DNA of 64,000 nucleotides, from NCBI GenBank assembly GCA_000497125.2, contig CM035321.1, forward strand, positions 1,268,001 through 1,332,000, given 5' to 3'. Below are positions 1 through 64,000 of the stretch, one piece after another. The stretch is from Spironucleus salmonicida. Its lineage: Eukaryota; Fornicata; Diplomonadida; Hexamitidae. A program made the translations under genes and the position numbers. The notes beneath the pieces were generated by a model, which was given only the letters and a program-made list of their open reading frames with translations, had not been told where the DNA came from and did not search any database. Every line of letters starts with the position of its first letter. Positions within the stretch are counted from its first letter, which is position 1.

Positions 1-193
1 TAGATGCCACTTCTTGAAATGATAATCCTATTACCACATCTGTGACCAAATATTTAATATCAACCTGTCCTGTGATTCCTTTTCCATCTAAAAATAGAAC
101 TTTGTGACTATCATAATTGACGAAAACACAAATAACACCTATTTTGTACACTCACTCCCAAAGTTCCAAATATCTGATACTATATCTCCCCAT
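1..193 (-). pseudogene. partial gene with an in-frame TGA, running off the left edge
   Basis: On the minus strand an ATG at 191-193 opens 13 codons (MGRYSIRYLELWE), then meets TGA at 152-154. The same frame continues open to the window edge with protein-like composition (VYKIGVICVFVNYDSHK, later LDGKGITGQVDI). Either this is a decayed gene or a base error (for example TGG read as TGA), or the stretch after the stop has its real start elsewhere. A second frame is also open from the ATG at 112-114, so the reading is not certain. No family is recognised. It lies 42 bp past the stop of the cysteine-rich gene on the same strand. Confidence 0.3.
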
Positions 194-235
194 CTAGTCT
201 ATTTTCTGTCTTCTACCCTAATTTTAATAAAACCC

Positions 236-2056
236 TCACTTAGCATACAGCTGGGTTTCATTAATTAAACCTGCCGAACTATTGCCCTTAATCTGCGGCA
301 TTCCTACCTCCCTGCTAGGCATCACAATTGAGTTCCTCCTAGGAATTTAGCTGCGCTTTTTGAAATAGAAGTAAATGCCAAATGCTGCTAAACCCAACAC
401 AATTAACACCATGACGACGATGCCTACGATCAAACCGGTCGAGTTGCCTTTCTGGTTTTGCTCGATTGGTTCACAACCCAGAATCGATGGGTTAAAAACC
501 TCGCCTTTGGGGCAGTTCACGTCTATGCATTATCCGTGTACTATCTCATATCCAGCCTTACATATGGTGCACAATTCGTTGATCAGTGCATTTTCGGACT
601 TGCAGGCGCTGCACTTTTTTCTGTCATCCAGAAGGTTTGTCTGGCAGACGCATTGCTCACCATCGCACGTGCCGTTGCGGTCACATTCCGTGCCATTGTA
701 GACACAATTTTGGTGCACGCAGTTATTATTTATGAGCTAGAATGCTGGTAGGCAGTTAGAGCAACCAGTATTCGGATCTGAATGTTGATCGATACATTTA
801 CATATTCCAGTGTTCAGGCATGTGCCATGACCGCTGCATAGTGAGTCTCCGGTGATGCATTTTTCTGGGCGGCAATCGCGGTTATCGATGTGACCATAAT
901 ATGTAGATCCTGACTTACACTCATAGCAGCCTTTGCGGGGATCATTGTAGATATAGTCACCGCAGTCTCCACAAACTAGCTAAACTCCTTCAATTATGCA
1001 GGTACCACGATGATAGCAGCTTCCAATCGGTGATTTACAGAGGTCTAAACCGCAGTTAAAGTCGTTATAATATAATTCGGAGTATCCTTCTTTGCATTAG
1101 CAAACCTTTCCGCTGGTTCCATTTTCGCATTGGCATTTATACCCTGAAGATTCCCCGCAGTATCCATTGTCGCTGCATATTTTATCACCTCTTACACAGT
1201 CAGGACTCACACATTCTGTGTTATTGTTAGCGAAAACTAAGCCATCTGCGCATAATTCACACGAAGATCCAGAAAATCCTGGGACACATCTACATTCAAA
1301 AGTGGTATAATCACAATTTCCGCGATTATTACACTCAGTATCACCTGTTTTGCAAATATTATGGATACACTTCCCATTATGAAGTGTAAAATCAGTAATG
1401 CATGTTGTACAGACGGAAGTTGGGTCAAAATTTCCTTCGCAAGTACATTTACCTTCACTATTACATTTACCTTTATTGTTGCATTCAATACCTCCGATAA
1501 TGCAAGCGGTATCCACACAAATACGGTCAGATTATGGATTTACAAAAGCTGCTCCAGTAATACATTCTCTACACGCTTAACGTGGATCGTTTTTAGTATA
1601 AATACCACATCCATTACAAACGAATTCTTGTGCCTGTACATTCAATATACAATTAGAACGACCATAACATTCACCTTTGTTGGATTTGCATAAATCTACT
1701 GCACATTATTAACTATTGGGTATCAAACGTGTCCCAGTTGCACATTGGCAATAATATTCTGTAAATCCGGTGTTACAGCGGCATATATTTTTATTAACAC
1801 CACCGCAAATCCCATTTCCAGAACAAATTGTATCATTTATAACACAATTTTAGTTTACACATTCAGTATTATTATTGACAGGGATCAAACCGGCTGAGCA
1901 TTCATTGCATTTAAGGCCTGTAAAGTTAACGGCACACCTACATGACTAACTATCATTCTGACACTCTCCGTGACTACTGCAAATTATATTACCGATGAGA
2001 CATTCATCTGCATAACATTTACCTTCAATAGACGTTTATCCTGATGGGCATGTCAT
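236..2056 (-). CDS. VSP/HCMP-like cysteine-rich membrane protein (about 606 aa)
   Basis: This is a cysteine-rich surface protein of the diplomonad VSP/high-cysteine membrane protein type. The frame is open from ATG at 2054-2056 to TGA at 236-238 using TAA/TAG as Gln. It holds many EGF/tenascin-like units (CNNRGNCDY..CRC..GFSGSSC) and CxxC pairs. Near the C-terminus it has STGLIVGI followed by about 20 hydrophobic residues, then KKRS and a roughly 37-residue tail. The STGxIxGI lead-in resembles that of Giardia VSPs, but the CRGKA end is absent. The chosen Met (MTCPSGQ) has no signal peptide; an upstream in-frame Met at 2141-2143 gives a longer, unconvincing N-terminus. A 5' truncation is therefore possible. 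Stop context is AAGTGAG. Confidence 0.85.
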
Positions 2057-2658
2057 TTATAATATTGGAGCGGGATTTATAAGGTGTAATTTAAGGTTAT
2101 TTCCAAAGCTAATAAAATATTAAAAAGTATTTAAGAATTGCATATTGATAATTAAACATAATTATATAAATTTGTGGAAACATGTAACTAACATATTTAT
2201 ATATAAATGGTAAAGTTTCAGATTTATCATGATTCGCTTAAAGGATCTATAATTATTATATTTATTAAATTATATTTTCGTATTAAACAATGTTGTAATA
2301 AATTTTGTACTATGTTTATATGTATATTTGGCATAATCAAAAAAATTCAGCTATACATAAAATAAACAATTAATTTAATATTTTAGGGAAATACGTTACT
2401 AACATTAATATTATTTAAAGTAAGTCAAAAATAGGTTTTTTTGAAGAAGCAATATGTTAATTACTAGATATTGTATCAAAATTCACTAAAATCCGCTTAG
2501 AACCAATCACTGTCAGAATAAAATTAACCAATAAATAATATATTTATCCATTTAATCAGTTAAATCATTTGAGTGGTTACATTTTATAATTATAAGATAA
2601 TAAAGATATAATATCTATAATTTTCTATTTACATAAATAAAAATCTCTCAAAACTTCT
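2057..2658. other. AT-rich intergenic stretch
   Basis: About 600 bp of very AT-rich sequence between the Cys-rich gene and the 3' end of the next minus-strand gene. No convincing frame, RNA gene or repeat is seen. It should contain the 5' region of the cysteine-rich gene. Confidence 0.5.
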
Positions 2659-4998
2659 TCATATACCTAATATATCCTCAATACTCATTTAGTTTCCATT
2701 TTTATCTTCTTTTTCAGTCAATAGACCCCCAAATTTTTTATCAAACCCGCAAAGTACGCGCATTAACGCCTCTATTAGCACGTAAATTTCAACTTCGAAA
2801 TCATCAAACTTCAGCATGGTAAAAATGCTCATACGCTCTATTTCGGTAACTATAAAACTCGTATTGAAATCCATTTTCCATTCCTTCAAAATTGTTATTA
2901 AATTATTTGCTAAAACTGGTCTGGAAAGTGGAAATTTAAGGATTCTAGATTCGAATTGTTTCGGAAATTTGAGTTCTTTGTTCCTAAATACGGATTTAGA
3001 TGTAGAAAGTGGTAGTATAACAGTTATATTGTTAGTTGATATTTTCTACAATTTAGACTACTTCAACAGAAACTTAAAGAGTTAGGCAATTATGATTATT
3101 ATATAATTATTAGATGATATATGTGCAGCCTCTTATTATGTAATTCCAGAAGTTCTGTGTGGAATGAGATCAGTTGCATCTTCTAAGTCTAGTTGAAAGT
3201 TGTTAAGAATGCACAAAATTCTAGCGGCTGCTGAAATTCGGTAAAATCGTTATGCAGTGTCTTAGATTTCTTCTAAATAAAGTTAGGTTTTCTGGACAAA
3301 CCCGATTTTAGCTGGGGCATATATTGTGTTCATAAAATTGTTAAAAGTGACTAGTGCAAGCTCTTTGGGCTAAATTTTCTTAAATTGTGCTACTTTTATA
3401 TGTTTTTAGTGCTTTTCAACTTAATTTGCTATATGTTAGTCATATTTAAAAATTATATCCTAAAGCTACAAATTAAGCCAAGTCAACGTCCTCTTCGTTG
3501 GTAAATAAGGATTTAGCAATTCCTTTGTTATCTTGTTTTATTACTACTAAATATAATTTTCTCTATTATTACGGAAATTTGTAATTTCTGTCGAAAATTA
3601 AGACTTTGGCTATTTATCAGCAGGTATCTCAGATTTAAATATAAGGAACTTAAACATTTAAATATATTAATTATTATATGCATCCTTAACCTTTTGATTT
3701 TATAACATATTTCTTAAACAAGAAACTTGAACTTCCATATCCCCAGTAGAAAGAACATTAACAATAATTTCAGATAATTCTGACTCTAATAAACGTAGAA
3801 TTAGAAGCTAATCAGAGTGAGTAAATTGTGAAAGAGGTATAACAGCTAATTTCGTTGCTTAGCTAGATTTTCGTAAAATTGATGTTGCTTGACTACCTTT
3901 AGCATGTGAAAGTTAATTTAATTATAACGGGCTTGATGCTGATTTGTATTAATCTATAGCAACTTGAATATTTAAATTTTCATCAGATTGGTATATATTA
4001 TTGATATTAATATCATTGTTACTTTGGATAATTTATGGTTTGATGTCTTTTATAATTTATATTGGAACCGCTTCTGGGGTTGGAGCATCTTCTCGAGATT
4101 CTTCTATTTTTTCTAAATCATCACCATCTAGCTCATAGTCCATAACTAATTATCCGTTTTCGAGTACTGCTTCTCCTGGAAAGAATTTGGTTTTATCATT
4201 TTCGTATAATTTTTCTTACAAAATACGTTCATCTTTTTATGGTTTAATATTTATTTCAATTTTTGTGTCATCAATTTCAGAAATTTATTTATCAATTGAT
4301 ACATTTTAAATACTGCTATTACTCTGAAAAGAATTGTTATATGAGATTGATTTTTATTTTTGTAATAAATCAAAACCTTAGTTTATTTTTGGGATTTTCG
4401 AATCACTAGTGTTGTTTTACCTCTTCGACAGTGGAGTGTAGTTTGAGTTTTTGGTTGAGATAATTTTAGTATTTTTAATTGCTTATTCATTTACTATCTT
4501 AGTTTCTATTTTCTTAGTTTCAGTAAGTGTTTATTATTCTGATATTAAACTTTCGTCATCTTCGAAAACGGCAAATGGATTCATGAGTAAATCAGGTTAC
4601 ATTTATTTTGGTAGTTTCTTCGGAATTTCAATTTTAATTGGTTATCCAAATGCCTCTGATGTATTACTCAGATTACTTAAGTTGCTTAAATTACTAAACT
4701 AACGATTTATAGTTTTTTTTAAATTTGAAGTTTCAGATTCACTTTTTTCATTTAAAGATGTAGGTATTTATGGAATTTCATTTGTTAATAGATTCAATGC
4801 ATCATCTAATGACTGTGAATTTCTTGCACTAGAATTATGTGATGAAAGTTCAATTTGTGGAATTTATTATTTTACTTTTTCTTAATTATTTGGAAGATAC
4901 AGACGAATAGCATCTTTATTGAATTCGATAGGATTATGTTGAACCTTAGGTCTGAAATCTGCATCGATGTGAATATTTTTAATTTTATTGAAGATCAT
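2659..4998 (-). CDS. hypothetical protein, 779 aa
   Basis: A continuous frame runs from ATG 4996-4998 (MIFNKIKNIHIDADFRPK) to TGA 2659-2661, with many TAA/TAG Gln codons. The frame is bounded upstream by TGA at 5005-5007. The first half is low-complexity, rich in Ser, Asn, Gln and Glu. A conserved-looking acidic segment (DKTKFFPGEAVLENGQLVMD) lies near residue 270. The last 200 residues are more ordered and end in an acidic/hydrophobic region (FEVEIYVLIEALMRVL). No signal peptide or membrane segment is seen. I do not recognise the family; a cytoskeletal or scaffold role is only a guess. Confidence 0.75.
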
Positions 4999-5007
4999 TT
5001 TGTCTCA

Positions 5008-7492
5008 AAATTTACTACTTAGTAAAATATATAATAATAAATGTAAAAATCATTTGAAATAAAATAGAAGATTAGAAAAATTTGCCATTTTATAAAATAG
5101 TTTATATTTTATAATGTTCTAATAATAAAATAACATAAACATTGATATATATTGAGTTCTAATACTTACTAGTCACTATTTTATTTGGTTACAGTATTAT
5201 GTTAGTATAATTATTAAATTAAGAAAAATTAAGTTATTTGATAAGTAATAAAGTAATTTTTAGATTTCGTTTATTTTATGTAAGATAAACATTTATTTAT
5301 TAATAAAATTAGATTAAACTTGTATCAAGCGATGCATATTTAAAATTTTATTAAGGATTTAGGAATTACTAAAAGAAATATTATAATTAATAAGGGTTTC
5401 ACTCGAATATGTTATTCATGGGGTAAAATTGTTATAATAATAAATTTTATTGTACCTTTATGCTTTAATTTTGTTCCTATAGAAAGAGCAATAAAATATT
5501 TATTTCGTTACTGTATTTTCTTAAACTTAGATAATCACGTATTGCTTATAATTTTTATTAGTTCATCTTATTTAGACAATCTAATTTTACTAATTATATG
5601 AAATTAAATTCATACTATAAAATTACTTATCAATTTTTGTTAATCTGTGATTTTATGTTATTCGATTAATATGGAAAAACAACTAGTAATATAAGTATTC
5701 TAATATTACTAATATGCGTGTAATTTTTTATTTTGAATACCACGTTCTTTAGAATTGTAAAATGAAATATTGAAAGTAGTTTGAATCTAAATAAAATAAA
5801 GTATTTCGACGATACCAGAGTCTCAAAGAGTTAATACCCGGCCTTGATTTTTTAAATAATGGTAATTAGAGATTAATTATTTTCTATGATTTACACTACT
5901 TAATTGTAGATTATTAAATGATTATTATCAACTATTTAATACTATTTCTACTGAACCAGAATAAATGCACAGTTAAACTCCAGAGCTTCCATGCATTACT
6001 AGGCCCCATTGTAGATAATATATTATGAAAAAGAACTACACATTCATGGTTAAAAAGAATAAATCTAACTTAGATAGATAGCCTTCATAATTAAGTGTCC
6101 CTGAAAAGCAAACTAAATTTTTAGACTTGTAAGTTGTAGATTTATCTGAATGTGAAGTGTTTTCACATATTAAAATGTAAAGAGTCATAGATATCAAAGA
6201 AAATATAAGTCTAGACGAAATATAAAAATAAATTATGTTTGATGAAAAAATAAGCAGCTTAAAAGTGAAATTAAAAGTTAACATATTAAACTTCAAAACT
6301 TATTAAAGCATACCACTTAAGAAAATGAGCTAAAGTATTAATAATATAATTGATATTTTTAGTAATATAGTCTAATAATAAGAAGATACTTATGTGAAAT
6401 TAGGTTACGGAATTAAATTTATGAAGATGAAAAAGGAATTACTATCAATAGTTTGATTTAATTAATAAAAATAGTTTAATATAGGAATATTTGTATAATT
6501 AAAATGTATTAAGACCATTTTAGTGATTATAGATTTGTTCATAAATATTAGAGTTTTTATATTAACTCTAATAAATAATATAGATCCTAATAATCTTTAT
6601 GTATTTAATAGTTCTAATAATACACGAAAATTTATAACTTATCATACTTATAGGATCTTATCTAATACTAATTTAGATGAAAAATTTAAGTAACGAAAAT
6701 GAGTATTGGTAGATAAATTTAAGTTATCATGAATTATATACTTTAAACTACTATCTGCTAATACTTGAACGAATAGGATGTGCGAATTTCCTTGTTTTGA
6801 CATAATATTTATTAGCCGTTAAATATTACCAATATAACGTATCGAATAAAAATAGAAATTGTAAGATATTTAATTTTATTAAAAAATTATCGAGACTTTA
6901 GAAAATAGAAGTCTGCAGTTAACATAAGCTTCAATTTTTATTATTATGCCTAATTAAATTTTCTATTATATATTATAGGAGCTCTATGATTCAATATTAT
7001 TCGACTTTACCACTCATCTAAAGTATACACAGGTTAATAATTATCATCATGAGTGATTTATATATTATTGGTAAGACAGGTTATTGTAAATTACCAGCAG
7101 TAATGAAGATAATTAAAATAACAATTAATTCAAAATTTATGTTATTAACTTATAGAATCCTTTACGGTTATATTTATGATAAAAATTGTTTTATTTATTG
7201 AAAATAATGTCAATTATTATTCACTAGCCAAATTTGATAAATAAAAGTATATTATAAAATTTATTTAAATTGAATCATATCGTACTAAGTAAATTCATTT
7301 TGAATTCAAGTATAAATAATCTATCGTTTTATATATTTTATAGTAATTTATATTTTTTAAGTTTTAGATTTATGATTTATACTAATAATATATTTTAAAA
7401 ATTATTATTAAAATTTGCAAGATAATAAAGATTATAAAATATATATTAATTATATAATTGCCACTCTAAATTTCCGCATTCCTTAACACTAA
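5008..7492. other. 2.5-kb very AT-rich gap without a supported gene
   Basis: This is the longest gene-free stretch in the window. Short open frames exist on both strands but have Ile/Leu/Tyr/Asn-rich compositions expected from random AT-rich DNA, and none shows a family motif. The last part (about 7440-7492) should hold the alpha-giardin promoter, with an alternating A/T tract followed by the C-rich leader CCACTCTAAATTTCCGCATT. Confidence 0.5.
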
Positions 7493-8434
7493 ATGCCTCA
7501 AAACGTTAAGTACCCCGAAATGACATGCTCTCGTGCTGACGACTATGCAAAGGCTGCCGATGAATTAAATGCAGCTATGGTTGGTAAAGGTAACAACAAG
7601 GATGAACTTATTCGCATCACCAAGCAATTCAATGCCTTAGAACGTCTGGAAATTGCCAAGCAATACGAAGCCAAGCAAGGAAAGAATCTCATAGCTGTTT
7701 TCAAGGACGAGCTTAAGGGTGATCTTGAAATGTACTTCTGTGTTCTCTATAGCGGATATTACAATCAGTGGGCTACCTGGATCTTTGAAACTATTCAGGG
7801 CAAGAAAGATAACATAGACGACTTATGCGAATTACTATTCATGCTTACCAAGGAAGATTATGACCAAGTTTCTGCTGTATATGAACAAACCTACGGTGTT
7901 AACATGAAGGATTCTATCTGCGAAGATATCAAAGATTCTTAAATTTGTGGTCTTATCAAATATTTCCTCGAATCTAACAACAAATATGGTGCCGGTGCTG
8001 AAAAGCTCGCTGACTATTTATTTGAAAAGATGGATAGTGATGAATGCGAAAAGCGTTTCACCAACATTCTTTGCAATTGCCACTCTCGTATTTATAAAGA
8101 AGTGTGCGATAAGATGAAAGAAAAACACGGTAAGGATATGGAAGAAATAATCAAAAAGAAGTTCGGTGGTAAGCAAGAATTCGCTTTCCTTGATGCTCAC
8201 CACTCTCTCCTCGATCATAAGACTGGTGTTGCCCGCCAGCTCTATCTTTGCTTCAAAGGTTTAGGTACTGATGAAAAGATGATGATCAAGATCACTTAAC
8301 TTTTCGGTGATAGAATGAAAGGAGGACTTATCCAGTAGGCTTATTCTCCTTTTGGTGACGTCACTAAGGATATCAAAAGTGATCTTTCTGGAAAGGATGA
8401 AGATCTTATACTTGCCCTCTGGGGATAAGAGTGA
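7493..8434 (+). CDS. alpha-giardin (annexin family), 313 aa
   Basis: This is an annexin-fold protein of the alpha-giardin family; in Giardia these bind membranes and the flagellar/plasma-membrane cytoskeleton. ATG at 7493; TGA at 8432-8434 inside AGTGAAC, a perfect match to the Giardia poly(A) consensus. The clearest annexin repeat is the last one, around residues 254-313: KGLGTDE, then FGDRMKGG, SDLSGKDEDLILALWGQE. Length is slightly above the usual 295-300. Gln is mostly CAA/CAG, with TAA/TAG only in the 3' half (for example at 7940), and Lys is mostly AAG, suggesting high expression. A standard-code reading would split it into two pieces. A second, divergent copy lies at 25621. Confidence 0.93.
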
Positions 8435-8536
8435 ACATCCTTCTTTATTAATGCTAAAATAATTTTTTATCCAACTCGAATAAAAATCTTCGGTTGAAAT
8501 ATAAGATAACGACTATGATATGTATCCATATTCACT

Positions 8537-8603
8537 AACTTTTTTATAGTCTCTCCCAGATTGTCCTGATAAGCTACTACTAAGTAGCATTCTCAAAAAA
8601 GTT
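8537..8603. repeat. nested inverted repeat in the giardin 3' intergenic region
   Basis: Outer arms AACTTTTTT (8537-8545) and AAAAAAGTT (8595-8603) enclose an inner perfect hairpin GCTACT-ACTA-AGTAGC (8573-8588). It sits between the convergent alpha-giardin and the 216-aa gene. It could be a transcript 3'-end structure or a chance palindrome. Confidence 0.3.
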
Positions 8604-8809
8604 AAATCTTAGCTTATTCAGAGTTTGTAACAATATTAGGCTGAAATTTAATCATAGTAAACAAGAATTATAGAACTATAGTCAACATATCAAATTCTTA
8701 AGAAATAAAATTCTAGTTTTATACTGCCTGCTAAAATTTTGATAATTGGAATTTTTTTAGGGATACTGAACAGATATATATGAATATATAATATTGCTTT
8801 TATCTATAT

Positions 8810-9460
8810 TCACTACTCTTCACTTAACGTTGTAACTTATACAGATTCTACGTCTAAATCAAAAGAATCAAACTATAGTTCTAGCATACCACTGATAGAC
8901 AAGTTTTCCCCAATATCAAGTTAAATAAATTAACTTTTTCGATCTACTCCCTCTAAAAAATCAAAAAATGTTTAAACTGATACTTCTAAATCATTTTCGT
9001 AGAATAAACATTATTCAATTTTATATGAAAGTTCATCAAAATATGTTATCTCATTGAATTTTACATATCTAAGCATATAATCCTAGAGATTTGTTGTTGA
9101 ATATACAGACTCATCTGATACCGACATTGGGCTAAGTTCTTAATCTAGATCTAAGTCTTATGTACATTCGGATTCGCCAAGATCTTTAAAAAGACAAGTA
9201 TTTGAAGCAGAGAACGACTGTGAAATATGCAACCTCTAAGAAAAATTATTTTCCTAAGCTGTTAACTTATTAATAAGCTCAGATGGATTAAATTTTTAAT
9301 AATCTTTGGATTTTGTAGAAATTTAAGTCTAATCAAATGATGATGTGTTTAAATTTTTCTAAATAGAAGATTGATGGGATAATGTTTTATTTAAACTTAG
9401 AGCTGGGAGTATGAATGAATCTATACACGAACTCTGGCTTTCAGATTTGTTTTTACGCAT
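8810..9460 (-). CDS. hypothetical protein, 216 aa
   Basis: The frame runs from ATG 9458-9460 (MRKNKSESQSSC) to TGA 8810-8812, with the stop in TAGTGAAT. The N-terminal 110 residues are Ser/Asn/Gln-rich and probably disordered. The C-terminal 100 residues (from about YSTTNLQDYMLRYVKFNEI) are acidic and may be folded: FDELSYKIEQCLFYENDLEV, then FFDFLEGVD. No membrane segment or known motif. It is convergent with alpha-giardin. Function unknown. Confidence 0.7.
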
Positions 9461-9580
9461 TTGTTTAACAAATTTTATATCATATTTTATATATTATTAT
9501 CATTAAATATTATTTTAAATTTTATAAACAAAATAATTCTTAGTAACTATATATGATAAGTATGAATACTAGTTCATTTA

Positions 9581-10102
9581 ATGTCGTTTTGCTGCCAACG
9601 ACAATTCGGAAAGCAAAAAACGGTTAGTATTAATTAACTATACAGCTAACAATAAGGAGGATATCTAGCAGGTTGGCTTCTCCAACCTCTCCCTCAAATT
9701 GATCAATAATTTAAAAAGGTAAAATGCATGCAACTTGGCGAACACATTGAAATTGAAGCAAAAGAGTCTTCCCAAATCTAACCTGCTAATATCCAAGAAG
9801 CGCTAGATGCAGAATTTATGACTTCGACAAAATTAGACTTTAATAGGCGAGGAAGCAACATTGATTGTTTCCACGAACAGTGGCTATTAAGCTAAAGTAA
9901 AGTATACTAAATAGGCTCACTGGATTTGGACAAATTGGCTCCAAAAGAAGGGAAATATTATGAAATGCACCAGACAACAGATTACAACATGATCGAGCGG
10001 TTTATAGACGTCCTAGAGTACTAGAACAATTAAGCGGAGGACCACATCAACTATCTGTTCAAAATGATCGAAAACAGTCTTCCCAAATATACTAAAAAGT
10101 GA
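9581..10102 (+). CDS. hypothetical protein, 173 aa
   Basis: ATG at 9581 (MSFCCQRQFGKQK) and TGA at 10100-10102 in AAGTGAG. An in-frame TGA at 9554 bounds the start. Internal TAA/TAG codons encode Gln. The first 45 residues are Gln-rich with a GGYLAGWLLQPLPQI patch; the C-terminal half looks helical (DYNMIERFIDVLEYQNN, then LFKMIENSLPKYTKK). No recognised domain. The next gene starts 53 bp downstream on the same strand. Confidence 0.7.
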
Positions 10103-10155
10103 GTTTTTGCTGTTTCCCAAAATATATATTTAGTAATAATCTACTGTATCCCAAA

Positions 10156-10527
10156 ATGAGCATACCGAACCGAACGCTCTACGATTAGCTCCTCTAGAAA
10201 AGCCAGTGCTCCAGAATATCCAAACTACCGCAATTCAACCCGAGAGCTAGCTTCCACCGCACGCTCTCCAAGTCAGAGTGTATCGAAGAGGAGCTGATTA
10301 CGGACTTCAGAAAAGTGCCCCTACACAGATCGTATGCCTCTAGTGACCACTACGCGTTTACCCCAACTGAAAAGCGCACACCTTTCGTAGTTGATCGCTC
10401 GTCCTACCTCTACGAGTCTGTACGGCTCGCGTCGCAAGCGAGCTACACAGATGTAGAGCGGAGCTTCAAGTTTCTACAGTCGAAGAAACAGTACCAAATA
10501 AACAGATACGACAGAAAATTAAAATGA
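10156..10527 (+). CDS. hypothetical basic protein, 123 aa
   Basis: ATG at 10156 (MSIPNRTLYDQ) to TGA 10525-10527. The protein is basic and rich in Ser, Arg and Tyr (SSYLYESVRLASQASYTD, end QINRYDRKLK). It is noticeably more GC-rich than its neighbours, with only two TAR Gln codons, both near the start. It ends 2 bp from the stop of the convergent ENTH gene. No family recognised. Confidence 0.7.
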
Positions 10528-10529
10528 GC

Positions 10530-11657
10530 TCAGAATGCTAACAGGTCTTCGAGGGTCGGTTGCGGGGCGGGTTGCGTTTGCGCCGGTTAGGCCTAAACTT
10601 GCTCGGGCTGGAACTATTGGGTAGGCTGTTGTGCTAATTGTTGTTGTGGCGCCTGGGGCTATTACGCAAATTGCTGCGGAATGTTCTAAACCCGCTGTTA
10701 TTGCATCATTTAGGGTGGCTGCACGCACACACCACCTTGCTAGACAAACTACTACATCATTGGGGGCTGTCCCTGCATCATTGGGACAAAATTTTACTGG
10801 TTCAGTGGCTGGAATGCGCTCTGGCTACTGGTGCTGGGAGGCTCAGTTATGTGCTGTGATGGAGTTTGGGGTGCTACGTAGTCTGAAACTGAAGCTTTTG
10901 GTGCGAAATTTCCGTACTCTGAAGGCGGATCGCTGATGCTTACCGGCCTAGTGCCTGTGAATCTGCCTTTCACCATATCCTCAATAAGGTCTGGGACATC
11001 TTGGAATTCTGCACTAACGTGAACTTGCTTACAAATGGTCAGAATTGGACAAATACAGATTCTGAACTCGGAAACGTAGTTTTGAGCCCATTTGATATTG
11101 TTTCCAGCCTTGTACTCTCCCGCCAAGCTTTACAAAATCTACGACATCATTTTGATAACAAATCCGAGGATTTGGGTTATCATAGTCTGTATTTGTTAGG
11201 ATATGTTTAAAGTAGCGACTATAGATATGGTTTTGAGCACATATACTGATTCTTAAAACTAATCTTAGATCGGCTTTTTAAGCGATTTTTGGTATCTCAT
11301 CGCTGTGATAAGGCAGTTGTTCAGTGCATCTACTTCTATTGAGAGTGAGTTAAGTTTTAACAATACATTTTCTTACTTCAATACTTAATAGCCTAGATTA
11401 TTTAAAGGTCTTGGTGAGCATTACATGCCTTATTCACATTTAATTAAAATCATAAATAGTAAGTATATTGCTTTCAGCTATTACAGGTCGTGCCCTTTGA
11501 TCAGTACCTTAATGATATTTTCGACGACTTAATCTTATGAATACTTATCTACTTAACCTGTATAGAATACATAAACAGCATTAATCATAGAATCATCTGG
11601 GACTTGTTCGTCATTAGATGTTGCTTTTTTAATATTAGACCCAAGTACAGAGAACAT
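10530..11657 (-). CDS. ENTH-domain (epsin-like) endocytic adaptor, 375 aa
   Basis: The N-terminal 130 residues fit an ENTH domain: MFSVLGSNIKKATSNDEQVP has the lipid-binding start and the conserved ATSND, followed by IIKVLIKGHDLQQLKAIYLL and LLFMILIKCEQG, equivalent to the helix containing 'YLIKNG'. ENTH domains bind phosphoinositides and bend membranes during clathrin-linked uptake. The C-terminal half is a Pro/Gln/Met-rich disordered tail (PQQQLAQQPTQQ) ending in LEDLLAF, which resembles a clathrin-box peptide. Epsin-type tails carry such adaptor motifs. The tail coding region is GC-rich. Start 11655-11657 is preceded by AT-rich promoter-like DNA; stop 10530-10532. Confidence 0.75.
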
Positions 11658-12351
11658 TTAATATAAATTAATAATATAACTAGATATTATATATAAATAT
11701 ATACTAATTAAATCTAACTCACTAAAAATTTTTACTTATTTCATTGGTCTCTTCCGATATTTTTTTATCTAGTTTCGCTAATTTATTAATTTATATTTAA
11801 CATCTTAATTTAGCTACTTTTATTTATTTTATGCAATCAATATCCTAGATCTTAATTTCATGAGAGTCCTTCATATTTTTGTAGATATTATTAATTGCAT
11901 ATTATAATATTAATTGAAAATTCAGTACAACATTACTAATATTTTTACGGTTAAATCCATAATATATTAACTATTCGTATTGATTTAATTTTAATGTAAT
12001 TGGAAATCCATTGTATATTATCGAGAGTAACAATATCCTATTAATATATGTTAACTTAATTTACGAATCCATGATGGTGCCTTAATTATCATTGTAGTTA
12101 TTAAAAAATTATGTATTATTAAACAACTATTATTTTTATAATTAGTATTGAAAATCAACAAACTTAATTATATATTAATATTTTATATAATTTCAATATC
12201 AATTTTTTATAGTTATATTAAATATACTAAAAATAACGATAGCAAATATCACTTTTAGTATACATAAACTATACATGGAAGTCTAAAACATAACTTGTTT
12301 TTTTAATATAAATATAAATAAACAATTTAAATTTATTACGTAGATTAAATA
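11658..12351. other. AT-rich intergenic region (divergent promoters)
   Basis: Almost 700 bp of AT-rich sequence between the starts of the ENTH gene and the membrane-protein gene. No supported gene. It should contain both promoters. Confidence 0.5.
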
Positions 12352-13884
12352 ATGTTGAGTCTACTATCCGAATACACAATTCTTACATAATGTTATTCAG
12401 ACTAAACAAACTTAGAAATTAATGAAGTTAAAAGTTAGATACAAGTTTACTTGTTTCCTACCGGAAAAGATGATTGTAACGAGCTCCCTAGTGCAGTTAT
12501 TCTGTAAGTTACTTTTTAAAATCCAGCTCTTGACGTCTAAATAGTTAGCACAGTATTTTAATATAAAAATTCAATTAAATTTAACATACCGATACCAAAT
12601 ATTGCTTTATATTTCGATGTTAAAGCTTCTTAATTAAAATTAAAAAGTTATAATCAGGTACTTGTCTAATAGATATAGGAAATAACATTAACTAGAAGTA
12701 AAGATACAAATATACTCTATAATTTAGCCGTATCTTACGATTAAAAGATATTTACCACTACTGCTAATTTTCCTAAAACATTTACAACTATAAATGTGAT
12801 AAATGCCATGCTCATAATAACAAACTCAATTAAAACATATACTATTCCATATGACGGAAAGTCAACGGTAGATTCTGCAGCTAAAACTGTGGTATTGATG
12901 TTTGAAAACACAGATCTTTCTCCTATATTATATGACACTGGTGTACTAAATATTCGTCTAGAAAGTGAGTATGGATCTGCAGATGTATTTTCAAGTTGTT
13001 ATGCAAAAACAAATCTACTAGAATATAAAAACCAACCATCTCCAGGTAATATTTTAGAATTTACACCTTACAGTAATAGCCTCTATATCGAAATAAATCA
13101 ATCAGAATATTTTGTATAAGAATTAGCTAAATGTACTTCATTAAAAATAGTAATAACTGTGAATGATGGAGTATGTTAATTAATAGGTAGACTTCCTGCA
13201 GCTTCAATGCAGTTTAATATATAAGTAAATACAAAGTTTTAGGCAAATCTTGATCATAACGGATTTCCAGATCTGGAACCACCGGCACTTTCTTTTGTGG
13301 AATGCATGCATGTTTTAGAAAAAAATGGTTAAAAAGCCCATATTAGTGTGTCTTATTATGATGCTAAAAATATTGCTATTAATAGAGTGTATATGGATAC
13401 AAAAAGTATACAGTAATCCTGTTTTGAAAATGTACACATGAATCTAGAAGATAGCACAATAACAGTTACTGCAACGCGGATTTGTCCGGTTGTACTAAAG
13501 TAAAGAGCTTAGATGATACTGAAAACGTATAGTTCATAGCACACATATTTTTTAGAATAATCAGATGATCTATTAAATATTGAGTTTGATCTAGAAGGTG
13601 ATTTAAAAGTATAGTTTAATAGCATATCCAACGATATAGTAGAGAAAATAAAAGATTCTTATAGTTTTAGACTATTAATCTTAACTAAAAAGGGAGTTTT
13701 TATAGATGTGTTATAGCCAACGTTCTCCACGACTACATTTGAGGAAATAATTATTATTAATATAATCATATTAATATCTACCTTGTCAATTAGTGTGGTT
13801 ATAGGTGGCTTAAATATATTTTATAAAAGAAAGTCTAAATTATCTAAAAGAATCAAGAAAACCATTGAAATAGATGAGATATGA
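12352..13884 (+). CDS. type I membrane protein, 510 aa, paralogue of the one at 36961-38574
   Basis: The frame extends well upstream of the first standard-code open frame, to ATG 12352 (MLSLLSEYTILTQCYSD), and ends at TGA 13882-13884. It has a large extracytoplasmic-type region with scattered Cys. One membrane helix lies near residues 465-488 (EEIIIINIIILISTLSISVV), followed by a basic tail (YKRKSKLSKRIKKTIEIDEI). The N-terminus resembles the 537-aa protein at 36961: both have C-[YF]-x-(D/E)-T, then an I..LFPT segment followed by Cys. Both also have NQSEY before the last third. The layout recalls cell-surface fusogen-like or adhesion proteins, but no named family is supported. Confidence 0.75.
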
Positions 13885-14012
13885 ACTAAACTATTTATTC
13901 AATAAAATTAAGAATTTTTAAATGAAACTGCGTATAATTTAATAAGAAGCTCGTGCTTACAGTTGTAGGTTGGTAAAGATAAATGTTCATTCCACTCTAA
14001 TAAAATAAAATA

Positions 14013-14024
14013 TATTATTATATT
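14013..14024 (+). promoter_or_regulatory. TATTATTATATT promoter-like element
   Basis: An A/T element ending 20 nt before the ATG at 14045. The same core occurs before several other genes in the window (14453, 25575, 52230, and in reverse at 53058). Confidence 0.35.
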
Positions 14025-14044
14025 ACCATACATATGTTGTATTA

Positions 14045-14323
14045 ATGGATCTATCTTCTAGTTAAATCGGGTCATAAAGCTTAGAACAGACTCGTTCTCC
14101 CTAAATATTGCCAAATAGAATTATTTTTGAAGATAATTAGCATTTCAACAAGGATACTTAGGTTAGAAGAAGTGCTCGTAGTTCACCAATGCCAAATAAA
14201 CACATCTATGATGCTGTAGAAAGACAAGAAAAAATAAAGGTAGAGCAGTTTAAAGCCAACGAAGATCATACCACAGAACTGTTAAATAAAAGCACGTATA
14301 TGTACGTTTATGATAATGAATGA
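14045..14323 (+). CDS. hypothetical protein, 92 aa
   Basis: ATG at 14045 (MDLSSSQIGSQSLEQTRSPQ) to TGA 14321-14323. The protein is hydrophilic and probably disordered in the first half; the second half is charged (YDAVERQEKIKVEQFKANED). An in-frame ATG at 13922 would add 41 residues but would read through the TATTATTATATT element, so the later start is preferred. No family recognised. Confidence 0.6.
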
Positions 14324-14452
14324 CTTGCTTTCTGATATCTTCTTTAGTTTATCTTTATCTACTAGTATCACCTTATAACTATACTATAATCAACAATTTT
14401 AATTAGTGAGCAACTATTAACCGCGCAAAATTTTGATTTTAGTAAATATAGT

Positions 14453-14466
14453 TATTATTATATATA
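14453..14466 (+). promoter_or_regulatory. TATTATTATATATA promoter-like element
   Basis: An A/T element 36 nt before the ATG at 14503, matching the core seen upstream of other genes here. Confidence 0.35.
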
Positions 14467-14502
14467 ATTATTAGTTATGTTCCGCTCATTTATTGTGTAA
14501 AA

Positions 14503-15159
14503 ATGTCGCAGGTATATGTCTAAGACCTCTCCGAAAAGCTAGAAAATAATACGCCGCTAACATCGCGTGAACAAGCTTATTTAGAACAATCTTATGCTAA
14601 TGCATAATACTAAAATTACACAGTTCGCGACCGCGAGGTGCGCGCGAAAAGGATCGAGAACGAGCTCAACAACAAGCTTAAAAATACAAATCAGGCAGAA
14701 TACTAGGACCAGTAGCATATTTAGCTCTTAAAACTGCAAATTTAAAAGGAAGTTAAAATCTACAATCAGCTCAAGGAGGTTTACGAGAACGCGAAGACTG
14801 AGAAGCTAATTTTGATGGAAGAATTCGATAACTTAACCAAACCAAGGCCTCCATAGGCGACCCAGAACGATGTTAGCTACTTTCAGTAGTAAATCGCTAG
14901 TTTTGAGTCCCAGAATTACGATTTGAAGCAGAAAATCAGAGACACACACAAGAAAATCGACGAAATGGCTGTATTTTTGTAATAAAATAGTGAGAAGCAA
15001 CTAATTCAAGTTCTGGACCGAAAAATTAAGGAAGAAAAGCGGCTAAATGACAAGATCAGACTCGAGGTTTACGAGAAAAACAACGAGTTGTATCTTATGC
15101 GGGAGAAGGTGAAACAGGAGAAGAGGATGTGCAAGGCTGTTTCGTCGAAAGTGGAGTGA
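14503..15159 (+). CDS. coiled-coil protein, 218 aa
   Basis: ATG at 14503 (MSQVYVQDLSEKLENN) to TGA 15157-15159 in GAGTGAATT (poly(A)-like AGTGAAT). Residues 40-115 and 125-218 are heptad-like, rich in Glu, Lys, Gln and Leu (VRAKRIENELNNKLKN; IKEEKRLNDKIRLEVYEKNN), separated by a PRPPQ hinge near residue 115. A coiled-coil cytoskeletal or axonemal subunit is likely from composition, but the family is not identified. Confidence 0.75.
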
Positions 15160-15203
15160 ATTGAAAATTAGTAAAATCAGGCGACAAATCCTAAATACTT
15201 CAC

Positions 15204-15623
15204 TCAAAATTTCTTGTACTTTATCAATGGAATCAAACCTGTAACCAAATTTTAGTTATGTTTAAGTGCTTTGTGCTTCACTTTTATCTGCTTTACCAGA
15301 TTGAATTTAGTTAATTTATTAGAAATATTGTTTACTTCATCTAGCTCTGTTTCTGTGAGAAACTTTCGCTCACTACTTTTCTTCGGATAACCATGAGCGG
15401 TTAACATCATAGAATATGGAGAGCTCGTGGTAGTCGCCGTCTTCTTCTTTTTCTGTACGCTATCTGCCATCAGTATCTTTGGAAACGATGAAAACAACTA
15501 CGAGCTCTTCATCGGCTTGCTATTCTGCAAGTAAGCGATGTCTATATATCTTCGTTCTAAATTAAACGCATTATCAATCACTTCTGACTATTTCAGAGTC
15601 ATGCCATGCTTAAATTAATTCAT
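15204..15623 (-). CDS. hypothetical basic protein, 139 aa
   Basis: The frame is open from ATG 15621-15623 (MNQFKHGMTLKQSEVIDNAF) to TGA 15204-15206, with AGTGAAG directly after the stop. Internal Mets at 15602 and 15470 are alternative starts; the conserved-looking N-terminal helix (LERRYIDIAYLQNSKP) favours the long form. The middle is Lys/Ser/Thr-rich (QKKKKTATTTSS), the end basic (KHKALKHNQN..IKYKKF). No domain recognised. It is divergent from the 1046-aa coiled-coil gene across a microsatellite. Confidence 0.65.
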
Positions 15624-15731
15624 TATTTCAACTTACACGATATTTTATACTTATTTTATCCCTAATCAGATTTTATAGTTTGCTAGGGTTTAGTTTCGAA
15701 ATATTCCCCACTCCATTTATCGAACTTTTAC

Positions 15732-15833
<102 letters not shown>

Positions 15834-15873
15834 GCGTTAATATATAAATTATACTTCAAATTGCAAAAAAAAA

Positions 15874-18800
15874 ATGTTCACATCTCCGATTCCGACCTAC
15901 GACACGGAGCTAGCGCTACTGTCGCAGACGCTAGCAACACAGTATACACAGAACCTCACTGCATAACTTGAGCGACTCAAAACACAAATTGACGGCCGGC
16001 TCCTCTACGTGCTCTTCGAGGAGCAGCTGTGCTGCGACCCGGCGACGGATCACGAGGTGCCGAAATCGGTGCTGCCAATTTTCGAACCCTTCTTCGGCGC
16101 CGCTGCGCAGGACATCAAAGGAGACGTTTTCGCTTAAATCGCAAGGGACATCGGTACCTTCGCGGCCAAAGTCGTGCGGGAGCAGACTGCCCGGGCTGAC
16201 GCGCTGGAGCTTGAAAAGTTCTAGATCGGCGCAGAGCTCGAGACGCTGCGGGGTGTCAACGGGTTGCACGAGCGCAGCCTCGCGCGGCTGGAGAGCCAGC
16301 TCACGCGACTAGCGCAGGTCATCTCCACGACATCGCAGTTCCTACGGGAGCAGAAACACCAGCAGCAGTCGATTGGCGACATGTACCAGGGAGATAACCA
16401 GGACAAATCACAGAAAACACAACAGGAACACGAAAAAATCCCCTCAAACACCCTCTCGCGGCAATACCAGGAGCTGCAGCAGCGCTATATACAGTCCATG
16501 AACCAGCTGGAAACCGCCAGGTCGCAGGCCAACATGGTCAACTCGCAGGTGCAGATTATGAGCGAATACAAGAACAAAAACGACGAGTTGGACTTATAAT
16601 TGCAATAGGAGCGAAAAGTCAATTTTGATTTGCATTCATAATTAAGCGAAAAAGATACTATAATCGAAAAATAGTCAGACTAGTACCTTCAGCTGGTGGC
16701 TGAATTCAACGAATTGCACACCAAAAATGACGATTTAAGCGCTGCGGCGCAGGCAGCAGTGAATCCGGACCAGCTTCGCACGGATTTAGAGGCCGATTTA
16801 CGCGAGAAATTTGCGGCCCAATTCAGCGCTTTAAACGCGCAAATTTAAGCCTTGTAGACCGAAAAATCTGCTTCGGCGCAGAATCTTGAGGACCTGAAAG
16901 GCCAATGTGCAGTTTCTGACGAAAATTTCTTGTCGAAATAAGACGAATTGGAGCGATTTAAAGCTAAATATTTAGAATCCGCCGAAAGTCTCAAAACGCT
17001 CCAAATTTCGCTCCAAACCGAGAAAAAGCAGAAGGAAAATCTCGAAAATCAGCTCCAAGAGTTTCAAGTTTCTGTCGTAAACTTGAACGTATAGAGCAAT
17101 TTTGCGAATTAGCACCAGCTGAAGGAGCTTTAAAACTAGTTAAACGAGCAATCGGACCGGAATTCGGTGTTTTCAGAGCAAATTGTGGACAAGGACAAGG
17201 AGATCAAGCGGCTGAAGGCGCAGCTGGCCAAGAACATGGCCAAAATCACAGATGAACGGAGCCAGTCTTGGCAGCAATTGGACCGTTCTAGGCCAGGTTC
17301 TGGCATGTTTTAGCAAATTTAAGGTGGGTTCGATAAGGAGGTGCAGGTGAGCGCGGAATTCTATCTTTTGAGCAAGGTGAATTAGTCGTCGCCTAACTTC
17401 CACAGGGGAATATACTCTGTGTACGACGAATCCAGCAAAATGCAGTCATTTGACCGCCTCTCGACTGTCACCAGCATGTCGCAGAATACTAACAGAGCGA
17501 GCTCGTAGGCTAATTTAAAAATTGGGAAAAATTCGTCTAAAAATCTAGTAAAATAGTCCACTCGGCCGCAGGTTGACTTAGTGAATCTGATTGGAGAAGA
17601 TAGCAGCAATATTTAGGGGATTTTAGAAGATGATTTTAACGAAATAAATTAGAATAACTCGAGATCACTTTCACCTTCTGTTAACTAGCTGCTAAAAGCA
17701 CCTAAAGGTAGTGTCTAAAAGGCTAAAAATTTAAATGAGGTCATAAAGAAAGTTTAGGAGCGATATGGGACCAATTCTCCTTAGTAGTAAAGAGTTGTCT
17801 TGTCTCCTGAAAGATAGAATTCTGAAAAAGAATTTAAAAACAAAATTACGTAGTTATAAAATTCTCTGGATATCAAATGTCTGGAAAATGATTAGTTGTA
17901 GTAATAGAATTAAGAGTTAAAAGAGAATATGAAATAATTAGAAGCAAAAATTGCTGAACTAGAAGAACACATAAGAAAGTTTGCAGAAAACTATATTCCA
18001 ATTGAACATGTTATTAAAGATGAACGTGTAGCAAGTTATGTAAATGATACATCTAATGTAGATGCAGATCATAAATACAATGTTAACTATTACGAACGAC
18101 AGCTAGATGCCCTTAAAGTTGCTTAATAAACCGTCTTTAATTTATAAAATAATCTCAACTCACCTCCACATATTAAAAAAGATTTATAGGACAGAGTTTC
18201 GAAAATTAAGCAAAATTTGCACTCTCTAGAAAACTAAATTAAAAGTAACACAGATTTATCAGTTATTGATGATGTTAATGGTGAAGCACCTGATTAGACT
18301 ATGACTGAGATGATGCAACTTAATAAACAGAAAAATGCTTTATCTCTCACAAAGAATGCTATTACGAATTCTGTGATAAAAGCTACAACGAAAAATTCAC
18401 TCTTAGATTAGAAAAAGACAGATAAATCAAACTAGGAAGACCTGCACACCATTGTAACAACACACGAAAAACTGTATTCGATGGCAAGTCTAATTAGGAC
18501 TAAAATTGAGGCTATGAAAGCAGCACATAGAAATTCACGAGAAAAGATATATAATAGATATTTAGAGTCAATGCGTCTGCTAAGCAAAGAATAAATGGAA
18601 AAACTAGAGGCAGAAAGGTTGGAGCTTAAAAATTCCAACAATTCTTAAGCTACAAACTAATTATCCATCGCAGGCTTAAACTCATCTGTTAGTAATACAA
18701 ATTACTATGAGTCTGGAAATATTAATCTATCAATTGTGGATTTACAACCAGGTGGCGTTGATAATTTGGTTTTTACATACAGACCTGAAAAAATTGAAAA

Positions 18801-19014
18801 TACTCTAATTTATACAAGAAATGAGGAAATTGAAGAAAAGAATTTACCTAGTTTAAGAGTTACTAGGAACTGTAGTGGTGAACGAAAAGTTCTTACTAGG
18901 GTGTGTTTATTTGATAGTTAAACTGAGCGAAAATCGACAATAAGACATAGTGGATTTGACTACTTAGAGCCAGTAGGAGCGACAATAAATAAGTTAAGGG
19001 GAAAGTCTAAGTGA
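15874..19014 (+). CDS. long coiled-coil protein, 1046 aa
   Basis: One frame runs from ATG 15874 (MFTSPIPTYDTELALLSQ) to TGA 19012-19014 (AAGTGAG). Residues 1-100 look globular; 100-500 form extended coiled coil (ERSLARLESQLTRLAQ, EELQQRYIQSMNQLETA). A less ordered linker follows, then more coiled coil at about 650-930, and a short C-terminal tail. The 5' part (15874 to about 17400) is GC-rich with mostly CAG/CAA; the 3' part is AT-rich and uses TAA/TAG freely. The frame is continuous across the change. Probably a cytoskeletal, basal-body or Golgi-type coiled-coil protein; family not identified. Confidence 0.85.
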
Positions 19015-19026
19015 GAATTATGTAAA

Positions 19027-19701
19027 TCATTTTGGTAATTACATTTACTCGCCTTGAAGTTTAGCCTTTATCCAGTAGTAGAAAAATTCGCTGAACATTG
19101 CTACCTAAATAATACCAGTAGTCCAAACGACAAAACCAACATTGACACCTTTAATTGCTCTATAAATCCAATTAAGGATATAAAATGCTCTATAAAGACC
19201 TAATACTACAACATAGCTTTAGCTAAAACTTTAAATAGAACTACTTTTTTGTAACATTAAAAACTGAGGTAAAAGCGTCATACTTTCGATAATAAGAGAG
19301 AAGGTCCAAAATATTTCGAAAACTCTATACTTCTTGGTGAATATTAATGAAAATAAAACGCTTGGTACAACAATTGTCCAAAGAGGAAGTTTATCTAACT
19401 ATTATTCGTAAGTATCAGCATGTTTAAAAGCAATCAAGTAGATGGTATAAAATGTAGTAGCTAAGTAATAAATTTTTAGAATTGTATTATATAAAGATCC
19501 AAAATTCCATAATAAATCAAAATAGCGAGAGGAAAAAACGATACCATACAATAATTGAGTTTTGAGAGATATACCTGTACATGAGCCACTTGACCTTATT
19601 TTTTCTATTAGTATACCATGTGATGCTGCATGTAGAAGATCACCCGTAAAACGGAAAATATTATTTGCTGACATTTTTAGCGGATGTGAAGTTTCTAACA
19701 T
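19027..19701 (-). CDS. ERD2: ER lumen protein retaining receptor (KDEL receptor), 224 aa
   Basis: This is the seven-helix Golgi/ER receptor that retrieves KDEL-type soluble ER proteins. The match is strong over the whole length: NIFRFTGDLLHAASH, then LIEKIRSSGSCTGISLKTQ, YFDLLWNFGSLYNTILKI and LIAFKHADTY. Further on come the hydrophobic helices with IIESMTLLPQF, and LNWIYRA with VVWTTGIIQVAMFSEFFYYW near the end. ATG 19699-19701 is adjacent to the AT-rich upstream DNA; the internal Met at 19672-19674 (MSANNIF) fits the usual family start and would give 215 aa, close to the typical 212. Stop TGA at 19027-19029. It converges with the 1046-aa gene. Confidence 0.93.
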
Positions 19702-19833
19702 AAAACTATATTTTATTAAATATACATGAAATTTTTAATATTAAAATATATTAAATATATAATATTAATATAAGTAATTTACTTAATTGTGAATATTGTA
19801 CCGTTATAAATAATTTATTTTTCCTTCCAATTT

Positions 19834-20085
19834 ATGACAGATAAGACAGATTTTGCTATAAGAACTAATATTGACACAATGCATTTTATGCGTGATTCAT
19901 TGTCATAGGAACTGGAAATACGCATGAATGCATATTTTGCTTTAAAACGTCACTATAGAGATTTAAAGAACGAGGAAGCTTTATTATCGTACCACTCCAA
20001 AAATAATCTTTGGCCTATTTTTACATTCATATGTGCCCTTATTCTCGCTTGTATTGTTGTGATATATAAAATAACTTCATCGTGA
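19834..20085 (+). CDS. small tail-anchored membrane protein, 83 aa
   Basis: ATG 19834 (MTDKTDFAIRTNIDTM) to TGA 20083-20085. Residues 1-58 are polar and helical (SQELEIRMNAYFALKRHYRDL). A hydrophobic stretch at 60-78 (LWPIFTFICALILACIVVIY) is followed by only five residues, the layout of a tail-anchored protein facing the cytosol. It might be a SNARE-like or secretory-pathway factor, but there is no diagnostic motif. It lies next to the KDEL receptor on the opposite strand (divergent). Confidence 0.65.
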
Positions 20086-20229
20086 TTTCAGTTTCCTTTC
20101 ACTTTTCCATTCCTTTGCTTCTCAGCCGGAGCGGTGGAAAGATGAAGCTAACGCTGATTCCTTTTGTAGCTGAGTCTATAAATCACCTTTTTACGAATTC
20201 CGAAATTTTTAGTACTCAAATATCTATAT

Positions 20230-21801
20230 TCACTACAGTTCCTATAACCATTCTTAGATTTATTCAATACATTAACTATTTCTCACCCCATCTTTGTGCA
20301 TTGTATTTTAACTTATATAATACTACGTATTTGGAACGTCATCAGCTGATTAGCTTGTGGCTGTGACTGAGCCATCGCCGTCTCCATATATTGGAATAGG
20401 TATTCTATTCATAATTTCCTAGTAGTCATAGATCGGTTGTGAATAGTAACAAGAAACAGGAGTAGGTATTCCTGTACAAATTATTGATTTATGTATATAA
20501 TCTAATGGATAGCTTATTTCTTTCTTTCGTGCGAAGTAATGGGCATCATACAATTCTTTATTTATACCGAATACAAGACTTTCAATAGTTTTTTCAGGGG
20601 TTAAATTGTCGTATAAATCTAGTAAAGAATACTGTTTTGCAATCCAAGGCACATTGTTAGATTTATTTATATAGCAATCATTCATAAATTTATTATATGT
20701 GGATGTTATAATATTTAGGTTTGGGGTAATTTGGTTTCGAAATTCTGGATATTTATATTTTTCGGATGGCCCCCACATGATGAATTGCTCCCATTCCCAT
20801 AACTCATCTTTTATAAACACTAGATTATCATGAATTATAGGCTTAAAAAATTCAGAGTCAGTTACATGTAAACTATGGTGATAACTTAAATGTCTGCATG
20901 GTAGAATGTATGGTATTTTTATTCTTGTAGGAAATCTACTTTTGAATCTAGATATCCAATATTAGATATCATACTAAACTGATTCAGGATGTTTTTTAAT
21001 GTATTACAAAATTTGTAATAATGCTGAATTAGGGTCATTGTTAACTATTTAAACTTTTAACCATAGACCAATGTTCTCAGTCTATTTATATTTTGGTTAC
21101 TTATATTTAATTTTTTTAATGTACACACATTAAGTAATTTTAGAATTATCTGGGGAAGGAAGTAATGCAGCTGTCATTCCAGATTAAGCCCAGATCATTC
21201 TAGTAGCATCCTCTAGAAATTTATTATTAAAATCATATCCAGCTGTTGGTACAAGTAGCCCCAAACCATTTATACCATCAAAAGGAACACAAACTGATAT
21301 TACTTTTTAAAATTATTTGTACCAATTTGGCCGTAAATGTTAATAATACTTTACTACTAACCCACCCATTGAATGTGCTAAGATAATCGGACTCTTTGGG
21401 ATATCTTACAGGTATTGATCGAATCTATCTAGTTATTATTCTGATAATAATGTTTATCTAAAATCATAAGTGTAAATAAACAATGACTTACCTTCAACGT
21501 AACCCATTTTTAATAGCTTTTTTATTAAGATATCAAAATAGTCTAGTTACGTAACGCCAAGCCATTTAGCTAATTTAGAATGCATTAATCTATCAATTGC
21601 TTTAATACCAACTTCTGGGACAATATGTGCTCCAGTCCAAGAGTTAAATTTAAACTCCTTATCTATATAACCACCTAGGTAATTAATTAATAGTTTCTTC
21701 CATTTCATAATCTAATATGTCCTGTCAACTGCCCAAACAGCTTAATGTTCGTTTCTTAGAATGTTCCCAAAAATTCCAGGAATGATAATTAATGGTTTCA
21801 T
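20230..21801 (-). CDS. lecithin:cholesterol acyltransferase-family lipase (LCAT/PDAT/PLA type), 523 aa
   Basis: This is a serine acyltransferase or phospholipase of the LCAT alpha/beta-hydrolase family. The N-terminus MKPLIIIPGIFGN carries the oxyanion-type G-x-x-G motif. YTYDFRQ lies at 110-116 and AHSMGG at 142-147 with nucleophile Ser144. GDGDGSV at 473-479 supplies the catalytic Asp, and NTMHKDG near residue 502 supplies the His. The triad is therefore intact. No signal peptide precedes the fold, so a cytosolic or membrane-associated phospholipase is as likely as a secreted enzyme. ATG 21799-21801; TGA 20230-20232 in TAGTGAAT. Many TAA/TAG Gln codons. Confidence 0.85.
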
Positions 21802-21882
21802 TTTAAATTATAATTGTACTAACCTTCCTAGTTTTTTCAAACATATAAATTATATATAATTAAATATTTTTATGTTTTATTA

Positions 21883-22242
21883 ATGGGTAACTCAACTTCG
21901 CAGCTTGAACCAGAGCAAAAGTTACAAATAGTTCAAAATTCTAAACCAGATCTCCAGTTTGAAGAAGAATCAGATAAAATATATCCATTAGTTTATCAAT
22001 CGCAATAATTAGCTTAAGAAATTAAATCATCTACTTTAGACTAATCGATATCATATGCAAAAAATACTTCAATTTATGAATCTTTGATCCAGAAACCAGC
22101 GTAATTAAATAATCCGTTTGCGTATGATTTTGTTTCAGTTTTTGATTAACAATCAGCTATTGGGTCTAATAGCCGATTGGAATAGCAAGGCAACCAACTT
22201 AATATTAATTTTTCAAATTAGACTATAGATGAGTCGTACTGA
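21883..22242 (+). CDS. small protein with N-myristoylation motif, 119 aa
   Basis: ATG 21883 starts MGNSTSQLEPEQK: Gly2 plus Ser/Thr at positions 5-6 fits an N-myristoylation signal. The rest is Gln/Asn/Ser-rich and probably disordered. Stop TGA 22240-22242 is 8 bp from the stop of the convergent E2F-like gene. Likely membrane-tethered through the lipid; function unknown. Confidence 0.65.
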
Positions 22243-22250
22243 TTTATATA

Positions 22251-23237
22251 TCAATCACTCATTTCAAATACTTCACCAAATTTCAATGCATCTAATGCAG
22301 GGGTTTCGAACATACTAGGCCGAGATCCTCTTAAATCAGGAGAGTTAAAGACAACAATATTGTCTAACATATCAGAAGGGCGTAATATAGCAGACCGTAG
22401 AGCTGCCTAAGGAGAGATTGTATTTAATTAATTGTCTATGTAATGGAGATCTAAAGGACCTTAAATACTTTTAAATTAATAAATAACCTTCTCTTAGAGT
22501 CTAGGATGCTCCGTATTAGATTATAAATTACACTGTTTAGTTTCTAACTTATCTAAAATACAGTGTCCTGATACTATAAATAAGTTTGGTAATGCAGAAT
22601 TGGCATTTGTTTTGTTGAAGTAAATTTCGCAACCTCTGCATAATTCTTCATAATCTAAATATTAATCTCCTTTCATAAGTATTTACTTTTTCTCATCTAG
22701 TTCATTAAGAAGTAATTATTTTCGCTTCGCAAGGAATTTAAGTTTTTCTTTTTGGTCATTTTCAGCTGATATATGCTTTCGTTATCTTTTAGGTAACGGT
22801 GGAGCGGGTAATAAATCTGTGCTTTGAGGAATATTAAGATCTGTTTTTCTTCCAAATTTCTTTAAAAACTCTGCATTATTGCCGATAAAATTAGAGTTTC
22901 TAGTATGTTATGGTACAAAATTGAATGCACCAACTCGACAGCCAATCCAAATTATATTTATTTTTGTAGACTAAATAAGCCCCATAGCTTCTAATGGCCC
23001 AGTAACATCATATAACCTACGTTTGTTAGTAATTTTTAAAATATCTTCCTTTCCTATACATACTTCACCATCTTTTGTGCGAGCTGAAGACTATGCAATC
23101 TCAATTATTATTCTTCTAGCTAAATCAACTGATCTTGTTTTAGAATCAGCTAACATGCACTATGCATTAATTGGAGGTTATGGTAGTATATGCTCATTAT
23201 GATCATTAGTTTATGGTAAAGGTGTATTTCCAAACAT
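22251..23237 (-). CDS. E2F/DP-family transcription factor, 328 aa
   Basis: This is a cell-cycle-type winged-helix transcription factor. Residues 33-100 match the E2F DNA-binding domain. A first helix (VDLARRIIIEIAQS) is followed by IGKEDILKITNKRRLYDV, where RRLYDV at 73-78 is the DNA-contacting hallmark. Then come PLEAMGLIQ and the wing (TKINIIWIG). A helical, leucine-rich segment follows at about 155-195 (KLKFLAKRKQLLLNELDEKK), suitable for dimerisation. Whether it is E2F or DP type is not resolved. The C-terminus is acidic and could act in activation. ATG 23235-23237; TGA 22251-22253. Several Gln are TAA/TAG. Confidence 0.85.
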
Positions 23238-23433
23238 TAAGATTTTGAAGTGGAATTATAATATTTTGTATATTAAGGTATTATAATATACTAATACTAA
23301 TTTTATATGCTAATTTATAATATAATATTTATTAATTTATTACTTAACTCTATTTAATTCTTTAATATTATTCATATTGAATAATAGATAATACATGTAT
23401 TGACTTTAAAACTCATGTAAAATAAACATATAA

Positions 23434-23733
23434 ATGGCAGATCTTCTAGTTATTGAGTCAACTGGCAGAAATAGCAGATTCTAGACTTAGTTTACGTTTT
23501 AAATATAGACTTAAACTAAAAATTACAACATAACCAAATCTTAGTCAGAACTTTCATAGCTTTATAAATATTTACACAAAAAACATGGAGTTACTTCACC
23601 AATTAGGAACCGTTTTCTTTGGTTCTTAACTACGTAAAATTGGTAATATTTATATGAAAAATTCCTTCAAACCTCTTTCTCGCGCCCTGAAATTCTTGTT
23701 GATAGTAAAGTTAAAATATTTTTGTTAGAGTGA
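23434..23733 (+). CDS. PX-like phosphoinositide-binding protein, 99 aa
   Basis: ATG 23434 (MADLLVIESTGRNSRFQ) to TGA 23731-23733 (GAGTGAT). The pattern fits a minimal PX fold: beta strands (TQFTFQIQTQT, YNITKSQSELSQLYKYL), a Pro-containing turn (SPIRNR), then two helices with LYEKFLQTSFSRPEILVDS and the terminal FLLE, as in PX domains (..P.l..S..l..FLe). The usual basic RRY motif is not clear. If correct it would bind endosomal phosphoinositides. It is convergent, 10 bp from the MFS gene. Confidence 0.5.
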
Positions 23734-23743
23734 TTTAGTAAAT

Positions 23744-25504
23744 TCATTATAAGTCAGAACTGGTCATACTAATAATACTAACATCCATAATTTCGTATTT
23801 ACTCTTTATTTCACTACTTAAGCAAGTAGTTTCTCCTACCTCCTCACTGCTTTGAATTTAACTTTCAATCCCAGCAAGAGCATGCACTAATGATCCTTTA
23901 TCCTTTAAAACAAATGTTAAACTACGATTTTTAAGACGATTAACTGCATTCATAATATCCTACATTACTTCATCATCTTCAAAACTATCTTCATGTTATA
24001 TCTGAAATTTATATCCAATTCGTCCCATTTCCCATTTAAAAACATCCAAAAATGATGCTACAAAAAAGCAACAAATCATGAAAAATATAGAGATACCACC
24101 ACATATAGCACAAACTAAGTCTAAATCGTATCCTGTATATCTCTATACTGTTGTAAATAAAGCTGTTCCGAGTGACCACGCTAATTTCGATGCTAATGCA
24201 ACTAGAGAACCTGTAATAAAAGCATATTTTCTATCCATACTATAAGTATTATAGATTTATATACAAAGCTACATTTGAACAAATGATATATTTGATAGTG
24301 CATAAAAACACTCTATTGAATAAATATTATTGAATTTAAGCAAAAATACAATTCCTATAGTGAAAATAACTATATGTATTATACTGAAGATCTACATAAC
24401 AAGTCTGTTAGTTAATTTAATTATTATAAACGGAAACATAAAATACAGAAGTGCAGTTGTAATCTCTACAATACTTTGTAAAATACCACTAACCTAGGAT
24501 GAAAATCCAAAATCCAAACGCCAAATTAATGGTTAAAACCAGCTAACTGATTATTATGCCATAACCAATAAGAAAATGCAACTTAAAAATCTGACTGCAT
24601 TTGGACTAAATATTTCAGCAGGATAAATATGATGATTCAAAGCGTATTACACATCATAAACAAAAAATCCAACTAGGAGGATCAATCCTGAAACAAAAAA
24701 TACTATTTATAACCATAAACTACCAATTCCAATAGCTATAAATGCAGCACCAACAATAGTAAATAAAATACCAAAACTAGCTAAAAAGAAGCTAATTAAA
24801 TTAATTTTTGCCCCTTTATTAATTTTAAATCTTGGCATAAAAAAACCCATTAATATTGAGTGTGCAATACCTAAAGCTCCACTAATCCCAAATAAAAACA
24901 TAGGATGTTCTGAAGCTAAAAAACCACCACCAATCATAGCAATGATACTAGCAAATTACTAAATAATATCATGAGCTGCCATACCTCTCTCTAACTTACC
25001 TTCTTTAACCATAAAATTAAGCATAGGTGTAGTAGCTGTTTACATAATTGAGCAACCAAACGATGCAAATATTCTGAAAAATATAAGCAAATATAAGCTT
25101 GTGGAAAAAAATATCAGCATTGAAGATACTCCAATTAAAAATGAGCCTAAAATATAACATCCTGGTATTGAAAGTCTTGCATGTAATTTATTTGAAAGAA
25201 ATCCTACAATACAGAATACAATATTTTCAGAATGTTAAATTATTTAAATAGTTACAATTTCTACTTTAAAATAAGCTGCAAATGTTGAAGTAAATGAATA
25301 TATTGAAGTATTTGTTAACTAGTATAAAAACTAAGGAAAAGATGCCAGTAATGCTGCTAAAAGCACAGGTGTTCCTTTACTCTTTACTGGGGTATAATTC
25401 CATGGATTAAATATAGGATGTATATATTCTTTTGATTATTGCATTCTTTCAAAATAAGAAAGCGTTCTCTTTCTACGTCGCTCTCGATAAGAAATTCTTA
25501 CCAT
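23744..25504 (-). CDS. major facilitator superfamily-type transporter, 586 aa
   Basis: A polytopic membrane protein with about 12 helices. After a basic N-terminal tail (MVRISYRERRRKRTL) the first helix starts near residue 45 (VLLAALLASFPQFLYQL). Loops between helices 2 and 3 hold NKLHARLSIPGCYILG, in the place of MFS motif A, and the fifth helix has a GG motif (AMIGGGFLA). A central cytosolic loop and six further helices follow, then an approximately 90-residue polar C-tail. Substrate cannot be predicted. ATG 25502-25504; TGA 23744-23746. It shares a promoter region with the divergent annexin gene. Confidence 0.75.
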
Positions 25505-25574
25505 TTACGAAATACTAAAATTATATATTATTATTAAATATCTTGATAAACTATTTTAAGGTTAGTTTATTTAA

Positions 25575-25587
25575 TATTATTATATAT
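25575..25587 (+). promoter_or_regulatory. TATTATTATATAT promoter-like element
   Basis: An A/T element 33 nt before the ATG of the second annexin (25621), in the divergent promoter shared with the MFS gene. It matches the core at 52230 over all 13 bases. Confidence 0.4.
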
Positions 25588-25620
25588 TTATTCTGAGTTA
25601 GCGGAATTTTTAACTTCAAA

Positions 25621-26466
25621 ATGGAGTTCTTCAGACCAACCCCGGCACTTTTTCCAGAACTATATTAAGATGCAGCTGACACACTCAAGGAAATATTTAA
25701 TTAGAAAATACCGGACAGCATTAAATTAATAGAATTGATTTCAAAATTTAACTAAGACGAACGTGTGGAAATCGCATCTATTTACGGTTCGGAACTTCTT
25801 TTTGAATAAAGCAAAAAGGCATTTAAATCAGATTTTGAGAACCTCATTCTAGCGCTATTCACACCAAGATATCAAGTTTTTGCAAACCTTTTAAATACAT
25901 TATTTAAACGTCCTTCTACTCTACTTACAACGTTGGCATTCTGTATTTCGACTCCAGATGCAGAATGCCTGTTAAAAGTATAAAATTTCGCATCACTTTA
26001 TGAATAAAATTTTGGAAAGCTCGGCCCTGCATTTTTAACTAGAAAAGAAGACTGTAGTTCTGATATTCTTACGATAAGATAAGAGCTAGATAAATCTAGT
26101 TTTGAGTCAACTTTAATTCACGTATTATCTAATTTACATTTCTCATTTTATCAGTAATTCATTCTGTAAAATCCAGATATCAACGAAAAAATTAAGTGTG
26201 ATATTAGCAAAAATTACGAGGCTTATATATCTGCATCTGATGCGAAAAATGACATGTTCCGATAGGTAGCTAAATGCGTAAAATTGACTGTAAAAGGTCT
26301 TGGGACAAAAGATGATGAATTGATAGGGTTAACAGCAATTTTCGGGGACAGAATGCGAAACTAAATTATCAAAAAGAGCTATGATGGGGATATTGTCAAA
26401 GAACTAAAAAGCGACTTAAGTGGAGATTATGAGAGATGCATTTTAGCAGTATGGGGGTTGAAGTGA
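25621..26466 (+). CDS. alpha-giardin-like annexin, second copy, 281 aa
   Basis: ATG 25621 (MEFFRPTPALFPELYQ) to TGA 26464-26466 (AAGTGAT). The annexin match is clearest in the final repeat, residues about 225-281: VKGLGTKDDELIGL, FGDRMRNQIIKKSY, SDLSGDYERCILAVWGLK, closely paralleling the first copy at 7493. Earlier repeats are diverged but keep helix patterns (LIELISKFNQDERVEIASIYG). It uses many TAA/TAG codons, unlike the first copy, so it is probably less strongly expressed. Likely membrane or cytoskeleton binding. Confidence 0.87.
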
Positions 26467-27667
26467 TACAAATTTTGAGTGGCTTAGATGGAATTAAGGT
26501 TAAATTATCAAAAATACTATGTATGAACTAATTATATAAGCAATTTTTATTAAGACGAAAATAATTTAGCCTAAAGTTTACATTTAAAATTGTCGACTGT
26601 ATATCATGTAGATATAAGAATTTATGTTATACTAAGATAGGAAATTTATAACATTTAATTTAACTCCATTATCTTCCTTTTACTATCCTTTAATTATAAT
26701 GAAGTATGATTTAAAGCGGCTCATAACTTTACATATAAAGTAATTTTCAAGATCTTTATCAATTATTCAAGAAATAAGAGGATTAGAAATATTAATATAG
26801 CGAGTATCTTAAAACCATATTCATCTTGTAAACTTAATTGTTTATCTGTATTCAATTTTACGTTTAGTTTTACACTTTTCCATAATCGATGAAGATATTT
26901 TTAATAAAATTATGTTGACAAAACTAATAATAAATTTATCCTTTTTTCTAAAACGATCATTTATTATATCTATAATCCTTAATCAAATGAAACTTAGAGC
27001 TTTTTGTTAATTATATCGAAATATTTCATAGTATATCGGATAATACGACTTAAAACAATTAAATAAACATAATATAAAAATAAGATAACAGCTAAATTAT
27101 TCCAACATAAATGAAAGTCGATAATAAATCATAATATAATTATTTCCTTAGGAACATAATAGAATATTATTAATTTCTTTAAAGTATTGAGTTTTTACAA
27201 GATAAAGTTGATTTTATAGTTTGAAACGTTTCTGAGTTATTATATTATTATATATCAAAATTAAAAGTTAATCTATAAGATGTATCAACATTTCTTTTAT
27301 TATTATTGGTATTAATATATTAATAATAAAAATAAAATTCACATTACTTTATTACTACCAAGTTTTAGTTTTAATCATTTATATTATTTAGAATGGTATT
27401 AAATATTATATAGTATTATATATTATCAAAACATAACTTGTTCTAATATAATGAAATAAATGTATAGAATACATTTTTACAAATTTTAGAGATTTCAATA
27501 ATTCTATATATTCCGATATAATAGTGAGTTGCAATAACAATAAAATGTATTAAGAATGTCGTTAAGGACTTGACAAAGATGCCATTATGAAGTTTGCATT
27601 TAATTAAGATAAATTTTATATTAATAAGGTTAAATTTCAGAAATCTCCTTTTGTTATATAAGATCAA
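26467..27667. other. AT-rich intergenic stretch
   Basis: About 1.2 kb with no supported gene. A TGA-free frame on the plus strand (26519-27190, 223 codons) exists but its Ile/Leu/Tyr/Gln-rich, Gly/Ala-poor composition looks like translated AT-rich DNA. Confidence 0.5.
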
Positions 27668-27985
27668 ATGGCATCATGTAATTACCCGTAATTATTTTTT
27701 AATGTAATTAATGCACCAAAATATCATAAAGTATTGTTTGCTTCTAATAACATAGAAGACTATACTTTAGCAATAAGTAGTGCTAAAGAAGGGCCTAAAT
27801 CTTAACTTAATACTACACGCATTAAATTCACCTAAAGAAAGTTACTGACTCCTCTGGAAATCAAATCTAATCGATATAAAGCTTTACATAAGAGTTCGTA
27901 CACCAGACATGCGTAATGTAGATAACTATTAGATGATATTGTTATTGCAGATATTAAGGATTAAGTAAATTTGTTAGCATAATGA
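27668..27985 (+). CDS. hypothetical protein, 105 aa
   Basis: ATG 27668 (MASCNYPQLFFNVINAPKYH) to TGA 27983-27985. Composition is balanced (YTLAISSAKEGPKSQ, IKFTQRKLLTPLEIKSNRY), unlike the flanking AT-rich DNA, which supports coding. The basic middle and acidic end have no known motif; no membrane segment. Confidence 0.6.
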
Positions 27986-28280
27986 ACATTATATGTGAAT
28001 ATTTTTCCAATATCAATTCATTAGTTATTTTTATAGACTAAAAAGGTTACTATAAGTATATTTGAAATCTTTTGAATTTTTAATGTAAAAATAGAATCAT
28101 ATGTTAGTAAATATGGTTTTTTAAATTTTCTTATTTCCATGATAATTTAATTTTAAAATTATTTATCCTTAATTTTTATTGAATGAAAGTTTTATGAAGA
28201 TAATACACTTATATTTAAACAAGCAAAACGCTAATACCAATTAAAAAAATACTATTTGTTTTAAAAAAACATTAATCAAC

Positions 28281-29549
28281 TCACTAACCAGATGTTTCAA
28301 AATTACTGGCTTCTTCTTTTAAAGTTTAAAACGTCTTACCACATAAGTTTATTAATTTCTTATAAAATGAATCGCATACTTTTTAAATCTCGGTATTATC
28401 TTTTATTAAGCCCATTTTATACTCTACATGACCTAAATAATGACAATTTGCTCCTTTTAATTCATCTCTAAAAATTGGCTCCAATATGCCTTTATTCCAA
28501 CCGTAAGAGCCAAAACTATAGCTGATTTTATACTCTAGTGAATCTGTAGATTAAAATAAATAGAGTAACTCTACCAATAAAGGGCTTATATCTTAATTAA
28601 AAACGGGAGAACCAATTATAAGCCCTTATGATTAATTCATTGAAAAAGCAATTTACGCCAATGGAGTTGTGCGTACAGAGTGAATATGTACGATAACTCC
28701 TTTTGAAGATAAAAACTAAGAAAATAGTTATGCTTATTTTACACTATTTCCATAAAGAGTATCGTAAGCGATAAGAACTGAAGGATTTTTTGGTATAGAA
28801 CAACACACATCTGTATATGCATCTATTGCTGCTTATACATAATTTACACCATGGAGATACATTCCATGTGCTGGCAAAATAGATTTTATGGTATACAATT
28901 CATCTTATAATTCAAAATCTTAAGATACTGCCTTAAATTTTTAAAGATTATCAAGTAATAAAGTCTTGTATGACCCAAAAATATTTTAAGCATAATCGGA
29001 CAATTCATTTTTAATCTCGTAAATAGTTTTTGAAGCTTAATCAGTTTCTGCACCGATTTATGAAAATAAATCGCTAGAAAATAGAATATGTTTATTAACA
29101 TAATACGTCATTGTTGAGTCTGGCCAATGCAGCAATGGAATTTATATGAACTTAAATTCTAATTCCCCTAGTTTCAATGTTTCCCGTCTTGATATAAGTT
29201 AAAATTTAAACTATATAATATCTGGATACAAAAACTTTAAAGTTTGAGCACATTTATGTGAACAATAAATAGTTGCATCCTCCAATACTCGTAAAAAAGG
29301 CAATAGGCTACCAGATGATTCTTATTCCGCATGATTAATAATTATGTGCTTAATATCTGATAGTTACGCGTGATACTAGATATTAATAAGAAACTGATGA
29401 AAATATGACTCAGGTACAGTATCAATAATAACAGTTTCGTTGTTATCCTTAATCATATACGAATTATAATTTATCCCATTAGAAAGATGTAATTTATGGA
29501 AATCCTACTCATTGTAATCAACAACACCTATAGTCTCAACTCCCTTCAT
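28281..29549 (-). CDS. flavodiiron protein (A-type flavoprotein), 422 aa, with altered iron-site motif
   Basis: Flavodiiron proteins reduce O2 (or NO) in the cytosol of anaerobic protists. The N-terminal metallo-beta-lactamase-like domain (1-250) has INHAEQES at 72-78, LLHWPDS with His141, LFSSD with Asp160, and LPAHGMY near residue 217. The C-terminal flavodoxin domain binds FMN: LIAYDTLYGNSV (phosphate loop) and IGSPVFNQDISPLL. The canonical ligand motif is HxExDH; here it reads H73-A-E75-Q-E77-S78, so Asp is replaced by Glu and His by Ser. The other ligands are kept. Start MKGVETIGVVDYNEQ fits the family. ATG 29547-29549; TGA 28281-28283 in TAGTGAG. Confidence 0.9.
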
Positions 29550-29614
29550 TATTAAATAAACTAGAAGATATATATTATATTATAATTAATACATTACATA
29601 TTTAGAGTTATGTT

Positions 29615-29788
29615 TCACTAAATTACACTTAACACTGAAACGCAGTCTTGATGGTCAATACCTTGAGAAATCATCTTTACTTCGTCAAATGCTTCGTCAA
29701 AAATCTATTTTAACAATTCTTCGTCATTTTCAGTTTACTTTTATTTATTATCTATTAACTTGACTTTGCCTTATTTTGCTGATGACAT
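29615..29788 (-). CDS. small hypothetical protein, 57 aa
   Basis: ATG 29786-29788 (MSSAKQGKVKLIDNKQKQ) to TGA 29615-29617 in TAGTGAAAC, a good poly(A)-like match. The second half is an acidic helix (ENDEELLKQIFDEAFDEV). It lies between the V-ATPase F and flavodiiron genes, all on the minus strand. Family unknown; coding is supported by codon balance and stop context only. Confidence 0.5.
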
Positions 29789-29900
29789 ATCACCCAAAAT
29801 AGCCTATGTTAAGTTATCAGCTAAATTTAGCAGGTTCTTTGTATCAGAATTCATTATTAAAATTAAATAAAGTTATATTACCATATAATAATAAATGTAA

Positions 29901-30182
29901 TCATTCGTCATCTTTTGATGGGATCTCCATGACAACTGGCTTAACTCCTTTGTACGCAACTACCTCGTCCCTAATTTTATCAGCACAAAACTTAGAGATA
30001 AAAACTACTGAAATATCATCTCTAGCCTTCAATTGCTTAAACGCCTCTAATATATCATTCCTTGGTGATTCCGAGGTAAACTCATGAAAGTTCTACCTAC
30101 CCTCAACATCCCTGCATCCAGCTCCGGACAATAAGAATCCAGAAACTGTAGCTGAATCAGCAATAACAGCGGCAACTGTCAT
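29901..30182 (-). CDS. V-type H+-ATPase subunit F, 93 aa
   Basis: Subunit F of the V1 rotor stalk, part of the vacuolar proton pump acidifying endosomal and peripheral vesicles. The sequence follows the family: VIADSATVSGFLLSGAG (usually VIGDEDTVTGFLLAGVG), ILEAFKQLKARDDISVVFIS, DKIRDEV, and the closing VVMEIPSKD. It is about 20 residues shorter than usual, lacking some N-terminal and C-terminal residues. ATG 30180-30182; TGA 29901-29903. Only one TAG Gln codon is visible. Confidence 0.88.
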
Positions 30183-30238
30183 TTTTTTGGATTAGGTAGG
30201 AGTGGAATGAAATACTTAATATTATACAATAAATAATA

Positions 30239-32650
30239 TCATTAGCCTTCGAAAAGTAACCTTCCCAAATCTCTATCTTCGCCCTCAGTCTATGAGTAAA
30301 TATATAAGTCCTTTATGATCTACCTCACAACTTACTAAATAACGGGATTTGCATTCAATGCAGGTTTCAAACAGATCTTAATTAGCTAGAAATAGTCATC
30401 AAAAAACGGGAATGCCCATAAAGCGATTATCAGCAAACCCATCTCGTCATCCTCGAAACAAACAATCTTGCTGGGATCTACTACAATTTCCTATAGAATT
30501 TCGGTAAAATTAGCTATATAAACAATGTAGCCAATGTTATCTCCGCCTTTTAAGAACATGTTGCCAATAAAGTTTGTAAAAAGTCGTAATTGCACAATTT
30601 ATTTCTCAATTCTTTCAGATTTTTCCAGCTCAGCAATCGCTTTTTCGCGCTCACTAACCTTGTTTTTGTTGCTCAGCCACCTCAAATACTGCATGAAAAT
30701 AACGTGAAGCTGGCCTGTTAAAGTGGTGTCGCAAACGAGCTTGAAGTCGCTCAGAGAGTCTGGAATATCAAAATGAACGCTATTCAGCATCTGGCTGTTC
30801 GGCTTCTGCGTCATGCTTGGAATGTAGCTGCTGATATCAATTGCAGGCGACTAATTCTGAATTGAATTCAATTTTCCGCTTCTATCCTGCAAAACCACTT
30901 TCTCGCAGTTTAGCTTCTCTTTAATCGTCAAAGTCTGGCTCATGCTGTTGCTCAAAACGTTGCAATCACCAGTGTAATCATCATTTTCCACTTATTTTGC
31001 ATCATTTTTCGCTCCAATTTCGACGAAAATATCATCAAACTTCGTGACCCCAAAGAACTAACTCGCAAACTGCGCCCTGCAAAGTAAAATTACGTTAACA
31101 CAGTTTCTTATTTTGTTGCTGCTGCTGAAATTTTGGCTTAGTGCATAGAACGCTGTTTCTTAAATACTCTAGAAGTACGAGTTCAAGTCCAGCTACATCA
31201 AATTTTGCTCCCTCTTTGTAGACGAAATCTGCGGCTTTTTGACCAAATTTTGATATTTCTGAGACCGGGAAACGAGCGAAATCGCGTTTCCAGCGTCCCG
31301 AATCTGAGCCGTTTTGGTCAGCAGGGCGTACGAATCCGCCGTATTCGAGCTGGTTTCGAGCATTTAATTGTTCCGCTCCACGTTTAGCATAATCCGCTGA
31401 ATTTGCTCATTTTTCATTTCATTTTAGGCTATAAGCAAATCGTCTTATGTCAGTTGGTCGAGTTTCTCATTCAGCTGATTTTCGAACAGGCGCTGGAACT
31501 GCTGCAGTTTCAGCTGCTTTTTCATGCATATGTACTTGTACAGATTAGCAGTCGCCTGGTATTTTATCTCGTTCTGCTCTAACGGCGTCAGGTCCTCAAA
31601 CTGCTTGTAAATTTTGCCGTTTCTGAGCATTTGGTTGTTCACGAAATACGTGCCCTGCTGGTCCGTCAGCTGCTTCAACTGCTGCTTCTGGGCCTGAATT
31701 TCGCGTTTTACTGCCAGCTTTTGGCTGTTCACCTCATCGTTCAGGAGGCGAATTTGCTCGATGTAGTTAAACAGCTTAATGACAGGAATCGAGGCTATTG
31801 AGGCTAGAATTTGCGTTATTTGGAGCTGCTGGTTGATTTTTGGAGGTTTTGGGGCCAAATCGTGGAGGGTGAGATCAGGTGTGGAGTGGGAGTTTTGATT
31901 AGCATATTAACTGATATAATGAGGATTTGACGCATTAAGTTGCTCGATATATCTGATATAACCGGCTTCATCGATGTCGTCAACCGAGTTCTCCCATACA
32001 TTTTAGATTTCCGTTCCTTAATTAGTCGCATTTTCGTAGATTTCGTCGAAAATTTAACTGGTCAAACCAATCGATTTTAGGGCCAAATTCTCGAAATTTA
32101 GCTCTTCCTGCGGCGAAAGTTCCATTTTTTGGATCAAATTCACCATTTCGATGACCTCGCAGATCCTGAAAATTTGCGAAAATTCCTTCGTCTTCCGCTT
32201 CTCGCCTATCTCAGTTTTGAAGACTTGGAGTGTCATCTCGAGCGAGTTGGAAAGCGATTCGCGGACTTTGAAAAAGTTGTTTTTCTCGTCAAAAATCGAG
32301 CTCGAAAGGTCTGGTTGTGACTGTTTAGAAGTGGATGAAAGCGCTATTATATAAGAATACGAATATAAGTCTAAAAGTGTGATTTTTTAATTTGAAAATG
32401 CAAATAAAATTTTACGTAAAATATCGGGTTTGGCGTATTCCTACGCTTGGTAAGGTTTTAGGAAACGTGCAGCGCACGTTAAGAAATGCGGGGATGTGCA
32501 GTTCAGATCAAAATTGATAAAAAGCTGGGTTTGCGGTGTGACATTTAACGGAGTGAGCTGAAGAAATGGGGTGCTTCTGGCGATATTTAAAAGCAATTCT
32601 GCAGGTGGGGAATGCGGGGAAGCATCTAGAAGCTATTTAGCAATTTTCAT
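30239..32650 (-). CDS. hypothetical protein, 803 aa
   Basis: One frame from ATG 32648-32650 (MKIAKQLLDASPHSPPAELL) to TGA 30239-30241. An internal Met at 32234-32236 looks like a start at first sight, but the coherent upstream sequence (PQTQLFINFDLNCTSPHF; SSSIFDEKNNFFKVRES) supports the long form; an even earlier in-frame ATG (32759-32761) lies in promoter-like DNA. The protein is largely helical: residues 120-190 amphipathic, 220-330 coiled-coil-like (KREIQAQKQQLKQLTDQQG, KKQLKLQQFQRLFENQ). Much of the gene is GC-rich. The helical layout resembles vesicle-tethering or nucleoporin-type proteins, but no family is assigned. Confidence 0.75.
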
Positions 32651-32762
32651 TGCGGATAATGATGCGGAGGGGTTGTTATAGTTTAATATTATATAATAGT
32701 CTAATTAAAAAAGTTTTTATTTATTATATTAATATTATACATAATTTATCTAAATAACCATA

Positions 32763-33299
32763 ATGGAATAACTAAATCTATCTATTGAGAATTTATTGAA
32801 GTAATTCAAACTACACCCAACCATAGCATTAATACTGTTTCCACTGCTTACATAATAGCCAGAAGAGTATGCAGTATCCCTTAAAGAGTAGGTTCCAAAA
32901 TTTCTTCCAGAAACTCCAGATTATGTAATGGACTAGAAAATATATCTTCAACAATTTGCAGATTCTGTGGAATATCTATCTAAAAGTAATCTAGGAAATC
33001 TCATAGATTCAGAACTTAAAATACGCAAGCTTGCTGCAAAGGCTTCATTAAGCTTAATGAAGGATGATAAGTATAAAGATATTATAAGTTAACCAGAGGA
33101 ATTTCTATAAAAGATTTTTACTGAAATCGATCTTTAACCTGAGTATATAAATGGAGTAGTATAGAATGAAGTGATGTGGAATGGAAAACCAAAATTGGAA
33201 ATGATTGATACAATTCTAGCTTTTATAGGGGTAGTTTTAGTAGGAGTTTGGTTCTTATAAAAATATGGAGTTATAGATTAATTAATGAACATTTAGTGA
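32763..33299 (+). CDS. membrane protein with one C-terminal helix, 178 aa
   Basis: ATG 32763 (MEQLNLSIENLLKQFKLHP) to TGA 33297-33299 in TAGTGAAT. The body is helical and charged (LIDSELKIRKLAAKASLSLM); one membrane segment at about 148-168 (MIDTILAFIGVVLVGVWFL) precedes a short tail. Mostly cytosolic orientation is likely. No family recognised. Confidence 0.65.
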
Positions 33300-33452
33300 A
33301 TTATCTATTTTAATTAAGTATCATGCGTTTAGTTATTCGTAAAAAGATTAGAATAAATCTTTTAATAACCATTAATGAATAAAATTCATGAATTTAAGTA
33401 CATGATACCTTTTTAAATTATATGATTGCATTAATTGCTAAAATAAATTTTA

Positions 33453-35096
33453 TCACTTGAATGAGTTAATCATATTGATAACATTCATAACTACCCCAAC
33501 TGTACAAACCATAGCAGACACTCCAACTGCAGTCCATCCAATGGATTTTCTAACTTTACTAACATCAACTTTCTTTTCATCACTAGTATTTGTTTCATAA
33601 ACTGGCTGTGCCTCTTCTATAGCAAGCTAAATCTAACCCTCTTCTGAAGCTTCATAAACGGCAGCTGCAGCATCAGCTACTATATTGCTACTATTTTATG
33701 AAAAAGTACGCCTATACGTAGGTCCATCGGGAGTATTTATGATTGAAACTGTACGAGTTTTCAAGAAAGATATACCACGATCTTACTTTGTCTCTGTATC
33801 CGAAATATTCGTTTAATCTGGGTTATCCATGCCAAACATTTTAATGGACAGTGCACGAGCTCTATCAACTGACATGAAATTAGATAGAATAGGAACAATG
33901 ATAGGATCCACCATTTGCTCTGAGTCAGGCACCTCATCTAGGTGACGATTTTATTCTCTTAGCCTCGGAAGTTAAATTGCAAATATAATAGGTAGACAAA
34001 ATACATAGATAAATCCAGAAAGTGACGCAAATATACCAAAAATAACAACGATATTTTCATAAACAGCAGCTAAAGCGAAGGCTAATGTAACAAAAATGAA
34101 CGAAATAATGACGGATACTAAATATCCTTTTGTTGTATCCATAGTAAGTCCAAAAATTTATAATAGAGTTTCTTTAATAGGAAACACTACAAGTGGGAAT
34201 GAAATAATAACAACTATAGCATAAAGCAAGGCTAAGATATTAAAATACAATAAATTACATTTAGCGAAATTAATAAAAATATTGCTTTATATTTAGTCAC
34301 CAAACATTGCCGCGCCAAAATATCCAACCAATGCATAGAATATAGAAGCACCAGTAATTGCTATTCCTAATGAAACTTTGAGGATCTTCTTCTTGAAAAT
34401 AGGAGGGCCTTTAAGATCATTCAAAAGAGACGGTATACCATTATGACAGCCAAAATTACTCTAAATAGATGGAATATACATCAAAAATGTTAATATAGTA
34501 ATAAAAGGGCTGGACTAAGGGAAAGCTTAGATTTTATATAAAACATCTTTCCCATCAACTTTACAAATTTAACGAGCATCTAACTTAACGAAAAATATGG
34601 CAACAATACTTACTACAGTAATGAGAATGATAAAACTAGAAATAGAAGAAACTTTAGACAGGACCCCCATTGATTTTATTAGGCAAAGTGGGAAGATCAA
34701 CACAAAAGCTATAAGAGCTTTAGCAAGATATGTGTTAAAAGAATACTTCCCAACATTTTAAATAAAAGATACAACTGAGTTTGCAGAAATAATGACATAA
34801 CCTGTACAAAATCCATAAAATGAAACAATGATACACACATTAAGCAAAATTGCCATCTTCTTACCACATATTTTTGTTGTTACTTCCATATAGCTACGTG
34901 ATTGTGTATAGTGAACGGCCTCAGTAAATATGTTCAGCAAATATAAAACGAAAATATATACTCCAATGAAAACTATTGCTGAAAGTACAGCTCCCATCTG
35001 GAAAGTAATAAATGATATAGATAGTAATGAAGCTCCCATCATCTGTGATACCAATGAAAACGAGGTAGAAGCTTGATCTTTAATATTTTTAGGCAT
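33453..35096 (-). CDS. amino-acid/auxin permease-type (AAAP) transporter, 547 aa
   Basis: This looks like a proton-coupled amino-acid transporter of the AAAP family. The first helix has the typical unwound Gly pattern after a polar N-terminus (SFSLVSQMMGASLLSISFITFQMG). About ten helices follow up to residue 410, including YGFCTGYVIISANSVVSF and FALAAVYENIVVIFGIFASLSG. A roughly 100-residue polar region comes next, and then one more hydrophobic segment near the C-terminus (TAVGVSAMVCTVGVVMNVI), which is unusual for the family. ATG 35094-35096; TGA 33453-33455 (AAGTGATAA). The substrate cannot be predicted. Confidence 0.8.
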
Positions 35097-35414
35097 TTAC
35101 GAAGTGAAAATTTTTATAAATGTATATGATTGATAACTAGATACCTAAAAGGCGATTTATTATTTTTTAACAATATCAATTTATTTCGTATAATTATAAT
35201 ATTATTTGAGATTAGATAATTAATTTAATTCATATTTCGAGTATTACGTTTGAATGAACATTATTTATATTATATACTCGACAAATTTATGTCATAAAAA
35301 ACTAATCTTAATTTTTCCAACTAGAGTTTTATAATTTTAAGCTAATATTTATAATATTTAAAATTAAATTTTATATAAAACTCTGTATTTTTCTTAACTG
35401 AAATTAATAGCATA
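35097..35414. other. AT-rich intergenic region
   Basis: About 320 bp upstream of the permease gene, with no supported gene. It should carry the permease promoter. Confidence 0.5.
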
Positions 35415-35987
35415 TCACTTGGGTTTACCTTAAAAAATATCACACGGACCGCAAACGAGGTTACCACAGCTGTGACCGTGTGGGAGAACGTCTTGGCAGT
35501 CAACAGCGTTACAAGTGAAGTCAGAAGTAAGGAACTTAGTGTGGTCGACCTTTCCAGTAAGCTTGTTGCACGACATTTCGATGTTGGAGATTTGACCGGT
35601 AGGAACACTGGAAATCTTGTTAAAGCCAAAGAGCCCAAATGCAGTGGTGAGGCAAGTGGGAATTTCGGTAAGCTTATTCTTGGTGAGATCCACAGTGCAG
35701 AAAGCCTTGTCCTAGAAGGCATCAGGGTGGATGCTGGCGATCTTGTTATTCGGAAGGATGAGGGCGCTGAGGTGATCTAGGCTCCTGAGGGATGCGGGAA
35801 TGGTTCCAATGAGGTTATTGCCAGGAATCTTTATCGCGACAACATTAAATTTGCTATCGCAAGTAATGCCGTACCAGAGGCAGTAATTCGGATGTTCCAT
35901 CCAGTTGAGCTTAACCTTCCAGTTGTCTCCACCAGTTTTCTCATAGAAGTCCACAAGTGCGGTAACGCTCATTATGATCGCAGCCAT
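35415..35987 (-). CDS. leucine-rich repeat protein, 190 aa
   Basis: ATG 35985-35987 to TGA 35415-35417 (AAGTGAT). The N-terminus has the plant/bacterial-type LRR cap: ALVDFYEKTGGDNWK, NWM, then CLWYGITCDSKFNVVAIKIP. About five repeats follow (GNNLIGTIPASLRSLDHLSAL; NKIASIHPDAF; KNKLTEIPTC; NKISSVP). A Cys-rich cap ends the protein (FTCNAVDCQDVLPHGHSC..LVCGPCDIF). The paired Cys suggest an extracytoplasmic protein, although MAAIIMSVTALV is only a weak signal. Gln is nearly absent, and codons are GC-ending, consistent with high expression. Protein-protein interaction or secreted function. Confidence 0.85.
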
Positions 35988-36115
35988 TTGTTAGGTCTGT
36001 AAACCAATCTTTGACCCGTGTAGACTAAAAGTAGGGAGTAGACTTTGGCCTTTAAAATAGAGTGGAAAGAAATTTATATTATTATATGTTATAAATAATA
36101 TTTCTAATTTTTTAC

Positions 36116-36664
36116 TCAGTTTCCGACTACACAAAAATCGCCCCAAACGACGCCATTTTCGCACGCATTAAGCTCGCACACCAGCTAATTGCCACTAATG
36201 ACTTTCCTAAACCCAATTTCGCACCGCACACTCTCAAAACACGCCCAGCCTTCCTATCTGCCCTCTAAATCGACCATTTCAAATCCTCTGGAACACTGCG
36301 CGCACCCCTTTCCGCCGTAGCCGTTATCGCACTCACAGCGGCCTTTTCGGACGTTAAAGCGGCCTCTGCCGCAGTTTTCCGCGACGAAGCAGCCGAAAAT
36401 TGCGTCAAAAAGTGCGTTTTCGGGGCAAATTTCGCAAAATTTTCCGCTCGAATTCCCGCATTTGCAGGCGAATTTCTGGCGCTTGGGCGAGTATTCGCAA
36501 GCGGCGAACGGGCACAGCGCGCAGTCCGAGGGCCGGCAGGTGAATTTTTAGCGTTTTTGGGCCGGATCGCATGGCAGGGCCTGGATGGTCAGGAGCAGCA
36601 GAAAAAGGAATATCGGGATTGCGAGCTGGAACGCTGCGTAGAGGTGGATTTGGTGTTATTTCAT
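36116..36664 (-). CDS. secreted cysteine-rich EGF-like protein, 182 aa
   Basis: ATG 36662-36664 opens a clear signal peptide (FQLAIPIFLFLLLLTIQALP, residues 12-31), followed by about 22 cysteines in a 150-residue chain with an EGF/laminin-like unit (CGRGRFNVRKGRCECDNGYG). There is no membrane anchor, so a secreted or cell-wall-type protein is likely. The gene is strikingly GC-rich compared with its AT-rich flanks. TGA 36116-36118 followed at once by AGTAAAA, a poly(A)-like motif. Related in style to, but not a fragment of, the long Cys-rich protein at 236-2056. Confidence 0.82.
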
Positions 36665-36960
36665 TTTTGTAATTTTGATAATTAATGTATAATAATGTGT
36701 AATTATTTGGAGTCGAAAATTTAGGCTGGTTGAGATGTTAAGCAAAGCTGTAGAAAAGAGGGTGGGAGAGAGTAGAAAGCTAGTAAATAGGAATAATGAT
36801 ATATAATAAGGTTAGTTGGTAAATGTAAGTGATGCTAAATAGAAGATAGAAAATTGTTTTTTAAGAATAATAGATGAAAACAATCATATAAATGTTACAT
36901 TAATGAAGTATTGACGCTCATATTAATATTTTTATAGTGTGTAAAATTAAAATAACTTGC

Positions 36961-38574
36961 TCATTTTTTACTTCTTTGCTTCATCTTCTTCTATATTTTT
37001 AAGATGTATATAATTCCATAAATTGAGAATGTAAGACAAGTTATAATGTATACACAACCAATAGTTACCGTAATGGCTTTTACTATTAGAAAGTCAGAAT
37101 ATTATTGTTTCTATGTTATTATCATTAGATTAAGGTTTTATTATGAATTTACGCTAGTAAATTTTGCTTCAATCATAATTGTATGATCTTTCAATAATTC
37201 AATGATATCTGCACACAACTATTTATCAATACATGCATAGCAATATTCCGACTAGTTAACATTTAATTAAATTTATTAGTTAATTTATTAAGGCATGACT
37301 TGTCCGTTCTTTTAAAATCTTAATAACATATTAAAATCAAGTGTTTATTTAATAGGTATTATGCATCCAAAAACTTACTTTTATCTAACTAAACCTAGAC
37401 ATATTTAACCATATTCTTGCTATATGAAAGCTTGAGTCCAACAAGAACTATATATTGGAATTACAGTTTTTTCTGCATTTTTAAATTCGTCATTCTAATA
37501 AAATAAAGTATCGAAATAAAAAGTACCACCCTCTTCTATTGCTGCATTAAAAGCAGTTCTACACTATTACTAGCTTTATAATGACCCAGAATCACATGCA
37601 TATATTGTAGTTTCCTATTTTTCATTATAAGTAGTAGAAGTAAAAGATTATTCTAAAATAATTTAGCCTCCCCCCGCGCTTACTGTTAATCTTTTTATAT
37701 AATATGTGAATCCTATATTATTAACAGCATCTCTAATTTTATCATAATCAGGAATATTTGGTACATTTACATGAAATGCAGTATTAGCTAATGAAACTCC
37801 TACATTTATATCCCCATAAAACTTAACACCCATACCTTATATATTAACAAAATCAATGAAAGTTGTAAGTGTAATTGTTGCTGCACCTTATTGTACAGTA
37901 AGTACCATTCTTCCATAAACAACAGCTTTTTCTCTAATACCAGGGAAAACAGAATTTCCAGTATATGTAAAATTTTATCCTATAAGTGTATATGAATCTA
38001 CAAATTACTTAAAATCTATATCCGCATAAATACCATCGACAGCCAATTACCCCTAAATAACTTATGATGTAATATCCCCAGCTGAATTTTTCTATGTTTC
38101 GATTTATTGTCTACATAACCCTGTGGAATCGACAGTTAATGTATAAGAATTAGAAGATACAGTCATTGCGCTAATTTTTGTATAACATGATGCAATTTCT
38201 GATAATATTTCATCAAAATAGTATATATTTAATTCAGTAATTAAAGAATAAGTGTAAATATGCACGATCATAAATGATTCAGACACAAAATCTGGTATAT
38301 TTTAAAACAATAATTCAGTTGTATTTTCATAATTATACTACTAATCTATAGTATAAATAATAGGAATAGTAGCATTTTTTAATATAAGTGAAGCTTATAT
38401 AGGTTAGCTTAAAGCTTAGCATGATTCATTAAAAGTTGGAAATAGCAGAATTTTAATTTATTAAACATTCTTATTATACTCTGCGACAGTTTCATTTTTG
38501 AAGCAATCTGTATACACGGTTTAGTATTCAGTAAACAAATAACCAGTTTATAAAACCATAAATAAACCTGACAT
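36961..38574 (-). CDS. type I membrane protein, 537 aa, paralogue of the one at 12352-13884
   Basis: ATG 38572-38574 (MSGLFMVLQTGYLFTEYQ, possible short signal) to TGA 36961-36963. The ectodomain of about 480 residues has roughly 16 Cys and several N-glycosylation-type sites. One membrane helix lies near 505-528 (IGCVYIITCLTFSIYGIIYI), followed by a basic tail (LKIQKKMKQRSKK). The N-terminal region aligns by eye with the 510-aa protein at 12352 (TDCFKNET, then QIKILLFPTFNESCQAL), and NQSEYC recurs in the last quarter. Very rich in TAA/TAG Gln codons. Probably a surface protein of a small paralogous family; function unknown. Confidence 0.75.
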
Positions 38575-38803
38575 TTTTATATTATGTTACAAACAATATC
38601 TTATAATCAAATCAAAATATAAGTTAATAAAAATGTGATATTTTTATATATTATTAATTAATATAGTAATTAATAATGTTAAATTTTAAATTTGCTTTTG
38701 TCTAATTGCCCGATAACATATTTAAATTAATAACTTTATATTGAGAGTAACAATAGAAGTACTTACTTTTTTCTATTGCCGACACAAACTATAAAGTAAC
38801 CTT

Positions 38804-41800
38804 ATGAGATAATTGTAGCTACTGCTCAATGTTCCAAGCTCTTCTAATCTATTACATATATTTTTCATTAACAGTATATTATATGAATATAGAGTACCCA
38901 TTCCATAATTCATGATCCCGCAAAAGTTCTAGGACTCCGAAAACCTTCGTACACTCACGTTGGCATAGAGAATGAATACATTTTAAACAGTAACTAAGGC
39001 AAAACCCCTTGATATACACTAAACCTTGAAAAATTGGTCAAGATAAACCGTTAAAACTTCTTCTTTAACTCAGCGTGTGAAAAATCCTGAATTTGAAATT
39101 CCTAAATCTCCTAATCTCTCATATGCAACAGCTGCAAAAAATCCTGAGCAGTCAATTTTATAAAATTACATTTAAAGGCATGAAAGCTAATCTCAACTAT
39201 TAATTAATAATTTTGTGCACTATTTAGACACACTGATTGTTGCAAGCTACGATGATCTATCTAAAACTAGAGAGGATTTTTAATATTAAATGAGTTCTTT
39301 TGAATGCCAGTATCTTAAATACATCGATGATGACTAAATCAAACCAATCAAGCTCATTCTCCAAATGAACTAAATTCGAGATGATACAACAGACTTTTTG
39401 AGTTCTATTGTTGATAAAATTAACAGGTAAAATGACCTCCTGATTTCTTCAACAACAACTGAAACCATACATATTGTTGATGAGTTATTTACTAACTCAT
39501 AAACCGAAGAATAAATAACCAGTCTCTTGTTGATACCATTAGACGATTTTAATGACAAGTAGGTTCGTCTAATCAAGTATCAGCAGGACTTTATCATCTC
39601 GTCCCAGGAGCGCGCCCAAATCACGAAAAATGATTTCCTGGCTCGTGCTCAATAAGTTATGAGAAACCGAAGAAAAGTAGCCGCTGAAGTACTAATTCGC
39701 GACTTCCGGGACTTCGTAATTCAGTAAAACGAGTGGAACAATATTCTAACGGCCGCTGTCAACGACTGTAACTGCCAGAACCAATAGATCAGTGCCAGTG
39801 TTCATGATGCTATGAGTGGTGTGTATGGTGCAAAAAGAGTGGAACTTTTCGCTCTAATTCGTGTATTTTTGCAAGGCCGTCATGAGGCTAGGTACGGAGT
39901 TAAAAATTTGTATTCTACATATTCTGAGGTCTACAATGCGCTTTTGGAGGCTCAAAATCGCACTATTGATGCGCTCACACAAATTAATATGCCAGGAACC
40001 CAGTACGTAGAGATGATTTTATAGGGCTGGGAAACTCGCTGGAACAAACGTATTGAGCTTCTAAAGTAGTAAAGTGAACTTTAGATGAAAGATAACGGAT
40101 TTTATGTTGCTGGGATTGTTATAATGTTCAGTTTTATTGAAAAAATTAAATTAGAAAGTCACGCAAATGATATAATAATGCAAAGTTATTTTGATAAGGT
40201 TTTAAATTCATTGGAAACTAGGTTTTAACGTGACTTGCAGCGCTATAATGGATGTATCAACACAATTAGTGTGTAATATAAGAAGATATGGAATATAAAC
40301 GAGGTTTAAAAAATGTCAGAGATAGCTTTAAAACTGATTTAAGCCATGGATTTAGCGTTAAAATAAAGATAAAATTAATTAGAAGTTATGACTGTTAATG
40401 AGGACAATATTTTTTCTAAGATAATAACAGACAAGATGTTTGAAGAAGTTTAACTATATATTTAACATCTTGTTGGTACAGATTTTAAATGCGAAAGCTT
40501 GGAATGCAAGAAAAGTGTTTAATGGAATAATGGTCGAATGTAAATTAAAGAATTAGATGAGATGATAAACGAAAGAGATTAAGATTTTTCGAAAGAAGGA
40601 GCTAGCGAAAAATAAAATTCTATTAAAGAAGATTCCAACTAACCTTAGCGAAGCAGTAGCTCGAAGAAATCAGACGTCAAGAAGGTGGAATAGAAAAAAT
40701 AGGATCCTAAAAAACCTGTTTAATATTAGTTAAACGAACAAGGACTTTATATGGATTTACCATTATTTGACAATATAGATTAAGCTTAATATATTAAAGA
40801 TCATGGGTTTTCATTTGGATAGGATAATGTTTCTGCAGAATAAATTGGAGAAGCAATCAAAATATCTATAACTGATCCTAACGAAAAGAAAAAAGAGGTT
40901 AAAAAAGGCAAAGATGATGTTGTTATGAATGCTATGCTTAATGCAGAAATAGGATAAACTATTGTTAATGTATAAACATAAAATGGCCAGATATAAATAT
41001 AACTGAAAATAACAGCTGATATTAGGTTACTAATGCATCTTGCAATTTTAATGTTTATGCAGGAAGAAGGAATAAGAAAAGCTTTTAATTAATCTGTATA
41101 AGATTTCCATAAGTAGATTAAACAATGGGAAGTTAGCTATATATCTATATTAAACGAAGTTTCGATGTAAAAACTAAAGGATAGCAAAGATAATTGGATA
41201 AAAGAGAAAGCTGCAATAGAAAAGCGCAATAAAAGTAAAAAGAAAGATACTGACGATGAGGAAATCCCCCCAGAACCTTAAGAACCTGATTAAATAGTTG
41301 AACTACCTTTAGATGTAATAGAGAAGCTACAGCATACTCGTGTACCATAATAAAAAGAATAGGACACGTAGAATATTTACTTAACTCTAGTGTATCAACT
41401 TCTACCTTATGAAGAACTGAAAAAGATACCTTTTGCAGAAAAGTATCAAATTGATATAGATGAAGTAATGTTTGAAACAATTGGTTGCTTAGACTCAACT
41501 CCTACAATTACTGCTCCATAGACTAGACAAAACAGTAGGCCTGGTACAGGTACTACTAGTAGAAAAGTATCTGCGCAATAAGACAAGAAGGGGAAACAAA
41601 AAGTCGAATAGAAAACGGATTAAATAATATTACCAAAACCATATAATATAAAAGAATTTTGGACAGATGCTAGACTTGTTACTCATGGTCAGTCAACAAT
41701 TTTACAAATGTTAGTAAACTAAGTAGTTTCTGTTGAGCTTGCCTAGATTTTAGAAAAGTCATATAAATGTTTATAACATTATAAGCGCGAAGGTAATATA

Positions 41801-44599
41801 ATCAGACAAAAATCTTCTTAGGATACATATGGTTTTTTGCTTTAATTATAGAGTCATAAAATGACTTATGTGTAATAAGCTGTTCAATCTATTGAATCAT
41901 AGTTCGCTATTAGAAATGGTATTTCGTAGCGTTTAATTGAAAAAGTTAACCACTTAGTGTCAAATATTTCAGTTGAGCATCTACAATGTGATAGCAGATA
42001 TGATTAATTATTACCAATATGTTAAAGAATATTCCCTGTATAAGAAAATACTTAGGTAATTAAAGAAGAAGTTAAAGGTAAGAAGGATGCTCCAAAGAAA
42101 ACTGAAAATAATTTTCAATAATAAGCAGACTCTATGCTTATTAAGAATAACATTGCTTAATATGTTTAACTTATTTCTAATGTCTAAACAGGGTAGGTAG
42201 AAAGTGTTTATTTTTAAGATTCATTAGGATAATCGATTCCTTTATTAAGAGCTACCTAAAAAGAATTTGAGACGATATTTTTACCTTTGGTTGTTAAAGA
42301 ATTAAAAAATTCTCCTTAATAAGTTCATAGAATTATTTTAAAATAATTAAATGCATATGTATATGCTATAAATAATAAATTAGAAACATAAATTATTCCA
42401 TAAGTTATGAGATAGATACTTATGATGTAAAGATAATTAGACAAGGAATTATAAGAAATTTCACAATGGGGTAGTGATAATGAAGTTTCTTGTGACTTTA
42501 GTTTTGCAGACCAAACTGTTGCATTTCTTCTTAATTCTTACAATATCCCATAAAAATTGGTCATCGTTGAAAATTCTAAAGCTACATCACACCCAACGCT
42601 AAATATTACAATATCATTAATTCAATAATTAGATATGATGAAATAGGACATTGAATCTAAGTTTTCATAGGATATTTATTTAATCAAACGAGTTATAACA
42701 TCGTTATCTAAAGTTATAGAAACATGCAATACATAATAGATTTAATAACATAATAAATAAGTATTAGTCTAAAGAGAGACTAGTAAATTATAGGCTTTGA
42801 TAACCGGTCGTTTCACATCACTAGATGCGTAACTTGATAATATTAAGGCAAACATTAAAAATGGAGAAAAATTATTTGCTCTGTAATATTTACATGAAGA
42901 TATGAAATAGTCCAAATCTGTACTACAAAGTCTTACTATGAAAAATAATTCTAGATCAAAAAGCTCTATTAGTTCATAGAAATAGCTAACATTTGTTAAT
43001 GATTAATAAATTTTGAGTAAGTCAGCTTAGTTTGTATAAAATAGTCTAAATTTAGAATTTATCTACTACTTACTTTCTTATGAAAGACAACTTACAGAAG
43101 TTGTTTATTTGAAATCTTCTAACTACACATTAGCATTAGAGTAATATTAGTAGAGATAGAAGGCATTTAATTCGTATTTCGGATTGTTTTCATCACTAGT
43201 TACTATGATTGATAAGTTATTTGTGAATAAGGACAAAATGGAATTTCAATAAATTTTAGATTTATGTAGTAATACCAACTAGTTTATTGGTTCGAATAAA
43301 TATGAAACAAAAAACAAAATATATGTAAATAACGACACAGTAGATATTGGAACCTAATTTGCTTCAGAGTATAATTAGTTAATTGCTAAATTTCCAGGAA
43401 TTATTATTTAAAAGGACAATATTCGTGAAAAATGTGTTACTGAATAAGACTGGGTTAATTACTATATCAATAAGATGGTTGATAGATTGGATAAAAGTTT
43501 TAGTGATCTTCGTATCAAATGCTAATCTATTGTTGCTTAAAGAGATAGTACTATGCAAATAATACTAAACAATTATAGATAGTATAGTTAAAAATTAATA
43601 ATTTAATTATTTACATAATAAAGATCATCAAGCGTTTTGTAATCTTAAAAGTTTAAAGAAGAGTTCTTAAAGCATTTTAATGGTTTGTATGATAAAGTTA
43701 GACCAGTTTTAAAATCATTACCTGAGAAGAAAGCATAACTTTTAGAATAAGGTCTATAATTTTATAATAGTATGAAAGTTCAGCTTTCACAATATGCAGA
43801 ATATCAAGACTAAGAATTTTCACTTTAGATTTAATTCTTATTATTATCAGTTTTGGTTCCTCATCTGCTTTTTTCATTATATCCATCAATACCAAACTCA
43901 TCATCAGTGTCATTATAAATATCAACATTGATAGATATCTTCACGAAAGATGATACAGTTCCTGTAAAAGAAGCAAAAGTTAAAACTCCGGTCGCAGAAA
44001 CCCGTAAGCTGGTTCTTTTATAAGAGATTGATTAGATATAACCATCGTCAGATGAGGTTTTTGCGAGTTAATATGTTAAATGTGTTAAGTGTCTCACCTA
44101 AAATCTGAATTCGAAGTAAATTATATTTGATATTTCTAAAATTGATTAAAAAGTACTGCTTTCTGCACAAAATAATCCTAAACCATAGTTAATGCAGCCT
44201 TTTGCAAAAGCACAATTAATACCTGTTGCTGATGCAGAATCATTAGAAATATATAGATAAAATGAGTCACGTCCAGCAAGTAAATTAGGTGAAAAACCTC
44301 CTGCAAAAGGGGCTCCTATTTTAGGAAAATAACCTGTGTTAATTAACTTTAATATTGCGTTGTAAAATCTTGTATTGGCTGATGATGAAAAATCCATGAA
44401 ATTTGGAATTAATGTTTCAGTTCCTGTTTCTAATGATAAGCTGAGCGTTGAGTATGGATCTAATATTGCTAACGCATGTTATTAAACTATTGATGGATGT
44501 TGTAGCGATACTAGTACAGTCAAAAATGCATTTGAAGAGGTTAATAAAGTAATTGAACAAGTATGGATAGAGTTTTAAGAAGCATTAACTTCAATCTGA
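38804..44599 (+). CDS. giant helical/coiled-coil protein, 1931 aa
   Basis: One TGA-free frame of 5.8 kb from ATG 38804 (MRQLQLLLNVPSSSNLL) to TGA 44597-44599. Protein-like sequence upstream of the Met at 39290 (NNFVHYLDTLIVASYDDLSK) supports the early start; Met at 38912 is an alternative. Most of the chain is helical with coiled-coil patches; low-complexity linkers rich in Gln, Lys and Ser lie near residues 600-660 and 930-960 (RQNSRPGTGTTSRK). Over 100 Gln are TAA/TAG. No membrane segment. Size and layout resemble large axonemal/cilia-associated proteins such as the CCDC180 type, but this is a guess. MSH6 starts 55 bp downstream on the same strand. Confidence 0.8.
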
Positions 44600-44654
44600 T
44601 TCTGATAATTTCATTGCTCATTTAATATTATAATTATTTATCCATTCCAAATTA

Positions 44655-47309
44655 ATGCCACCAATTCAGAAAAGTATAATGGACTTCTTAAAACCAAAAA
44701 CTTACACATAATCATAAGAAATTACTATTAAAAAAGAAGAGAAACAAATACCTAAGACACCTGTTCTAAAACCAATCAATCCAAAAGCTTCAGTTGGAAT
44801 ATTAAAAACACCTTCGCCAAAGCCTATTCATATAGCTCCAGCATATTCTCCTTCTAATTAATCTCCGTAAAATTCTATTGATGTGTCTCGGTTCTATTCT
44901 CCATCACCAATAGCCTAGGATGCAGATCCAATATTATTCAAACCTACCAAAGAAACGCCAATGTTGAAGTAATATAATTACATCAGAAATCAACTTGAAA
45001 TTGATACTGCTCTATTTTTACAAAATGGTGCATTCTACGAACTATATGAACAAGATGCTAGCTTTGGAGGTCAGTTTCTATAGCTAAAAGTCGTATAAAA
45101 ACATGAAAATATGGTAATGTCAGGGGTTCCTATGGTATAAGGTGATTTCTTCATAAAAAGGTCTCTTTAACTCAATCGACGTATCTGTGTGGCCCTCTAG
45201 TTCGAATAATAGGACCCAAGATTCAAAATATAAAAACGTGAAATTTCTTATCTTTTAAGTCCAGGGTTAATATAAGATCCTGATTTTTTGTCATCTAGTG
45301 CGTATGGTTTATTATTTTTAGATACTAATAGTGCTATTTTTATAGACCTTATAAAGTAATCTTTTAGTCATTTTGAAATTCCAGAAGATGAAGATTTATA
45401 ATAACTATTAATTTTAATTTAGCCTGCAGAAGTATTGACAAGTGATATATAAAAAGCATAGATTGCAAAAATTTATGTGAGCTGTGTAACGTACTATCCC
45501 GAAAGTTATTTTGAAAAGTTAGTTAACGAAGGAAAATTTTCACATTTTCCAAAAATTTTAAATCAATACTTAAGTTATATGAGAGTCGGTAAACTGAATT
45601 AAATGGAGTTTTAATAAGATGATATAACGAAAAATGTATTTTTACCATCGTCAACAATTTATTCACTTAATTTGGAATGTAAAACTGGATACTCTCTTCT
45701 CAAAACTATAAATTTCACATAAACAAAATAAGGGTTTTAAATGCTTAGAAAGTAGGTTTTAAGGCCGTTTTTCATGAAAGAAGATATATGTTAATATCAA
45801 AAACTAATCTAAAGCTTTGCATCAGTTTCACTCGAACAATTAAAGCAAATTCAAAAATAGTTGAAATAATGTATTGATTATGAAAAATATACTCATTATA
45901 TCATCAAATAAGCAGAAAATGTAAAATTTCCAATCAATTAATTTCAGGTACTAATCGTCTCTTTCTAAAAGGGAATTAACGTGTTGAATCAGCTTTTAAC
46001 TGAGCAATTTTACACCGTTTTTATCGATAGGGTAAATGTTGCATCCATTCAACAAATTGTTGATTAGTTCAACTAAAACTTCTAAATAATAAACAAAGAA
46101 CTACACTTGCACGATTCAAACTCTAATTTTCAATAGCAAAAACAAAAATCCGACGAGTTCTAAAACACTCTACTGTCATATTTGCGGGAATTAAAGCTTT
46201 CTTATGTGACATAACCAATCCTCGCCAAATCGCTCTCCTCAAAAGATTCCAGGAACTTCTTAGGTTTTACGCCAGCCCCTAACCAGTTTCTAGTTGTAGG
46301 CCGCGACCTACTTTCAACCGACCAGCTGCTGTCAGCCTTCAAGGGAAAACACTCATTAACCTACATTGCCTCCACCCAAACCGTCCACAAATTCGCATTT
46401 CCTGAAATTTTCTAAAAAGAAGTGGAAAATCAAATTCAAAGTCAAAACTGTATGCTCAAAACCTCAATTTCTGAATTTTTGAGCTACCTCAAAATCGACC
46501 AAATAGCCCAATTTTCGGCCCAAATCGCCCTATTCGATTTTGCGATTTCCCTCGCGATCCTGCCTCTCAAGCACGCGAATTTCCCCTGGTGTTTCCCGCA
46601 GATACAGACCGCCAGCGCCTCAAAACTCAGCTTCCGGAACGCGGTCCACCCGATCGCTTTCAGCACGCAAACCGCCTGGCAAAAGCAGTCGTTTTCCGCT
46701 TCAAAACCTGCGATTCTGACGGGCGCCAACACGTCCGGCAAGTCGACCGTCCTGCGGCTCATCGGAACGCTCGCGATTTTGGCGCAAATCGGCGCGCCGG
46801 TGCCCGCCGAAGAGGCCGTTTTGGTGCCGTTTTCAGCCGTTTTGGCGCGCGTTGGAGGCAGCAAAAGCGCGAATTCGACCTTCGCGGCGGAGTGCCTAGA
46901 GACCAGTTTCCTCACGAATAGTATGACGGGCCGAAGCCTGGTGCTGATCGACGAAATCGGCCGCGGGACTGAGAGCTCTGAAGGGGACGCGCTGGGGCAG
47001 GGCGTCTGCGTTGAAATACAAAAAATGGGTGTATGCGGAATCGTCGCGACGCACTCGGCACCCGTTAAAGCGCTAGCGGCAGTTCTGGGCATTTCGCTGA
47101 TCAATATGACCAGTTTTGTATAGAATTCGAGTGTTGTGAACAAGTACGAAATCGACGAAAGCGGAGAGGGGAAGAGCTACGGTATCGAGGTCGCGCGGGG
47201 GATGGGCATCCAGGAAAGCGTTATTGAGGAAGCCGAAAAATTGCGCGACTAAATGGAAAAGCAGAGAAAAATAAAACTTTTCTTAAAGCTTTAAGAGCTG
47301 TGCGTGTGA
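44655..47309 (+). CDS. MSH6: DNA mismatch-repair protein MSH6, 884 aa
   Basis: The mismatch-recognising subunit of MutS-alpha. Residues 5-12 (QKSIMDFL) form a PCNA-binding PIP box at the extreme N-terminus, typical of MSH6. A Pro/Ser-rich linker follows, then the Phe-x-Glu mismatch-reading motif in FYELYEQDA (Phe127). The C-terminal ATPase has Walker A GANTSGKST at 690-698, Walker B LVLIDEIGRGT near 766, and THSAP. The usual GPNxxGKS carries Ala for Pro. The protein is shorter than animal or yeast MSH6. The 5' two-thirds is AT-rich with many TAA/TAG; from about 46230 on it is GC-rich and uses CAA/CAG. ATG 44655; TGA 47307-47309, 1 bp from the next stop. Confidence 0.92.
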
Positions 47310-47310
47310 T

Positions 47311-47754
47311 TCAGAATATTTTTAACTGTGTAGCGAACCAAATTGTAGCTAAAAATGTGAAAATATATGCTAAAACGGACCCTAAGAATGCTGAGTAGAG
47401 TTCACCAACGCCAAAGTCAATTCCTGCAAAAGTGATCAGAATTAGCGTTATTGATGTTATTAGAATGCTTCGTAAGAGGTTGATTGTGATGAAGATGTTA
47501 TCACCTAGCTTACGTCGAATTCGGATTGAAACAATGGAATAAAGGATCAAAATTAGCTAAAATAATATTACTATTATAACTAGGCAAATAATAATTGAGT
47601 ATTTTGGGAGAAGTTTTGGTTTTTCTAGTTATAAATCGAAATAGGCTAATAAAAATAATGCAACTATATTAAGGAGTATATCTGAGCGAGTAGATACCAA
47701 ATTTTCATATTAAATTGCTCTGGATCGGAGATATGCTTTTTGAGAGGTGTCCAT
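47311..47754 (-). CDS. four-helix membrane protein, 147 aa
   Basis: ATG 47752-47754 (MDTSQKAYLRSRAIQYENL) to TGA 47311-47313. Four hydrophobic segments: about 28-44 (DILLNIVALFLLAYF), 54-75 (SIIICLVIIVILFQLILILYS), 88-108 (LLRSILITSITLILITFA) and 118-140 (FLGSVLAYIFTFLATIWFA). Basic SIRIRRKLGDN lies between helices 2 and 3. No family is recognised. Its stop is 1 bp from the MSH6 stop. Confidence 0.7.
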
Positions 47755-47875
47755 TATTACTACAATAATCTACAAATGGATATTATATACTTATATACTA
47801 AATACTACTCTACTGTACATATTAATATTAAATATATAATATTAATCTAATTCCCGTTCCGATTATTGTTTGAAT

Positions 47876-49576
47876 ATGTCAAAATCAAAAAATAAACGTT
47901 AATAAAATTCAGAAATAGATAGAGTATTACGCTAGATTGATGAAGGACTAGATGAATTTGAGTCTATGTGGGGGGAATTTTCTGTGAACTCTAAGCAAGA
48001 ATAGCAATTGAGATCTCAATTATAAAAGTTGTAGAAACTTAGATCATAAGTTAGAGTATGGTTAGATGATCCGACATTAAAAGAATACCATACTAAACTA
48101 TCGAATGCTAGGGTGTTAATTGAAGCAGAGATGAGACGATTTAAAGTTTCCGAAAAATCAATCCGATCTAAAGGTGGAGATGAAGATTACTGCACAGGGC
48201 CTAGAGCTGCTGCTATTGCATGGGCAGATCATTGTTGCACTAAATTATAGGTAGAAATTACAAAGCTCGAGGATGAAGGTGGAAAAAAATAAAAACGTTA
48301 GCGAGAATAATAGGCTGGCACATATAAAGATCATTTAAATATACTTCAATAGATTAGATAAGGTTTAGAAGAATCTATTATTGAAGCAGAAGATGTTGAT
48401 AACTTCAAAGACCTAGTGGACGAGTTTATAGAATCTATTTCTTCTGGATATTAGGATTTAGATTTTGAAATTTATGATGATATTATTTCTATTATTGAAT
48501 AAGGGGGGCATGAATCTGAATCTTCGGAATAAGATATAGTTAACAACTCATAACCGAAAATTTTAATGACAAGCTCTTAAACTGAAACTCTAGTTTAATA
48601 ACCTGCTCCAATCTCAATATTATCTCCAAAACTATTAATTTCTCCCCCAGCAACTATTTCTCCCACAGAATCCTCGAGTATTTAATAAAAACTATACATA
48701 GGGCCACCAAAATAAGTAATAGCTGCTCCTCACTAGTCAACAGAATCAATTTCGCCACCAGAGTATTATAAACCACCTTAAATATAGACAAAGTTATCAA
48801 TTGAGCCTCCACCTTAGAAATTATTATAACCAGAACCATTAAAAATGTAGACTATATCTCAACCTGTACAATTAACTAAAAAATCATTTGCAGTTAATGC
48901 TACTACACAACAAAATTTAACAAATATTATTCCTGGTGAGTACTTAACAGGCGTGGAGATAATGGAAAAATGGACTAATAATGAGTCATGTGGATTAATT
49001 GGTAATCTCTCAACGGAATAGCTATTACTGATTTAGGAAAATTAGCTTTATAGCAGTAGTACAAGAAATCATTACTTATAGTATTAATTAGAGATGAATA
49101 AAAGAAGCTTATAAATTAATATGAGCTAAAAAATGAGAGATTTGGATAATTAAATTTAACCTAGATTATATTAAAATTAAGAAACATAATTATCTAACCC
49201 AGAATTAAATTAAAGACTAGAAAAAGCCAAAAAATTATTATTAAAGGATCCTCTTGGTTCTTAAGCACTTAAAGTACCTTAGGTCATGAAATTATCAACA
49301 CCAGGAGAGTCAGTTACTTAAGAAACTTGCCTTAAATTAGAGACAAAAATATTTGATTAGATACCTGCTGAAGTTGCTTTCTATGCAGCCTCTAGTAAAA
49401 ATAAATCTAGAGATCAATATCTAGCTGGTTTGAGCTTGAAGAATCGTGGATGGCATTTTTCACCAATAGTAGGTCGTTGGGTTAAGAAGGATGCAGGAAA
49501 ACTTTAATTTTACGAGTTTGGTGAAGGAATTAGAGAAGTTGAAGAAGGTTTAGATGGAATGTTTGATATTATGTGA
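47876..49576 (+). CDS. CNOT3: CCR4-NOT complex subunit 3 (CNOT3/NOT5), 566 aa
   Basis: A subunit of the cytoplasmic mRNA deadenylase complex. Residues 12-105 match the Not3 N-terminal coiled coil: EIDRVLRQIDEGLDEFESMW, QLQKLQKLRSQVRVWL, then LIEAEMRRFKVSEK. A long Pro/Ser/Gln-rich linker follows. Residues about 495-566 form a NOT box: VAFYAASSKNKSRDQYLAGL, LKNRGWHFSPIVGRW, ending LDGMFDIM. The combination of both ends identifies CNOT3 rather than CNOT2. ATG 47876; TGA 49574-49576. The linker is dense in TAA/TAG Gln codons. Confidence 0.88.
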
Positions 49577-49589
49577 ATTAATATTGCAG

Positions 49590-50744
49590 TCACTCATAAA
49601 GTTTTACGTGAATATTTTCCAAAAACTCGCAATCAAATTCATATTCCAACTAAATCAACTTCTCCACTATAGATTATAGTTAAAAATTAACTATATTGTC
49701 TTCACATATTTCAAACTAATTTATTTGCATAACCTATTCGTAAACCGCCTAGTTATACACAACGTCTAAGTCCATAATCCACTATACAGTATACAGTAAA
49801 TTTCCAAACTCATACGAATCAGTTTGCCAATGTACTTTTTAAATTAATGCCATATAGCTCTCCCGTAAATCAATCTACTATTCACAAAGTTATTAGACTA
49901 ATTTATATACTTTCCAGGCGATCGAACTGTCTATAACCCTTTTTAGCCACAGGTCTAACTGTTATGCTTTAAAATTATTTATTTAATTCTTACCTACAAG
50001 AGTTTAAAGTAACACTATCAGAGCAGCTTGGAATCGCTTGTTTAATATTTCTTCAGGAACAAAAAACTACATGCAAATCTGGCTTACCATTGAAACATGG
50101 CTATCACCCAAATATCTTATGAATTCTGAAAGGTAAATGACGGTGTTACGCTTGAATGTTAACGAAGATCTTGCAGATAGCTCCGTTTCCAGCTTCATAC
50201 AGAAGCCGTCAACATCATATGAAAAATCCTTTGAAAACAGAAACCTAGCAATAGCAAAATGCTCCTCGTAGACACATGGTATGAACAAAATATCCTAGAT
50301 TTTTTGCTCAGTCAACAGAGCACATCTGAAATCAAATGGCGAATCCCAACCTATATTTTTGATTATTTTCAGAAGCTTTCGCTGAATCACTGTAGAAGAT
50401 GATAAATAGCATATTTTAATAGCTTTTACCAAATTAGAAAGTTCTTATGGCATGATTTCATAAAAATTCTTAGCAAACGAAAAACGTAGAAGAGCCCAGG
50501 TTGTTTCTTCCAAATGGAGATTTGCAAGTATATGTGGATAAAGAAGCAAAAACTATGAATCTGAGACGTTTTCAGCGTTTAGCCTGATGTTGTCCCAGTC
50601 AAATTGATCCAGATACTGTCTTACTTGATCTACGCTTGCCTGATTATATTTAGGTAATTTAAGTTGATTAATTTGTTGTGTAGATGATTCTTCTTCAATT
50701 TCCAGGACCTATTTTTACTTATTCAGATACATCTGTCTAGACAT
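49590..50744 (-). CDS. helical-repeat protein, 384 aa
   Basis: ATG 50742-50744 (MSRQMYLNKQKQVLEIEEES) to TGA 49590-49592 (GAGTGAC). After about 35 polar residues the chain is a run of amphipathic helices of 15-20 residues (WALLRFSFAKNFYEIMPQEL; LVKAIKICYLSSSTVIQRKL; VYEEHFAIARFLFSKDF; VIYLSEFIRYLGDSHVSM), like ARM/HEAT proteins. A very divergent importin-alpha-like protein is one possibility; there is no clear IBB or NLS-binding Trp/Asn array. Its stop is 13 bp from the CNOT3 stop. Confidence 0.7.
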
Positions 50745-50959
50745 TTACTTGTAATTAAACATATTATTATATGTTAAATAATATTACTAGTTTAATGGAA
50801 TTCAAAATTAATTTTAATCTCGAAAAAAATTTACTGAACGTGATCCATAATTAATAGTAATATAATATATTATTTGTATAAGAATAGTAATTGTTACATA
50901 CGTTTTAATAATAATAAGTTCAGCTAAGTGAATAAAAATTACAACTCTTATCCTCAATA

Positions 50960-51694
50960 ATGATAAGGAACGAACGGGTTAGATAGCTTCAAAAGCTCAA
51001 TTAATAAGGCTCTAATTAACATTATGATACAATAGTATATTTAAATAGTCTTAAATATATGAATAGTGATCTTAAGAGCTTTAAAAACAAACTTATGACA
51101 ACTTAAAATAAAGATAAATTTTTAAATTTATTAAAACATTATAATTCTCAATATAAGGCAAATATTACGTTTTCCGATCATGGTTAAGAAATTATTATGG
51201 AAGAAGGCGATAACATAGAACCGATGTTGTAAACAGAAATTTTTCCTCCTGATCACCCGATCATTTACTATAAATAATAAATTTCCAATTTAAATAAATA
51301 AATTCTCATTCTATAGTCGCCTAAAAATGAAATTCTGTCTATATTCGCGTCTAAACTTGAGAATCTATAATAGGAACTGAAATTAAAAAACTAGAATATT
51401 AATGAATTAAAAAATACTATTTAGGCCATAAGTGCTAAGAAAAAATTAAATATTGATTAAATAATAATGGATAATGAATAATATAAAACAGAATTATTAG
51501 CTTAAACGCAACTAATAAATTCACTAACTGAAAAAATTGACGGTTGTGACTTTTAAATGAAAGAAGCCTAATAAATTTAAGAAACTTTATTGCAAAAGGA
51601 AATAGTATAAAATTCAAGTATTCTTGAAAAACTTCTAAAGAAGTAAAATGCTGATCTATCTAAGTAAACTTCAGAGGAAAAATTAAACTAGTGA
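50960..51694 (+). CDS. coiled-coil protein, 244 aa
   Basis: ATG 50960 (MIRNERVRQLQKLNQQGS) to TGA 51692-51694 in TAGTGAG. A central acidic, Pro-containing region (EPMLQTEIFPPDHPIIYY) is followed by coiled coil over about residues 105-240 (ISNLNKQILILQ; LENLQQELKLKNQNINELKN). Nearly every Gln is TAA or TAG. Heads a run of three plus-strand genes (50960, 51754, 52257). No family identified. Confidence 0.7.
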
Positions 51695-51753
51695 GATATA
51701 ATTCTAATTTGTGTAGATAAATATAACTTATTAATATATTATAGTATTTTTGA

Positions 51754-52218
51754 ATGAAGTTTAGAAACATGGTATAAGATTCTTATAAAAGAGCTCAGTT
51801 AAATAGTAGGAAAATATTATTCTAAGATTCATAAAAAGAATAGATAAAGAAGTCAGTAGTCAATCAATAATCATCTGAAATTATGAATTAAAATAATTCA
51901 TCTTAGGATTTGAAATATGAATCCTTGCTATATTCTTTCTAAAGATCTGATGAAATAGTAGATACTTATAAACCTGGTTTGATATTATCATAGATTATTT
52001 AACAGAGAGATGAAATATATAAAAATGAATAAATTAAAGATAGCTAGTTTACATAGCAAATAAAATATGAACATGTAAAAGAGATGTAATCGATGCGAAA
52101 ATCGAGAGTAATATATTCACGTCCATAATCGAGTTCTACTATTATATAAAAGCATCACGTCGCTCTTAACTTTAATGATATCGAACTAGAAGATATTTTG
52201 TTTATTGAAGAAAAGTGA
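51754..52218 (+). CDS. hypothetical protein, 154 aa
   Basis: ATG 51754 (MKFRNMVQDSYKRAQLNSRK) to TGA 52216-52218 in AAGTGAG. The chain is Gln/Ser/Lys-rich, with a basic patch (MQSMRKSRVIYSRPQSS, about 112-128) and an acidic end (FNDIELEDILFIEEK). Probably mostly disordered. It lies 59 bp after one gene and 38 bp before the next; the promoter element of the EF-hand gene sits directly behind its stop. Confidence 0.6.
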
Positions 52219-52229
52219 GTATTATACTA

Positions 52230-52242
52230 TATTATTATATAT
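52230..52242 (+). promoter_or_regulatory. TATTATTATATAT promoter-like element
   Basis: Lies between the stop at 52218 and the ATG at 52257, so it must serve a 38-bp intergenic spacer. Identical over 13 bases to the element at 25575. Confidence 0.45.
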
Positions 52243-52256
52243 CTATATTTTATCTA

Positions 52257-52655
52257 ATGGAAGAAAAAGCCTTAACTGTATTTAAAAAGCATTGCAACGA
52301 ATATCTTATTACAGAAACTACAAAATTGCCATTATTACTGTAAGAACTGGGAATTTCTCCTAAGCTCGCTCACTATTTTACTGCTCATATCAAAACTGAA
52401 TTAATGACGATTTCATAATTCATTACAATAATCAAAAAAATGGAATCCCTTCAAGATTAGATTGAGAAATTTCTCGACAAATTCGGCACTGACAAAACAA
52501 TAACTTTGCAAGATTTAGTCTCTATTTTGGAGAAAAAGGGCGAAAAATTTTCTCTTTCGGAAGTGCAAAAATTTTTCAATGAGAGCGATATGGACAAGGA
52601 TGGCGTTGTGGGCTTGCAAGACCTTTTGAAAATTATCCAGCCGAGTGAAAAATGA
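52257..52655 (+). CDS. EF-hand calcium-binding protein, 132 aa
   Basis: ATG 52257 (MEEKALTVFKKHC) to TGA 52653-52655, with AGTGAAA three codons before the stop. A near-canonical EF loop lies at 111-122 (DMDKDGVVGLQD): Asp at 1, 3 and 5, Gly at 6, but Asp instead of Glu at 12. The preceding half of the pair (about 66-90, FLDKFGTDKTITLQDLV) is degenerate and probably does not bind Ca2+. Size and layout resemble a half-calmodulin or centrin-like sensor. The target is unknown. Stop is 5 bp from the convergent MORN gene. Confidence 0.8.
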
Positions 52656-52660
52656 GCAAA

Positions 52661-53029
52661 TCACTGTGCCCTGAAGTCCTCTTCCTTCTTAAACTGTCCT
52701 ACTCTGACCCTGGACGCTGCAACCGGAACTGAGCCAACTGTTTCCTCGTAAAATCTTCTGTCCTTTGGTGTGATATAATCCCACTTTTCCTCCTCAAATT
52801 GCAGGCCGTCTTTGAAGAAAACTTGGTATTCCATCAGTTCCCCATTGTGCCATTTCCCGACAATTTTGCCTTCCGGAAACTCAAGTTGGCCGTCACCGTG
52901 AAATTTTCCTGACTAAAATGACCCAATATATGTAGTTCCGTCTCCAATTTTCATTACTCCCTCGCCATCTGGTTCATTAGTAGCAATTCCGCCAGAATAG
53001 TCAATTTAGTTCAAGTTTAAATATTCCAT
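52661..53029 (-). CDS. MORN5: MORN5-like MORN-repeat protein, 122 aa
   Basis: ATG 53027-53029 to TGA 52661-52663. Three MORN repeats lie at about 10-70 (DGEGVMKIGDGTTYIGSF; GKFHGDGQLEFPEG; GKWHNGELM). They are followed by the segment DGLQFEEEKWDYITPKDRRFYEE, which matches the post-MORN region of animal MORN5 (DGL.YDE..W.Y....DRRFY.E). MORN5 is associated with motile flagella in animals. The family's C-terminal extension is shortened. Gln codons are mixed. Confidence 0.85.
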
Positions 53030-53057
53030 GGCGGAAAGAATTTTATATATCTATTAA

Positions 53058-53068
53058 GATATAATAAT
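53058..53068 (-). promoter_or_regulatory. ATTATTATATC promoter-like element
   Basis: On the minus strand, 28 nt before the ATG of the MORN5-like gene (53029). It shares the ATTATTATAT core with elements at 25575 and 52230. Confidence 0.35.
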
Positions 53069-53273
53069 GAATAATTGTTATAAAATTATAAAGGCAATAG
53101 AAAGATTTTTTTAGGCATTGAGAAGAATAGATGCAAATCGATAAGTTGACTAAAAAATTTAACTTTTGATGTTTAGATAGTGAATGCTAGAAATATCGAG
53201 ACTAATTATGAAAAAAGTATCTTATTTTAGCAACGGTAATTGCAAATTGAATATTTTAAAAAATTAATTCATC

Positions 53274-54833
53274 TCAAAATTGCATCCCGCTGAACAATTT
53301 AATAAACTTACCTTCTGACTAAGTAGATGTTTATTAAAACTAATCTAGTTCGATAATTTCGGTATCTCCCATCAAATTTTCATTAAAAGTACTTGTCTTA
53401 TGAACATCGCGTTCTGTAAATCCTTTAGTACCTCGTTCAAACCGGAAAACACCCATAAAGAAAGTTATACTTACTACACCTATTCCCAAAAATGCAGAAA
53501 ACATGTAAACCCAAAAAACTGATTTGGCGCTTAATGTGCCTTTTCCTGAATTGTCTCCATAAAAAAGATTGTTTACTAATACCGCTATTGATACACCTAT
53601 AGAATGTCCAGTATTGGTTACAATTTAATTAAAGACACCAATTTAATTAGCATATTTTGGTGGAGATGCTGAAAAATTATAATTGGTTAGACAAATTGTT
53701 GTAGCAACAAACAATCCCATACCAATAAAATTTAGTATTCCGTATAGTGGTATATTTAAAAAATATCTAACATGAAGCCCATTAAATAGTAATACAACTA
53801 TATATACTGAATAAATTATTAAAATAGATCGCTTGGTAATAAGTTTTTTGAACATCAAATTACCAATAGGAGAAAAGACAAATGAGCCACATCCAGCTAC
53901 AGCTATAACAATACCTGATATTGCTGGAGTCAAATTTACTAACCGCATTTACACATATGGCATATAAAATTTCTCACAGAAAGATATAGTATTGTTAAGT
54001 AGAATTAAAAGTTCCACCAAAATTGTTGATTTATTGAATACCTCTAGTGCAAAAATAGGATTTTTAGACCATTTTTTATTGTAAACAAAGAAAAATATAA
54101 TAATTCCAATTGATAATACCAATAATATTGAGCTAGCATAATAAGGAATAAATTGATCAGATAAACCCGTTAAAGACAATATTAATAATGATAATCCAAT
54201 GGAAAGCTAAATTACTCCAATAAAATCTATTTTTGCGTGTCGAGTTGGTACTTTATAAGGCAGAGTACTTACTTAAGCAATAACATAAATAATCGCGACA
54301 CATCCAGTTATAACGAACATATAACGCCAACTGGATGCTTATGCTACCACTCCAGCTACAGATGCTGAAAAAATCATACCGACTGGTACCATGATACTGA
54401 TTATAGCAATTGCAGTTGGGAGTTTATTAGGCTAAATAAGTATATATGCTAAAGGTGTTGAAGATGGCAATACTAAACCTAGTCCAATAGAAGCTCCCAA
54501 TCTTAAACTTAGTACACCGGCAAAAGATGTTTCCAGCTATGGAATTAAGAACATGATATTACAAATTGCAAACAAAATAGTACCTATAGTAAAGACAATT
54601 GGTGTTCCAAATTTATCCGCAAGTTTTCCAGTCATCGTAGCTGTAATAACTACCGTTAGTAATTCAATATTAATAATCCATGAGGCTATTGCAGTGGTAA
54701 TTCCCAAAGAGGCAGCGATTAGGGGCAAATTATTATTAACATGTGCAGATGATAATGCATATAGAAATTAAGCGGGGGCAGTAATCATTGCAGTCTTCCA
54801 TCCGACAGTTTTCCGTAATTCATATCTTCCCAT
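53274..54833 (-). CDS. MFS drug:H+ antiporter-like transporter, 519 aa
   Basis: A multi-helix transporter of the major facilitator superfamily, probably the 14-helix DHA2 type. MFS motif A is clear at residues 69-81 (GKLADKFGTPIVF) in the loop between helices 2 and 3. The fifth-helix region has SIMVPVGMIFSASVAGVVA, similar to motif C (gxxxGPxxGG). Later helices follow through residue 470, then a polar tail with a TEIIELDQF segment. It could export drugs or metabolites; substrate unknown. ATG 54831-54833; TGA 53274-53276. It is a different subfamily from the transporter at 23744. Confidence 0.82.
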
Positions 54834-54941
54834 TTGATTTATTACAGATATACTTAAGTTTAATATATAATTAATTAAATAGTCTCTAATAGAGTTTTAA
54901 GAAAATACGATTATTATATAAAATAGTTAGAATATTATTAA

Positions 54942-56378
54942 ATGATTATAAAACCACTCGGACCTAAGTTAATTTTTGATACAGAATTTTATGATTAGGA
55001 GGTTTATAACTCCTTATAAATTACCCAAAGTAGAGATTAAAATAATTATTTAACACCAAAATAGATTTCTACATTAAAGTTGCTTGAAGTTTTTCTAAAT
55101 CCCAACGAGATTAAATATATGAGGAAATAAAATATGGATTTTTGTAATGTAACAAAGCATGCTATTGCAAATTCATTGTCATCTGGTGTTGTATTTTGCA
55201 TAATTATAAGCAAGTTTTTATAAGATTTATAATTTATATTAAACCCAAAAACTGAGAAAGAACGAAAAATTAATTTTAACTGCGTTTCATCATTTTTGGA
55301 ATCATAGAATATATCCACATCAGAAGTATCCATTGAAAATTTTGATGTAATTATGGATTTAGCACAGTAATTGCTTTAAAAAGTTCAAAAAATCTAGGTT
55401 TAAACGGCGATAACTAGTCAAGTTTAAACTAAAGTGAATTAAACATTAATATGTAAAAACTAGTAGAAAGTTGATAAATTTACTCCAAACTGGGTGATTA
55501 AAAAGATAAATGATACGAACATTGAAAATAAATTAGAATTTATAAATTAAAATAATGATATTTTCCAAAAGGTAGAGTTTTTTAATACTAGGTATAATAG
55601 TTCAATGAATTTCTTAGAGAATACTGCTCAAAACGGGACTATATATGTGAAAATCTTATAATCATCTGGCTATAATATAAGTATTGAAAAACCATAAACT
55701 ATAGCTAATTGTAAAAATAATATTCAAGGAGTTTTAAATCTTTTAATTAAACTAGGAATTAAAAAAGTTCCAAACCTGGAATAAATACTGAAACATGATT
55801 TGTTTTCAGTTATTTTACTGTTATATATAGTAATAGGTATTTCAACAAATTTCGGCTTGATTTAGCCACCTTCTTACAAAAAGATTATTGACTTCATTAA
55901 ATGCCTAGAAATAGAAATCAATAATATAGACTAAATCATTCCTTTAATGTAAAATGGTGTAATTATAAGACAGTTCTTAAAACGGATGTTTATATTTCAA
56001 AATATAGATATACATTTACCTAAAAGCGATAGAATGCTTAGAACAAAAAGTTAATGTTTAAACTATCTTTAAAAATTAAAAGCAATAGCAGCAGATGGAA
56101 ATATTATTATACTATAAAATGTTGCTGATATTTGTGATAATAATTTAATTATTATTAAAAAAGAATTGGAACACTATATAGAAATTTATACATTAAATAA
56201 TGGTATAATTCTTGATTTTTAATCTATCAGTCCAAACTTTATAAAATATGGAGGAATATAACCCATATATTTGATAGATAACCTATATCTTAATTAATAA
56301 TTTCTTAATCTAGAAATATTATATCCTAATATATAATTATAAAAAATCACTTAAAATGACTAATAATTGTAATAGTGA
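54942..56378 (+). CDS. protein with three CH-like segments, 478 aa
   Basis: ATG 54942 (MIIKPLGPKLIFDTEF) to TGA 56376-56378. Three segments resemble calponin-homology (CH) domains. The first is residues 75-145 (LSSGVVFCIIISKFLQDLQ, KINFNCVSSFLESQNI). The second is about 205-285 (NGTIYVKILQSSGYNISIEK, CKNNIQGVLNLLIKLGI, HDLFSVILLLYIVIG). The third is about 295-390 (KIIDFIKCLEIEI, LMQNGVIIRQFLKRM). Fimbrin-type proteins bind filaments with tandem CH domains; diplomonads have divergent actin cytoskeletons. The assignment rests on pattern only. The last 23 bp overlap the next gene in another frame. Confidence 0.6.
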
Positions 56379-58455
56379 TTAGAATATTGATCAACCACTT
56401 GTTATCTCGGAATTAGAATAATCTCTTACGAATTATTCAGAAATTTCTTAAAAATTAAGAATAGGCTAAAGGTTAAGCTACTCATCATTAACGCTAGACA
56501 TATTAATTTTTATGTTTTTGGTCTCTAGTATAGTTGTAATAAATATTAATAACTTATTATCCTAAAAACAGTAGGTAGAATATTCTTAAACTAAAATTAT
56601 TCAATTCATCATTTTGATTGTCTTTAATCATGCTCATGGAGATTTTTTGTTTGTATACAGCTTTCTAGTCATATCGATATTTCCATCTATCCTGTAATTT
56701 AAAGATTAAACCATTGCTAATAACGTAATTGATATTATTTTTGCAGTATTAGTTTTCATATCTTTCCATTTGAAATATTACTCTAGAAAATATATTTTCA
56801 CAGAATTTGTTTAAATAGGATAAATACTATTTAGTATAACAATTAATTTCTTACTTACCGCTGGGATGATTATCTTATAGTCAATAATATAGGAATTAGA
56901 TGTCAACAATAATCAAGAAATTAAATATTTTACTATTTATGCTGGTTAGGAAATTCTTATTTTCATCCTAACGTGTGCATGTTTAGTATATCAGCACTAT
57001 TTTAATGAAATGTCTGTTAGCTTCAAAGCTGTAATAGTTATTCTTCTGTTATGTTTAATTTTTGGGCTGGTCATTGCAGGTATTTTAAATTTGGTTCTAA
57101 TAATTTATATATCTGGTTATAATTATGTCAAAAATCTAGATCCTGTTATTATTAGTACATGGACAGAATTCACATTCCCTTCATTCTCACCTGCATCGAG
57201 TAAATCATTAGCAGCATTAATCTCTACATTTATGTAGTTTTTCATGTTAGATTATATAAATTTTAATTTTTCAAGAGAATTTACATTCTAAAATATTAAA
57301 TTTTTCAAGACTTAAAAACTTATATTTTAAATTTTTTTTGCTGAAAAATATGAGATTATAATATCAAGTATTTTTATCCTAATAAGCTTTGCAACTGTTA
57401 GTGTAGCAGATTTTATTAACTTGTTTTTCTTATTCATTTCTGGTGCTTTATTTCACGACTCTGTGTTAAAAACAATCCTAAATTACTTATCATTTGCATT
57501 TGTTATACTTATCATTTTTCTTTATCTTTTTATTTGCTACAAATAGAAATTATAAAATGGTAAGTCTGTTAAATACGGCATCCTCTAATTTCTAGTAGGG
57601 ATATTTGCTATTCCAGGTGCATTCTCTATTGCATTAGTCAAAGTAATTTTCACTAACATTTTACCATGCTAACTGTAAAATACAGGTCAAGTAATTATCA
57701 CTCAGCTAATAACTCCTGTTACCGCGGCCCTCTCATTTATTGTTTCTTTTCCATACTTCTACTAATTGTATAACTAATACACTAATCTCGAATAGACATC
57801 ACAAAACTAGCGTAAAAACTTATTAATCGCTAGTAAGATAGTTTCTAGTGCAAATAATAGTCATTTTGATAATAAGTTACCATTTTCGACAGCTCAATTG
57901 AAGTAACTTTAAAAAGCTAAAGTTTATATAAGAGCAACAGATACGTAGCTACAAATAGCGTTTGCTGGTGCCAGAACATTCTAAATTTTTTCACTGAGTA
58001 AAATGATTATTTCTGGCTTTGATTGGATACGTTATAGTTTCTCACGTAATAGAATTTATACATTCAGTTAGTAACAAACTTTCATACCTAAGTATGCTGT
58101 AGATAGAGCAAAATTAGTTTAATAGATAGTATGTGAAACAAACTTCGGCGGATTGGAAATAGTAATTGCTGGTCATCATTTTGGGGCTATTTCGGCGTTA
58201 TACTTGGCTGAAAAACTAGGCGTTAGAGAAGTGTACACTTTTAACGCACCTATGCTAGTTAAATAGTCATTTTATGAACATGTAGGAGCTATGGGAATTG
58301 ATAGTAGCTAGAAATTAAAAATAAGTAGCATTTTAAATCAGTAAGGAAAGTGGGGTAATTGCTTCTATGTTAATGGTGGAGAGTGGCCTACTAGGGTATT
58401 TAGTGGTGCAGGTGTGTGCAGTGACATAATATGGGAAATTAAAAAGCTATAATGA
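56356..58455 (+). CDS. polytopic membrane protein with a degenerate lipase-3-like domain, 699 aa
   Basis: ATG 56356 (MTNNCNSDQNIDQPL) to TGA 58453-58455. About ten hydrophobic helices fill residues 45-480 (DILIFMFLVSSIVVIN; VIVILLLCLIFGLVIAGIL; AFVILIIFLYLFICY). The last 200 residues are soluble and look like an alpha/beta-hydrolase of the class-3 lipase type: IVIAGHHFGAISALYLAEKL with GHHFG at 606-610, then VREVYTFNAPML. In active enzymes this motif is GHSLG; here Ser is replaced by His608. The catalytic nucleophile is therefore missing, which suggests a non-enzymatic or altered role. The start overlaps the CH-like gene by 23 bp. Confidence 0.75.
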
Positions 58456-58466
58456 TAAATTTTCTC

Positions 58467-61400
58467 TCACTTCTTCTTAATTGGCGCAATCATAGTTCTT
58501 CTGAGCATACCTGCAGTACGGCAAATAGCAATAATGGCTCTAAGACCCCAATCATAATGGTCTTATTTTGACAGCAATTCCTTATTTAAATTGTATAGAG
58601 TGATAAACTTTTTAGCTAGCTCTCTAGCAGCCATGAAACCGTTAGAAATAAGCATAATTTCTGTAATTTAGCAGAAATCAGGTACCACCATAGCAACACC
58701 TCTAAATAGTGCTTTCAAGTTATCCGGTAATTCGGCACGACCGGCATAACCAGGATTCATAGTAATGAAATAACCAACTTATTTGTTTAACTTAGCCTTT
58801 GGCATACCAGGACGCTCTTCTTCATCTCCTAGTGTAAAATATTGTTTATCTGCGCGAATAGCATCTAAGACAGTTTTAACCTGCATAGCGACGACAGACA
58901 AAACCTCTACTTCAATTCTATTGAATTCATCGAAGCAACCCCATGAACCAGAAAGTGAAAGACCGTAAAATATATTACCAAGTGATCTATAGTCCATTTC
59001 TGGTGAGCAATTGAAAACATAAACCATACGACCTAAGGCTCTACCCAAATCTTTAGTTGTCTCAGTTTTACCTGTACCAGCAGGCCCAGCAGGAGCACCA
59101 CCAAGTATCAAATGTAGTGATTGTGTAAGAGTAATATAACATCTATCTGTAAGAGCTGTAACGACTAATCTGGCAGTGCAACCTAAATACTCGTAAGTAT
59201 ATAGGAATTCTGCGTCACAAATATTAACATAACAATCTTATTATTATTCATCCCAACGGAATTTCAACTAAGATTACCAAGCAAAAGCAGAAATTACCTC
59301 AACCTTGTCTCTGATTAATGCGGCAACTATATCCTTTGAATGCACTTCAATTGTACAAATAGTAGCAATTTTGGTACGCATATTTTTATCTAAATCACCC
59401 TAAGTCATAGTAATGAAATTAAGCAAGGCGTCGTTTTGCTTCTTATTGTACTCTTTAAGAGCCTGTTCATTGCCTTCTTCCAGACGCTCGAAAGCAGCTC
59501 CAGTATCAGATGTCCAAAAGTTTTGCAATGCAACCAAACAAATTTATGCTGGATAAACATCTAACCATTTTTCTCTATCCATATCTTAGAATTACTATAA
59601 AGAAGATAGAAGACTACTACGCAAAGTATCCATCATATATACAACTAATTTGTTGAGCCACGATTCTACGGGACCATCACATAGGCAATTAGCATGCAAT
59701 TAAACAATTTCATTTTCTCCTGAAACCATTGCAGTCGCTTCTTTACAAAGAGCATCATCAGTAGTCCATTTTAAGGCGTGCATATTATCAAATATTTTTG
59801 AAAGATGGCGTTCGACCTATTTAGGCTGTTAACCTTTAGACAGAATATCTAACAAGTCTACAGAAGAAACAAAATAGAATCTTGGGAATAAACGACGTTT
59901 AGTATCAAGATAGTCGGCAAGAGCCTTTTCGCATTTTTATAATTTTTCTTACATTTACTCAAGATTTTCTTACAGGCCAGCCTATTATGCTGATTCAATA
60001 CAATTTGAGATCCAAACAGCAGAATTCATTGCAACAATCCAAGATTCATTCATTTGTTCAAAGCGTTTAGAATCTTCAGGTAGCTACTCTCTGATATCCT
60101 ACGATCCAATGAATATAGGATAAAGATAGCTCCAAGTACGTTAGACTTCAGACCAAACCTAAATAACAGAATCGACTTGAGCTAATTTCTTTTGCCAGTC
60201 CATTACTTCGTCGTAGAAAAATTTAACATATTTATTAGAGACCATGTTCTAGACAGCAAGCTAATCTTATTCTAACTGGTCAGCTACTTCTTCAGGAACT
60301 TAAATATTATATAGAAGTTCTTTACCAGATTTTATTTATTCTGCGTCCTCTTCTAACATGGGCTAGGTCAAAATAATCAAATTAACATCTCCATGGTGGA
60401 TAAAATTGAAGTTGAGGTCTTTCCAAACTTAGTTTAATGCAGTAAGTTATTTTTCCATTGAAAGTTCTTTTTCTGCTTTAGATACGATTTCTTCAACAGC
60501 GTCTGAGTGTTCGTGCAGATTAAGCTTGATTAAATCAGATAATTAAAACTTGTCATCAATAGTAAATGAAACTTTAGTAAGTTCTTTTAATTATTCCCAA
60601 TGACGGCCACGCATAGCATGAGAGCGTAATTTCTGGATAAGTGGCAATGTTTTCAAGAAATTCTTAACTAAGTTATCTAATTTGACATAAGCATCGTTAC
60701 CACGAGACATACGGTCAACAGATCTGATTTCCTTTACAAACTTCTTCATATTCTCTTCCATATATTCTACATCAACATCCTTGAATAAAGTATTATTCCA
60801 TGAACCTAATTGAGACTCAACCATATCAGTAATATCCCAAATTAGCTTGAGAGAAACTAACTCTTTCTAAAGATTTGCAATAAGATTAATCTCTTCCATC
60901 TCTTTATCATTGGCAAATGAAGAATCAAATAGTTTTTGTTTTTCAGTTAAGAAAAGAGCTTGATCACGCAACTCTCCTAATTCGACTAAGCAAGTATCAA
61001 GCATTTCATAGGCTCTATCTATACCAACATCTCTAAGGAAAGGACCTTTCGATTTAAAGTGCTCTTTGAAATCCCAAACTTTGTTCTAGAAAACTTTAAC
61101 AGACTCAAATGTTTTTTATGTTTCCTCTTAAACTAATGGAGCTAGTTCTTCTCTCTTATTATAAGATATTTATTTAACTTTTTCCCATTCCTTTGGTAAG
61201 GATTCAACTAAAGAGGATACTTCAGGTGCAAATTAAATATTGTGTCTTTATAACATCTGCATCAATTCTTTAATAGGTTCAAACATCGTATCATACATAA
61301 GCGTGTTATCTTTTATATCTTTTTAAATGATTAAAGCATCTTCTAAAGATTATCCGGCTACGATTTCAGATTATAATTTAGCTTTAGCATTATTGCAGAA

Positions 61401-64000
61401 AGCAGATAAATTTTAAAGTCTACTGTTTGTTGAAGCTATTAAATGATTCGTGAAAAGATCTTTGAAAGAATCTACAAGTTATAATAATGAGGTCTTAGCA
61501 CTTCTAACATTAATCTATAGCCATCCAATTCTAACAGTAAGTGGCACATTCTATGATACTTCTTCTCTGATATTTCTATATTTTTCAATAGCATCATTAA
61601 AATCGTAAATATCAGGTATTCTATAATATTTAAGCTCCATTTCAATAGTTTAAACAGTAGGACCGTTGTCTGTTTTTTGGTTTTGTTCCCCTTCTTTACC
61701 TTCTTCTCCATTATCTTCCTATGTCTGACTATTTTACTTTACAATTGTTCTAACAATATGTTATGTTTTATCAGCCATTGCTTCAGTATCATATTCTCCA
61801 GAAAGAGGGACATTAGGACCATCCTTAAGGAATCTTTACAAATAAGCTTTCCTGTCTGTTTAATAAACAGGTTTATACTTTTCATAGTTTTATTCTTAAT
61901 CAGCAGCCATATGTGCGCGTTTAATAACTCTATTTTTAAGTTTATCTTTTGCGGCAATAAATTTAGGGTTTCTCATGATGTTGAAATGGAAATCTCTGAA
62001 ATCATTACTAGATTTCAACTTATCATCTGTACAGGATTAGGTTGGATTAGGAACACACTTAGCAACATTGCAGAAAGAATCAATCCATTGAGATAATGTT
62101 TACTCTAATGTTAATTTAGTGGCATTAGATTAAACTTATGGTTCAAAGAATAAGTCTGGATGGCGAATTAGCATATTGATTTCGATGAAAGGATATGAGC
62201 TTTCATTAATAATAGCCGACAGATTATCCAATTCATTATGCTCAATTGTTTCTGACTCATCCATATACTTTTGTAAATACTTAACATTAGTTACGACAAT
62301 GTCTAAAAGACCACATTAAATATATTCAGCTAACCATAATAAATATAGATCCCAGTACTAAACTAATTGCTCTGAATTAAAACCAATGAGTTCCATTACC
62401 TTAGTTTCTTCTTCTGAAGATGGCTTTTCTTCAGTTGGTGTGAAAAACACGGCCTGCTTAGAATTTTCTACTGCTTCTGTAATTTTTTGAGATTGAGTGT
62501 CTTTTATTTAATTAAGTTTAGTTTAAATTGTATCAGGGGTCTTATCTAAAGATACTGGAGCTTTTGCAGGTTTATCAACAAGAACTATCTTAGACCAGGC
62601 AACAAGGAGTTATTAAATAGAATTAATATTATCTTTCAGAGTAGAAACTTACATGAATAAAACGTTCAGTGGTAAGTTTAATTTATCTAAAAATATATTG
62701 ATATCAGCAGTTGAATCTTTCCATGTTAACTTATCAATACCATCAACTAACATTGACTCTATATATTAAAGTTGAGGATAGAAAAGTGGACGCTCAACAA
62801 ATACCAATTGTTTCTATACAAAATTATATTAATTTTATATAACATCGAGTTAAATCTTTGTCTAACGATAAGCATCAGCTTTAGCAAATACTTCTAAAGC
62901 ATCTTCACTTACTTCCATATCTAAAATCTTGAAAATCTTAGTTTCTTCCATAAGATCCGTAAGTTCAATAGAGAAATTAGTTTTAATTAATTTAATTAAA
63001 TCTAACTCGTCATTTCTAGTGATTCCTTCAGGAGTTATATAAACGTCATTCTAAAACTCAATTAAGTTAGGCTAGACTCTAATAATTAACTTTTCTGCAA
63101 GCTTTTCAGTACAAACCATGTCAATGCCAGATAACCATCGTTAATGTTGTTCAATTTCATACTCTTTGAGCTTTTACACGATTTCCAAGAACTTCTACCT
63201 ACTAATTTCAAATCTGTCATCTTTCACGATGCTTTCCGCACGTTCAAGATATGCAATATTCAAAGCATCAAGTTTTTTGTAAGGAACTCTAGTTTTATTC
63301 AGCAATACTCTAGACCACATAACTGCACCTGAAAGAGGTGGTTAATTCTTCTCAAGAGGAGGGTCATCTTTATTTGTTGTGAATTCATCGAATATCTTCT
63401 ATAACAAAGCTAAAAACATGTTATTAAAATGCCCAAATTTAGCTTAAACTACATTTTTAAGAACAGCCTCAGGTAATATACCTGAAAATGATTCAACAAC
63501 TGTGATTGCCTATTCTAATGTAATAGAAGAATCAATGCCAGTTTCTAAAACAGCAACTAATCTCTTCTCCCAAGAAGTATAATGTTTAATAAATTTTGCA
63601 TGATCTTCTTCGAACATATCAATTTGTAAATCGGTTGGATCATAAGTAGACTCTAAAAAGATTGCAGTTTTGGCGTTATATAAAGCAAAAATTTGTTAGA
63701 TTTACTTTGATAGTGAATCACCTTAAACACCGCCGACCTCCAACTTTTCTAATCTCTGCATACACGCATTAATAGTAATGACTCTGTGAATATCTTTGAT
63801 TCTTTCAACAAAAGCTTCGAAGCGTTTAAACACTAATGAAAGTGTTGGCCAGCACCCTTTGTTAAATTTATATCTTCTATAAGCATTAATTGAGACTTTC
63901 TCTTCTTCCTAAGGCTCTGCTTCTTCAACAGGAGCTTCTTTGGTTTCTTCTGGTTCTGCTTTTTCTTCAACAGCAGCTGCATCGGCAGCCTGATCAGCTT
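58467..64000 (-). CDS. dynein heavy chain, N-terminal part ending in AAA1 (5' end outside window)
   Basis: Axonemal-type dynein motor heavy chain. The visible 1844 codons cover an acidic Ala/Glu-rich segment at the edge, the DHC_N1 tail, the linker, and AAA1. AAA1 has P-loop [13 protein letters not shown] (59064-59087), [19 protein letters not shown] and Walker [18 protein letters not shown]. It reaches [17 protein letters not shown], the conserved end of AAA1, then diverges and stops at TGA 58467-58469 in AAGTGAG. AAA2-AAA6, the stalk and the C-terminal domain are absent, and the DNA beyond encodes an unrelated plus-strand gene. A GTATGC donor-like hexamer lies at 58505-58510, exactly where homology ends. 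Confidence 0.95.

Follow-up and report, generated by a model that had tools for sequence, protein, structure and literature searches.

The window analysed here, a stretch of 64,000 nucleotides (C6:1268001-1332000), contains a dynein heavy chain frame that breaks off inside AAA1, the first module of the motor. This raises the question of where the rest of the chain is encoded and whether the two parts are joined at the RNA level. The assembly comprises 14,471,397 bases in 37 contigs, and the G+C content of the window is 0.312; the published genome of Spironucleus salmonicida is 14.7 Mb in 42 scaffolds, with a G+C content of 33.5% and four introns (PMC9509377). TAA and TAG encode glutamine in the genome that the window comes from, and with this code no stop interrupts the minus-strand frame between 63998 and a TGA at 58467-58469. 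Earlier, a sequence-only reading had recognized this frame as a dynein heavy chain, and the profile matches agree: based on DHC_N1, DHC_N2, and AAA_6, positions 58467-64000 (minus strand) hold the N-terminal half of a split outer-arm dynein beta heavy chain (half A, P0121). The frame runs past the window to an ATG at C6:1333355-1333357, yielding a protein of 2296 aa that consists of the tail, the linker, the large subdomain of AAA1, and the start of the small one. In the translation, GPAGTGKT (59064-59087, minus strand) and CFDEFNR (58917-58937, minus strand) are the AAA1 Walker A motif and Walker B region. The strongly conserved GLRA (58536-58547, minus strand), invariant in an alignment of 17 rows, is located shortly before the fission point. 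As the same reading had noted, the dynein match ends inside AAA1 and AAA2-AAA6 are absent downstream; the AAA_6 match stops at position 229-230 of the 327 profile positions. The adjoining frame is on the plus strand (56275-58455); it has 726 codons, looks like a multi-transmembrane protein with, by eye, a lipase-like stretch near the C-terminus, and matched no family in a Pfam scan at E 0.001.

The sequence-only reading had the frame drift for 14 codons after a GGT, and proposed that the hexamer GTATGC is a diplomonad 5' splice site, from which this 5' half would be trans-spliced to a 3' half elsewhere. The hexamer is present (58505-58510, minus strand). However, the frame gives 13 codons from GGT to the stop, and there is no drift, as the alignments with DNAH9 and DNAH17 continue through G-M-L-R-R (residues 2059 and 2037, respectively). 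After the AG of a conserved RTAG, half A reads M-L-R-R-T-M-I, half B, a second N-terminal half in the same genome, M-L-R-R-E-M-I, Hexamita inflata (P0122) T-L-R-R-S-M-I, and Giardia muris (P0123) G-L-R-R-T-M-I. Hence, in the protein alignment, AG-x-LRR-x-MI and a short tail are retained in all four N-terminal halves. The methionine is replaced by threonine in H. inflata and by glycine in G. muris, and therefore GTATG cannot stand there in these species. At the DNA level, the 12 codons of A and B before the supposed donor comprise nine synonymous differences and three unchanged codons, and codons 0 to +8 comprise three synonymous and two non-synonymous differences and four unchanged codons; where A has GTATGC, B reads GCATGT. 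As the protein is conserved on both sides of the hexamer and the DNA of the paralog differs, we judge GTATGC to be coding (Gly-Met-Leu) rather than a donor. According to the alignment and the DNA comparison, the C-terminal end of half A (58467-58511, minus strand) is thus G-M-L-R-R-T-M-I, followed by a short basic tail, APIKKK. Its TGA sits in AGTGAG, as had been observed, and AGTGA has been described as a combined stop and poly(A) signal in S. salmonicida (PMC3916229). This context is weaker evidence for an ordinary gene end than it seemed, since AG directly precedes TGA in only two of the 13 other heavy chain ends and in 12 of 38 long frames, some of which are spurious.

To locate the remainder of the chain, we searched the genome itself with the AAA_6 profile and obtained at least 20 matches. 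Those of the window gene and of C6:192237-192944 end at profile position 230-232, while the one at C4:216072-216356 begins at 233. The C4 match belongs to half C (C4:216045-223553, 2502 aa), which completes AAA1 and contains AAA2-AAA6 and the stalk, and the match at C6:192237-192944 to half B (C6:186684-192947, 2087 aa). The protein coverage of AAA_6 is complementary, with positions 1-229 in both A and B and 233-327 in C. Similarly, A and B align with a solved DNAH17 chain as far as residue 2037, and C takes over at residue 2042, so that A or B together with C covers the motor sequence without any visible gap or duplication. All three halves have P-loop motifs that read intact. Therefore, the sequence-only reading was right in placing a 3' half elsewhere. 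Two separate loci, each with its own start and stop in the sequence, together cover one heavy chain; as A and B lie on C6 and C on C4, the chain is not encoded as the single polypeptide of a beta heavy chain.

The genome contains at least 16 DHC_N2 (linker) and at least 15 MT (stalk) loci, both counts being lower bounds. Fourteen loci of each kind form same-strand pairs with a spacing of 4162-5407 bp, and A, B, and C are what is left unpaired; the open frame was checked in three of these pairs, the other 11 resting on strand and spacing. No second orphan C-terminal half was found among the at least 11 Dynein_C loci or in the D6 and AAA_9 family searches of the same genome. Given two 5' halves, one 3' half, and the near-constant AAA1 part, a single C-terminal half is probably common to both tails, A and B, provided that the assembly has not collapsed or lost a second C-terminal half. 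Other partial AAA_6 matches, at C5:231-232 kb, C5:1329 kb, and C9:121-122 kb (L014, L015, and L016), were rejected as further cases, their frames being open through 10 kb and uncut. In addition, C6:112-124 kb and C6:145-157 kb hold two complete heavy chain gene copies with equal or near-equal match scores, probably a recent duplication.

Large repeats are prone to mis-joining, and the break could in principle be an assembly error, with AAA2-AAA6 truly continuing from A. However, A, B, and C break at a homologous point in three places on two contigs, and the proteins of Hexamita and G. muris have the same ends, and we give this explanation almost no weight. The pseudogene and the assembly break that had been listed as alternatives are both unlikely.

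Half C appears to have its own start. The protein begins with MSFNLEEI..EEEKVICRALRDSN (longer, MSFNLEEIVKEEEKVICRALRDSN), G. muris P0226 with MSGLNLEEI (longer, MSGLNLEEIFREEEKVLCRALRDSN), the Giardia-like P0227 with MSSFNLEEI (longer, MSSFNLEEIFRQEEKVLCRALRDSN), and H. inflata P0001 with MTNLTSAQLEEI (longer, MTNLTSAQLEEIKKEEERVICRALRDSN). The match is close in G. muris and P0227, and H. inflata is the loosest of the four C-half proteins. A start retained in relatives suggests that the start of C is real, as a non-coding leader would hardly be conserved in this way.

These observations bear on spliceosomal trans-splicing of A (and B) to C, which would proceed via GTATGC, a GTGA at the stop, or an unrecognized donor, as for HSP90 and dynein heavy chains of Giardia. 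Dynein beta and gamma are indeed trans-spliced in Giardia (PMC5224939), and GTATGCT in A and GCATGTT in B each match six of the seven positions of GTATGTT. We tested for splice signals using the published signals of the four S. salmonicida introns, so that introns with other signals would be missed. Six of seven was the best score to the extended 5' splice site GTATGT(T) in both A and B, and was reached by 93 and 137 of 300 flank shuffles, respectively, a chance-level score. Within 300 bp before C, candidate sites for the fused branch point/3' splice site scored at most 9/13 against ACTAACAAACTAG, attained by 170 of 500 shuffles, and 8/12 against ACTAACACACAG, attained by 188 of 500, that is, at the chance level. 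Thus, the search for an orphan frame with a branch-site and acceptor upstream recovered the frame and no such motif above chance. The duplex between the flank of A and the upstream region of C was marginal (z -1.42, 14 of 200 shuffles as good or better), and that for B had z +1.29. The Giardia cleavage motif TCCTTTACTCAA, sought up to 211 nt downstream, had a best score of 8/12 in A and in B, reached by 825 and 754 of 1000 shuffles, respectively. A and B both read AA-GTGA at the stop, in the same phase, and a GTGA donor overlapping the stop is possible in principle, although no acceptor for it was found. Across the genome, the acceptor motif occurs seven times exactly and 45 times with one mismatch (22 in the reversed control); none of these 52 sites is near C4:216045, the nearest on C4 being ∼91 and ∼140 kb from C. 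Moreover, two published RNA-seq screens of S. salmonicida did not detect trans-splicing (PMC5224939, PMC3916229). With the supposed site differing in B, the coding conservation extending beyond it, and the start of C kept in relatives, trans-splicing of these halves seems quite unlikely, and the data favour gene fission into two polypeptides.

Of the seven exact acceptor copies, five show the arrangement expected of genuine introns, with GTATGT or GTGAGT lying 39-62 nt upstream of the AG; a sixth has GTATGA, at 75 nt, and in the last copy neither is present. As these sites were chosen by the motif, they indicate that ACTAACAAACTAG is a marker of introns in this genome but do not imply that every intron carries it. 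The five intron-like sites (L030, L031, L032, L033, and L036) compare with four published introns, so one may be new. A strict whole-intron pattern yielded no sites; it is too strict, as it misses the intron-like ones.

To place the halves among dyneins, we built a tree of the AAA1 region with 24 rows. A is sister to B with moderate support (94/78), Hexamita joins them next (100/99) and G. muris after that (100/98), and the diplomonad N-terminal halves fall inside a clade with the animal beta chains DNAH9/11/17 (97/95). The best matches of A, B, and C among solved chains are DNAH9 and DNAH17. By these sequence comparisons, A, B, and C are of the outer-arm beta class. A plus C share with DNAH9/11/17 the tree position and the domain order; by contrast, chains of this class are normally one polypeptide of ∼4500 residues.

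The halves could also be expressed without rebuilding a motor, with A and B as motor-less tails and C as an isolated piece of the ring; alternatively, one of the halves could be decaying. We infer the association of the halves, and residues 1-50 of C are modelled with low confidence when C is taken alone, which leaves some room for this possibility. However, both sides of the break are conserved: identity in the last two alignment blocks, in AAA1, is 72-90% in five pairs, compared to 21-49% in the first 2000 columns. The tail of half B evolves fast, with 33-37% overall identity to the others and 72-90% in these two blocks. C is 61% identical to its H. inflata counterpart over 2489 aligned residues, the P-loops are intact in all three halves, and none of the ten other heavy chains in the tree (of 14 in the genome) falls in the beta clade. 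Hence, we consider non-functional halves very unlikely.

Very probably, then, the beta heavy chain consists of two separate proteins that reassemble, with C common to A and B and the fission dating to the diplomonad stem. The N-terminal half, with the tail, the linker, and AAA1 including Walker A, Walker B, and GLR, would end a few residues after LRR; from that point on, the C-terminal half, opened by a methionine of its own, would supply the remainder of AAA1, AAA2-AAA6, and the stalk. The halves may associate non-covalently during cytoplasmic dynein pre-assembly, rebuilding the AAA ring, and the ATP site of AAA1 would receive its arginine finger from the other polypeptide, the finger being, as we assume, ATVSRAG in AAA2 of C. 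The AlphaFold model of half A is poor (mean pLDDT 48), and residues 1-50 of C have values under 50, so that these models are too weak to back the assembly.

Among the matches listed, within a limited length range, 133 proteins have both a P-loop motif and GLRA, and P0121, P0122, and P0123 alone end within 32 residues after GLRA. Of the rest, 117 are joined by a simple pattern, six more are continuous with a different sequence at the junction, and the remaining seven have the matched GLRA at another place, which gives no reading of the junction. In Aduncisulcus (P0096, itself partial), a fornicate outside the diplomonads, the junction is unsplit, which places the fission on the diplomonad stem, assuming that the break in Giardia is homologous to that in Hexamita. 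The N-terminal half was probably duplicated after the fission, in the Spironucleus lineage.

The trans-spliced beta and gamma heavy chains of Giardia are a close comparison, as they come from another diplomonad, belong to the same gene family, and have loci far apart; P0226, annotated in G. muris as 'Outer-arm dynein beta, partial', is homologous to half C. Unlike the Giardia genes, the AAA1 break in S. salmonicida shows no splice signals that we could find. Both P0226 and P0227 terminate within the stalk, a region through which C is continuous. Beyond the conserved stalk, the last 32 residues of P0227 continue as GMLPVKRYLCVY, including KGMLPV, and this is the reading that an unspliced GGTATGTT donor would give, as read from the protein, not the DNA. 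A similar GML reading misled at the window junction. The S. salmonicida homologs of the split Giardia dyneins were called intact in 2014 (PMC3916229), possibly as their 3' half is intact and continuous in the stalk. The G. muris N-terminal half P0123 carries the name 'Dynein heavy chain' with no 'partial' added, which suggests that it has not been counted in the trans-spliced gene. We lean, with modest confidence, towards a broader reading of these comparisons: in all diplomonads the beta chain would be made of two polypeptides cut in AAA1, here as a modular dynein with one motor half and two tails, and the trans-spliced beta of Giardia would be the C-terminal half alone, never covalently joined to a tail.

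Split heavy chains are known from the cytoplasmic dynein of Basidiomycota (Ustilago dyn1/dyn2, Schizophyllum dhc1/dhc2, and Wallemia), where, as in A/C, one heavy chain is encoded by two genes, and the Wallemiomycete break, between AAA1 and AAA2, is close to that of A/C (PMC4540427). However, that split is cytoplasmic and arose in an independent lineage, while A/C is axonemal and known from its sequence; the portion of PMC4540427 available to us does not mention two N-terminal halves per C-terminal half. As of 2015, no other eukaryote phylum had been shown to have split heavy chain genes (PMC4540427). Among the papers listed in our searches of an open-access library, none was found to describe a split axonemal heavy chain or this diplomonad fission, nor did we see anything on it in the accessible parts of PMC2239267 and PMC12338079. 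If the reassembly reading holds, the principal ATPase site of an axonemal dynein would be built between two polypeptides, like that of ordinary oligomeric AAA+ proteins, in a flagellate group that includes Giardia. The break would be a shared derived character of diplomonads and a natural cut point for dynein reconstitution, with two tails for one motor half, and the trans-spliced dynein beta of Giardia may need a separate tail protein to be complete.

Finally, A and C share a sequence at their starts, a further point in favour of a translation start of its own in C. The 13 bases CTTTCCGCAAAAT directly precede the ATG of C and lie five bases before that of A. The 12-mer CTTTCCGCAAAA has 12 copies in the 14.5 Mb genome, compared to five for the reversed control (L038-L049, e.g., C7:1430283-1430294 and C6:1333364-1333375), and, looking at the motif copies alone, an ATG starts 11-18 nt after its first base in 10 of the 12. 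Half B is without the motif. We scanned nine proteins behind it, all except A, C, and a frame of five residues. These include Dynein_light (L049), RIIa (L040), a kinase (L043), and an annexin (L045), as well as a RIIa-like protein just below the cut-off (L047, 22.3 bits vs. 22.4) and an adaptin with its ATG 69 nt away (L046); no family was found in the scan of L038, L041, and L042. With several probable flagellar genes and two dynein halves downstream, CTTTCCGCAAAA is a possible flagellar start-site element.
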